A stretch of DNA of 45,941 nucleotides from Alphaproteobacteria bacterium (GTDB taxonomy: Bacteria; Pseudomonadota; Alphaproteobacteria; Micavibrionales; Micavibrionaceae). Positions 1-45,941 of the stretch are shown here, in pieces. Location: the NCBI GenBank assembly GCA_018608245.1, contig JABAZY010000005.1, positions 1 to 45,941 of the forward strand, read 5' to 3'. A model generated the notes under the pieces. It did no database searches, was not told where the DNA came from, and was given only the letters and a program-made list of their open reading frames with translations. The first letter of the stretch is position 1, and every line of letters starts with the position of its first letter. Both the position numbers and the translations under genes were made by a program.

Positions 1-672
1 AACAGCATGGGCAAGGATCGTTAAATCACCATAGCTAAAAGACTTGAAGGGCACATAAAACTCTTCACTGATTAGAGAGATAGGCAAGCTTATAATAGCA
101 ACAATAGTAAATAAGCCAATTGATAATGAGTACGGATCATCAATCTTATCAATTAGTTTAGTGGCATAAATACGATTAATTGTATAATCAAGAGGAATTA
201 GCAAAGAAAATAATATCCAATACCATGCCAATAAGCCATTTTCTTGTTTAAGCTCAGGTAAGAATAATATTAAAATCCCTACAAATCCTAATAAAACACC
301 TATAATTTTTCTAATGACTAGTTTTTCTTTTAAGAAGAAATAAGAACTTAAGTATACAAGAAAGGGCGTTATAACAATAATCACACTTATGATGCTAGCT
401 GGTACTTTAGAGGCGACAACAAAAAATAAGAGTTGTGGAATAATAATATTCGTTAAAGCACAAAAGTTATAATACTTTATTTTAGCTTTTTGAAAATACT
501 GACCATTTTTACTTATAAACGAGCTCAAGGAAAATAAAATTACTACAAATATAGATTCCCAAAATATATAAGAGAATTTTGGTATATCATAAGTATCCGC
601 GATCTTAATTAATGGGTATATACTTCCGCCACATAGCCCAGCAATCAAAACCAAAAATAGCGTTTTATTCAT
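1..672 (-). CDS. EamA/DMT-family membrane transporter, 3' end outside window
   Basis: This is an open frame of 224 codons without a stop that runs off the left edge of the window. It starts at an ATG (MNKTLFLVLIAGLCGGSIYP) six bases after the lptB stop, so it is the last visible gene of the lpt operon. The translation is a chain of hydrophobic helices separated by short basic loops, including stretches such as VPASIISVIIVITPFLVYLS and IIGVLLGFVGILILF. The glycine-rich first helix, the helix pair near residues 70-100 and the VGILIL-type helix are the usual look of the drug/metabolite transporter (EamA) superfamily. Substrate is unknown. In many proteobacteria rpoN or hpf follows lptB; a transporter here is unusual. 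The family assignment is by pattern recognition only. Confidence 0.75.
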   Translation of the reverse strand, partial: MNKTLFLVLIAGLCGGSIYPLIKIADTYDIPKFSYIFWESIFVVILFSLSSFISKNGQYFQKAKIKYYNFCALTNIIIPQLLFFVVASKVPASIISVIIVITPFLVYLSSYFFLKEKLVIRKIIGVLLGFVGILILFLPELKQENGLLAWYWILFSLLIPLDYTINRIYATKLIDKIDDPYSLSIGLFTIVAIISLPISLISEEFYVPFKSFSYGDLTILAHAV

Positions 673-678
673 CAAACA

Positions 679-1434
679 CTACCTTGAAAACTCTTCACCC
701 AGATAGACTTTACGTACTTCTTCATGCTCGATGATTTCGTCAGGGGTACCTTCCATCAACACGCGCCCATCATGCAAAATATAAGCACGATCAACAATGT
801 CTAAACAATCACGGACATTATGATCTGTAATCAAAATTCCAATATTTTTTGTTTTAAGATATTTAATTAAAGTTCGAATATCGCCAACAGCAATTGGGTC
901 GATACCCGCTAAAGGTTCATCAAGAAACAAAAATTGAGGACGACTAGCAAGCGCACGGGCAATCTCAACACGACGACGCTCACCACCTGATAAAGCTGGG
1001 GCTGGCGTACGGCGCAAGTAGCCGATAGAAAATTCAACGAGCAATTCTTCTAGCAAGCTTTCTTGCTTTTGTTTTGATAAATTTTGTGCCTGTAGAACTG
1101 CACGAATATTATCTTCTACATTAAGTCCACGAAAAATTGATGATTCTTGTGGTAAATACCCAATACCTAAGCGCGCACGGCGATACATAGGAAGGTCTGT
1201 AATATCCTGTCCATCCAACTTAATAGCCCCACTATTCGGTGCAATTAACCCAGTCATAATATAAAAACTCGTTGTTTTACCCGCACCGTTAGGTCCAAGC
1301 AGAGCAACTGCTTCCCCACGTTTAACAGATAAGCTAACATCATGCAGAACAGGGCGCTTTTTATAGCTTTTCGACAGATGTTCTGCCACCAAACCCTTTT
1401 GCACTTCCTGTAATTTATTATATTTAATACTCAT
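679..1434 (-). CDS. lptB: LPS export ABC transporter ATP-binding protein LptB
   Basis: This is the cytoplasmic ATPase that drives extraction of lipopolysaccharide from the inner membrane with LptF and LptG (both encoded at 20137-22382). The Walker A motif GPNGAGKTT (about residues 47-55), the signature LSGGERRRVEIARAL (about 147-161) and the Walker B plus D-loop FLFLDEPLAGIDP follow in the correct order. The H-loop is in LITDHNVRD, which is the characteristic LptB form. At 251 residues it is slightly longer than E. coli LptB because of about ten extra N-terminal residues. It is transcribed after lptA with a 37-base gap. Confidence 0.97.
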   Translation of the reverse strand: MSIKYNKLQEVQKGLVAEHLSKSYKKRPVLHDVSLSVKRGEAVALLGPNGAGKTTSFYIMTGLIAPNSGAIKLDGQDITDLPMYRRARLGIGYLPQESSIFRGLNVEDNIRAVLQAQNLSKQKQESLLEELLVEFSIGYLRRTPAPALSGGERRRVEIARALASRPQFLFLDEPLAGIDPIAVGDIRTLIKYLKTKNIGILITDHNVRDCLDIVDRAYILHDGRVLMEGTPDEIIEHEEVRKVYLGEEFSR

Positions 1435-1471
1435 TTATATAATATGCCTTAAATTATCTCTTTTCGCTACT

Positions 1472-2260
1472 CTACTTTTTTTCGCTACCAGGGAAAAACA
1501 CACCCTTCACGCGCTTTCCTGTTTCAGGAGAACCATAGATTTTACTTATATTCGTAAGCAAATTAACTTGCGCACGATCTCCTTCTAATACGTTGGGACC
1601 ACGGACAATTTTTACATTACCTTGTATCTCAACCAAATTTGTCTTGGCATTATAAACACCATTATTACCTGTCAGCGTTTCATCAGCAGTTTTTACTGTT
1701 ACACCCCCAACAGCTTTTGTACGGTTCAAAGATTGCTTCCCTTGCGCATCTTTTACAAAATCAGCAGTAATAGTTTGCGCTGATAGCTTATCTGTACCCT
1801 GCGTGATAGTCGCATCTCCCACTGCTTTCGCCTGACCACTTACGGTATTATATTCTATTTTATCACTAGCCGTTATTTTTTGTGTGGGCGTTGTAACACT
1901 TAAAACACCACCAGTTAAAACAGCTAAACCACTATCCACTTCATACACAGCATTATCGCCAACAGCTATACTCTCTGAATCTTTGATAACCACATTGCCT
2001 ATTGCTGTAATTTTATATACCTCAATACCCTTATTTTTACCTTCTTCTCTATAATCTGCAATAAGGGTATCTGAATTGATAATGACATCGCCTTGTTTAA
2101 CTTCAACACTCCCCTTCGCCGTATATTGTTTATCTTTTTGGTTCCATTCCAGCGCTTCACCTGCCGAAATCTCAACCATTTCTTTCGAACCAGTGATCTG
2201 CGCATGCGCTTCATGGCATATAGTTGTTAAAATAAACAAACTCAGTAGAAAAAATCTCAT
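1472..2260 (-). CDS. lptA: LPS transport periplasmic protein LptA
   Basis: LptA polymerises into the periplasmic bridge that carries LPS from LptC to the outer-membrane LptD. A signal peptide (MRFFLLSLFILTTICHEAHA, cut before Q21) is followed by repeated OstA-type strands: EVKQGDVIINSDTLIADY, GVTVKTADETLTGNNGVYN and GNVKIVRGPNVLEGDRAQVNL. The pattern of GNV/GDxxxY repeats fits a beta-jellyroll. At 262 residues it is longer than E. coli LptA (185), as in many alphaproteobacteria. Its start codon overlaps the lptC stop by four bases (ATGA), indicating translational coupling. Confidence 0.93.
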   Translation of the reverse strand: MRFFLLSLFILTTICHEAHAQITGSKEMVEISAGEALEWNQKDKQYTAKGSVEVKQGDVIINSDTLIADYREEGKNKGIEVYKITAIGNVVIKDSESIAVGDNAVYEVDSGLAVLTGGVLSVTTPTQKITASDKIEYNTVSGQAKAVGDATITQGTDKLSAQTITADFVKDAQGKQSLNRTKAVGGVTVKTADETLTGNNGVYNAKTNLVEIQGNVKIVRGPNVLEGDRAQVNLLTNISKIYGSPETGKRVKGVFFPGSEKK

Positions 2261-2970
2261 GGTTGTGTAGCCCCTTCTAATATCTCATCAGTTTGATTTA
2301 ACCTTAATGTTGCGGGCCCTTTAAAAATCAAGATGCCTTCATCAACATTCCCCTCAAGCCCTAGCGCATCAATTGCACCCTCTGGCCCACGCACCTGAAC
2401 AGCTTTATCTGAGAAAGCTTCACGTGTTTTCATGTTAATACGTAACTCTTTTGCTTCCAAAGAATAGCCGTCTTCATGCTGAATTTTTACGTCCTTACTC
2501 AAATAAAGCTTTTCAACTTTCTGCTCATAAGTGCCATTTTCAGCCTCAATGGTCACAGTTGACCCATCTTTCATTTTCAGGTTAGCCGTTGGTTCTTCTA
2601 ATCTAACCAAGTCTGGGTTTTCTTGATTTTGCGTTGCACGCTTAGCATTAACCTTCACTGGATTTTGTTGAGAGTCAGTTGTTTCGAATTGGGGGTTAAG
2701 CAATTCATTCTCACCCATGTTTGACTTGGATACGACATCTTCTTTTGGAAGCGCCACAATGCGATCATCCATATCGGACCATGTAAAAACCACGACAATC
2801 AACCCAACCGCAGCAATAGGCAAAACATAACGCATTATTTTCACAAAGCGCGAATAATTCTTACTGATATTTTGAGTGTTATACTCTTTTTTAGATAATT
2901 GCTCTAAGCGACTTTTCGCTTGAGACGATGTGTTAGCAGAATCTAATGATGTTTCACTAACGCTCATCAA
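2257..2970 (-). CDS. lptC: LPS export system protein LptC
   Basis: LptC is the bitopic inner-membrane protein that receives LPS from LptBFG and passes it to LptA. The protein has a cytoplasmic N-terminus of about 47 residues, one membrane helix (VLPIAAVGLIVVVFTW, about 49-64) and a periplasmic LptC/YrbK fold with the strands DGSTVTIEAENGTYEQ and EDGYSLEAKELRINM. The 237-residue length with a long N-terminal tail is usual for alphaproteobacterial members. The gene lies three bases downstream of kdsD and overlaps lptA by four bases. Methionine 2 is an alternative start. Confidence 0.9.
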   Translation of the reverse strand: MMSVSETSLDSANTSSQAKSRLEQLSKKEYNTQNISKNYSRFVKIMRYVLPIAAVGLIVVVFTWSDMDDRIVALPKEDVVSKSNMGENELLNPQFETTDSQQNPVKVNAKRATQNQENPDLVRLEEPTANLKMKDGSTVTIEAENGTYEQKVEKLYLSKDVKIQHEDGYSLEAKELRINMKTREAFSDKAVQVRGPEGAIDALGLEGNVDEGILIFKGPATLRLNQTDEILEGATQP

Positions 2971-2973
2971 TTA

Positions 2974-3999
2974 TCACGCTATGCCAATTTGAAGGCAGTC
3001 TTGCAAACGAATTAAACCGGATAGATTACCCTTGCCATCAAGAACAATAAGACTGGTTAAATATTGGCCCGGTGTCTGTGACATAATTTTCACAGCGCTC
3101 ACAGCCAATTCATCTTCGGTGATGGTGATAGGAGATACCGTCATAATATCTTCAACTGATTTTTCAACCAAATCACCAGACATATGGCGTTTTAAATCGC
3201 CATCTGTGATAATACCTTTTAGAGTTGTGCCATCATCAGAGATAAGAACACAGCCTAAATTTTTCTCAGTTAATTGAATAATCGCCTCACCCATATTTGC
3301 ACTAGAAGGAATAAGAGGAAGCTCTTCTTTGGCGCGCATGATCTCGGATACATGCATTAAACGCTTACCCAATTTACCGCCTGGGTGGAACACACCAAAT
3401 TGTTCAGGGGTTAAGTTCATACGTTCTAACAGCGCAATAGAAAGAGCATCTCCAAGAGCAAGTGTAACAGTCGTTGACGTTGTCGGTGCCAATCCATTTG
3501 GACACGCTTCTGGCTCCTTAGGCATTAATAGTAAAATGTCAGAATGCTTAGCAAGTGAGCTCTCAGCATTTCCTGTCATACCAATCAACGTGATGCCATA
3601 GCGACGCGTGTAAGTCATCAAATCAGACAACTCCGGATTTTCACCAGAATTTGAAATCATTAAAACAACATCTTCTTTCATCACCATACCCAAATCACCA
3701 TGGCTAGCTTCACCTGGATGCACGAAATGAGATGGTGTTCCAGTTGAGGCCAATGTTGCTACTATTTTCTTTGCAATATGCCCGCTCTTACCAATACCAG
3801 CGATAATCAATCGCCCACGACGCTCTTGTTTCATGTCGTGAATAGCAGAAACAGCCGCAGGGAAATTATCATCTAAACTTTTAGCTAATGATTGAAGCCC
3901 AACAATTTCCGTCTCAACCACACGTACACCGCAAGCCAAATCATTTTTGTGCTGTTCTGAATTTTCAGTCATATCATATTTTCTATTTGTATTTGTCAT
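2974..3999 (-). CDS. kdsD: Arabinose-5-phosphate isomerase (KpsF/GutQ family)
   Basis: The enzyme interconverts D-ribulose 5-phosphate and D-arabinose 5-phosphate, the first step to the LPS core sugar Kdo. An N-terminal SIS sugar-isomerase domain carries GIGKSGHIAKKIVATLASTG, HPGEASHGDLGM, ISNSGENPEL and APTTSTT, which are hallmark sequences of the family. Two CBS domains follow (about residues 215-335; IMRAKEELPLI and VEDIMTVSPITITED). The position between rnd and lptC fits the usual Kdo/LPS transport context. Start choice is uncertain: a second ATG nine codons in (MTENSEQ) is possible, and neither has a strong ribosome binding site. Confidence 0.93.
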   Translation of the reverse strand: MTNTNRKYDMTENSEQHKNDLACGVRVVETEIVGLQSLAKSLDDNFPAAVSAIHDMKQERRGRLIIAGIGKSGHIAKKIVATLASTGTPSHFVHPGEASHGDLGMVMKEDVVLMISNSGENPELSDLMTYTRRYGITLIGMTGNAESSLAKHSDILLLMPKEPEACPNGLAPTTSTTVTLALGDALSIALLERMNLTPEQFGVFHPGGKLGKRLMHVSEIMRAKEELPLIPSSANMGEAIIQLTEKNLGCVLISDDGTTLKGIITDGDLKRHMSGDLVEKSVEDIMTVSPITITEDELAVSAVKIMSQTPGQYLTSLIVLDGKGNLSGLIRLQDCLQIGIA

Positions 4000-4024
4000 G
4001 GGTACGAGTCACTTTTCTAATAAT

Positions 4025-4636
4025 TTAATGCGCAAAAATATCAAACTCTGGCCAGCCTTCTAAATCAAGCTGTCCACGCGCAGGTAAGAAATCAAAACAT
4101 TTTTGCGCTAATTCTGTGCGTCCAACAGCTTCTAGCATCACATCCAACTTATCTTGAAGTTGGTGTAAATAATAAACGTCACTCGCCGCATATTCCAATT
4201 GAGCCTCAGACAATTCAGCAGCGCCCCAATTTGAAGACTGTTGATACTTACTTAGCTCTACGCCCAACAACTCACGACAAACATCTTTTAAACCATGCCT
4301 ATCCGTATAAGTACGTGCCAAACGCGAAGCTATTTTTGTGCAGTAAACAGACTGACATTCTACGCCTAAATAAGCTTTGATAATGGCGACATCAAAACGT
4401 GCAAAATGAAAAAGTTTTGTGACTGATTTATCAGCCATTAATTTTGATAAATTTGGTGCATCATATTTATCTTTTTCAAATTGAACCAAATGAGCATTAC
4501 CATCTCCTGAAGAGAGTTGAACCAAACATAAGCGATCACGGTGCGGATTAAGCCCCATTGTTTCACTATCAACGGCAACACGCGTACCAAAAACAACATC
4601 TTTCGGAAAATCACCCTTATGTAATGTAATTGTCAT
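4025..4636 (-). CDS. rnd: Ribonuclease D, short form (3'-5' exonuclease)
   Basis: This is a DEDDy-type 3'-5' exoribonuclease acting in tRNA 3' maturation. The acidic metal-binding residues are visible in order: VAVDSETMGLN (DxE), FHFARFDVAII (D) and YAASDVYYL (Y and D of the last motif). The protein is 203 residues, which is just the exonuclease domain; the C-terminal HRDC domains of E. coli RNase D are absent, as is common in alphaproteobacteria. It is the first gene of the minus-strand kdsD-lpt operon, 25 bases before kdsD. Confidence 0.9.
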   Translation of the reverse strand: MTITLHKGDFPKDVVFGTRVAVDSETMGLNPHRDRLCLVQLSSGDGNAHLVQFEKDKYDAPNLSKLMADKSVTKLFHFARFDVAIIKAYLGVECQSVYCTKIASRLARTYTDRHGLKDVCRELLGVELSKYQQSSNWGAAELSEAQLEYAASDVYYLHQLQDKLDVMLEAVGRTELAQKCFDFLPARGQLDLEGWPEFDIFAH

Positions 4637-4664
4637 TTAATTATGATCCATTTCTGTCAAAATC

Positions 4665-4670
4665 ATTATA
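4665..4670 (-). promoter_or_regulatory. Candidate -10 element for the rnd-kdsD-lpt operon
   Basis: On the minus strand a perfect TATAAT lies about 30 bases before the rnd start codon. No good -35 box sits at 17 bases; a loose TTAAAT is a little further upstream. The position in the 240-base divergent spacer makes it the best candidate for the operon promoter, with a short leader. This is inferred from the motif alone. Confidence 0.4.
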
Positions 4671-4793
4671 GGAGTTACTATTTAACCCATTTAAAAACTA
4701 AGGTTTTTTTAGCCTAGCACCACTCAAAAGTCAAAATAAATGTCTGTTTTGCTAGATTTTATAGCGTTTACCCTAACGTCCCCCTAAAAGGGC

Positions 4794-4822
4794 AAGACAA
4801 GCGTACAAAAATGTTATAAAAT
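4794..4822 (+). promoter_or_regulatory. Candidate sigma70-type promoter for the receiver/GGDEF gene
   Basis: AAGACA (4794-4799) and TAAAAT (4817-4822) are separated by 17 bases, 55 bases before the start codon at 4877. Both boxes deviate from consensus by one or two bases. It is the only reasonably spaced pair seen on this side of the divergent spacer. Confidence 0.4.
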
Positions 4823-4876
4823 ATTAACTACATTTTGCTATTCTTGCAGAAACTTATCTAATCACGGGATTATTTC

Positions 4877-5689
4877 ATGAAAATTTTAATTATTGATCGC
4901 GATCAGCTATCATCACAATTACTGGCCAGCCGTTTAAAAGAACAAGGCCATGATGTCTATGAAGAACAAATCAAAAATGAAGGATTAGATAAGCTTTCAG
5001 CAGAGCGCATTGATGTTGTTTTTATTGATCCATCGCCGATGAAAGATGTACGTGCCATTGCACTCAATATACGCCGTACAATCCGCTCATACCCTTATAT
5101 TATATACATGTCCGCTGAAACAATTGAGTTTAAAGATGTCATAGAAGCTGGCTGTAATGACTTGCTAGACAAACCTATTGACTTGAAATCTGCTGAACAA
5201 AAAGTAAAAAATGCCAAACATATGTTAAATATGATGGCACGCATTAACGATGATTCTGAGGACTTTCCTAGCGCTGGCGGTGTTATTGCTAAATCAGCCT
5301 TTAATCAGCTATTCTTATCCGCAATTGACCGTGGAACCCGCTATAATGAACGTTCTTACGTCCTTTCTATCGGTATTGAAAATTATCATGAAATTAAATC
5401 GCTAGATGGCACATACAACGCTGATTATGCCGTTTCAAAGCTTGCCTACCATCTTGTTCGCCTACGTCGTCAAAGTGACGTGATCGGACAAACAGGCGCG
5501 CATGAATTCTCGCTTTTACTCCAAAGAACACAGGATAAGAATGAGTCCCAAGAGGCTGCGAAGCGTTTTGCTGCCTCCCTAGAAGAATATGATGATATTC
5601 AGCCTGCAGAAGGTGGCAAGATAAGGATTTACGTGCGCCTTACCGATCTCCCTGGTGGTCAATTATCCTACGAACATGTTATCGCATAA
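4877..5689 (+). CDS. Response-regulator receiver protein with degenerate GGDEF domain
   Basis: Residues 1-115 form a receiver domain: acidic pair D7/D9, phospho-acceptor D51 in VVFIDPSP, S79 in YMSAE and K99 in DKP. Residues about 135-260 look like a diguanylate cyclase fold in which the catalytic GGDEF is replaced by GAHEF (207-211) within RRQSDVIGQTGAHEFSLLL. The loss of the second Gly and the first Asp suggests no cyclic-di-GMP synthesis; it might bind nucleotide or act as a protein-interaction module. The phosphorylation site is intact, so it is probably the output of an unlinked histidine kinase. It stands directly before the exopolysaccharide operon, which suggests, but does not show, a role in controlling it. 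Confidence 0.8.
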   Translation: MKILIIDRDQLSSQLLASRLKEQGHDVYEEQIKNEGLDKLSAERIDVVFIDPSPMKDVRAIALNIRRTIRSYPYIIYMSAETIEFKDVIEAGCNDLLDKPIDLKSAEQKVKNAKHMLNMMARINDDSEDFPSAGGVIAKSAFNQLFLSAIDRGTRYNERSYVLSIGIENYHEIKSLDGTYNADYAVSKLAYHLVRLRRQSDVIGQTGAHEFSLLLQRTQDKNESQEAAKRFAASLEEYDDIQPAEGGKIRIYVRLTDLPGGQLSYEHVIA

Positions 5690-5697
5690 TCTCTGAA

Positions 5698-5717
5698 TTA
5701 TCCACAGCTGTGGATAA
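5698..5717. promoter_or_regulatory. Inverted pair of perfect DnaA boxes (20-bp palindrome)
   Basis: The sequence TTATCCACAGCTGTGGATAA is a perfect palindrome made of two consensus DnaA boxes (TTATCCACA) head to head with a two-base GC centre. It begins eight bases after the stop codon of the receiver/GGDEF gene and lies about 27 bases upstream of a TATAAT box for the exopolysaccharide operon. It has no following T-run, so it is not a standard terminator. It may be a DnaA-binding control site or the operator of another dimeric regulator. Confidence 0.6.
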
Positions 5718-5743
5718 CTATGGCACTTTAAAGCAAATCACCC

Positions 5744-5749
5744 TATAAT
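5744..5749 (+). promoter_or_regulatory. Candidate -10 element of the exopolysaccharide operon
   Basis: A perfect TATAAT lies 66 bases before the ATG at 5815. The hexamer 17 bases upstream (TGGCAC) is a poor -35, which would fit a promoter that needs an activator; the DnaA-box palindrome is centred about 48 bases before the predicted start of transcription. Motif-based inference. Confidence 0.4.
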
Positions 5750-5814
5750 CTTGATTGATTCTTACTTTCTGGTTTTTTTGGCCAGAAACCTCAAAAGATT
5801 ATGGGATATTCTTA

Positions 5815-7149
5815 ATGCCGTTTGTTCGTATGCTATTGCTATGCATAGTCACTTTATTTTCTTCATTTGTTGAAAATAATAACGCTAACGCACAAACGCT
5901 TACGCCCGTACTAGTGGAAGCACCTAAACCATTGGGCGACGTCCGTAATCTTCGTCGTGAACCTGATATTGAGAGTTTACGCATTGTATCAGAACGTCTA
6001 GTGCCTGAGTTAAGAGCCGTTCCTATACGCTATCGTGGCCTTATGATATTCCCTAAATTAGAAACAGCTCAATACGTGAACACTAACATCTTTGCCACTT
6101 CACAAAATGAGGAGGTTGATACAATCACTTCAGTGGCTCCCTCTTTATTTATTATCAACGATTATAGACGGCACCAAATGAATTTATTACTAGAGGGTAA
6201 ATTCGATAAATACTGGAGCAATAACGATGAAGATATTACCAATTTTCGAACTAAATTAGGCGGATATATAGAAGCAACACAGGACATTTCTTTCCCCTAT
6301 GAAATCGGTTACAGATTATCTCATGAAAAACGTGCACAAAATTTTTCTGCTAACTTCACTAAAAAGCCGACAGCATTTACAAATTTATCTGCTGCAACAG
6401 GTATAGCTTACTCCCCAAATCGTCTCAGCTTAGGCCTTATAGGCCGTTACAACAAAATTTCTTATGATAATGGCGTTACGCGTGCAGGACAATTAGTCGT
6501 CAAAGATGACTCCGATTACGATTCTAAAGCGCTTGAATTAAAAAGCTCGTACAAAATTCTCCCCAATCACACCCCTTATATCACCATTACAGCGCGTAAA
6601 AATGACTATAAGCGTAGTAACTTTCAATCAGGCTCCTACTCTGGACTTAATCGAAGTAACAAAAATTATAGCATCGTAGGTGGATGGGAATTGGCATACA
6701 AAGGCTTAATACAGGGGAATTTAGGCCTGGGTGTTAGCAAACGAAATTATAGCGACCCACGCATAAAAAATATTAGTGCGCTTAATGCATCCGGTAGTTT
6801 AAATTGGAATTTTACATCAAAATCCACACTCAGCCTTGCTTTACGTAGAGGCATTACACAAGATAACGATGTCGTACAAGGCGCCATACTATCCCAACAG
6901 CGCGTTCAATTAGATCATGAATTTTTGCATAATTTATTTTTCAAAGCTTTTGTCGATAAGGCTTTATTAGATTTTACAGAAATAAATCGTGAAGATGATA
7001 TTTATGGATTAGGTACTGGCTTCCGTTATGTGATTAATCCAAGCCTTTCATTCACAGGTGATTACAACTATCAAAAACGATCTAGTAACCAAGCAAGTCA
7101 AGATTACGATAGACATGAGTTTATGATCCGCTTGAAAAAACAATTCTGA
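5815..7149 (+). CDS. Outer-membrane beta-barrel protein of the exopolysaccharide operon
   Basis: I start the gene at ATG 5815 because it gives a clean signal peptide (MPFVRMLLLCIVTLFSSFVE, cleavage after NANA-Q) and has GGGATA upstream; the frame is open back to a TTG at 5755. The mature protein has about 20 alternating hydrophobic/polar strands with aromatic ends, such as INDYRRHQMNLLLEGKFDKYW and KLGGYIEATQDISFPYEIGYRL, and finishes in a strand ending KKQF with a C-terminal Phe, typical of outer-membrane barrels. It resembles the alphaproteobacterial barrel family (BBP2-like) found beside Wza/Wzc genes. A role in polysaccharide secretion across the outer membrane is inferred from context. 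Confidence 0.75.
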   Translation: MPFVRMLLLCIVTLFSSFVENNNANAQTLTPVLVEAPKPLGDVRNLRREPDIESLRIVSERLVPELRAVPIRYRGLMIFPKLETAQYVNTNIFATSQNEEVDTITSVAPSLFIINDYRRHQMNLLLEGKFDKYWSNNDEDITNFRTKLGGYIEATQDISFPYEIGYRLSHEKRAQNFSANFTKKPTAFTNLSAATGIAYSPNRLSLGLIGRYNKISYDNGVTRAGQLVVKDDSDYDSKALELKSSYKILPNHTPYITITARKNDYKRSNFQSGSYSGLNRSNKNYSIVGGWELAYKGLIQGNLGLGVSKRNYSDPRIKNISALNASGSLNWNFTSKSTLSLALRRGITQDNDVVQGAILSQQRVQLDHEFLHNLFFKAFVDKALLDFTEINREDDIYGLGTGFRYVINPSLSFTGDYNYQKRSSNQASQDYDRHEFMIRLKKQF

Positions 7150-7212
7150 TTCCATAACGTTCCTATTTTTTATTTTCAAAACCCGCAGAATTCCTATATT
7201 ATTGGGTAGGTT

Positions 7213-7230
7213 CTGCGCTGATTCGCGCAG
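7213..7230 (+). other. Small hairpin in the spacer before the Wza-like gene
   Basis: CTGCGC and GCGCAG pair around the loop TGATTC in the 117-base gap between the barrel gene and the exporter gene. A short, broken T-run (ATTTTG) follows, so it could be a weak intra-operon attenuator or an RNA-processing site. Function is not known. Confidence 0.35.
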
Positions 7231-7266
7231 GCGTCATTTTGTCGTTCTGACAATCGGTAATAATTA

Positions 7267-8094
7267 ATGATACGTACACGTAATAAAATATCGAAAATTC
7301 TGCTTGTTGCCCTTATTCTAAGCGCGATTACCTTGATTGTGCCCACACAATCCTATGCTGATTCCTCTGATTTATATTTACGCCGCGTGGCTGAAATACA
7401 AATGATTGGCGCGCCGAATCTAAATGTTAATCAACCGCGCTCAATTCCACCTCAAATCATTACACCAGATAGGCCAACCAATATTATTCAACAAACCACT
7501 ATTTATGTTGAAGAAGAGCCATTACCTCTACCTCTTGAAGAGCCACTAGAAACACTAATAGCGCCATCAACGCCTCAACCAATGGTTGAAGAAATTATTG
7601 CTAATTACACGGCACCTGAACAAATCACTTCAACAGATCAATATAAATTAGGCGCAGAAGATAAAATTACGATCACTGTCTTTGGTGAAAAAGATTTATC
7701 GGGTGACTTTAAAATAGCAGATGATGGCACCATCTCAATGCCTCTAATAGGCACTGTATCATTACAAGGCCTTACCCTACGTGACGCTGAAGAAAAAATT
7801 AAAACCCAACTACGTCAAGGTTATTTAAAAAAACCTGATGTATCTATCGAAGTACTAGCCGCACGCCCTTTTTATATCATGGGTGAGGTACGTCGCCCTG
7901 GAAGTTATAATTACGTGAGCGGCATGAATGTTATTCAAGCGGTCGCTATCAGCGGTGGCTTTACTTACCGTGCTAACAAAAAATATGTTGAGGTATTGCG
8001 CGGCAACCCTATTCCCAATGAACCTATTCAAATTGATCCTAATGCAATTGTAAAAGCTGGTGATATCATTTTTGTGCGTGAGAGGTTTTTCTAA
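7267..8094 (+). CDS. Polysaccharide export protein, Wza-like
   Basis: This is a periplasmic/outer-membrane polysaccharide export protein. A signal peptide (residues 1-31, ending SYA-D) precedes a 90-residue Pro-rich linker. The polysaccharide export (PES) domain starts at YKLGAEDKITITVFGE (about 126) and includes ISMPLIGTVSLQGLTLRDAEEKI. An SLBB domain follows at FYIMGEVRRPGSYNYVSGMNVIQAVAISGGFT. Unlike E. coli Wza it lacks the lipobox cysteine and the C-terminal amphipathic pore helix, so the neighbouring beta-barrel protein may supply the outer-membrane pore. It sits four bases before the tyrosine-kinase gene. Confidence 0.9.
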   Translation: MIRTRNKISKILLVALILSAITLIVPTQSYADSSDLYLRRVAEIQMIGAPNLNVNQPRSIPPQIITPDRPTNIIQQTTIYVEEEPLPLPLEEPLETLIAPSTPQPMVEEIIANYTAPEQITSTDQYKLGAEDKITITVFGEKDLSGDFKIADDGTISMPLIGTVSLQGLTLRDAEEKIKTQLRQGYLKKPDVSIEVLAARPFYIMGEVRRPGSYNYVSGMNVIQAVAISGGFTYRANKKYVEVLRGNPIPNEPIQIDPNAIVKAGDIIFVRERFF

Positions 8095-8098
8095 TATA

Positions 8099-10348
8099 AT
8101 GATCGCACAGCAAAAAAATAATGATGCCCAAAAGGCCAGCAACAGTATTCAAGATTTAGAAATTGATTTACGCAATTTTCTTCTAATGCTATGGCGCCGT
8201 AAGCTAATGATCTTAATGGTTATGATCGTTCTCTTGGGTATTGTGTTTTATTTCATCAATAAAGTTCAACCGCAATATACAGCTAAGTCTTTGATTATGA
8301 TTGAGAATCGTCTTGATCCCGGACCAGAGCTAAGAGCGCTTATTACCAACATGCGCGTTGATACAACTTTAATTCTCAGTGAAGCCGAGGTTTTAAAATC
8401 ACGCTCACTTGCGCGTAAAATCATTGAACGTTTAGACCTAATGAATGACCCTGAATTTAACCCACGACTAAGGTTTAAGGAACAACACCCTGTTGAAAAA
8501 CTTATGCAGAAGACGGCGGAGGATCAAGACAGTAATTTTAAATCTTTATCCATTTATGACACCACTAACAATAGCCAAGCACCAAAAATAATGGCTGAAG
8601 ATATGGGTGTGGTCGTTAATCGTTTTCTCAAAGGTTTGTATGCGCGCCCTATCCCGGGATCATTTGTATTACAAATTGAATATACCTCTGAGGACCCTGA
8701 AAAATCTGCTCTTATTGCAAATGCCATTGTTGATACGTATATCGCGCAAAGATTAGATATAAAATTTAAAGCGACAAAAAAATTAAGTGATTGGCTAGAT
8801 GATCGTTTAGAAAATTTACGAAACCAAGTCCGTCAATCAGAAGCTGCTGTTGAAGAATATCGGGAAGCAAATAATTTAATATCTGGTGCACGAAGTGAAA
8901 TAACTGCACAGCAGCTGTCTGAACTTAATTCTCAATTAGTCCTCGCTAAAACTAAAAAAGCTGAGGCAGAAGCTAACTTAAAACAAATAAAAAATTGGAT
9001 CAAAGATCCGAGCAAAGTTGAAACAACGGCACAAGCATTAACATCGGGCATCATTCAAAATTTAAAAGTATCTGAAACATCATTGCTAAGACAAATCTCT
9101 GAAATGTCCGAACGCTATGGGGAGCAACACCCAAGCATGATTAAAACCCGCGCAGAGCTAGAAGAGATTAGGGAAAAATTAAGAGAAGAAATGCGTATTA
9201 TCGCAGGTGGACTAGAAGCCACCGTACATGTTGCTGAAGCTCGTTTCTTCGCACTAAGTGAAAGCATTAACGAAATTGAAGCCGTTCGACAAATTGAAAA
9301 TAAAGCCAACATTCAATTACGTGAGTTAGAACGCGAAGCAGCGTCTAATCGAATGATTTTTGACACCTTTTTAGAAACCTATAAAAAATCTGACGAGCAA
9401 GAAAAACTACAAGAAGCAGAAGCCCGCGTCATTTCTTACGCAACCGTGCCACGTCATGCTTCATATCCTAACAAACCATTATTTTTAAGCCTGACTGCCG
9501 CCGCCTCTTTCTTTATTGGTATTGCTCTAGCACTTCTAATCGAAAAGCTGGATAACGCTTTTCGTACCTCGTCACAATTAGAAGATCAAATTGGCTTCCC
9601 TTGCTTTGGCGTTATACCAGAAGCTCAAAAAGTTAAAAAAATGCCTATTGGTGATTACGTCATGACCAAACCCGCCTCTAACATTGCAGAAGCCGTTAGA
9701 ACACTCCGCATGGTTTTAAATTTACGCAGTAAAAATGTTGAAGACCGCCCCAAAGTTATTACCATCACCTCTTCACTGCCCGGAGAGGGTAAAACGACAT
9801 TATCATCATGGATGGCACGTGTGACCGCTAAATCAGGTGAACGTGTCATTGTCATTGATTGCGATCTTCGTCGCCCTAATCTTCACAATGCCTTTGGCGA
9901 AAAACCAGAAGTAACATTAGTTGAATATTTAGTAGGTAAAGCCACGCTAAAACAAGCCGTGCATAAAGATCCTCAATCTGGTGCTCACGTTCTCTTTGCC
10001 CGCTCTGTACCCAATAATGCGCTTGATCTAATTGGTACGGCCAAAATGAGCAAGTTAATTGAATCTCTCAAACTTGAATATGATTTAGTCATTCTCGATA
10101 GCCCTGCCTGCTTAGCTGTGTCAGATGCTAGGATTTTGGCCGCACAGTCAGATCAAACACTTTTCGCTGTCTCATGGAACGACACGCCAAAAGAAGTTGT
10201 TAGTGCTGGCGTAAAACAGTTTGTAGATTTTGGCTATGATAGTTTAGCCTTTGTCTTGACAAATGTTGATATTCGCAAACATTCAAAATATGGCTATGGC
10301 GATGCCGTTTATTATTATAGCCGTTACAAACAATATTATTCTAACTGA
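8099..10348 (+). CDS. Wzc-like polysaccharide co-polymerase/tyrosine autokinase
   Basis: I choose ATG 8099, four bases after the preceding stop and behind GAGAGG; the frame also opens at a GTG 39 bases earlier. A Wzz domain begins with a membrane helix (KLMILMVMIVLLGIVFYFI), followed by a long periplasmic coiled coil, the Wzz C-terminal motif ATVPRHASYPNKPLF and a second membrane helix (FLSLTAAASFFIGIALALLI). The cytoplasmic BY-kinase has Walker A SSLPGEGKTTL (about 557-567), Walker A' VIVIDCDLRRP (about 583-593) and Walker B YDLVILDSPA (about 661-670). The Tyr-rich tail YGYGDAVYYYSRYKQYYSN is the autophosphorylation cluster. It sets chain length and couples export with the Wza-like protein. 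Confidence 0.95.
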   Translation: MIAQQKNNDAQKASNSIQDLEIDLRNFLLMLWRRKLMILMVMIVLLGIVFYFINKVQPQYTAKSLIMIENRLDPGPELRALITNMRVDTTLILSEAEVLKSRSLARKIIERLDLMNDPEFNPRLRFKEQHPVEKLMQKTAEDQDSNFKSLSIYDTTNNSQAPKIMAEDMGVVVNRFLKGLYARPIPGSFVLQIEYTSEDPEKSALIANAIVDTYIAQRLDIKFKATKKLSDWLDDRLENLRNQVRQSEAAVEEYREANNLISGARSEITAQQLSELNSQLVLAKTKKAEAEANLKQIKNWIKDPSKVETTAQALTSGIIQNLKVSETSLLRQISEMSERYGEQHPSMIKTRAELEEIREKLREEMRIIAGGLEATVHVAEARFFALSESINEIEAVRQIENKANIQLRELEREAASNRMIFDTFLETYKKSDEQEKLQEAEARVISYATVPRHASYPNKPLFLSLTAAASFFIGIALALLIEKLDNAFRTSSQLEDQIGFPCFGVIPEAQKVKKMPIGDYVMTKPASNIAEAVRTLRMVLNLRSKNVEDRPKVITITSSLPGEGKTTLSSWMARVTAKSGERVIVIDCDLRRPNLHNAFGEKPEVTLVEYLVGKATLKQAVHKDPQSGAHVLFARSVPNNALDLIGTAKMSKLIESLKLEYDLVILDSPACLAVSDARILAAQSDQTLFAVSWNDTPKEVVSAGVKQFVDFGYDSLAFVLTNVDIRKHSKYGYGDAVYYYSRYKQYYSN

Positions 10349-10359
10349 TCTGATTTAAC

Positions 10360-10674
10360 ATGACCTTTAAATATATTTCTCTAGTGTTTGTTCTTATAAT
10401 TTGCATTGCAAATGTTGGATTAAGTGTAACAACAAGCCTTATTCAATCACCAGAAATCAAGGCGGAAAAATTAATTAAATTATCTGACCAATATCTAACC
10501 AAATCAAATGCTGTTAATCTTGACATTCAAACGAAAAATTTCTTACTTGAGCAATCACAGAGTTTTTTGACACAAGCCAGCCTTCTTACACCCTATGATT
10601 CTAACCTTTGGAAAAAAATAGAAGACAATAATATATCAGATACGCTTATTTTGGCTAACCGCACAACGCGATAA
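10360..10674 (+). CDS. Small membrane-anchored protein of the exopolysaccharide operon
   Basis: I do not recognise this 104-residue protein. It begins with a hydrophobic segment (ISLVFVLIICIANVGLSV) that could be a signal peptide or anchor, followed by a helical region containing AEKLIKLSDQYL and QSFLTQASLLTPYDSNLWKKI. The last stretch has the look of a single TPR-like repeat. It lies 11 bases after the kinase gene and 5 bases before the next membrane protein, so the three are cotranscribed. A role as partner of the following polymerase-like protein is plausible. Confidence 0.65.
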   Translation: MTFKYISLVFVLIICIANVGLSVTTSLIQSPEIKAEKLIKLSDQYLTKSNAVNLDIQTKNFLLEQSQSFLTQASLLTPYDSNLWKKIEDNNISDTLILANRTTR

Positions 10675-10679
10675 ACCCT

Positions 10680-11657
10680 ATGCGTACCTCTTCAATTTCA
10701 GATCAAACCAGTTTCATCATTTTCATTTCATTACTTGTTATTAACGTGATTTTTGTCGCAATAGGCAGCACAAGTTTTCCTTACACAAGCCTGTTAACCC
10801 TTATATGGTCTTTGTTTGGGCTATGGCGTATCACCTCATTAGCCTTAGAAAACAGAGAGCCTAATAAACTCAATACTGAGCAACTTACTGATAAAATACT
10901 AGATTCAATTTCTTACGATACAGAGAAGAAACATAACTTCATTTTAAAATTATTTTCTCAAAAATTTTTTATTATTTGGATAGGATTATTTTTGACTTTA
11001 ATCACATGGTCTATTTTATCTAGCTTAAGCCCTAAAGATCTAGAGTTTATGACAGATATCAATACAGAAATTAAACAAAAAATCAGTAATTTTGAACCTA
11101 CTTTTAACTGGTATAGTTTCACAATATCTTTACAGCTTATTTTTACGATGCTCATCATAAACTTTACCGCTTTATCTTTTAGCTATAGCCAAAGACACGT
11201 TGAAAAAATATTATATATAATAGGTTCTATATTTATTCTAAGCCTATCCTATAATTTATTTTTTTCTCCCTTCATATCTTCTTTATTTTTTCCAACAATT
11301 GAAAATATGAATGGTGTTGGCTTTGGGCAAGCTAGTTTGATTTTTAATCTCAATACAGCACTTTATACTCAATCAGGATCATTTCTAATTTATCGTTTCA
11401 TTGAGACTGGTTTTATCGGCGCTTATGGGTTTTATCTACTTCTAGCAATTCCCTTAATACGAACGCTACACAACATCAATAAAAGAAAAACTATTCAGAA
11501 ATTGGCGCTTATTGCTGTAATCATGATTATCATTGCCTTAGATATCTTTTGGCTTATGAATGCAGCCATTCTGCTCACTATGTTCTTAGCCGTTATTCTT
11601 ACGTGCACGCTATGGGGGCAGATTGAATATCACCGCTTGACAAAAGAACAAAAATAG
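10680..11657 (+). CDS. Polytopic membrane protein, possibly polymerase/ligase-like
   Basis: This 325-residue protein has about eight predicted membrane helices, for example FIIWIGLFLTLITWSIL, LIFTMLIINFTALSFSY and LALIAVIMIIIALDIFW. The stretch GSFLIYRFIETGFIGAYGFYLLL resembles the C-terminal half of O-antigen ligase/Wzy proteins, where a conserved E-x-G-x-x-G segment precedes a helix. No clear family assignment is possible by eye. It is more AT-rich than its neighbours. Its place at the end of the exopolysaccharide operon, just before a terminator, suggests a role in polysaccharide assembly or modification. Confidence 0.6.
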   Translation: MRTSSISDQTSFIIFISLLVINVIFVAIGSTSFPYTSLLTLIWSLFGLWRITSLALENREPNKLNTEQLTDKILDSISYDTEKKHNFILKLFSQKFFIIWIGLFLTLITWSILSSLSPKDLEFMTDINTEIKQKISNFEPTFNWYSFTISLQLIFTMLIINFTALSFSYSQRHVEKILYIIGSIFILSLSYNLFFSPFISSLFFPTIENMNGVGFGQASLIFNLNTALYTQSGSFLIYRFIETGFIGAYGFYLLLAIPLIRTLHNINKRKTIQKLALIAVIMIIIALDIFWLMNAAILLTMFLAVILTCTLWGQIEYHRLTKEQK

Positions 11658-11703
11658 AACATACTCTTTTTTGAAAACACCCAAAAACCATTAAACTTCA
11701 ATC

Positions 11704-11727
11704 AACCTGCGCCATCGCGGGTTTTTT
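11704..11727 (+). terminator. Rho-independent terminator of the exopolysaccharide operon
   Basis: AACCTGCG and CGCGGGTT form an 8-bp stem (one G-U pair) around the loop CCAT, running into six Ts. It lies 46 bases after the stop of the membrane protein gene and separates the operon from the next small gene. Confidence 0.8.
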
Positions 11728-11753
11728 ATGTCTGACCATATAAGGAGATCATC

Positions 11754-12095
11754 ATGACAACATTACTACCTAAAGACGCCGATAATAACACCATTCCTGC
11801 CCTTAGAATGCGCGACAATGGCGCTCACAATCTAGCCGTAAGTGGAACTGCGGCTAGAAATACAACTGCCTTCAGTGACGAAACAAAGGTCATCAGCCTA
11901 TATGCCACAGCCCCTACTTATGTGGCCTTTGGCGATAACAGCGTAACGGCCACCACAAGCGATCATTATTTCCCAGCAGGCGTTTATTATGACGTCGCCA
12001 TCACAGGTGGGTCGGGCAAAGGCCCCCACAACGCTTATATATCTGCTTTAAGTGCTGATGGTAATGGTGAGTTATATATTTCTGAAAAAGAATAG
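11754..12095 (+). CDS. Small phage-like beta-rich protein
   Basis: This 113-residue protein has an excellent ribosome binding site (AAGGAG, eight bases before ATG). It lacks a signal peptide. The sequence is glycine/threonine rich and strand-forming: NGAHNLAVSGTAARNTTAF, VISLYATAPTYVAFGDNSVTAT and DHYFPAGVYYDVAI. It resembles small hypothetical proteins that occur near phage tail genes in alphaproteobacteria, but no other phage gene is present here. It is an isolated single-gene unit between the exopolysaccharide terminator and convergent recR (14-base gap). Confidence 0.65.
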   Translation: MTTLLPKDADNNTIPALRMRDNGAHNLAVSGTAARNTTAFSDETKVISLYATAPTYVAFGDNSVTATTSDHYFPAGVYYDVAITGGSGKGPHNAYISALSADGNGELYISEKE

Positions 12096-12109
12096 TCGCC
12101 AATTAGATG

Positions 12110-12703
12110 TTACAAGTTTCCACGTGCCTTTAGGGCCGTGGAGATTGTACCATCATCTAGATAATCCAGTTCTCCACCAACGGGCACACCATGTGCGAGA
12201 CGAGTAATTTTAACTTCAAATTCGTCTAGTTGATCCATGATGTAATGCGCAGTTGATTGACCATCGACGGTTGCGCTTAACGCCAAAATAACTTCTTGAA
12301 TTTGATTATCACGGACATTTTCAACAAGCGAGTGAATGGATAAATCTTGCGGGCCAATACCATCAAGCGCAGAAAGCACACCCCCAAGAATATGGTAGAT
12401 ACCTTTATAAGTTTTTGTTCGCTCAATCGCCCATAAATCAGCAACACCTGCCACGACACATATGGTGGAACGATCACGATTAGTATCGCGACAAATACGG
12501 CATATCTCACCTTCATCAAAGTTCCCACAGGAATGGCAAGATTGAATTGTCTCTGACACGTAATTAATATTTTTGGCGAGCGGAAGCATTAATGCATCTT
12601 TGTTGCTCAACATATGAAGCGCAATACGTTTAGCGGATCTGTTTCCCAATCCTGGCAAACTCGCTAATTGTTTTACAAGAATTTCTAACGGCCCATCAAT
12701 CAT
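12110..12703 (-). CDS. recR: Recombination protein RecR
   Basis: RecR works with RecF and RecO to load RecA on gapped DNA. Present are the helix-hairpin-helix LASLPGLGNRSAKRIALHM (about 13-31), a four-cysteine zinc site (C56, C59, C68, C71 in CHSC..CRIC) and the Toprim domain with ICVVAGVADLWAIE and EVILALSATVDGQST. The usual Toprim glutamate in EVxDxxAIE is represented by VAGVADLWAIE. Length (197) is normal. It lies eight bases downstream of lolA rather than in the common dnaX-ybaB-recR cluster. Confidence 0.95.
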   Translation of the reverse strand: MIDGPLEILVKQLASLPGLGNRSAKRIALHMLSNKDALMLPLAKNINYVSETIQSCHSCGNFDEGEICRICRDTNRDRSTICVVAGVADLWAIERTKTYKGIYHILGGVLSALDGIGPQDLSIHSLVENVRDNQIQEVILALSATVDGQSTAHYIMDQLDEFEVKITRLAHGVPVGGELDYLDDGTISTALKARGNL

Positions 12704-12711
12704 TGATCAAA

Positions 12712-13316
12712 TTACTCATTAAAATTATTGCCATCTTTTTTAGGCGCAAAATAAGCAAATAATTTACTCTTTAATTCAACGTCACGTTGCATGTTAGCTA
12801 AGGCTACTTCTGTCGTTAACCCTGCGGCATCTTTGACTTGCCACTTTCTTAAAGTGTACGGCTCTTCCGTGAAAAATAATTTAACACTTCCTGCGCCTGG
12901 CTCATTCGCTTGTGCAATTGTAACAATTTGTTGATTATTTTTCTTCTCAATATTCAAAACCTGAATATCACCCGTTAACGAAATATTATCGCGCAAAAAA
13001 AATCAGCCAAAGTTTGACCGATAGGTGCGTTCGTTTGCTCTTGCATTTCAGAATCATAGAAATAAATAAAGAACCCATCAGCCACAATAAAATCATCTAC
13101 TTCATTATATTCAAATCGTAATTTTCCTGGGCGGTTTAAATAAAATGTTCCTGATAACCTTGAGCCATTATGGGCCGTTTGAATAAAATCAGCTTTGACC
13201 GTTGAAAGATTGCGTAAATAATTTTCAGCACGCGCAATATCACTCGCCATATCTTGCGCATGGGCAAGTGGCATAAAGCTAAACATAGCTAATAATAATA
13301 AAATAAAATGTTTCAT
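12712..13316 (-). pseudogene. lolA: Outer-membrane lipoprotein carrier LolA, interrupted by a frameshift
   Basis: LolA shuttles lipoproteins across the periplasm. The 5' part (13316 down to about 12995) encodes a signal peptide (MKHFILLLLAMFSFMPLAHA) and the LolA N-terminal sheet (VKADFIQTAHNGSRLSGTFYLNRPGKLRFEY). The 3' part, in another frame, encodes RDNISLTGDIQVL through WQVKDAAGLTTEVALANMQRDVEL. The break is at eight As on the plus strand (12995-13002; Ts in the mRNA sense). One extra T would read ADFFLRDNISL and give 201 residues, the normal LolA length. Because LolA is generally essential, a sequencing error, transcriptional slippage or recoding at the T8 tract is more likely than a dead gene. 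It follows ftsK, as in other alphaproteobacteria. Confidence 0.85.
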
Positions 13317-13391
13317 ATCTTAATTTTTACAGATTAATCGGGGCAAAAGAAAGGCGCATTTAAGGTTTTTTCACTATATTTAGTGGTTCGC

Positions 13392-15845
13392 CTAACTTAC
13401 TTCTGACATATCAGAGACAAGAATTTCGCGTTTTCCAACATGGTTTGCTGGGCCAATCACGCCTTGGCGTTCCATTTCCTCAACAATACGTGCCGCACGA
13501 TTATAACCAATCTGCAAATAACGCTGAACGAAACTTGTTGAGGCTTTACGCTCACGCGCTACTAAAGCAACCGCTTGATCGTATAATTCATCGACGTTAC
13601 TACCAGCTTCATTATCACCGTATAGTCCGTCAAGTCCTTCACCAGTGAAGTCACCCACTGTAATTTCTTCCAGATAAGCAGGCTCTGCCTGTGCTTTTAA
13701 GAAATTAACCGCATTCTCAACATCCGCATCAGAAGAAAATGGTCCATGGACACGCGTGATTTGACCTCCTGCCGCCATATAAAGCATGTCCCCCATACCT
13801 AGTAATTGTTCTGCACCACCCTCACCCAAAATTGTACGAGAATCAATTTTTGATGTAACAGAAAATGAAATACGTGTTGGAAAGTTGGCTTTAATAACCC
13901 CAGTAATAACATCAACAGATGGACGTTGTGTCGCCATGATAATGTGAATCCCAGCAGCACGCGCCATCTGTGCCAAGCGCTGAATAGCACCCTCAACATC
14001 TTTACCAGCAACCAACATGAGATCAGCAAACTCATCAACAATAACCACAATGAACGGTAGATCAGTTAGGTCGAGCGGTTGCTCTTCATAAACAGCCTTA
14101 CCTGTGCCCGGATCAAATCCAGTTTGTACTTTGCGCATCAAGGCTTCGCCTTTTTTACGTGCTTGCGCCAAACGTTCATTATATCCATCAATATTACGCA
14201 CACCGAGTTTTGACATTGCGCGGTAACGTTCTTCCATTTCAGCCACTGCCCATTTTAGTGCGACAACGGCCTTACCCGGCTCTGTCACCACAGGTGATAA
14301 TAAGTGTGGAATATCATCATAAACAGACAGCTCCAACATTTTTGGATCAATCATAATGAAACGACATTTCTCAGGGGGTAGGCTATATAAAAGCGACAAG
14401 ATCATCGTGTTAACAGCAACAGATTTACCTGAGCCCGTTGTACCAGCAACTAATAAATGAGGCATACGTGCCAAATCAGCAATAATGGGATGACCACCAA
14501 TATCTTTTCCTAAAATCAAAGGAAGTTTTGTTTTTGTTTTTTCATACTCACGGCTGGCCAACATCTCACGCATGTAAACTGTTTGACGCATAGCATTCGG
14601 TATCTCAATACCAATTACATTACGCCCTGGCACAACGGCTACACGAACAGATACCGCTGACATTGAACGCGCAATATCATCTGCCAACCCAATCACCCGC
14701 GAACTTTTCGTACCTGGCGCAGGCTCTAATTCATACAACGTAACAACAGGCCCAGGATGAATACTAACGATATCCCCTTTAATATTAAAATCTTCTAAAA
14801 CGCTTTGAAGTAATTCAGCATTCATGCGTAATGCATTTTCATCCATCTGATCTTCATGCGCATCTTCAGGCACATCAGATAAAAGTGATAATGGTGGTAA
14901 TTCCCATTCCCCACCATCCATAAGTTGGAATCTAGTTTGCGAAGAACCTGTTTGCCCCTTGGTCGATTCTTGCGGAGAAACAACTTTGATATTATTAACC
15001 GTCTGTGCCACTAGCGCAGTCGTTGATTCTGGCTGGGCAATTTCAGGTTCAACACGTTCTAAAACTTGTTTCTTATCTAATTTTTCTGCTTTTGCAATTT
15101 TAGGTTTTGCTATTTTCTTTGCTTTTACTTTCGGGACATAAGAAGCATCATTGTAATGACGTACCCAATCAACAAAGCCGATCACTTTATTCGCTACGTA
15201 ATTATAAGCTGATGCCACCCAGAAAAAAGCCAGTGAACGCATATAATGAAATTCAGATTTTGTAATCGCCCATGCGTGATAAAGCATCGCTAAACAAATA
15301 GCTGAAGAAATTAATGTTGCTACAACATATTCTGAACCTACGCCCATAAAATGAAATTTATCAGTGACTGATTGTAAAATAATTTGTCCAATGCTACCGC
15401 CCAAATATGGTTGCATTAACCAATCACCAGCGGACATTCTAGCAAAGGCTACAGCACCAAATATAGTCGCTACCATTAACGCAATGATACGACTCCAAAA
15501 TAACGGAAGCGCCCGACGCTTAAAAATACTACCGCCCCAAATAGCAAAAGTCAGACCAATAATGACACCTGCTAACCCCAGCGTTTGCAGTAACAAATCA
15601 GACATATTTGCGCCAGGGCGCCCTAACCAGTTTTTCACTGAAACATCACTAGTGCCTGTCGTATTTAAAGAAGGGTCTTGTGCGTTGTAGCTCAAAATAG
15701 AGATCAGAATAAATAATCCGCTTAAAGCAAAGAAAGCACCTACAAAATCAACAATACGGCGTGCCGTAAAAGCTTGAATAGAATCAGGGACAATACGTCC
15801 AAGAAAAGATCTGTTTTTTGTTTTTATTTTATATTTACGCGCCAT
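13392..15845 (-). CDS. ftsK: DNA translocase FtsK
   Basis: FtsK pumps chromosomal DNA at the division septum and activates XerCD. I start at MARKYK (ATG at 15843-15845); an in-frame TTG three codons earlier is less likely. The N-terminus has about four membrane helices (e.g. IVDFVGAFFALSGLFILISIL), then a short charged linker. The motor has FtsK alpha/beta domains with Walker A VAGTTGSGKSVAVN, Walker B FIVVIVDEFADL and the MATQRPSVDVITG motif. The C-terminal gamma winged helix (ALVARERKASTSFVQRYLQIGYNRAARIVE) reads KOPS. About 817 residues is the usual size for this group. Confidence 0.97.
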   Translation of the reverse strand: MARKYKIKTKNRSFLGRIVPDSIQAFTARRIVDFVGAFFALSGLFILISILSYNAQDPSLNTTGTSDVSVKNWLGRPGANMSDLLLQTLGLAGVIIGLTFAIWGGSIFKRRALPLFWSRIIALMVATIFGAVAFARMSAGDWLMQPYLGGSIGQIILQSVTDKFHFMGVGSEYVVATLISSAICLAMLYHAWAITKSEFHYMRSLAFFWVASAYNYVANKVIGFVDWVRHYNDASYVPKVKAKKIAKPKIAKAEKLDKKQVLERVEPEIAQPESTTALVAQTVNNIKVVSPQESTKGQTGSSQTRFQLMDGGEWELPPLSLLSDVPEDAHEDQMDENALRMNAELLQSVLEDFNIKGDIVSIHPGPVVTLYELEPAPGTKSSRVIGLADDIARSMSAVSVRVAVVPGRNVIGIEIPNAMRQTVYMREMLASREYEKTKTKLPLILGKDIGGHPIIADLARMPHLLVAGTTGSGKSVAVNTMILSLLYSLPPEKCRFIMIDPKMLELSVYDDIPHLLSPVVTEPGKAVVALKWAVAEMEERYRAMSKLGVRNIDGYNERLAQARKKGEALMRKVQTGFDPGTGKAVYEEQPLDLTDLPFIVVIVDEFADLMLVAGKDVEGAIQRLAQMARAAGIHIIMATQRPSVDVITGVIKANFPTRISFSVTSKIDSRTILGEGGAEQLLGMGDMLYMAAGGQITRVHGPFSSDADVENAVNFLKAQAEPAYLEEITVGDFTGEGLDGLYGDNEAGSNVDELYDQAVALVARERKASTSFVQRYLQIGYNRAARIVEEMERQGVIGPANHVGKREILVSDMSEVS

Positions 15846-16019
15846 GGGATCCAAAGTGATGAATTAAGTGAAATGGGATTAAAGGTGAATTCTTCGAGGA
15901 CATGACTCACTGTTTCATGCAATCCTGCAAAGCAAATCAATAACATAATTTTAGCTGTTGTCTTACGTAAAGACAAGCAAAAGGCTACGAAATAAGGAAT
16001 TTATAAGAAAATAGAGGCG

Positions 16020-16193
16020 TTATTCTTCAATTTGACCCATTGGGTCGTTCTCAACCAAGTCAGCTACTTGCTCAAAAACGTCTGCATTTTCGTCCATTTG
16101 ATCTTTTAGGGGCGGGTTTTGTTCCGCAATCGTATGAAAAAAAGCAGCGGCATCTCTTAAAAGTTTACTAGCAAGTTCTGCATGTGACGGCAT
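16020..16193 (-). CDS. Small acidic helical protein, 57 residues
   Basis: An ATG preceded by AGAGGAAA at good spacing opens a 57-codon frame ending in TAA. The product reads MPSHAELASKLLRDAAAFF and ends ENDPMGQIEE; it is acidic, mostly helical, and has no membrane segment or cysteine. It lies in the 450-base gap between pheA and ftsK on the same strand. I do not recognise the family. The good ribosome binding site and amphipathic composition support a real gene. Upstream, 16194-16295 probably holds its promoter; between it and ftsK (15846-16019) I see only a hairpin at 15958-15976. Confidence 0.7.
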   Translation of the reverse strand: MPSHAELASKLLRDAAAFFHTIAEQNPPLKDQMDENADVFEQVADLVENDPMGQIEE

Positions 16194-16295
16194 AAGTATT
16201 TCCTCTTTAACACTAAAAACTAAGCACAGCCTAACATAGGATATTTATATAACACAATTGCTATTGCCCAAATATTTAATAATTTTCGATAATAT

Positions 16296-17132
16296 TCAAT
16301 TTTTTCTAAATGAATGGGCTTCATATGTGCCCAACAAATGAACTTCTTTAGCGAAAAACCCTAATTCTTCCATCGCCAATTGCAATGAGCGTTCTTCAGG
16401 ATGCCCGATAACATCTGCATAAAATTGTGCAGCTTGAAAGCTCTTATCAACATATGATTCTAGCTTAACCATATTAATGCCATTGGTCGCAAACCCGCCC
16501 AAAGCTTTATATAAAGAGGCTGGAATATTCCGTACTTCAAATATAAAGCTGGTCATATAGGTTTTATTTTTTTCAATCGCAGGGATAAAAGCATCACGCG
16601 ATAAAATCAAAAATCTTGTCGTATTATGATCCGCATCCTGAACATCCATCTCCAAGACATCTAAATCATATATTTCAGCCGCCAATTCAGAAGCAATTGC
16701 GGCTTGGGTTTTGTCCTTCAATTCTGCAATTTCCTGCGCGGCTCCCGCTGTATCCGCATGAACTTCGCTTTTTAAGCCTAGTTTCTTGATAACCTCGCGA
16801 CATTGAGGAAGCGCATGAATATGGCTATGAACTGTCTTTAAATCCTCAATTTTACTTCCCTTAACGCCCAACAAAGCATGGCGGATAGGTTGAAAATGTT
16901 CTCCAATAATATGGACACCCGTCTCTGGAATAAGACGGTGTACATCTGCCACACGCCCTGCCAGTGTATTATCAACAGGAATCATTGCCAGATCAGATTG
17001 CCCAGACATCAGCGTTGCGAAGGCTTCATCAAAGGTCTCACAAGGCATAGTTTGCGCCTCTGGGAAGACTTGGCGACACGCCATATCTGAATAAGCGCCT
17101 AAAAATCCTTGGAAAGCGATGGTCTGTTTCAT
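16296..17132 (-). CDS. pheA: Prephenate dehydratase (monofunctional, ACT-regulated)
   Basis: The enzyme converts prephenate to phenylpyruvate in phenylalanine synthesis. The periplasmic-binding-protein-like catalytic domain begins IAFQGFLGAYSDMA and includes PVDNTLAGRV, HSHIHALPQC and the catalytic NTTRF motif (TTRF at 171-174). A C-terminal ACT domain follows (FEVRNIPASLYKALGGFATNGINM and KLESY, the ESRP-like feedback site). There is no chorismate mutase domain, so it is the monofunctional form. It is monocistronic and divergent from the cytochrome gene. Confidence 0.95.
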   Translation of the reverse strand: MKQTIAFQGFLGAYSDMACRQVFPEAQTMPCETFDEAFATLMSGQSDLAMIPVDNTLAGRVADVHRLIPETGVHIIGEHFQPIRHALLGVKGSKIEDLKTVHSHIHALPQCREVIKKLGLKSEVHADTAGAAQEIAELKDKTQAAIASELAAEIYDLDVLEMDVQDADHNTTRFLILSRDAFIPAIEKNKTYMTSFIFEVRNIPASLYKALGGFATNGINMVKLESYVDKSFQAAQFYADVIGHPEERSLQLAMEELGFFAKEVHLLGTYEAHSFRKN

Positions 17133-17250
17133 GAATTACCTCTTGATTTTTTCAGTGTGTGAAATTAAACCCTAATAGGACATTATTGTCGATAGATATA
17201 AAATATATTTTTATACATAAAGTAAAGAACACTTAATAGGAAAATAAGTC

Positions 17251-18036
17251 ATGGGTGGAATGGAATTTAACAAGGTATTTGCTGCCATTTTGGTTGCAGG
17301 TATTGTCGCAATGCTATCAGGCTTTGTTGCAGAAAAGCTCAGTCATCCGCATAAATTAAAAGAAAATGCTTTTCCTATTGAAGGCGTAGAAGTTGCTGGT
17401 GGTGGTAAGATTGAGAAACTAGCCGAACCTATATTAGCCATGCTAGCCACAGCAGACCTAGAACGTGGTCAAAAATTATCTAAAGCCTGCGCGGCTTGTC
17501 ATTCATTTGATAAAGGTGGCGCTAATGGTGTTGGTCCGAACCTATATAATATTGTTGGTGCTCAAAAGCAGAGTCACGCAGGGTATAAATATTCTGGCGC
17601 TTTAAACGCCCAAGGTATTAATGAATGGAATTATGTAGCATTGAACAAATTCCTTTGGAAACCTAAGAAATATGCTCCCGGCACAAAAATGAGCTATGCG
17701 GGTCTAAAAAAACCTGAAGATCGTGCTGCAATGGTTGCATGGTTGAGAACATTGGCAGATAGCCCTAAAGCTCTACCAGGCGCGTTGGAAATTGCGGCAG
17801 AACAAGCTGAACTGGCACCACCAAGCGCCGAGCAAGAAGAGCTAGAAGATGCTATTGAGACTGTAAAAGAAGGTGTTCAAGACGCAAAAGCGGATGCTGA
17901 GATCAAACAATTAGAAAACGATGTCGAGAAAACCAAAGCAGACATTGAAACTAAAAAAGCCATTAAAAAGCAAACAATGGAAGATGCGAAGAAAACAGTG
18001 AAGGATGCATTAGAAAAAAGCAAAGACACTCATTAG
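17251..18036 (+). CDS. Membrane-anchored cytochrome c (CycM-like) with charged C-terminal tail
   Basis: An uncleaved N-terminal helix (VFAAILVAGIVAMLSGFVA) anchors a class I cytochrome c. The haem site is CAACH (80-84) and the sixth ligand is probably M147 in PGTKMSYAG. This domain normally carries electrons from the bc1 complex to an aa3 oxidase. After residue 170 there is an extra tail of about 90 residues, first Ala/Pro/Glu-rich and then a Lys/Glu coiled coil (IKQLENDVEKTKADIETKK). This tail is not part of the usual CycM fold. The gene converges on holC with five bases between stops. Confidence 0.9.
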   Translation: MGGMEFNKVFAAILVAGIVAMLSGFVAEKLSHPHKLKENAFPIEGVEVAGGGKIEKLAEPILAMLATADLERGQKLSKACAACHSFDKGGANGVGPNLYNIVGAQKQSHAGYKYSGALNAQGINEWNYVALNKFLWKPKKYAPGTKMSYAGLKKPEDRAAMVAWLRTLADSPKALPGALEIAAEQAELAPPSAEQEELEDAIETVKEGVQDAKADAEIKQLENDVEKTKADIETKKAIKKQTMEDAKKTVKDALEKSKDTH

Positions 18037-18041
18037 AACGA

Positions 18042-18497
18042 CTACGCTTTTTTCTCCCAGCGTCCTGTCTCGCTTTGATGCCAATAGGTAATCTCGTGAT
18101 CAGCTTCTTTATATTGCTTCCAACGTGCACGAGCCTTACTAACAGCTTCATCATCACGGCCATCTAGCATTTCACAACATAGATCATAAGACTCAATCTC
18201 TTCTAACGTGGCTTCTTGCCCTTGCGTTAGAATTAAGATTTTGGATGCGTTTGGGTTTTCAGATTTTTCTGTTAGCCAGATTGGCTGCTTCTCAGCTTTG
18301 CCATCTTTTTTACAGCCATGTGCCATAAAGCTCTCAGGCTTATAGCTCCATAAATGAGCGTTCATACGCTCAATTTCACTTTTATTAGACAGGCGCACAA
18401 CAATATTCTTACCGCTCTGCCCCGCCTTCTCTAAAATCATAGGAAGCGCGTCATCCAGCGTTTGTTTTTGCAAATGGTAAAAACGAATATCGGTCAT
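18042..18497 (-). CDS. holC: DNA polymerase III chi subunit
   Basis: Chi links the clamp loader to SSB. The 151-residue protein opens with IRFYHLQKQTLDDALPMILEKA and ends WKQYKEADHEITYWHQSETGRWEKK, the aromatic C-terminal helix typical of HolC. The central VRLSNKSEIERMNAHLWSYK matches the family's nucleotide-loop region. It starts 12 bases after the pepA stop on the same strand; pepA-holC linkage is conserved across proteobacteria. Confidence 0.92.
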   Translation of the reverse strand: MTDIRFYHLQKQTLDDALPMILEKAGQSGKNIVVRLSNKSEIERMNAHLWSYKPESFMAHGCKKDGKAEKQPIWLTEKSENPNASKILILTQGQEATLEEIESYDLCCEMLDGRDDEAVSKARARWKQYKEADHEITYWHQSETGRWEKKA

Positions 18498-18509
18498 GAA
18501 AGAGTATGG

Positions 18510-20039
18510 TTACTTCTCAAAATTCTGAGCGATATAAGCATTTAACGCACGCACAGAGAAACCCGTTCCGCCTTTTGGTGTTGTTGCCTTATCACTTTTC
18601 CACCAAGCAGTACCCGCAATATCAATATGCGCCCACTCAGTACCCTCATTCACAAAATGCTCTAGGAATGCCGCCGCAGAACATGCGCCACCATAGCGCC
18701 CTAGGTTTCCAAGGTTTCTAAGATCAGCAATTTCACTTTCAACTTCTTTACGGTAAGCCACGTCCAACGGCATACGCCACATCTTCTCACCTGTCGCGTC
18801 ACTGGCCTCAGACAATTGCTTCCACAACGTATCGTTATTAACAAAAGCACCACAATATTCAAAACCAAGCGCGACCATAATTGCCCCCGTCAACGTTGCC
18901 AAATCAATCACAACTTTCGGGTTATACGTTTCTTGAATGTAGGTAATGGCATCTGCCAAAACAAGACGCCCTTCAGCATCCGTGTTTAAAACTTCAATCG
19001 TTTTACCTGAATGTGACGTGATAATATCCCCTGGACGATAAGCACGATCAGAAGGCATATTCTCCACAAGCCCAACAATACCGATCACGTTTGCCTTAGC
19101 TTTACGCCCTGCAATGGCCTTCATCGTACCAACAACCGCCGCCGAGCCACCCATATCCATTTTCATGAGGTCCATTTCAGCACCAGGCTTCAAAGAAATA
19201 CCACCAGTGTCAAAAGTCACCCCTTTACCCACTAGAGCAATAGGGTTCTGTTCACCTTTTTTAAGCTTAGCGCCACCATTCCAGCGCATAATAACCGCAC
19301 GAGACTCACGGATAGAACCCTGCCCAACCGCTAGCAACGCCCCAAAACCAAGCTTTGCCATTTTCTTCTCGTCTAAAATCTCTACTTCAACCCCCAGCGG
19401 TTTCAGCTCATCTCTGATTTTCTCAGCATAGCTCTCAGGGTGTAGTGTATTAGGTGGCTCATTCACTAAATCACGCGCTAAAAACACGCCTTCCGTAATG
19501 GCTTCTTGAATAGCATAGCCTTTTTTAGCTGCGCTATTGGCTGTTACAATGATGTTAATTTGCTCAATCTCAGTAGGCTTATCAGCCTCTTTCTTCTCTG
19601 ATTTATATTTATTGAACGTATAAGATTTCAATTTCATACCAGAGGCTAAATGAACCGCACTATCAGCCATGCTGACCTTCTTACCTACTTGCTCAATATC
19701 ATCTGCAATAATATCAACGTTTTGTGCACCAGCGCCTTGAAGTGCCTTATAAAGATTGCCACCCAATTCCTCAAAACCAACAACATCCAACTTATTCTTC
19801 TCACCAAGGCCTAACAAAATCACGCGTTTTAGGTCGCTCATGCCAACAGACATCACCAATGTTTGTCCGTTTTTACCCTTAAAAGCTGCCTGTGACTTAA
19901 GGTATTTTGCAATAACACCGTTATGCATTTTATCAAAATCTTTGGCGGAGCGGAGCAAATTATTGCCCTCCATCACGCCAATAACGGCCGTATCGGATTT
20001 AGAAGTTTCTTTGTTTAAGAAAGAAATAGGAAAAGTCAT
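18510..20039 (-). CDS. pepA: Leucyl aminopeptidase (M17 family)
   Basis: This cytosolic zinc/manganese aminopeptidase removes N-terminal residues from peptides. The C-terminal catalytic domain has VGKGVTFDTGGISLKP (K272 and D277), MDMGGSAAV and the family signature NTDAEGRLVLAD (352-363) with metal ligands D354 and E356. The N-terminal macrodomain-like half is present, total 509 residues. In other proteobacteria PepA also binds DNA as a transcription and recombination factor; whether this one does is unknown. Divergent from lptF, with holC downstream. Confidence 0.96.
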   Translation of the reverse strand: MTFPISFLNKETSKSDTAVIGVMEGNNLLRSAKDFDKMHNGVIAKYLKSQAAFKGKNGQTLVMSVGMSDLKRVILLGLGEKNKLDVVGFEELGGNLYKALQGAGAQNVDIIADDIEQVGKKVSMADSAVHLASGMKLKSYTFNKYKSEKKEADKPTEIEQINIIVTANSAAKKGYAIQEAITEGVFLARDLVNEPPNTLHPESYAEKIRDELKPLGVEVEILDEKKMAKLGFGALLAVGQGSIRESRAVIMRWNGGAKLKKGEQNPIALVGKGVTFDTGGISLKPGAEMDLMKMDMGGSAAVVGTMKAIAGRKAKANVIGIVGLVENMPSDRAYRPGDIITSHSGKTIEVLNTDAEGRLVLADAITYIQETYNPKVVIDLATLTGAIMVALGFEYCGAFVNNDTLWKQLSEASDATGEKMWRMPLDVAYRKEVESEIADLRNLGNLGRYGGACSAAAFLEHFVNEGTEWAHIDIAGTAWWKSDKATTPKGGTGFSVRALNAYIAQNFEK

Positions 20040-20136
20040 GTCTTACCCTTTAATATTATTCATGCTAATAGTGCTGATAATATAAATTATTTTAACAAAA
20101 CAGCCAGCGTTTAATTTTTTAAATTCATAATACAGC

Positions 20137-21279
20137 ATGATATTAACATCACTTTTAAATCGCTATGTTCTTAAAAACCTGTCACTCACAATTATTGTAA
20201 CGACAGTGATTTTAACCGCCCTGATTCTGTTAACTCAAAGCTTGAAATTTTTGGAACTTATCATTGATGCCGGCGCATCTAGCGCGGCCTTCTGGCTACT
20301 GACATTTTTAGCTCTTCCACGATTTTTGGAAATAATCCTGCCCATCGCCACTATGATCTCATGCCTGTTCATTTATAACCGCATGAGCAGTGACAGTGAA
20401 TTAGTCGTGTTACGCGCCGCAGGCTTATCGCCAATGCGCCTAGCTAGACCAGCACTAATCATCGCTGGTATTGTCACATTAGTTTTACTTTTTATCTCCA
20501 CATGGGCAGCACCAACCTCGCTATCTTCCATGCAGAAAATGCGGACAGTTTTGAAAACCCAATACTCAACCCTGCTTTTTCGCGAAGGTGTTTTTAATAC
20601 GATAGGTAAAGACCTAACGATTTATGTTCACAACCGTAACCAACAAGGTGAGCTAGAAGGGTTATTAATCCATGACAGCCGATCAAAATCTAAACCGCCA
20701 GCGACAATCATTGCTGAACGTGGCGTTCTTGTAATGGGCGAAGAAGGACAACAAGTTTTAGTTTATGAAGGGTCACGCCAAGACTTCAATCCCAAAACTG
20801 GGGCGCTTAATCGCCTAGACTTTGATCGATACTCAGTTGATTTCCCTGAAACCAACATTGTGAAATTAAGATGGAAAGAGCCTGATGAGCGTACTTTCTT
20901 TGAACTATTAAACCCTGACATCAACAGCCAGCGCGACATTGATAGCCAGCGCAGTTTTGAAGTTGAAGTCCATCGCCGTATCGTTGGCCCCTTATTAACC
21001 TTTAGCTATACCTTTATCGCCTTAAGCTTCGTTTTATTAGGTCCCGTCAATAGACGTGGACAAGGTGGCAGAATTACCATCGCCATCCTCTCTATTGCGC
21101 TGCTGCAAGGACTTTACCTATCCGTCTTTAATATGGCGGATAAAAACATGTTGGGGCTAGTCGCCATGTATATAATTGTATTTGCACCCATTGCAATTGG
21201 ATCATTTATGCTCAGTTCACTGGGAGAGAACACGCGACGAAAATTAATGTTTAAACAAAAAGGGAAGCAATTCGCATGA
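20137..21279 (+). CDS. lptF: LPS export permease LptF
   Basis: LptF is one half of the membrane part of the LptB2FG LPS extractor. It belongs to the YjgP/YjgQ family: three N-terminal helices (LTIIVTTVILTALILLTQSL, FWLLTFLALPRFLEIILPIA, IIAGIVTLVLLFISTWAAP), a periplasmic jellyroll domain and three C-terminal helices. The coupling region FIYNRMSSDSELVVLRAAGLSPMRLARPAL is the cytoplasmic loop that contacts LptB. The start ATG is 97 bases from the divergent pepA gene. Confidence 0.95.
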   Translation: MILTSLLNRYVLKNLSLTIIVTTVILTALILLTQSLKFLELIIDAGASSAAFWLLTFLALPRFLEIILPIATMISCLFIYNRMSSDSELVVLRAAGLSPMRLARPALIIAGIVTLVLLFISTWAAPTSLSSMQKMRTVLKTQYSTLLFREGVFNTIGKDLTIYVHNRNQQGELEGLLIHDSRSKSKPPATIIAERGVLVMGEEGQQVLVYEGSRQDFNPKTGALNRLDFDRYSVDFPETNIVKLRWKEPDERTFFELLNPDINSQRDIDSQRSFEVEVHRRIVGPLLTFSYTFIALSFVLLGPVNRRGQGGRITIAILSIALLQGLYLSVFNMADKNMLGLVAMYIIVFAPIAIGSFMLSSLGENTRRKLMFKQKGKQFA

Positions 21280-22382
21280 AGAACATCTTCCCACAAACAT
21301 TAAGTCTCTATCTTATAAAAGAGTACACGTTAAATTTTATTTTATTATTGTTTGGCTTGCTCAGCATCATTTATTTATTTGATACGGTAGAGCTTTTAAG
21401 ACGAGCCTCTAAATTTGAAAACATTCCTGTCTCATTGGTTCTTCAAATGGGCTTATATAAGCTACCTGAAATTGGGCAACTTCTATTTCCCTTTGCCGTG
21501 CTTTTTAGCGCTATGTTTACCTTTTGGAAACTTACACGCCAACATGAACTGGTCATTATTCGCTCCGCAGGGCTTTCAATTTGGCAGTTCTTAGCCCCTA
21601 TCATTTCCGTTGTTCTCCTTATTGGTGTTTTACAAATTACACTAATCAACCCTTTAGGTGCGCTGTTCATTGCAAAATACGAAAAACTTGAAAATCAGCA
21701 TTTAGAGCGTGGCGGCAATGCCATCATGCTTTCTGGGCAAGGCTTGTGGTTAAGGCAAGAAAATCCAGCAACCAAAGAAACAGCCATTATTCATGCTAAA
21801 CGTATCCAAATGCCTCAGTGGGAGCTTCAAAACATTATTATCTTTATTTATTCAAAAGATAATAAATTCACCTACCGCGTAGATAGCCCTTCCGCCAAAT
21901 TATTAGATAAAAACTGGGTATTTGCAACAGCAACCGCCAATCAATCAGGTCAACCGCCAGCAATACTTTCAAACCTTAAGTTACCGACAAACCTGACAAT
22001 TAAAGATTTAGAGGAAAGTTTTGCCTCACCTGAAACGATTTCTTTCTGGAAACTCCCTTCTTACATTAAAATCATGGAGGAAACGGGATTAAATTCTAAT
22101 TCCTTAAAAGTTCACTTCCAAAACCTACTTTCCCAACCGTTATTATTTGTCGCTATGATATTACTGGCGGCTTCCGTGTCTCTCAGCCCTTCCAGAATGC
22201 AAAATACGGCTGTTTTGATCTTATTAGGGATAGCGATAGGGTTTATTATCTTTTTTGCCTCAAGCTTTTTACAAGCTTTAGGGGCTTCTCAGCAAGTGCC
22301 AATCATCATTTCCGCGTGGTTTCCTGCCATTATTAGCTTCTTATTCGGGGTTGGCGCACTAATGACTCTGGAAGACGGATAA
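21276..22382 (+). CDS. lptG: LPS export permease LptG
   Basis: This is the second YjgP/YjgQ-family permease of the LptB2FG complex. Its start overlaps the lptF stop by four bases. It shows the same plan: helices at LNFILLLFGLLSIIYLFDTVELL, QLLFPFAVLFSAMFTFW and LAPIISVVLLIGVLQITL, the LptB-contact loop KLTRQHELVIIRSAGLSIWQ, a periplasmic domain and three C-terminal helices. With lptA, B, C and F present in this window, only the outer-membrane lptD/lptE genes of the Lpt system are missing. Confidence 0.95.
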   Translation: MKNIFPQTLSLYLIKEYTLNFILLLFGLLSIIYLFDTVELLRRASKFENIPVSLVLQMGLYKLPEIGQLLFPFAVLFSAMFTFWKLTRQHELVIIRSAGLSIWQFLAPIISVVLLIGVLQITLINPLGALFIAKYEKLENQHLERGGNAIMLSGQGLWLRQENPATKETAIIHAKRIQMPQWELQNIIIFIYSKDNKFTYRVDSPSAKLLDKNWVFATATANQSGQPPAILSNLKLPTNLTIKDLEESFASPETISFWKLPSYIKIMEETGLNSNSLKVHFQNLLSQPLLFVAMILLAASVSLSPSRMQNTAVLILLGIAIGFIIFFASSFLQALGASQQVPIIISAWFPAIISFLFGVGALMTLEDG

Positions 22383-22529
22383 TTGCGATAACGCCATCTG
22401 TTAGTAAAATTTAAATCAATTTCGTACTAATATAAATAATGCCCCTTGATTTAATGATAATTTGACCGTATTTTGACTAAATTATTAATAATTTCCGTAA
22501 GCTATAAAGAGTTTGTAAAAGGCGAAAAA

Positions 22530-23312
22530 ATGATCAAAAACAATGAAATAATCCGCTCAACAAAGCGTTCAGTACAGTGTGTAATTCTATTATCTGCAAC
22601 TTTATTGGGACTAAGCGCCTGCGCCCCCAACCAACAAAATGTTAATGCTGAAATTTACGACCCATTAGAAAATGTTAACCGCACAACATTAAAAATGAAT
22701 GATGCCGCGGATAGAGCTATTTTAGAACCTATTGCACGTGGCTATAGAGCCGCTACGCCAGAAGGTATCAGAAAAGTCACACGTAATTTTTTGCGTAACC
22801 TAAACAGCCCAACTTTAATTGGTAATGAATTATTACAAGGTGACCTTAAAGGTGCTGGTAATGCGTCTGCCCGTGCAGTGATTAATACGCTTGCTGGTTT
22901 CGGTGGTACATTAGATTTAGCTTCTGAAGGCGGTATTCCTTACGAAAAAGAAGATTTTGGTCAAACATTAGCCGTCTGGGGTGTTCAAAAAGATGCATAC
23001 TTAATGCTTCCTTTCTTCGGTCCATCTTCTGCACGTGACTTAACAGGTATGCTGGTTGACGGATATGCTGACCCATTACGTATTTACCTGAACAACACTG
23101 ATCAAGATAATCTACAATATATCCGTCTAGGCGCTAGCGTCGTATCAGAACGCGAACGTTTATTAGATATTGTTGACGACTTACGTCGCAACTCATTTGA
23201 CTATTATGCTGTAATACGTAGTGCGTACACACAAAACCGTCAGGCATTGATTAATGATCAAGCAAATGAATCTATGACAGGTCCTGCAATTCCTGATTAT
23301 GACGATAATTAG
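22530..23312 (+). CDS. mlaA: Outer-membrane lipoprotein MlaA (VacJ)
   Basis: MlaA removes misplaced phospholipids from the outer leaflet of the outer membrane and hands them to MlaC. I start at ATG 22530 (AAGGCG upstream); a TTG 57 bases earlier is in frame but unlikely. The lipobox LGLSAC puts the lipidated cysteine at residue 31. The family blocks are clear: YDPLENVNRTTLKMNDAADR, VTRNFLRNLNSPTLIGNELLQG, EDFGQTLAVWGV and LMLPFFGPSSARDLTG. mlaC follows, but the inner-membrane MlaFEDB genes are not in the window. Confidence 0.95.
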   Translation: MIKNNEIIRSTKRSVQCVILLSATLLGLSACAPNQQNVNAEIYDPLENVNRTTLKMNDAADRAILEPIARGYRAATPEGIRKVTRNFLRNLNSPTLIGNELLQGDLKGAGNASARAVINTLAGFGGTLDLASEGGIPYEKEDFGQTLAVWGVQKDAYLMLPFFGPSSARDLTGMLVDGYADPLRIYLNNTDQDNLQYIRLGASVVSERERLLDIVDDLRRNSFDYYAVIRSAYTQNRQALINDQANESMTGPAIPDYDDN

Positions 23313-23349
23313 GCAATAAGGGTGAAAAGCCCTTTATAATGCCTTTTTT
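23312..23349 (+). terminator. Hairpin terminator/attenuator between mlaA and mlaC
   Basis: Immediately after the mlaA stop, AAGGG pairs with CCCTT, with an outer GGCA/TGCC pair, and six Ts follow. It would end or attenuate mlaA transcripts 48 bases before mlaC. Confidence 0.65.
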
Positions 23350-23396
23350 ATATGCGAATAATATAATGTAATTTTGTTAATTTAAGGATTATAGGA

Positions 23397-24077
23397 ATGA
23401 GAAATCACCTGAACTATAAAGCTACTTTTTGTGCGCTTTTTTTGTCTTTTGCACTTCTAATCGGTAGCGCACAGAACGCGCACGCGATTAAACTTATTGA
23501 GTTACTTGCATCATCCCCAGAACAAGCCCCTGGAATTTCTTACGTTTCTACAGAAATTGATACAGAAAAAGCAAAAAACACTATTCAATCAATGGGCAAT
23601 AACGCCATTGGTTTTCTGAGTAATCCAAAACTATCTATATCTCAAAAAGAAAAAGAATTTAAGAAACTTCTTCAAAGTAATTTTGACATGAACACCATCG
23701 GTCGCTTTGCTTTAGGACGCAATTGGAAAGCAGCAAGCCCCGCTGAACAAAAAGAATACCAAAAACTTTTTGAACAAATGATCATTCGTGTTTACTCATC
23801 ACGTTTTAATGACTACCAAGGCGAAGATTTTACAGTTGATAACGTTCGTGCCAACGGTTCAAAAGACGCGCTTGTGACGTCTTATATTGTACCAAGTGCT
23901 GGCTCAAAAGTTAAAGTAGATTGGCGTGTTCGCGCTGACAAAAGTGGCAATTATAAAATCATTGATGTTATCGTAGAGGGTGTAAGCATGTCACTAACAC
24001 AAAGATCAGAATTCGCCAGTATCATTCAACGTGGTGGTGGCAAAATGGATGTATTACTAGAGCATCTTCGCAAATAA
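23397..24077 (+). CDS. mlaC: Phospholipid-binding periplasmic protein MlaC
   Basis: MlaC (Ttg2D family) carries phospholipids between MlaA and the inner-membrane Mla transporter. A signal peptide (ending SAQNAHA-I) is followed by the MlaC fold: FKKLLQSNFDMNTIGRFALGRNWKAASPAEQKEYQKLF, VRANGSKDALVTSYIV, VKVDWRVRADKSGNYKIIDVIVEGVSMSLTQRSEFASII. The phrase VEGVSM..TQRSEF is diagnostic of the family. 226 residues is normal. Confidence 0.95.
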   Translation: MRNHLNYKATFCALFLSFALLIGSAQNAHAIKLIELLASSPEQAPGISYVSTEIDTEKAKNTIQSMGNNAIGFLSNPKLSISQKEKEFKKLLQSNFDMNTIGRFALGRNWKAASPAEQKEYQKLFEQMIIRVYSSRFNDYQGEDFTVDNVRANGSKDALVTSYIVPSAGSKVKVDWRVRADKSGNYKIIDVIVEGVSMSLTQRSEFASIIQRGGGKMDVLLEHLRK

Positions 24078-24095
24078 TATAACAAGGTATTTATT

Positions 24096-24755
24096 ATGAA
24101 CTTTTATCATCGTTTATTTCTTACCATTGGATTAGCGCTCGTTTTTGCTAACACGCCATTAATGGCTGCGGAAGAGAAAGAAAACAAAAGAATAGATACC
24201 ACAGGAGAAAAAACACCTGTAACTGAATGGATAAAGGCAGAAAAAGCATTAACTGATAGCCTTCCTCTCGCAAACAGAGAAACCATGTATATCATTCGTC
24301 ATAAGCATGGAATTATTCGTACAATCGAAGTGGTACACGGTGAAATCAATCAAGCCGTTACTTCTTGCGCCAAAGAAAACCCAGATATCAAGAAAAGCAT
24401 TACAGATCGTTTTGACACTTGGGAAAAATCTGTTTTACCGCTCATCAAGACTGCTGAGAAAAATTTAAACAAAGAAATAAAAACACAAGATGCTGTACAT
24501 GAATCAGATTTAAAACATGTCCTTAAATTAAATGACAAAGCTTACGACTATAGAAATGCGCAAATTGAAAAAACACCTATTACAGACATGAAATCCTGCC
24601 AAAAACTTCTTAGAAGCTTAGATAAAACTGAAGATGAACTAGTGTCCTTATTACAACAATCGCTTCTCCCTGAAGAGGTTCTTCGCAGTAAAAGTAAAAA
24701 TGCTGTAAAGGAACAAGAAAAAGCAGCTAAAAAAAATAAAGCAAAGTCTGAATAG
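24096..24755 (+). CDS. Exported helical protein of unknown function
   Basis: I do not recognise this 219-residue protein. A signal peptide (MNFYHRLFLTIGLALVFANTPLMAA) leads into a mainly helical mature protein with two cysteines (AVTSCAKENPD and MKSCQKLL) that could form a disulfide, and a Lys/Ala-rich charged tail (KAAKKNKAKSE). It lies 18 bases after mlaC and three bases before a glycosyltransferase gene, so it probably belongs to the same transcript. A periplasmic role is inferred from the signal peptide. Confidence 0.7.
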   Translation: MNFYHRLFLTIGLALVFANTPLMAAEEKENKRIDTTGEKTPVTEWIKAEKALTDSLPLANRETMYIIRHKHGIIRTIEVVHGEINQAVTSCAKENPDIKKSITDRFDTWEKSVLPLIKTAEKNLNKEIKTQDAVHESDLKHVLKLNDKAYDYRNAQIEKTPITDMKSCQKLLRSLDKTEDELVSLLQQSLLPEEVLRSKSKNAVKEQEKAAKKNKAKSE

Positions 24756-24758
24756 TTT

Positions 24759-25790
24759 ATGAAAATTTTACAAGTAATGGGCGGCGCTCAAAATGGTGGC
24801 GCAGAAACTTTTTACATGGATTCTCTCCATGCTCTTGCTGAAACACCGATAAAACAATACGCACTCATAAGACCTGAAAATGAACCGCGTATTCAATCTA
24901 TTCATAAATTAGATGTGCCTTTTAAAACCGCACCTTTCAAACGTTTTTGGCCTAAATCGACACAACGTGTTTTAAAATCCATAGATCAAAACTTTCAACC
25001 TGACATCACCCAATATTGGATGGGTCGCGCCGGCGCCATGTCCATTGAAAGCGAAGGCGTTAATCTAGCTTGGTATGGTGGCTACTATAAGCCAGAAAGA
25101 TTTAAACATGTCGATGGTCATGTTGCTGTCACATACGATATTGCAGATCACATCATCGCCCAAGGTATTTCTCACGATAAAGTATTTGTTCTTCATACAT
25201 ATGCAGAATTTGAAAAATCTGCACCCATAAACCGTGCAGAATTTGACACACCTGATGACGCCCCCTTATTGCTCGCCCTTTCTCGCCTCCATCGGAAAAA
25301 AGGCTTAGATGTCCTATTAGAATCACTTGTTGCTGTTCCTGATGCTTATCTATGGATTGCTGGTGATGGCCCCTTAGAAGCAGAACTAAAAAAACAATGT
25401 ACTCATTTAGGATTAGATAATCGCGTTAGATTTTTAGGATGGCGTGATGATCGTGGCGCATTACTTGAAACATGTGATGCTTGCGTCTTTCCTTCACGTT
25501 ACGAACCCTTTGGCACAGTGACCGTTGAAGCATGGGGCTGTAAACGCCCTTTAATTGCTGCAAAAGCCGCAGGTCCCAAAGCTTACATCACTCATGAAAG
25601 TGATGGCTTATTAGTTGAAATTGATGATGTCAAAGGTCTAACAGATGCTATCACCCGCGTTATCACAGATAAAAAATTAGCTAAGTCACTCGTCAAGAGC
25701 GGCTATAAATCTTACCAAGACGGGTTTTCAAAAGAAGTGTTCAAAGAAAAAGCGCAAGATTTTTACAACCATGCGCTTACCTTAAAATAA
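24759..25790 (+). CDS. Glycosyltransferase, GT4 family
   Basis: The protein has the GT-B architecture of retaining GT4 enzymes. The N-terminus MGGAQNGGAETFYMDSLHAL is the acceptor-side glycine-rich motif; the C-terminal domain has LLALSRLHRKKGLDVLLES, WIAGDGPLEAELKKQ, FLGWRDD and the nucleotide-sugar EX7E region FPSRYEPFGTVTVEAWGC. It is cytoplasmic and probably acts on LPS or another glycan; the acceptor and donor are unknown. It ends 12 bases before the convergent pyk stop. Confidence 0.9.
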   Translation: MKILQVMGGAQNGGAETFYMDSLHALAETPIKQYALIRPENEPRIQSIHKLDVPFKTAPFKRFWPKSTQRVLKSIDQNFQPDITQYWMGRAGAMSIESEGVNLAWYGGYYKPERFKHVDGHVAVTYDIADHIIAQGISHDKVFVLHTYAEFEKSAPINRAEFDTPDDAPLLLALSRLHRKKGLDVLLESLVAVPDAYLWIAGDGPLEAELKKQCTHLGLDNRVRFLGWRDDRGALLETCDACVFPSRYEPFGTVTVEAWGCKRPLIAAKAAGPKAYITHESDGLLVEIDDVKGLTDAITRVITDKKLAKSLVKSGYKSYQDGFSKEVFKEKAQDFYNHALTLK

Positions 25791-25802
25791 ATTATAAAGC
25801 TA

Positions 25803-27221
25803 TTATTCAATTATCTCTATTCTAAGAGCGTTTGTTGTTCCGCTAACACCGAATGGAACGCCAGCAGTCATAACAATCTTATCACCTTTTTGACCATAAC
25901 CATTTTCTTTCACAACAACATTAGCGCGCTCAACCGTTTCGGCAAAACTATTCACATCTGTAATGTGAAACGTTCTCACGCCAAACGACATCACTAAGCG
26001 ACGAGCTGTTTCCATCTTTTGTGTTAAACAAAGAATAGGCATATCTGGGCGCTGACGCACGGCACGTAACGTTGTTGAACCTGACGTTGTATAATTTACA
26101 ATTGCGGCTGCTTTAATATCATTTGCGACATAGGTCGCAGCGACTGTAATAGCATCTGATGGATCACTTTTAGTATCAGGATGATCACTATTCATGATTC
26201 GGCGATAATTTTTATCTGCTTCTGTACTTTCGCAAATTCTATTCATAATAGAAACTGCTTCTTCTGGATACTGCCCAACAGCGGTTTCCCCTGATAACAT
26301 TACGGCATCGGCACCATCATATACAGCTGTCGCCACATCTGATGCTTCTGCACGGGTTGGGCGCGGGTTATCAATCATTGATTCTAACATTTGCGTCGCA
26401 ACAATGACGGGCTTACCAGCATGGCGTACTTTACGAACAATACGCTTTTGTTCCGCAGGTACTTTCTCAGGCGGTATTTCAACACCCAAATCACCCCGCG
26501 CTAGCATAATGCCATCAACAACAGTAATAATTTCATCAATACATTCTAAAGCAGATGGTTTTTCAATTTTTGCAAGCAATGCTGCGCGGCCATTAATAAT
26601 ATTTTTAGCTTCAATCACATCTTCTGGGCGTTGCACAAAGCTTTGTGCAATCCAATCAACGCCCATGCCAAGCGCCGCTTCTAAATCAACTCTATCTTTA
26701 TCCGTTAAAGCAGGAATAGGTAAAACAATACCCGGAATATTAAACCCTTTATGATTCGACAGCTTTGATCCCGCCATCACTTTAACATTCAGGGCATCTT
26801 TTTCTTTTGAGTCGACAACGACACGTACCTTACCATCATCAAGCAAAATTTCTGATCCCACTTCCATGACATCCATAACTTCTGGGTGAGGCAACATAAC
26901 CCGTGTCTCATCTCCCAGAGTATCATCTAAATCAAAGCGCAAAATTTGCCCTTCTTTTAAATCTATATATCCATTTGCAAAATCACCAACACGCAGTTTC
27001 GGACCCTGCATATCTGCTAATAATGCTATAGGACGACCAAATTCTTTCTCAAGCGCGCGCGCTGTTTCAACATTTTTACGGTGCGCTGCATGTACACCAT
27101 GGGAAAAATTTAAACGAAATATATCAACGCCAGCCTTAAATAAGGTACGCATCATCTCTGGGCTACCTGAAGCTGGGCCAATCGTGGCTACAATTTTTGT
27201 CTGTCTATAACGGCGAATCAT
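25803..27221 (-). CDS. pyk: Pyruvate kinase
   Basis: The last enzyme of glycolysis, making pyruvate and ATP from phosphoenolpyruvate. Seen are TKIVATIGPASGSPEMM, FRLNFSHGVHAAH, the active-site signature LLAKIEKPSALECIDEII followed by GIMLARGDLGVEIPPEKVP, ATQMLESMIDNPRPTRAEASDVATAVYDGADAVMLSGETAVG, and a C-terminal allosteric domain (AAIVNYTTSGSTTLRAVRQRP). 472 residues is typical. The promoter must lie in the 494-base spacer shared with nrdA. Confidence 0.97.
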   Translation of the reverse strand: MIRRYRQTKIVATIGPASGSPEMMRTLFKAGVDIFRLNFSHGVHAAHRKNVETARALEKEFGRPIALLADMQGPKLRVGDFANGYIDLKEGQILRFDLDDTLGDETRVMLPHPEVMDVMEVGSEILLDDGKVRVVVDSKEKDALNVKVMAGSKLSNHKGFNIPGIVLPIPALTDKDRVDLEAALGMGVDWIAQSFVQRPEDVIEAKNIINGRAALLAKIEKPSALECIDEIITVVDGIMLARGDLGVEIPPEKVPAEQKRIVRKVRHAGKPVIVATQMLESMIDNPRPTRAEASDVATAVYDGADAVMLSGETAVGQYPEEAVSIMNRICESTEADKNYRRIMNSDHPDTKSDPSDAITVAATYVANDIKAAAIVNYTTSGSTTLRAVRQRPDMPILCLTQKMETARRLVMSFGVRTFHITDVNSFAETVERANVVVKENGYGQKGDKIVMTAGVPFGVSGTTNALRIEIIE

Positions 27222-27422
27222 TTATATCTCCTAATGTTTCTTAATCCCAAAACCCTATCATCTTGGTTTTACTTATGTTTTTTCATTTTATTCATATGTT
27301 AATTTATATAAAAAAAACGAATCTGTAACGCTTAATTTGCGTCAACGACCTTTTTAAACAGTTTTTAAAACCTGATTCTGGCTAAATGCACCGATATAAA
27401 CAATATGTAAATAAAACACCTT

Positions 27423-27432
27423 CTATATATAG
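27423..27432. promoter_or_regulatory. NrdR-box-like palindrome upstream of nrdA
   Basis: CTATATATAG matches the central ten bases of the NrdR repressor box (CwATATATwG) perfectly, although the outer bases (TTC/GAA) differ from ACA/TGT. A weaker half-match lies 31 bases upstream (27389-27404), the spacing usual for NrdR pairs. The rest of the 494-base spacer between pyk and nrdA (27222-27715) shows no gene; a hairpin of TTGTGG and CCACAA lies at 27635-27652. Confidence 0.45.
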
Positions 27433-27592
27433 AAAATAATCATGTAATTTTATTTCATTTTTAAAATAATTTTAGGCGGGGATAAGAGTCAGAAAATTCT
27501 TATGTATGCAAAAACGCTAGCTTTTTTGATTAGAAATCGCCACTTACCAACTAATTAAGGCTGTTTAAAACTATTTTTTTATATGGACACAA

Positions 27593-27608
27593 CCACGATA
27601 TATAGTAT
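27593..27608. promoter_or_regulatory. Second NrdR-box-like site near the nrdA promoter
   Basis: CCACGATATATAGTAT aligns to the 16-base NrdR consensus with most central positions matching. It overlaps a TATAGT/TATAAA region suitable for a -10 element, about 110 bases before the nrdA ATG. NrdR control of a class I reductase would be normal; this is motif inference. Confidence 0.4.
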
Positions 27609-27715
27609 GGTTATAAAGATTACACCGCTAGGGGTTGTGGTTTCATCCACAATCTACTCACAGCAGTTTTACACAAAATGTTTATAATTTCTTACCATAT
27701 TGGGGAGTAAGGTAC

Positions 27716-29539
27716 ATGTTCGACTATGCACAAATTGAAGGGGGAAATCGAATTCAAATCGACCGCTCCCGCGACGAGAATCTAACAAAATTCGGTATTG
27801 AGACTCTATATGACCGATATTTGCTACCAGAAGAAGGCCCACAGGACCTTTTCGCCCGTGTAGCTATGTATTACGGCGATGATTCAAAGCACGCCCAGCG
27901 TCTATACGACTATATGTCAAAACTTTGGTTTATGCCTTCTACACCTGTTCTATCCAATGGTGGAACAAGCCGTGGCTTGCCTATCTCTTGTTTCCTCAAC
28001 GAAACACAGGACAGCTTGGAAGATATTGTGTCTCTATGGAACGAAAATGTCTGGTTGGCTTCTCTTGGTGGCGGTATTGGCTCTTATTGGGGGAATGTTC
28101 GCTCTATCGGTGAGAAAGTTGGCCGTAACGGTAAAACATCAGGGATTGTTCCTTTCATCCGCGTAATGGATTCAATGACTTTAGCGATTTCTCAAGGATC
28201 ACTTCGTCGTGGTTCTGCTGCAATTTATCTTCCTATCTGGCATCCAGAAATTGAAGAATTTATTGAAATGCGTCGCCCAACAGGTGGCGATCCAAACCGT
28301 AAAGCACTTAACTTGCACCAAGGTGTTTTGGTTAATAATGCTTTCATGCACGCTGTTGAAAATGATGAGCAGTGGCCACTTCGCTCACCTAAAGACAATG
28401 CCATCATGGATACAGTTGGCGCGCGTGATCTTTGGATCCGTCTATTAACGGCACGTATTGAAACGGGCGAGCCATACATTATCTACATCGATCACGTGAA
28501 TGATCAAATTCCTGACCACCACAAAATGGCTGGTCTGAATGTGAAAATGTCTAACCTATGTTCAGAGATTACTTTGCCAACAGGTGTCGATCACTTAGGT
28601 AATGATAGAACAGCCGTGTGTTGCCTATCCTCTCTAAACCTAGAGATGTTTGATCAATGGCAAGATAATCCGCAAATGATTGAAGACATCATGCGATTCC
28701 TGGATAACGTCCTCTCCGACTTTATTGAGAAAGCACCAGATGCAATGAAACGTGCAAAATACGCAGCAATGCGTGAGCGTTCAGTTGGTCTTGGTGTTAT
28801 GGGTCTACACTCATTCTTACAATCAAAACAAATTCCAATGGAAAGCGTAATGGCAAAAGTTTGGAACCGTCGTATGTTCCAACACATTAAACGCCAAGCA
28901 GATGACGCCTCTCGTGTTCTTGCAGAAGAGCGTGGCGCATGTCCAGATGCCGCAGATTACGGTGTAATGGAGCGTTTCTCAAATAAAATGGCGATTGCCC
29001 CTACGGCATCTATCTCCATTATTTGTGGCGGTGCTTCTCCAGGTATTGAACCAATTGCAGCGAATGCTTATACGCACAAAACTTTGTCAGGGTCTTTCCC
29101 AGTGAAAAACAAATACCTGACAGCAGTTTTGGAAGAAAAAGGTGAAAATACAGATGATGTTTGGTCATCAATCTTCACCAATGAAGGATCAGTGCAACAT
29201 CTTGATTTCTTAAGCCAAGACGAAAAAGATGTTTTCAAAACAGCCTTTGAAATTGATCAACGTTGGTTGATTGAACACGCAGGTGACCGTTCACAATTCA
29301 TTTGTCAGGCACAGAGCTTGAACATCTTTGTTCCAGCTAACGTACATAAGAAAGTCTTACATGACCTTCACATGGATGCATGGAAGAAAGGCGTTAAGTC
29401 ACTTTATTACTGCCGTTCAAAATCTATCCAACGTGCAGAAAGTAATGCCTCATGGCTAAGAACACGCGTGTCAGAAGGACGAGAGCCCGAACTCTCCGCC
29501 GCCGACCCAGAATATGACGAATGCTTAAGCTGTCAGTAA
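27716..29539 (+). CDS. nrdA: Ribonucleoside-diphosphate reductase alpha subunit, class I
   Basis: The catalytic subunit that reduces ribonucleotides to deoxyribonucleotides. I choose ATG 27716 (MFDYAQIEGG) because GGGGAGTAAGG precedes it; the frame is open to a TTG 81 bases earlier. The active-site cysteine regions (LPISCFLNETQDS, MSNLCSEITLP), the loop ISQGSLRRGSAAIYLP and the C-terminal redox pair C603/C606 in ECLSCQ are present. The tyrosine dyad LYYC (Y564, Y565) for long-range radical transfer shows it is class I and needs a NrdB radical subunit. At 607 residues it lacks an N-terminal ATP-cone domain. No nrdB follows. Confidence 0.95.
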   Translation: MFDYAQIEGGNRIQIDRSRDENLTKFGIETLYDRYLLPEEGPQDLFARVAMYYGDDSKHAQRLYDYMSKLWFMPSTPVLSNGGTSRGLPISCFLNETQDSLEDIVSLWNENVWLASLGGGIGSYWGNVRSIGEKVGRNGKTSGIVPFIRVMDSMTLAISQGSLRRGSAAIYLPIWHPEIEEFIEMRRPTGGDPNRKALNLHQGVLVNNAFMHAVENDEQWPLRSPKDNAIMDTVGARDLWIRLLTARIETGEPYIIYIDHVNDQIPDHHKMAGLNVKMSNLCSEITLPTGVDHLGNDRTAVCCLSSLNLEMFDQWQDNPQMIEDIMRFLDNVLSDFIEKAPDAMKRAKYAAMRERSVGLGVMGLHSFLQSKQIPMESVMAKVWNRRMFQHIKRQADDASRVLAEERGACPDAADYGVMERFSNKMAIAPTASISIICGGASPGIEPIAANAYTHKTLSGSFPVKNKYLTAVLEEKGENTDDVWSSIFTNEGSVQHLDFLSQDEKDVFKTAFEIDQRWLIEHAGDRSQFICQAQSLNIFVPANVHKKVLHDLHMDAWKKGVKSLYYCRSKSIQRAESNASWLRTRVSEGREPELSAADPEYDECLSCQ

Positions 29540-29565
29540 AAGAATTTTTAGAAAGGAGGCTAATT

Positions 29566-29622
29566 ATGGCCAAATTTTTGAACATCCTCAATGAATCTAA
29601 AAGTGGTTTTTTGGATCAATGA
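29566..29622 (+). CDS. 18-codon reading frame at the position expected for nrdB
   Basis: AAGGAGG (29553-29559) stands six bases before this ATG, an ideal ribosome binding site just 27 bases after the nrdA stop. The frame MAKFLNILNESKSGFLDQ ends at TGA. Some NrdB proteins begin with a short, similar leader ending in GLLE or GFLD before the conserved YKPFRYPWA block, which is not found in any frame here. It may be the broken 5' end of nrdB, or a small peptide on a structured transcript. Confidence 0.4.
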   Translation: MAKFLNILNESKSGFLDQ

Positions 29623-29639
29623 CTAAAAGAGGAAAATTA

Positions 29640-29886
29640 GATATAGCTTGAAGTGGAATACGCTTTAGATAGACGAAAGTCGTTAAGCCCCCAGCCTTAT
29701 GAGAACCACTGATTGAGGTTTCGAAGCTTTAAAAAGCTTAGTCGAAAGTGAGAAATACTAGCTAGTCGTTTTGCTAGAAAGATTATTAGGCCCTTCTAAG
29801 AAGGCACCCGAGATCTTCATCTGGGATATTCAGGCAGTATTTCGTATATTTTAAAGAGCTTCTAAGAAATTAGAGGCTCTTTTTTT
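29640..29886 (+). ncRNA. Candidate structured RNA downstream of nrdA
   Basis: This stretch has no coding frame but holds consecutive hairpins: GAC-GAAA-GTC (29672-29681), AAGCTT-TAAA-AAGCTT (29724-29739, extended by TCG/CGA), CTAGC/GCTAG (29758-29777), CCTTC-TAA-GAAGG (29792-29804) and CCC-AGAT-CTTC-ATCT-GGG with one bulged G (29807-29825). It ends in a strong terminator. It does not show the conserved sequences of tmRNA, RNase P RNA, SRP RNA, or group I or group II introns that I could check by eye. Whether it is a separate RNA, a structured 3' UTR of nrdA or an intron remnant is open. Confidence 0.45.
29853..29886 (+). terminator. Rho-independent terminator with GAAA tetraloop
   Basis: AAAGAGCTTCTAA pairs with TTAGAGGCTCTTT over 13 bp (one G-U) around a GAAA loop and continues into a T-run to 29886. 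It ends the nrdA transcript and the structured region behind it. The flanking A and T tracts make it partly usable in both directions, so it may also end the convergent gpt transcript. Confidence 0.9.
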
Positions 29887-29888
29887 AT

Positions 29889-29957
29889 CGTCATTGTGAG
29901 GAATGAAATGACGAAGCAATCCAGAATCTAGATTGCCGCGCTACGCTCGCAATGACG
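29889..29957. repeat. Palindromic repeat element of the Rickettsiales/alphaproteobacterial type
   Basis: The ends CGTCATTGTGAG and CTCGCAATGACG are inverted repeats (11 of 12), and the middle contains GCAATCCAGAATCTAGATTGC, itself an imperfect palindrome. The phrase combination CGTCATTGCGAG, GAAGCAATCCAG and CGCTACGCTCGCAATGACG is the familiar form of small dispersed palindromic elements seen in Rickettsiales and other alphaproteobacterial genomes. It is a single copy in this window, placed three bases after a terminator and ten bases from the gpt stop. Confidence 0.75.
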
Positions 29958-29966
29958 GCTATTGAA

Positions 29967-30467
29967 TTACTTCCGCGCCAACGGCGTTGAGTATTGATTT
30001 TCTAAATCCCAAGGGAAATGCACCCATGTGTCTTGAGAGAAGGACATGATAGAGGTATCAACCAAATCTTCGCCTGCTGGTTTGGTATAAATGCACGCGA
30101 AATGTGCCTTAGGGTATTTTGCACGAGCGAGCTTGAAAGTAGCGCCCGTATCAACCAAATCATCAATAATCAGCCAGCCTTCACCATTATCTGTGACGCT
30201 CGCAGGGGCTTTCAAAATTTTAGTTTCACTTTGCTCTTTCACATCATAACTGGTGATGCAAAAAGTTTCGATCATCAGAATTTCCAGCTCACGCGCGACG
30301 ATACAGGCAGGCACCATACCGCCACGGGTAATCGCAATGATACCCTTCCACTTACCACCTTCTAACGGGCCTTTATCAAGCAATTTCCACGCCAAAGCCT
30401 TACCATTGCGGTGAATCTCTTCCCATGAAACAGGGAAGTCTTTGGAGTACGTTTCAGAATCAGCCAT
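29967..30467 (-). CDS. gpt: Xanthine phosphoribosyltransferase
   Basis: A purine-salvage enzyme that makes XMP/GMP from xanthine or guanine and PRPP. I start at MADSETYSKDFPVSWEEI (ATG 30465-30467), which gives 166 residues, near E. coli Gpt (152); the frame is open further upstream inside the preceding gene. The PRPP-binding motif is LIIDDLVDTGATF, and GIIAITRGGMVPACIVARELEI and the C-terminal WVHFPWD also fit Gpt. The start overlaps the end of the GT25 gene by eight bases, so the two are coupled. Confidence 0.92.
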   Translation of the reverse strand: MADSETYSKDFPVSWEEIHRNGKALAWKLLDKGPLEGGKWKGIIAITRGGMVPACIVARELEILMIETFCITSYDVKEQSETKILKAPASVTDNGEGWLIIDDLVDTGATFKLARAKYPKAHFACIYTKPAGEDLVDTSIMSFSQDTWVHFPWDLENQYSTPLARK

Positions 30468-31257
30468 ATTTTTTATCCTTAAAGTAGGTGCGCGCATACC
30501 AGTATTTTTTACCAAATGCTTCACAAATTCTAAACCAAAAGCGGAAGAACGGATAGAAAATTCTGGCCATTCCTGTGACTTGCGGTTTTTTATTAAAACG
30601 TTCATTCCCAATAGAAGAATCAAAATCATGATTTTGATAAGCCGTTTTTGGATAGATAGAAAACCAATTCAACCCTGTTTGCCAACTACGCCCCATAAGT
30701 ACATCAATAGGAAAATATGTTTTATCAAGATGTGCCAACATTTTCTTAGCGCCTTTGTGCGTAATGATATAAGCATGCGCATCCCCTGGTGTACCTGGGA
30801 AGCGTGTTAACCAAGTATCATCCGCTAATTTACAAACGCGTCGCTGCTTAGCCTTCATCACCTTATCGCGTCCCATAAAGCGGACTAACTCATAAGGCAC
30901 AGGGCAATTTGAAATTAACGCTTTCAGCGTTGGTAAAAAATTATCATATAAAATAATATCATCTTCAAAGATCAACGCCTGCTCTAAATCATGCTCAATG
31001 ATATGCTGATAAATTCGTTTATGCGAACTGGTGCATCCTAATTCTGCGGGCAATAGATCACGCCCATAATAACGCAGACGGCGCTTGCGGTCATATTCTG
31101 AATGGTTAGTAACATCGAATTCACGCCCGTCTGTAGCGTCAAAAAATTCAAAATTAAGCCCTAAATCACCCAAAATTTGGGTAATACGCACACGACGGTC
31201 TGTCTCACTCGCCATGCTAATCACAAAAATCGGTAATTTCTCTATAGAACTCATCAT
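30460..31257 (-). CDS. Glycosyltransferase family 25 (LPS-type)
   Basis: GT25 enzymes transfer sugars (often galactose) to LPS or lipooligosaccharide. The signature pieces are PIFVISMASETDRRVRI, FEFFDATDG, LPAELGCTSSHKRIYQHI and ALIFEDDIILYDNFL, where EDD is the metal-binding motif; GDAHAYIITHKGAKKML follows. I take MMSSIEKLP as the start (ATG 31255-31257); the ribosome binding site is weak and an ATG five codons upstream is possible. Coupled to gpt downstream. Confidence 0.88.
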   Translation of the reverse strand: MMSSIEKLPIFVISMASETDRRVRITQILGDLGLNFEFFDATDGREFDVTNHSEYDRKRRLRYYGRDLLPAELGCTSSHKRIYQHIIEHDLEQALIFEDDIILYDNFLPTLKALISNCPVPYELVRFMGRDKVMKAKQRRVCKLADDTWLTRFPGTPGDAHAYIITHKGAKKMLAHLDKTYFPIDVLMGRSWQTGLNWFSIYPKTAYQNHDFDSSIGNERFNKKPQVTGMARIFYPFFRFWFRICEAFGKKYWYARTYFKDKKYG

Positions 31258-31333
31258 ATTGCTTATAAACATCTGGTAAAATAAGATCAATATGTCATTC
31301 TGTGACCTTAATTTAATGAGATGATCTTAGATA

Positions 31334-32029
31334 ATGAAATTCTTTATATTCATGCTTGGCCTATGTGTATTAACCTATAGCTCACAAGGCTTTGCACAGA
31401 GCACACCACAACCAGTTGTCGTAGAATTATTCTCTTCACAAAATTGCCCCGCTTGTCCACCAGCCGATCAATTGATGGGTAAACTGTCTCAACAAAGTGA
31501 TATTATTGCGCTTAGTTGTCACGTCGATTATTTTGGACAAAGTCGCGTTAAATTAGGAAAGTCCTTTTGTACTGAACGCCAAAAAGCTTATAGCGCATTC
31601 AAAGGATCAACAAAATTATTCACCCCTCAAATGATGGTTAATGGTTACCTAAGTGCTGTTGGATACGACAAAGCCGATGTTGCTAATGCTCTACGTAGGG
31701 GTAAAGGTGATAGAATGTCGCCCATAATAATCCGTAAGAAACCAAATGACCAATATAATATGTCCCTCCCTAACTTGAGCCATATTAGCTCGCCAATGAA
31801 TTTATGGCTAGCTGTCTATGACCATCCACACTCAACTGGAATGGGTCGACAAGGGCCACGTACTTATTATAACGTTGTCAGCGAACTTCGTGGATTAGGG
31901 TCGTGGAAAGGCAATGCTTCATCTTTCAATTTACCGCCATTTAACATGACAAATAAAGCGGGGTTTGCTGTTTTTGCGCAAAGTCCTAAAACAGGAAAAA
32001 TTGTCACCGCAGGCCAATATAAATTCTAA
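31334..32029 (+). CDS. DUF1223 family secreted thioredoxin-fold protein
   Basis: A signal peptide (MKFFIFMLGLCVLTYSSQGFA) precedes a DUF1223 domain: VVVELFSSQNCPACPPADQLMG with a thioredoxin-like CPAC motif, ALSCHVDYFG, and TPQMMVNG, the cis-Pro region. The C-terminal half (PMNLWLAVYDHPHSTGMGRQGPRTYYNVV) matches the family's second part. Function of the family is unknown; a redox role in the periplasm is an inference from the CxxC. The stop overlaps the convergent polA stop by four bases. Confidence 0.9.
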   Translation: MKFFIFMLGLCVLTYSSQGFAQSTPQPVVVELFSSQNCPACPPADQLMGKLSQQSDIIALSCHVDYFGQSRVKLGKSFCTERQKAYSAFKGSTKLFTPQMMVNGYLSAVGYDKADVANALRRGKGDRMSPIIIRKKPNDQYNMSLPNLSHISSPMNLWLAVYDHPHSTGMGRQGPRTYYNVVSELRGLGSWKGNASSFNLPPFNMTNKAGFAVFAQSPKTGKIVTAGQYKF

Positions 32030-34818
32030 TGTGCTTCCGCCCAAGATTTACCTGATCCCGCATCCGCAATTAGCGGAACGTCAAGGTTAACAACGTTTTC
32101 CATGACTGACTTCACAAGTGCAGATGTCTTATTTAATTGCGCATTTGGCACTTCAAAGATTAATTCATCATGAACTTGTAATAACATTCTAGCGTCTAAT
32201 TTTGCCTCTATTAACGCAGCAGGCATCTTAATCATTGCCATCTTCATAATGTCTGCGGCTGTCCCTTGAATAGGCGCATTAATCGCTGCGCGTTCTGCGC
32301 CCATACGCATCATTGGCATCTTGGCATTGATATTTGGTGTATAACATTTACGTCCATACAAAGTTTTTACGTACTCGTACTTGCGCGCTTCTTCTTTTTT
32401 CTCTTCCATGAACTCTTCAATCTCACTGAAGGTCGCTAAATATTTTTTGATAAAACTATGCGCTTCCCCTGGGTCACAATTTAATTGTTTGGCCAAACCC
32501 CATCCAGAAATACCGTAAATAATACCAAAGTTAACCGCCTTTGCTTGACGACGAATTTCACTGGTTACTTCATCTAACGGAACACCAAAAACTTGAGATG
32601 CAGTCAGCGCATGAATATCAACATTATCTTTAAATGCCTGCTTTAATGCTTTTACATCTGCCATTTCAGCCACAAGCCTCAATTCAACTTGCGAGTAGTC
32701 AACAGCCAGTAATGTATTCCCTTCATCCGCGACAAAAGCTTCACGAATTTTTCGTCCATCTTCCGTTCTAATCGGAATATTTTGTAAATTAGGATCACTG
32801 GAGGCCAAACGACCCGTTGATGTCCCTGCCATTGAAAATGACGTGTGTACGCGGCCGGTTTCAGGGTTAATTTGCGCCTGCAACGCATCCGTATAAGTGG
32901 ACTTTAACTTTGATAAGCTGCGCCATTCCAAAATATTCGTGACAATCTCATGCCCTTGCGCCGATAATTTTTCAAGCAGCCCAACATCCGTTGCCCATTG
33001 CCCCGTTTTGGTTTTTTTACCACCCTCTAGCCCCATCTGATCGAATAAAATCTCACCAATTTGCTTAGGTGACCCTACATTAAATTCAGTGCTCGCTTCG
33101 TCTTGAATATTTTTTTCTAAAATTTTAATTTTCTTGGCAAAATCTTCACTCATATTTCTAAGTGTAATAGGATCAACCTTAATACCATTTAATTCCATCT
33201 CACCAATAACGGACACAAGCGGTCGTTCAATATCTTCATAAACAACAGCCATTTTTTCAGGCGCAATGCGTGGTTTAAATTCGTGATAAAGACGAAGCGT
33301 AATATCCGCATCTTCCGCAGCATAATCCAATGCTTTCTCCAATGAAACATGATCAAACGTAACTTGACTTTTTCCCTTACCAGCCACATCAGCATATTTA
33401 ATTGGTGTATGGTCTAAAAATAACTGCGCCATACCATCCATTGAATTTGAATGACTGGTTCCATCCAGAGTATAAGATAACAGCATAGTATCATCACACG
33501 GTGTCATATAAATACCGTGCTTTTTCAACATCTGCCAATCATATTTTATATTCTGGCCAATTTTTATTATGCTTGGGTCTTCCAATATAGGTTTTAATAA
33601 TTCTATAGCCTTACTGAACTCTATCTGCTTAAGATCACCACTACTATCCCCCAGTAAATCCGCTTCGGCACTGACATGCCCAAGCGGAATATAAGCCGCC
33701 TTCCCAACTGTAGAAGCAACAGAAACACCAACTAATTTGGCAACAGCAGGCGTCAACGATGTTGTTTCAGTATCTATTGCCAAAACCCCAGTAGCCTTCG
33801 CTTCATCAAGCCATTCTTGTAATACTTCTACAGTATCAATTAACGTATATTGATTGTCTTTGATCGCAGGGAACTCTTTTTTCTCTGGCTCTAGTGATTG
33901 CGTATCATTTGATACAGATTCAATTTTTATTTCCTTTTCACCAAGGCGTTTTAAAATTGAATTAAACCCATGCTTACGCAAAAATTCTGGCAAGGCGGGG
34001 AACTCTTCATCATGATGAATAAAGCTTTCTAACGCCTCTGGCACAGGGGCATCCAATGCTAACGACACAAGCTGCTTAGAAATACGCGCTAAATCTGCAT
34101 TATCTATTAATGCCTGACGGCGCTTGGGTTGTTTTATTTCTTCTGCACGCGCTAATAATTCCTCTAACGAACCATACTCCAAAATCAACTGTGCGGCTGT
34201 CTTAACACCAATTCCAGGAACGCCAGGAATATTATCAGTTGAATCCCCTGCCAAGGCCTGTACATCAATTACCTGTTCTGGTGGTACACCAAATTTTTCA
34301 ATAACTTCATCACGGTTAATATATTTATCCTTCATCGGATCTAACATTTTAACGTTATCATTGACCAACTGCATCAAATCCTTGTCAGATGACACAATCG
34401 TAATATTACACCCTTTTTCAATGGCTTGATTTGCATATGTTGCAATCAAATCATCCGCTTCATAACCTTCCAACTCAATCGCAGGTAGTCCAAACGCAAT
34501 CGCCGCATCCCGCACCAACGGAAATTGCGGAATTAAATCTTCAGGCGTTTCACCACGGTTGGCTTTATATTCAGGATATATGTCGTAGCGAAAGTTTTTT
34601 CGTGCCGCATCAAATACAACCACAATCGACGCATGGCTATGCTCTTTCAATAATTTTAAAATCATACTGGTAAAACCATAAACAGCACCAACGGGCGTGC
34701 CCTCTGGGTTTGTCATAGCCGGGCGATTGCTATAGGCCAACGCATAATAAGCGCGGAAAATATAGCCTGATCCATCAATAAGATAGATTTCTTTATTCTT
34801 GGGGGTATCTGATGTCAT
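32026..34818 (-). CDS. polA: DNA polymerase I
   Basis: All three activities appear intact. The 5'-3' exonuclease domain (residues 1 to about 290) has LIDGSGYIFRAYYA, VVFDAARKNFR, YEADDLIATYA and the helix-hairpin LAGDSTDNIPGVPGIGVKTAA. The proofreading domain has its acidic residues in AIDTETTSL, NIKYDWQML and YAAEDADITL. Polymerase motifs are A LLAVDYSQVELRL, B RRQAKAVNFGIIYG and C LLQVHDELIFEV. 930 residues is the standard length. The 182-base upstream spacer (34819-35000) separates it from phrB and shows no gene. Confidence 0.98.
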   Translation of the reverse strand: MTSDTPKNKEIYLIDGSGYIFRAYYALAYSNRPAMTNPEGTPVGAVYGFTSMILKLLKEHSHASIVVVFDAARKNFRYDIYPEYKANRGETPEDLIPQFPLVRDAAIAFGLPAIELEGYEADDLIATYANQAIEKGCNITIVSSDKDLMQLVNDNVKMLDPMKDKYINRDEVIEKFGVPPEQVIDVQALAGDSTDNIPGVPGIGVKTAAQLILEYGSLEELLARAEEIKQPKRRQALIDNADLARISKQLVSLALDAPVPEALESFIHHDEEFPALPEFLRKHGFNSILKRLGEKEIKIESVSNDTQSLEPEKKEFPAIKDNQYTLIDTVEVLQEWLDEAKATGVLAIDTETTSLTPAVAKLVGVSVASTVGKAAYIPLGHVSAEADLLGDSSGDLKQIEFSKAIELLKPILEDPSIIKIGQNIKYDWQMLKKHGIYMTPCDDTMLLSYTLDGTSHSNSMDGMAQLFLDHTPIKYADVAGKGKSQVTFDHVSLEKALDYAAEDADITLRLYHEFKPRIAPEKMAVVYEDIERPLVSVIGEMELNGIKVDPITLRNMSEDFAKKIKILEKNIQDEASTEFNVGSPKQIGEILFDQMGLEGGKKTKTGQWATDVGLLEKLSAQGHEIVTNILEWRSLSKLKSTYTDALQAQINPETGRVHTSFSMAGTSTGRLASSDPNLQNIPIRTEDGRKIREAFVADEGNTLLAVDYSQVELRLVAEMADVKALKQAFKDNVDIHALTASQVFGVPLDEVTSEIRRQAKAVNFGIIYGISGWGLAKQLNCDPGEAHSFIKKYLATFSEIEEFMEEKKEEARKYEYVKTLYGRKCYTPNINAKMPMMRMGAERAAINAPIQGTAADIMKMAMIKMPAALIEAKLDARMLLQVHDELIFEVPNAQLNKTSALVKSVMENVVNLDVPLIADAGSGKSWAEAH

Positions 34819-35000
34819 GGAGTAGTTTTAGCGAGAATAAGCATAAAACTCAAACCTTCATATTGCTTTATCCGCTGATCAAAAAAGGATTAAGTAAAAT
34901 AAATAGCTTATAAATGAAATACTGACATATAGGGTTACATTGTTAACTATTTATTAGAGCAAAGAGCATTGAAGAAAAATGCGCGCTTTTACTACCTGAA

Positions 35001-36434
35001 CTAAGCCTTTAAAGACTTAAAAGCTTCCAAAGCTCGTTCTCTAGACACCTTTAAATTAACAATAGGCTTCGGATAACTCTTCCCCAGTTCGACACCTGCA
35101 TACTCCAAAACATTATCTGGTGCCTCCCATGGATTATGCAGATATTTATCAGGCATCTTTTCCAATTCTGGTACATAGCGTCTTACATACTCACCTGTTT
35201 TATCAAATTTCTGCCCCTGAGTAAGCGGATTGAACACTCTGAAATATGGTGCAGCATCTGCGCCACACCCCGCAATCCATTGCCAGCTTGCGCTATTATT
35301 GGCCAAATCTGCATCCAACAATGTATCCCAGAACCAGCCCTCACCATGATGCCAATGTAGAAGTAAATTTTTGACTAAAAATGAACCAACCACCATACGC
35401 AAGCGATTATGCATGTAACCTGTTTGCCAAAGTTCACGCATACCTGCGTCAACAATTGGATATCCTGTTTGACCTGTTTGCCATGCCTTTAGATATTTCT
35501 CATTTTCTTTCCAAGGAAAATCAGTAAATTTTTCTTGAAGATTTTTTCTTGGTAAATGAGGAAAGTGATAAAGCAAACTATTTGAAAATTCACGCCAGCC
35601 GATTTCACTTAAAAAATGTGCGCCGTCTGTTTCACATTGACGATCAACCATAGCCACTCTTGCACAATGCCAAACATCATAAGGTGAAATCTCTCCATAA
35701 TGGAGATACGGAGATAGTCTTGATATATTATCTTGGTTCGGAAAATTGCGTCCTTCTTTGTAACCCTTCAATCCATTCTCTAGAAAATGTTTTAAGGTAT
35801 CCTGAGCGCCCTTTTCCCCTGGTTTCCACTCATTCTCCATTTGCTCATACCAATTAGTATTTGGCATCAAAGCCAAATCATCTAACGCTTTTCGTTTATA
35901 TTCAAACAAATTAAGTTTCTTCGGCGCAGGTTGTACATCGCGTGGTTCTGGATTTCTTTCTAAACATCCTCTCTTATAAAAAGGTGTAAACACTTTATAA
36001 GGCGTACCATCTTCTTTTAAGGCATCCATGGGTTCAAATAGTAAAGCGCCATTAAAACTTTTAACGTCAAAACCATCATCACTCAGAGATTGCTTAATCT
36101 CTTTATCACGTTTGATCCGCCAAGGCTCATAACATCTATTCCAATAAACACTATCCGCATTTGTTTCTTTAATAATATCCTTCAAAATATCTTTCGGATT
36201 ACCATTATCAAATACTAAGCTATCATTTAAGCTTTTACCTAAAGATTTTAAACTCTGATGAAGCCACCAACGACTAGCGCCCCCCATTTTCCACTCACCA
36301 CTATTCTTATCATCGAGGATATATAATGGGATTATTGGTCTACCCGTTTCATGAGCAGCAATAAGGGCTGGATTGTCTTTTAGTCTTAAATCTTGACGGA
36401 ACCAAACAATAATAGGGGTATTTTTACCTGACAT
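35001..36434 (-). CDS. Deoxyribodipyrimidine photolyase/cryptochrome family protein
   Basis: This flavoprotein repairs UV-induced pyrimidine dimers with blue light. The N-terminal antenna domain starts PIIVWFRQDLRLKDNPALIAAHETG; the FAD domain carries ISRLSPYLHYGEISPYDVWH, FLSEIGWREFSNSLLYHFP, WQTGQTGYPIVDAGMREL, GYMHNRLRMVVGSFLVKNLL and WQWIAGCGADAAPYFRVFNP. These blocks fit a class I-type CPD photolyase; other photolyase subclasses are not excluded by eye. The SDR gene lies 14 bases upstream on the same strand. Confidence 0.93.
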   Translation of the reverse strand: MSGKNTPIIVWFRQDLRLKDNPALIAAHETGRPIIPLYILDDKNSGEWKMGGASRWWLHQSLKSLGKSLNDSLVFDNGNPKDILKDIIKETNADSVYWNRCYEPWRIKRDKEIKQSLSDDGFDVKSFNGALLFEPMDALKEDGTPYKVFTPFYKRGCLERNPEPRDVQPAPKKLNLFEYKRKALDDLALMPNTNWYEQMENEWKPGEKGAQDTLKHFLENGLKGYKEGRNFPNQDNISRLSPYLHYGEISPYDVWHCARVAMVDRQCETDGAHFLSEIGWREFSNSLLYHFPHLPRKNLQEKFTDFPWKENEKYLKAWQTGQTGYPIVDAGMRELWQTGYMHNRLRMVVGSFLVKNLLLHWHHGEGWFWDTLLDADLANNSASWQWIAGCGADAAPYFRVFNPLTQGQKFDKTGEYVRRYVPELEKMPDKYLHNPWEAPDNVLEYAGVELGKSYPKPIVNLKVSRERALEAFKSLKA

Positions 36435-36448
36435 TTTTTCTTTCTACT

Positions 36449-37201
36449 CTAATATTCAATTATTTTATTGTCCCAATCAATAAGCGCGCCTGTTTTTTCT
36501 GGCGTCGTATCATTAATTACTTTCAATAAACACTCTGTTGCGTATTCTGGGGTAAATAAATGCCCTTCTTTTATGTTACTTTTAAACGGTTCTGATAAAT
36601 CTGTTTCAACAGTACCAGGATGAAGTCCAATAATCGCCGCTTGCTTAAATTTTCTAGCTGTTTCAATTGATGCATTCTTAATCAACATATTTAACGCTGC
36701 CTTAGAAGCACGATAAGCATACCATCCACCCAACTGATTATCTGAAATACTTCCTACCCGTGCTGACAAAAATGCCACAACGCTTTGTCGATCGCGTGGC
36801 AAAAGCGGTAAAAAATATTTCATAATTAAAGCGGGTCCAAAAGTATTTACTGCAAAGACCTCTTCAAAATTATTAAACTCTATGTCTCTAACACTTTTCT
36901 CTGGAGAAATGTTCCCTCTATGCAAAAAACCAGTGGCCGTAATGATAATATCAATAGGTTTACCGTCTTTCGTGCTATTTGCCGCCTGTTCAACTGATTC
37001 TTGTGACGTTACGTCAATCTGACCCCATGTAACTTTATCGCTTTCAACCTCGAACTCAGAACGTGAAAATGCATGAATTGAACCTATATTAGGTTGATGC
37101 GTTAATTGTTTGATAAATGCTTGCCCTATACCGCCAGATGCACCTATAACCACGGCATTTAAGTCTTGTCCGAAGTTTGATAAAAGATTTTTTTGTATCA
37201 T
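36449..37201 (-). CDS. Short-chain dehydrogenase/reductase
   Basis: The start ATG at 37199-37201 (MIQKNLLSNFG) has AGAGG at ideal spacing; the frame is open eight codons further to a TTG. The Rossmann motif is GASGGIGQAF; the catalytic region is FLSARVGSISDNQLGGWYAYRASKAALN with Ser, Tyr and Lys (YxxxK) in place, and PGTVETDLS follows. It resembles the C-factor/CsgA type of SDR found beside photolyases in several bacteria. Substrate unknown. Probably cotranscribed with the photolyase gene. Confidence 0.9.
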   Translation of the reverse strand: MIQKNLLSNFGQDLNAVVIGASGGIGQAFIKQLTHQPNIGSIHAFSRSEFEVESDKVTWGQIDVTSQESVEQAANSTKDGKPIDIIITATGFLHRGNISPEKSVRDIEFNNFEEVFAVNTFGPALIMKYFLPLLPRDRQSVVAFLSARVGSISDNQLGGWYAYRASKAALNMLIKNASIETARKFKQAAIIGLHPGTVETDLSEPFKSNIKEGHLFTPEYATECLLKVINDTTPEKTGALIDWDNKIIEY

Positions 37202-37269
37202 ATTTGCCTCTGTTTTAATCCGCAACTATAGGCTATAAAATATAAGTGTAAAATAGAATTGGAAAAATA

Positions 37270-38172
37270 ATGGAAAATAATAAATTAGTTACCCTCTTTG
37301 GTGGATCAGGATTTGTTGGCCAAGCCATTAAAGATCAACTTATTACACAAGGGTATAAAATCCGCATCGCCGGACGTTCCGCTAAAAATGTTGAAGTCCA
37401 AGAAAATGTTGAATTTTTTCATTGTGATTATACACAAGATAGTATCAACGAAGCTGTTATTGGTTCATTTACAGCGATCAACTTAATTGGAATTTTATTT
37501 GAAAAAGGTAAAGATCAAACCTTTCAACACGCTCATGTTGAAATGCCCAAAATGATTGCAAAAGCGTGTACTGCGCATGACGTTAAGAAATTCATTCATA
37601 TCTCTGCCTTGGGCATTAATGAATCATCCTCTAAATATGCAGCATCAAAAATTTCTGGCGAGACGTCAGTCAAACAAGAATATTCGACAGTTACTATTTT
37701 AAGACCAAGCATTATATTTGGCGAAGATGATTCATTCTTTAATATGTTTGAAAAACTATCACGTTTTTTACCTATACTACCTCTCATTGGTGGTGGACAC
37801 ACAAAATTTCAACCTGTTTACGTTCGAGATATTGCACTAGCTATTGCAAATATAATTGAAGCCAATACGCCATCTGATCCAGAAGGAAACACATATCATA
37901 TAGGTGGACCTACTATTTTAAGCTTCAAGGAAGTTTATCAAAAATTATTTAAAGAAACGAATAGAAAGCGCTTCCTAATCCCCCTCCCTTGGCCCATTGC
38001 TACGGCACAGGCTAGGCTCATGGAATTAATGCCAACCCCAATGCTAACAAGGGATCAGGTAGAATCACTTAAAACTGATAACATTATTAAAGGTGACGTA
38101 TTAACCCTTAAAGATTTAAATGCCACACCAACCAACATGGATACCATTCTTTCAACTTATTTAGGTAAGTAA
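37270..38172 (+). CDS. NDUFA9-like NAD(P)-binding protein (atypical SDR)
   Basis: The nucleotide-binding start VTLFGGSGFVGQAIKDQL is the GxxGFxG form of atypical SDRs related to complex I subunit NDUFA9. Further blocks are AINLIGILFEKGKDQTFQHAHVEMP, FIHISALGINESSSKYAASKISGE, ILRPSIIFGEDDSFFNMF and FQPVYVRDIALAI. The family is common in alphaproteobacteria; a role with ubiquinone or complex I assembly is presumed from relatives. It is divergent from the SDR gene. Confidence 0.9.
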   Translation: MENNKLVTLFGGSGFVGQAIKDQLITQGYKIRIAGRSAKNVEVQENVEFFHCDYTQDSINEAVIGSFTAINLIGILFEKGKDQTFQHAHVEMPKMIAKACTAHDVKKFIHISALGINESSSKYAASKISGETSVKQEYSTVTILRPSIIFGEDDSFFNMFEKLSRFLPILPLIGGGHTKFQPVYVRDIALAIANIIEANTPSDPEGNTYHIGGPTILSFKEVYQKLFKETNRKRFLIPLPWPIATAQARLMELMPTPMLTRDQVESLKTDNIIKGDVLTLKDLNATPTNMDTILSTYLGK

Positions 38173-38334
38173 GTTGATCAATGAAGTGATAAATTATAGG
38201 CATTACACGATCCCTTGAACAACATACTTTTACCAAAAATTGTTTGAAAAACACTGAAATTATTTCTTTATTAACCAAAATATGGCACAGTATTGTATAA
38301 TGTAATATTACGTTTAATAGGGCAAAGTAAATAC

Positions 38335-39138
38335 ATGAATCATAATGAATCGGGCAGTTCACGGATCATTTTCACAGCTATATTGGCTATTATAGGGGCA
38401 TGCGCGCTTATATTTTCTCCTGACTCAATATCAACTATTTGGAAGATATTAGGCTGGATTGCAATAGCTGTTTGTATTATTTTAGCTGGAGTTCTCCACC
38501 ATAAAGACAAATCAAAGAAACTATTGGCTGAAAAAGAACTTCTCCAAAAAAGACGCAAACGTAGAAAACATCTTGATCAAGAACGACTCGAACAAGAAAA
38601 ACGTATAGAAAAATCCAAAAAGAAACTTGCTGAAAAAGAAGAAAAACTTAACGAAAAACGTACCAAAATAAAACAAGCTTTAGTTGTAGAAGCACAAACA
38701 ACGTGGGCAGGTAGAGTTGAATATGCCTCTTCCCAAGAGAATGCCGTTAGAAAAATAATTGAAAAAACAAATAAGATGCACGTAAGAACACTTGCAGGAC
38801 AAGTGGCCATCGAATGGAACGAAGCATCTGGTCTGTCTCAATGGACGATGCAACAAATCCTCATGTATTCCCAACGCCCTAACGTGACAATGGAGGCGCG
38901 TGAGGACGCTCAAGAAGCTATTATAGAGGCCATGCGCATTAAAGATAGCGGTGGAAATTGGACGAAAGAAAAAGGCGAAGAATTGGCCAAGATCAAAGAA
39001 AAAGCACGTGAAGAAGCTATGATAGAAGAAGACCGTCTAGACACGATAAAAAATACAATTGAACGTGCTGAACTAAAATGGAACGCAACAGAAACACGTG
39101 TTTTTAGATTACAACAAGAACTAGATTCAATGCTGTAA
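38335..39138 (+). CDS. Two-helix membrane protein with long coiled coil
   Basis: I start at ATG 38335 (MNHNESGSSR), preceded by a TATAAT at 38296-38301; the frame is open to a TTG 42 bases earlier. Two membrane helices (IIFTAILAIIGACALIFS and ILGWIAIAVCIILAGVLH) are followed by a very basic/acidic coiled coil (KSKKLLAEKELLQKRRKRRK onward) and a helical C-terminal part with AGQVAIEWNEASGLSQWTMQQIL. I do not recognise the family. It is a single gene, 313 bases before the E1 gene. The spacer 39139-39451 holds only a promoter candidate. Confidence 0.7.
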   Translation: MNHNESGSSRIIFTAILAIIGACALIFSPDSISTIWKILGWIAIAVCIILAGVLHHKDKSKKLLAEKELLQKRRKRRKHLDQERLEQEKRIEKSKKKLAEKEEKLNEKRTKIKQALVVEAQTTWAGRVEYASSQENAVRKIIEKTNKMHVRTLAGQVAIEWNEASGLSQWTMQQILMYSQRPNVTMEAREDAQEAIIEAMRIKDSGGNWTKEKGEELAKIKEKAREEAMIEEDRLDTIKNTIERAELKWNATETRVFRLQQELDSML

Positions 39139-39361
39139 TCTTAATTTTCTGCTAAATAATATGATAGATAAAAAGAAAATATTGTTTATACGATAGTTTC
39201 TTTAAACCCTATATTTTCTCCATTTGGACACATACGTACGATACATATTTTATTCGCGCACTTGCATACTACTAGACATACCAGAACACATAAACTGCCT
39301 AAAGATATTTTTCTTTTTAAAAATTAATACGCTCAAAATATATCAGAAGAATCGTATTGAA

Positions 39362-39390
39362 TTGACCACAAAAGGGGGTTTAATTAATAT
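39362..39390 (+). promoter_or_regulatory. Sigma70-type promoter for the E1 gene
   Basis: TTGACC (39362-39367) and TAATAT (39385-39390) are separated by 17 bases, each one base from consensus. The predicted start of transcription is about 55 bases before the ATG at 39452. A run of five Gs lies within the spacer. Confidence 0.6.
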
Positions 39391-39451
39391 CGCCTATTGA
39401 TAAAGAACAGTTAACACTTCCCTTATCCTTTATTCCATGTAAAATTTCTTC

Positions 39452-41629
39452 ATGTCACTTGATCGTTCAGAAATCGTCCATCAAAATTTTATTGAGAAGA
39501 TAAAAACTCAAAATCTACCCAATTCTAACTATGATATAACCAACTCTGGACTAGATCATGATAGCGCTATTAGAGTTTTCAAAAGCCAAATCCTCTCTCG
39601 TCATCTCGATATTATTTCCCGCCGTTTACAAAAACGTGGGGAAGCTTTCTATACAATCGGAAGTTCTGGCCATGAAGGAAACGCCGCTATCGCTGCAGCT
39701 CTTAATGTAGACGACATTGCATTTCTTCATTACCGTGACGCCGCTTTTTACATTGAACGCTCAAAAAAATTACCTAACACAGACCCTATGTGGGATATGT
39801 TGCTATCCTTCGCCGCCTCTGCCGATGACCCAATTGCTCAAGGACGTCATAAGGTCTTAGGATCAAAAGAATTATTCATTCCACCGCAAACCAGTACCAT
39901 CGCTTCGCACTTACCAAAGTCAGTTGGCGCGGCTTTTAGTATCGACCTTAACAAAAAACTAAAAATAGAAGGATCGTTACCGCGCAACTCTATTGCTGTT
40001 TGTTCATTCGGCGATGCATCCGTTAATCACTCTACAGCTATCGGTGCTATCAACACCGCCGCATGGACATCTTATCAAGATAAACCCATGCCCCTACTTT
40101 TAGTGTGTGAAGATAATAATATAGGTATCTCTACACCGACACCGAAAGACTGGATTAAAAATAAATACCAAGACCATGTTGGCCTTAAATATTTTGAATG
40201 TGACGGCCTTAATATCTTTGATACGTATAGGATCGCACAAGAAGCCCAGAATTACGTCCGAAAAAATCGCCGTCCAGCCTTCTTACACTTCAAATGTGTA
40301 CGCCTCTATGGCCATGCAGGTGCAGATATGCAAATCGCCTATATGTCGCAAGAACAAATAGATACAGACGAAGCCAACGATCCACTTCTACACTCAGCTA
40401 GCCTACTTATTCAAAATAACATCATGACCCATGATCAAATTTTAGATTTATATAATGGAGTAGAAAAAGACGTTGCCAAACAAGCAGAAAAAGCGATTAA
40501 AAAGCCAAAACTCACCACGGCAAAACAAGTCATGGCGAGCATTGTTCCGCCAAAGATAAAACCGCCACATGAAACAAATAAAATTTCTATCAAAGACAGA
40601 CAGAAACATTTTGGCCGTAACTATGATGCTCAAAATGAGCCAGCGCATATGGCCAAAATGATCAATTGGGCGCTCCATGATTTAATGTTGGAACACTCAG
40701 AAATTGTTATGGCAGGCGAAGACATCGGCCCTAAAGGAGGTGTCTATAATGTCACCGCAAATCTCCATAAAAACTTTGGCCCAGCGCGTGTTATTAATAC
40801 GCTTTTAGATGAACAAAGTATTTTAGGGCTAGCCATTGGCATGGCGCACAACAACATTATCCCCATTCCAGAAATTCAGTTCTTGGCCTATCTACATAAC
40901 GCCGAAGATCAATTACGTGGTGAGGCCGCGACCCTCTCCTTCTTCTCCAATGGACAATACACAAACCCAATGGTTGTCCGCATTGCGGGGCTGGCCTATC
41001 AACGTGGGTTTGGCGGTCACTTTCACAACGACAATAGCTTTAATATCCTTCGTGATATCCCTGGAATTATTGTTGCCTGCCCAAGCAACGGCGCAGATGC
41101 CGTTTCTATGCTACGCGAATGCGTACGTCTAGCCCGTGAAGAACAACGCGTTGTAGTCTTCTTAGAGCCTATCGCACTATATATGACCCGCGATCTCAAC
41201 GAAGAAAAAGATTCTGAGTGGAGCCTTATCTATAATGAAGCAAAACCAACTCCCTTCGGTAGTATAAAGCAGTACGGAGAAGGGAAAGACTTAGTCATTA
41301 TAACTTACGGCAACGGACTCTACCTATCCCGCCAAGCCGAAGCAGAGTTAAAAAAAGACATTAACATACGCATCATTGATATACGTTGGCTCTGCCCACT
41401 ACCCTCAAAAGAAATCTTAAAAGCCGTTAAGGGGTGTAAAAACATTCTAATCGTTGATGAGTGCCGTAAAACAGGCTCAATCTCCGAAGAACTTATGACC
41501 CTCCTAACGGACCATAAAAATGTTGCACGTCATACAGCAGAAGACAGCTTCATCCCCCTCGGCAAAGCCTACGCAAGCACTCTTCCCAGCAAGGAATCTA
41601 TTATCAAGGCGGCCAAGGACTTAATATAA
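39452..41629 (+). CDS. 2-oxoacid dehydrogenase E1, fused alpha and beta subunits
   Basis: The thiamine-diphosphate-dependent E1 decarboxylates a 2-oxoacid and passes the acyl group to a lipoyl E2. The alpha half (residues 1 to about 370) has SSGHEGNAAIAAAL, FLHYRDAAFYIERS and the ThDP motif GDASVNHST (187-195) ending in EDNN (220-223). The beta half (from about 395) has MAGEDIGPKGGVYNVT, RVINTLLDEQSILGLAIGMA and GGHFHNDNSF, with the transketolase C-domain (LVIITYGNGLYLSRQAEAEL). The substrate may be branched-chain or pyruvate. No E2 or E3 gene is near. Its end overlaps the next, convergent gene by 26 bases. Confidence 0.9.
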   Translation: MSLDRSEIVHQNFIEKIKTQNLPNSNYDITNSGLDHDSAIRVFKSQILSRHLDIISRRLQKRGEAFYTIGSSGHEGNAAIAAALNVDDIAFLHYRDAAFYIERSKKLPNTDPMWDMLLSFAASADDPIAQGRHKVLGSKELFIPPQTSTIASHLPKSVGAAFSIDLNKKLKIEGSLPRNSIAVCSFGDASVNHSTAIGAINTAAWTSYQDKPMPLLLVCEDNNIGISTPTPKDWIKNKYQDHVGLKYFECDGLNIFDTYRIAQEAQNYVRKNRRPAFLHFKCVRLYGHAGADMQIAYMSQEQIDTDEANDPLLHSASLLIQNNIMTHDQILDLYNGVEKDVAKQAEKAIKKPKLTTAKQVMASIVPPKIKPPHETNKISIKDRQKHFGRNYDAQNEPAHMAKMINWALHDLMLEHSEIVMAGEDIGPKGGVYNVTANLHKNFGPARVINTLLDEQSILGLAIGMAHNNIIPIPEIQFLAYLHNAEDQLRGEAATLSFFSNGQYTNPMVVRIAGLAYQRGFGGHFHNDNSFNILRDIPGIIVACPSNGADAVSMLRECVRLAREEQRVVVFLEPIALYMTRDLNEEKDSEWSLIYNEAKPTPFGSIKQYGEGKDLVIITYGNGLYLSRQAEAELKKDINIRIIDIRWLCPLPSKEILKAVKGCKNILIVDECRKTGSISEELMTLLTDHKNVARHTAEDSFIPLGKAYASTLPSKESIIKAAKDLI

Positions 41630-42929
41630 AATGGTTGTTGTGAACTACTGAATGATAATCTTTATTTCTTGCCCATACCTTCTCGGGTTCGCTCATGTGA
41701 AAGCGGTGATCATAATCCACACTATTCAAAATATCCTTACATGTATGCGACGCTGCCATTCCACAGGCACGGCCAAGCCGGATTGTTTCTTTTAAAATAT
41801 CAGATGGATCAACATGCTTCGTCACGCGATCAAAAACTTTTGTAATCGATTCAGGAATCATTCCCTTGGTTGCCTTAATAGTGTTACGAACCAACGGGCC
41901 TTCATTATTTTCATAGAACGACCGAACACGATTGAACACACTCTCGATTGATAAATCTGGTTTAGTCTCATCAATATCAGGCGTTTTTAATTTTCTTACT
42001 ACAGCACCAACAGTTTTATCATAAATTTTAGGCACCATAAAACTAGCATAACCCGCAATTGCCTTTGGCAACTTTCCAAATAACGGCGATAGACCAATAG
42101 CTATGACATTCCCACCAGCGGCTTTAAGCGCCGATACTGCTTCCCCCGCCTCAATCCGGGCTTGCGGCATATCCTTATCATAGACCGCTTTTTTTAATGC
42201 CTTAGCGCCATGATAAACACACAACCTTGATGAATAAACACCCAAGCCCAATGCTAATCCCCACCGATACTTCCAAGTAATAATAGGTAACGCATGAATA
42301 GCAATCGCTGCTAAATTATCAGGCTTTAATAAATGTTTAGAAACACCAACTGTATTATCAGCAAGACTGGCTAATTTAGACTGTTTTTTTAATTCTGTAA
42401 TTGCGCTATCAATTGTTTCTTTTACTTTGGCACTATCTTCAGTGACATGTACGGCATGTATTTCTTCAATATTCTTTCTTAAAGTTCCCTCTTCAAAATC
42501 TTCCTGTAAAATTTTTTCTGCTAAATCATCAATTTCTTTTTTTACATCCGCTGCTGGAATTGGAATTACTGGCCCACGATCTAATTGTTTGGCGTATTGT
42601 TCTTGAGCGTCAACATAAGTTTCTAATGCAATACGCACCAACTTCATTGTCGTTCTCACTCTGGGATCAGGAAAGAAAAACTTTTTATTTTCTAACCCTT
42701 GAATTGTTTTTTGGAGTTCTTTTAAATCGCGTAATTCGCGTATTTCTTGGTAGCCTTTATGATAAAAAGCCCTTAACACATCGTCAGCACTATCAATATT
42801 ATTTTCGTCTAAATAACCATTAATACTGCTACTGATAAAATCATATGTTTGAATATCTGGGTTTTCTAGCGCTTCAATAAAGCGATCCCACCAATTCATA
42901 GTAGTTTCTGCCATTACTATAAATACCAT
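41604..42929 (-). CDS. Hypothetical protein with acidic N-terminus and apolar centre
   Basis: I do not recognise this 441-residue protein. Residues 1-200 are helical and charged (e.g. DVLRAFYHKGYQEIRELRDLKELQKTI). The centre has apolar helices (NLAAIAIHALPIITWKYRWGLALGLGVYSS and AAGGNVIAIGLSPLF), which suggest membrane insertion or a pore-like region. The C-terminal part is mixed. There is no signal peptide. Methionines at positions 6 and 11 are alternative starts, none with a strong ribosome binding site. It overlaps the E1 stop by 26 bases and lies 44 bases after the next minus-strand gene. Confidence 0.65.
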   Translation of the reverse strand: MVFIVMAETTMNWWDRFIEALENPDIQTYDFISSSINGYLDENNIDSADDVLRAFYHKGYQEIRELRDLKELQKTIQGLENKKFFFPDPRVRTTMKLVRIALETYVDAQEQYAKQLDRGPVIPIPAADVKKEIDDLAEKILQEDFEEGTLRKNIEEIHAVHVTEDSAKVKETIDSAITELKKQSKLASLADNTVGVSKHLLKPDNLAAIAIHALPIITWKYRWGLALGLGVYSSRLCVYHGAKALKKAVYDKDMPQARIEAGEAVSALKAAGGNVIAIGLSPLFGKLPKAIAGYASFMVPKIYDKTVGAVVRKLKTPDIDETKPDLSIESVFNRVRSFYENNEGPLVRNTIKATKGMIPESITKVFDRVTKHVDPSDILKETIRLGRACGMAASHTCKDILNSVDYDHRFHMSEPEKVWARNKDYHSVVHNNHFILSPWPP

Positions 42930-42973
42930 AAAAACGACTAAAGCTCAATTATTTACCATAATTTAATATTCGT

Positions 42974-43417
42974 TTATGCGACCATATTATTTTTTGGTTT
43001 GTGGGACAGCTTCTTATAGTCCTGAGTTGGTGCTGTAACATAGCAAGCCATAAAACGATTATAGAGTGTGTAAAAGCTCTTTTGTGTCTGCCAATAGCAA
43101 GCTAATAGACATTCTAGCTCCTTTTCTAATCTAGCCTCTTCAAGGTCAATCACATCATCATTTGCGTTGTTCTGGGCGTGTTTAATAAATTTCAGCTTTT
43201 TAACATTACTCTTTGTCTCAGCTCTAAAAATCTCTAACGCCTCCGATAAAGCCTTTAATGGCATATAATCTGTGTTTTGCTCCTTATTATCCTGACCATC
43301 AGCCTTTTTAACCTGATCCACAATATCCTGCGCCAAAGCTGGCCCATAACGCCCTTCTAGCTCCATATATAATGTCTGATAGTCTGTTTCTTGCTTATGC
43401 TTCGTAGTATTAGTCAT
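42974..43417 (-). CDS. Hypothetical small helical protein
   Basis: This 147-residue protein has GGGAGA seven bases before its ATG. It is soluble, highly charged and helical, with ALSEALEIFRAETKSNVKKLKF and DLEEARLEKELECLLACYW as likely helices and three cysteines. No family is recognised. It is transcribed toward the 441-residue gene and away from the XRE regulator, so the spacer at 43418-43528 is a divergent control region. Confidence 0.6.
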   Translation of the reverse strand: MTNTTKHKQETDYQTLYMELEGRYGPALAQDIVDQVKKADGQDNKEQNTDYMPLKALSEALEIFRAETKSNVKKLKFIKHAQNNANDDVIDLEEARLEKELECLLACYWQTQKSFYTLYNRFMACYVTAPTQDYKKLSHKPKNNMVA

Positions 43418-43460
43418 TGTATTTCTCCCACTTTTTAAAATTTATATAGTAAATCAATAC

Positions 43461-43489
43461 TTGACTTTATATGCTTAAATTATTAATAA
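43461..43489 (+). promoter_or_regulatory. Sigma70-type promoter for the XRE regulator and methyltransferase
   Basis: TTGACT (43461-43466) and TAATAA (43484-43489) with a 17-base spacer lie 40 bases before the ATG at 43529. It sits in the divergent spacer and could be a site of autoregulation by the XRE protein. Confidence 0.55.
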
Positions 43490-43528
43490 AGAGTTAACAA
43501 AATAGAAAAAATCATATACAGTTAGACA

Positions 43529-44182
43529 ATGACAACTTTATTCACAACATCACAAGTAAGAGCGGCCTGCGGCCTAATAGGCTGGAGTGCCTCAGATTTG
43601 GCCGATAAAATAGGTGTTTCAAAGCAAATGATATCTGCCTATTTATCTGGAAAATCAGGACTCTCTACCTCCAATATGGAGAAGATTGCTTACTACATTG
43701 ATTTAGAAGGCATTGAATTCACGGCCGATGAAGGCGTAAAGCGAAAAACACTAAAAACAAAAACATATAGAAGTCAGTCTGGCTTTATTGATTTTATGAC
43801 CCTCGTATATGAAACCGCCAGAGATCATGGCGGTGAGTTTTGTGTTTCTAATGTGGATGAAACAATCTTTACAAAGCATATGGGACAAGAAGCTGACGAT
43901 GCTTATTCAGCAAAAATGAAAGAAATTAAAAGTAACTATTCTTTTAAAATTCTTATTAAAGAAGGTGATACAAATTATGTTGCCTCAGATTATGCAGAAT
44001 ATAGATGGATTCCCAAAGAACAATTTCATAGCGTACCCTTTTATGTGTTTGGAGATAACCTTGCTTTTATTATTTTTGATGAGAGTGTAACCGTTCACCT
44101 CATTAACAATGCAGAAATTTCTGACGCTCAACGTAGCCAATTTAATCTTTCATGGCAGGGAGCTAAAATAATCCATGATTAA
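43529..44182 (+). CDS. XRE-type HTH regulator with a C-terminal sensor-like module
   Basis: Residues about 8-60 form a Cro/CI-type helix-turn-helix: QVRAACGLIGWSASDLADKIGVSKQMISAYLSGKSGLS in order, with the recognition helix at KQMISAYLS. Residues about 84-217 form a second domain with SFKILIKEGDTNYVAS, YRWIPKEQF, PFYVFGDNLAFIIF and FNLSWQGAKII. This ending resembles modules at the C-terminus of TrmB-like and related regulators, which often bind small ligands, but this is an impression from the pattern. It overlaps the methyltransferase by eight bases, so both are made together. Confidence 0.8.
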   Translation: MTTLFTTSQVRAACGLIGWSASDLADKIGVSKQMISAYLSGKSGLSTSNMEKIAYYIDLEGIEFTADEGVKRKTLKTKTYRSQSGFIDFMTLVYETARDHGGEFCVSNVDETIFTKHMGQEADDAYSAKMKEIKSNYSFKILIKEGDTNYVASDYAEYRWIPKEQFHSVPFYVFGDNLAFIIFDESVTVHLINNAEISDAQRSQFNLSWQGAKIIHD

Positions 44183-45188
44183 TCTAGCCCCACAAATAGA
44201 AATTAAAGAAGCCTTTGAAGTAGATACCTACACTTGGTTCAGCGGCCTTCTACATGGTCATATGGGCAAATGGCAGTATATAGGCGCCAACCACAAAAAT
44301 GATATAGTTAACGCTGATAAACTATGGGATAAGTGGGAACAAGAAGCCTCTAAAGGCGATAATATGCTTAAACGCCAAGGGCAAATTATTAAAGATCAAA
44401 TCAACGAGATGATTGCGTTAACTAAGCCTTGCAATACATTGGTTGATTTGGGACCTGGTGGCTTAAGTGCCGTTACTAAAAATACCATTCCCTTTATCAA
44501 TGGTTATAAAAGTGACTTACAAAAATTTGTAGCGATTGATATGTCAGAAGAAGCTGCTACTAACGCTAAAAATTATATTCAGTCACTTAATATAAATATT
44601 GAATCATATTCTATACAAGATGACTTTTTGGAGTCTGATTTATCTATTCCACATAAAGGCAAAGTAATTGCTTTAATGATGGGCGGCACAATCGGAAATA
44701 TTGCGGCACAATCTAATACACCTGAAGCCATAAACCTAATGGCTCACCGTCTATCTCAACTAAAAAATTCTTTACCCAATAACACACTTATTTTTATTGG
44801 ACTTGAAGCAACACAAAATGTCGATACGCTCTATAAAAGCTATGATCATCCAGCGCATGCTGAATTTGAAATTAACATTATGCATGCTATAAAGCGTGAC
44901 CTACTCCCTGAACAAGATGGCTTTGATCCTTATGCGTGGAAATATTCTATGCAATGGTATCCAGATGCGCATCAGTTCTGCCACATAGCTGAGGCAACTG
45001 AATTACAACGGTTTGATATGATGGGACAAGAGATGCGCTTTACCAAAGGGTCAAAACTTATCATTGATAATTCGTTCAAATTCCCAGTACTAGCCATGCA
45101 AAGAGCCGCACAAAAAGCAAATACAAAATATCTAAAACCATTTTCTGACTCAGAAGGAAGAATGGTTATCCATGCCATACAACTTTAA
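44175..45188 (+). CDS. EgtD-like SAM-dependent methyltransferase
   Basis: The protein belongs to the histidine-specific methyltransferase (EgtD, Methyltransf_33) group. The SAM motif is LVDLGPGGLSAV (DLGPGG at 91-96), with an acidic residue after the second strand (D122), and the family-type MMGGTIGNIA at 168-177 corresponds to the GSTIGN block. The N-terminal FSGLLHGHMGKWQYIGA is an unusual opening. The substrate may be histidine or another amine. It is cotranscribed with the XRE regulator; no EgtB-like ergothioneine gene is present. A terminator follows. Confidence 0.85.
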   Translation: MINLAPQIEIKEAFEVDTYTWFSGLLHGHMGKWQYIGANHKNDIVNADKLWDKWEQEASKGDNMLKRQGQIIKDQINEMIALTKPCNTLVDLGPGGLSAVTKNTIPFINGYKSDLQKFVAIDMSEEAATNAKNYIQSLNINIESYSIQDDFLESDLSIPHKGKVIALMMGGTIGNIAAQSNTPEAINLMAHRLSQLKNSLPNNTLIFIGLEATQNVDTLYKSYDHPAHAEFEINIMHAIKRDLLPEQDGFDPYAWKYSMQWYPDAHQFCHIAEATELQRFDMMGQEMRFTKGSKLIIDNSFKFPVLAMQRAAQKANTKYLKPFSDSEGRMVIHAIQL

Positions 45189-45226
45189 CATATTTAATTT
45201 TTAACAGTTTTCCCCACTACAGATTG

Positions 45227-45258
45227 AGTCGCTCTTGTTTATATAAGAGCGGCTTTTT
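45227..45258 (+). terminator. Rho-independent terminator of the regulator-methyltransferase unit
   Basis: AGTCGCTCTT pairs with AAGAGCGGCT (one G-U) around an eight-base loop and runs into five Ts, 38 bases after the methyltransferase stop. Confidence 0.85.
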
Positions 45259-45303
45259 CTTTTCAAATAATCATTTAAATTATTACCACTGACCAAAACG
45301 GTT

Positions 45304-45440
45304 TTAAGTCTTGGATTTCTGTAGCTTGTTATAATTCCCTAGTAGAGATTCGAATTTTTCAAGATCTAGATACCGCCACACCTTTAGTGATCTTCTTTTC
45401 GGTAGTTCAAACCCTAACCCACCAAAGATTATAAACACGA
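45304..45440 (-). pseudogene. Short protein-like remnant on the minus strand
   Basis: Between the terminator and the last gene, the minus strand reads, from a GTG, an open frame of about 45 codons containing GLGFELPKRRSLKVWRY and LDLEKFESLLGNYNKLQ, ending in TAA. Its composition is protein-like whereas the plus frames are full of stops. The WRYLDLEKFESLL phrase recalls the start of DUF2971-type proteins, but it is too short to assign. It may be debris from an insertion or deletion at an island edge. Confidence 0.3.
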
Positions 45441-45941
45441 GTTCTATTCAGTGGTTTTATTAGACGTAGATATCAAAAGTAAAAACAAAGAAGGTAAAAG
45501 TATCAAAATAGATGGAAGATATAAGTTGATAGAATTATCAAGGTGTCTCGAATTAGATCCTTGTCCTTTGGATGAAGGAACAAAGAATAACTTAAAATTT
45601 CTGATTGGTATTAGAAATCTAGTCGAACATGATGGTAGTCATCAAGTTGATGATGCAATTAGCGCTAAACTACAACAATGTTGCATAAATTATAATAAAT
45701 GCATAAAAGATATTTTCGGTAATCAATACGGCTTAGATGGTCAAATGACCTTAGCGTTACAATTTGTTAACCTTGACCCCATACAGCAGTATCAAAGTGA
45801 TGGTGAAGATTTGCTTCCTTCTTCAATTACAACTTACATATCAGACTTCGAAAAAAAACTATCAGATAATCAATATAACGATTCTAATTATGCTTGTCGT
45901 TTAACCTTTTTTAGACGTAGCGAAAACAATAAAAAAAATGC
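45418..45941 (+). CDS. DUF3644/HEPN-like protein, truncated by window end, start unclear
   Basis: An open frame runs from just after a stop at 45415-45417 to the right edge (about 174 codons). It contains DYKHEFYSVVLLDVDIK, KLIELSRCLELDPCPLDEG and NLKFLIGIRNLVEHDGSH. RNLVEH fits the R-x4-H ribonuclease motif of HEPN domains, and the layout resembles DUF3644 proteins, often found in defence islands. No ATG starts the frame; a GTG at 45451 is the first plausible start, so the N-terminus may be lost. The 3' part lies beyond the window. Confidence 0.55.

Follow-up and report, generated by a model that had tools for sequence, protein, structure and literature searches.

Leader-peptide attenuators in bacteria are built, in order, of a short reading frame, folds, and a terminator, and small RNAs (sRNAs) derived from 3′ untranslated regions (UTRs) are typically smaller and less structured than the RNA element described here. 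One 3′-UTR-derived sRNA is reported to be released from the glutamine synthetase mRNA (PMC9731577), and VcdRP of Vibrio cholerae is reported as an example of a dual-function sRNA (PMC8672173). The present element resembles the 3′-UTR-derived sRNAs in its place, bounded in 4/4 members by the stop codon of a metabolic gene, here nrdA, and by a terminator, and in that the genome has an Hfq gene; unlike them, it carries its own strong start codon. With the dual-function sRNAs it shares a regulatory size and a short frame preceded by a good Shine-Dalgarno sequence (4/4 members), but its peptide has 13–20 amino acids, varies past about codon 10, and is encoded by a frame that overlaps conserved helices. 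The order of short frame, folds, and terminator is also that of the attenuators, whereas the element has no constant downstream gene and its constant neighbor is upstream. The Hfq gene was present in 8/8 genomes tested, the four carriers of the element among them, and equally in non-carriers. Among the titles and abstract openings listed, no description of an RNA following nrdA was found for this group, and a full-text search on Micavibrio and small RNA returned no paper on Micavibrio RNAs, as judged by title and abstract opening.

The window, a stretch of 45,941 nucleotides from an alphaproteobacterial assembly, contains the gene for the class I ribonucleotide reductase large chain, nrdA, at 27716–29539 on the plus strand. 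Its product has the Pfam domains Ribonuc_red_lgN/lgC and, on reading the sequence, a Tyr-Tyr pair near its end, within LYYCRS, which we take to be the radical-transfer Tyr dyad; the initial annotation had recognized a class I NrdA with this dyad, and both features agree. The open frame containing nrdA begins at 27635, and the likely start is the ATG of MFDYAQ, placed by comparison with the related loci L066 and L078, whose ORFs begin MFDYAQ/MFDVAQ; the stop codon, TAA, is read at 29537–29539. The structured element (29545–29852, plus strand) occupies the space between this stop and an intrinsic terminator (29853–29890, plus strand; stem 29853–29882, GAAA loop, U tail). Rereading of 28800–31200 confirmed the layout first described: a strong Shine-Dalgarno sequence, AGAAAGGAGG (29550–29559, plus strand), inside the first hairpin, P1; an ATG (29566–29568) opening a mini-ORF of 18 codons, MAKFLNILNESKSGFLDQ, that ends in TGA (29620–29622) and spans 29566–29622 on the plus strand with its stop included; hairpins; and the GAAA-looped terminator. 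The roughly 230 nt after the mini-ORF hold no long frame, and each of the element's three forward frames is interrupted by stops. The gene after nrdA is not nrdB; that place is taken by a convergent gene (29967–30629, minus strand), adjoining the element, that encodes a phosphoribosyltransferase domain (Pfam PF00156). A REP-like palindromic repeat at about 29886–29960 directly follows the terminator, at the place where the gene order of relatives (e.g., nrdA-msrB-nrdB in L073) breaks off, and it may mark a rearrangement breakpoint; it has no second copy in the window, and its one weak match was in L103.

Homologues of the element were found in L066, L073, and L078, which are separately named assemblies, in each case between the nrdA stop and a terminator. 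The architecture proposed for the four members consists of P1, then P2, then PZ, a long-range helix that would close a multibranch region in which PY encloses PX; all lie on the plus strand. P1 (29545–29584; strands 29545–29554 and 29575–29584) holds the Shine-Dalgarno sequence and the ATG and appears in the minimum-energy folds of 4/4 members with 7–10 pairs, some of its positions staying unpaired in the window, L073, and L078. P2 (29585–29633; 29585–29589 and 29629–29633) pairs UCCUC with GAGGA around a hairpin of variable sequence; it is UCCCC/GGGGA in L066 and L078, and the inner hairpin sequence is different in each member. PZ (29639–29851; 29639–29645 and 29845–29851) is AGAUAUA/UAUAUUU in the window, GUAGGC/GCCUAU in L073, GGGU/ACCC in L066, and GGGU/GCCC in L078. 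PY (29752–29843; 29752–29759 and 29836–29843) is GAAAUACU/AGUAUUUC in the window, AAAUGCU/AGUAUUU in L078, GAGUGUC/GGCAUUC in L073, and GGAUUGCU/GGCAAUUC in L066. PX (29774–29824; 29774–29778 and 29820–29824), inside PY, is CUAGA/UCUGG in the window, UAGCG/CGCUA in L078, CUGUG/CACAG in L073, and CUAGA/UCUAG in L066. A pseudoknot of CUUGAA (29647–29652) with UUCAGG, judged by eye, was dropped, as it is not kept in L066.

Single-sequence minimum-energy folds use no alignment and provide a check free of the bias of picking helices by eye. They contained the full set of five for L066 and for L073 (in which 7 of 9 strand positions of P1 were present), P1, P2, PY, and PX with PZ missing in the window folded over 29540–29890, P1, PY, and PX in the window folded over 29543–29852, and P1 and PX only in L078. 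Read helix by helix, PX was present in 4/4 members, PY in the window, L066, and L073 and not in L078, P2 in the same three (in the longer window fold and not the shorter), and PZ in L066 and L073 only. With the helices partly picked by eye on the same four sequences used for counting, so that the controls lean in their favor, 88.5% of 52 cells of the 3′ domain (PY and PX) were paired and 8/13 pairs had changed on both sides; the covariation score of this domain, 0.72, was reached by 0/500 shuffles, and the best slid control scored 0.19. In the 5′ domain, 89.5% of 76 cells were paired (10/500 shuffles as high), and its covariation score of 0.34 was reached by 2/500 shuffles (best slid control, 0.18). 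The weaker measures of the 5′ domain are unconvincing: 4/19 pairs had changed on both sides, which 31/500 shuffles reached, and its further pair types were matched by 135/500. Duplex energies after swapping strands (24 assignments) were best for the cognate combination in P1, P2, PY, and PX, with ties except in PY, and second best in PZ.

Folding energy for 29540–29890, terminator included, gave a z of −2.32 (2/100 shuffles as good); without the terminator, z was −1.19 for the window (12/100 shuffles), −3.14 for L066, −1.06 for L073, and −0.66 for L078. By folding energy alone the interval is just moderately unusual, and without the terminator it is unremarkable in 3/4 members. Leave-one-out nhmmer profiles built from three members, with the database size set to 2 Mb and each member sought in its own locus, recovered each fourth member over nearly its full length at E-values of 6e-13 to 3e-22. 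The interval stands above chance because of the same-site homologues, these leave-one-out E-values, and the covariation, and the comparison argues that it is a real, conserved structured RNA. The suggestion of a structured nrdA 3′ UTR is supported in this way by same-site homologues and five covarying helices, and the search for conserved structure in related genomes that had been recommended with it yielded the three homologues.

The element is rare. It follows four of the 78 nrdA genes on the tree (77 loci and the window), those of the window, L066, L073, and L078. An nhmmer search of 143 loci with a profile of the 5′ domain returned these three relatives together with L002 and L034, which are loci of the window itself, with the next best match at E 0.66. 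Two models, R1 for the 5′ domain and R2 for the 3′ domain, each detected the same four genomes among the 142 of the order, with no E-value above 5e-16, and the carriers span 3/54 genera, in one family (Micavibrionaceae). Under stricter filters, R1 detected only the window's own genome in a class sample (385 genomes) and a phylum sample (398 genomes). R2, run over 75 sources (the window and L064–L137, with L138–L143 left out), returned the four members, with the next best match at E 0.34. The terminator, whose own sequence varies between members, begins 314–356 nt after the nrdA stop in the four, compared with 2–36 nt in 11/15 near relatives without the element, so the element amounts to roughly 290 nt extra between stop and terminator. 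In the 74 non-carrier loci, a strict terminator within 450 nt was detected in 36 (starting within 100 nt in 34) and none was detected in 38. The only constant neighbor of the element is nrdA.

The initial annotation had taken nrdB to be normally the next gene after nrdA and the 18-codon frame to resemble a NrdB leader. The window genome (G000; 2.02 Mb in 72 contigs, 99.86% complete) has a sole PF00268 match, at C22:104941–105765, on another contig than nrdA, in an intact frame of 345 codons with msrB (Pfam SelR) directly upstream. The real NrdB begins MPITDQEKANSPLLQERHVYKPF, which is unrelated to the MAKFLNILNE of the mini-ORF, and the leader was rejected on this ground. Nor is adjacency the rule: nrdB was present in 48/49 genomes of the relatives set with a full-length nrdA match (self included), lying within 500 nt of nrdA in just 16, at 501–3000 nt in 13, at 3–20 kb in 8, and on another contig in 11, a count inflated by fragmented assemblies. 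A nrdB more than 3 kb away or on another contig (19/48 genomes having both) is common among relatives. The gene after the element also differs, being nrdB in L066, msrB followed by nrdB in L073, msrB in L078 (no nrdB within 2.0 kb beyond it), and the convergent gene in the window; since L073 has nrdA-msrB-nrdB, a rearrangement directly behind the terminator probably took place in the lineage of the window. In the congeners G002, G007, and G009, the match to the window nrdA is weak (28–33% identity) and nrdB scores higher (about 308 bits, compared with 244 in the window genome), as if their ribonucleotide reductase had been replaced by another type.

A Shine-Dalgarno sequence, an ATG, and an in-frame stop are found in 4/4 members, with a frame of 13–20 codons that starts within the first hairpin; the spacing of Shine-Dalgarno sequence and ATG is workable in all four though the intervening bases vary, and AGAAAGGAGG is presumably complementary to the 16S 3′ end. 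The counterparts of the mini-ORF in the relatives are MAKFLLVPNEYQCIHIGYNV, MAKFLVILNECTGCFPVEGN, and MTNFLVIPNGYAN. The first ten or so codons align without gaps (MAKFLVIxNE), and beyond them both sequence and length diverge. The stop falls 2–6 nt ahead of the 3′ strand of P2 in 3/4 members, as UAA two bases ahead in L066 and L073 and as UGA six bases ahead in the window; in L078 it comes earlier, within the inner hairpin. A change of CUC to CCC replaces Leu by Pro in the peptide and leaves P2 paired. The idea of a small-peptide RNA is borne out as a possibility by the start site in 4/4 members and loses ground on the peptide itself, which is variable after about codon 10; past that point the peptide is probably not the product that matters. 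The pattern AGAAAGGAGGN{4,9}ATGGC occurs once in the window genome, at the element, and in 2/38 genomes searched, self included. The other match among the 38 is in L158, where a start codon near 1518 opens a frame for a 35-aa basic peptide (MAKKKGCGCKTAPRG...) behind the same AGAAAGGAGG Shine-Dalgarno sequence.

Comparison with Rfam, where a hit would have named the interval, gave none: no Rfam 15 family scored at its gathering threshold anywhere in the window, and permissive searches of the four members gave only sub-gathering matches that were inconsistent between members, the best being Leu_leader in L145 at 30.3 bits (gathering score 50), over the 3′ end and terminator. No tRNA or tmRNA was found in the window (ARAGORN, Rfam). 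A retron or other reverse transcriptase-linked RNA was dropped, as PF00078 was found in 0/4 carriers; it was present in 3/6 non-carriers tested.

There is perhaps an even chance that the element is a regulatory RNA of about 300 nt in the nrdA 3′ UTR, the 5′ domain of which is opened by translation of the mini-ORF. It would be made within the nrdA transcript, as no promoter-like site was found on the plus strand between 29300 and 30000, and would end at the intrinsic terminator, acting as a regulatory RNA of the 3′-UTR, dual-function type. Ribosomes starting from the Shine-Dalgarno sequence and ATG would melt P1, free the 5′ strand of P2, and halt just short of its 3′ strand, so that the 5′ domain could not be folded while the mini-ORF is translated, an alternation that we propose to follow from the geometry. 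Folding of the RNA, its processing, or its ability to meet a partner may then depend on the state of translation. In L078, an extra terminator-like hairpin with a short U tract, read in the sequence between nrdA and the element, would argue against simple co-transcription there, and the occurrence in 4/142 genomes would argue against a core role.

It is fairly unlikely that the element is instead a mobile or selfish unit encoding an RNA, with the gap between nrdA and its terminator as insertion site, although its patchy distribution and the short stop-to-terminator distance in near relatives without it fit such an origin. On the nrdA tree (made by a quick method) the presence pattern takes at least three changes, and 5′-domain identity departs from host kinship, at 74% between the window and L073 and 57% between L073 and L078 despite their sister nrdA genes. 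Ancestral presence followed by many losses would yield the same pattern, however, and independent gain and repeated loss fit it alike. The element contains no long open frame, and under laxer filters each of the four carriers had one copy at E ≤ 1, bar a marginal second match in G083 (E 0.87). Pattern and blastn searches of viral, phage, and plasmid collections found no copy: the 5′ pattern had 0 exact matches, a looser one had seven, none confirmed by R1 or R2, and 0/20 phage and 0/71 plasmid records covered 80% of the blastn query, with short pieces only among the matches listed. R1 and R2 gave nothing significant when applied to three stretches of phage sequence and seven further loci. A start closely similar to that of the element, AGAAAGGAGGC(0-3)ATTATGGCC, was found in six viral contigs, among them two pairs that each repeat one sequence, and a 4.2-kb contig with a frame resembling a coat protein by eye; the same AGAAAGGAGGC-ATTATGGCC start occurs in coat genes of three records of Blumeviridae, single-stranded RNA phages. 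Such start sites lie in L148 near 520–545, L149 near 511–536, L153:1688–1709, L151:275–296, and L154:2956–2977, with GGC(C)/GGCC flanking the AUG. With one gap, the L073 start site matches about 27 nt around the start of the coat gene in two Konmavirus records (Blumeviridae), and such a start is rare in host relatives (the 2/38 genomes above), but it is very improbable that the element is a relic or mimic of a phage coat-gene start region. The similarity ends at the start, on those phages R1 reached at best E 1 and R2 found nothing, and the natural L073 query gave E 0.1, an E of 5e-6 requiring a query joined from phage and element letters. Closely similar starts precede other viral genes, and convergence on a strong start, which is how we read the likeness, would suffice.

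The remaining alternatives concern the neighboring genes and the peptide. A cis-acting leader (attenuator or riboswitch-like) of the next gene, ancestrally msrB-nrdB, would explain the leader-peptide-like layout closing in a terminator, and nrdB or msrB is indeed next in 3/4 members; we consider it quite unlikely, mainly because only nrdA is constant among the neighbors, the downstream gene varying among members and being convergent in the window. Moreover, a terminator stands within 100 nt of nrdA in 34/74 non-carrier loci anyway, and no antiterminator pairing conserved across members was seen by eye. That the locus is a small-protein gene, with the MAKFLVIxNE peptide as the conserved part and the remainder as 3′ UTR, is improbable: the start site is strong and the first ten codons align without gaps, but neither sequence nor length is conserved past about codon 10 (13–20 codons), the Leu/Pro change tracks RNA pairing, and covarying structure extends far outside the frame. 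Barely credible is a split or degenerate intron or nrdB debris, which the position after nrdA had brought to mind. Group I and group II intron models gave nothing at gathering score in the window and nothing among the matches listed at E ≤ 10 for 29500–29960 or L144–L147, so the split intron finds no Rfam match in window or members, and the carriers lack the PF00078 reverse transcriptase. The interval has its own terminator and covarying structure, and it follows nrdA whether or not nrdB comes next. Debris had been linked at the outset to a complete nrdB elsewhere together with a lack of conserved structure; the complete nrdB, with its different N-terminus, is there, but the structure is not lacking, as three relatives keep the element.

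The element represents an RNA family with covariation support and nothing at gathering score in Rfam 15, and recognizing it corrects a tempting misreading of the locus as a missing nrdB or a split intron. The carriers are few, and all are related to the predatory bacterium Micavibrio. In the boldest form of the regulatory reading, which we regard as rather unlikely, it would be a new class of structured RNA, about 300 nt long, that accompanies nrdA in Micavibrio-like alphaproteobacteria and passes patchily from genus to genus; a start codon of phage strength in the first hairpin would make the fold report translation and so link the supply of ribosomes to the synthesis of deoxynucleotides. With its start codon buried inside a conserved hairpin, the element offers a clear hypothesis open to mutation, and the constant link with nrdA points to ribonucleotide reductase expression as the thing to test.
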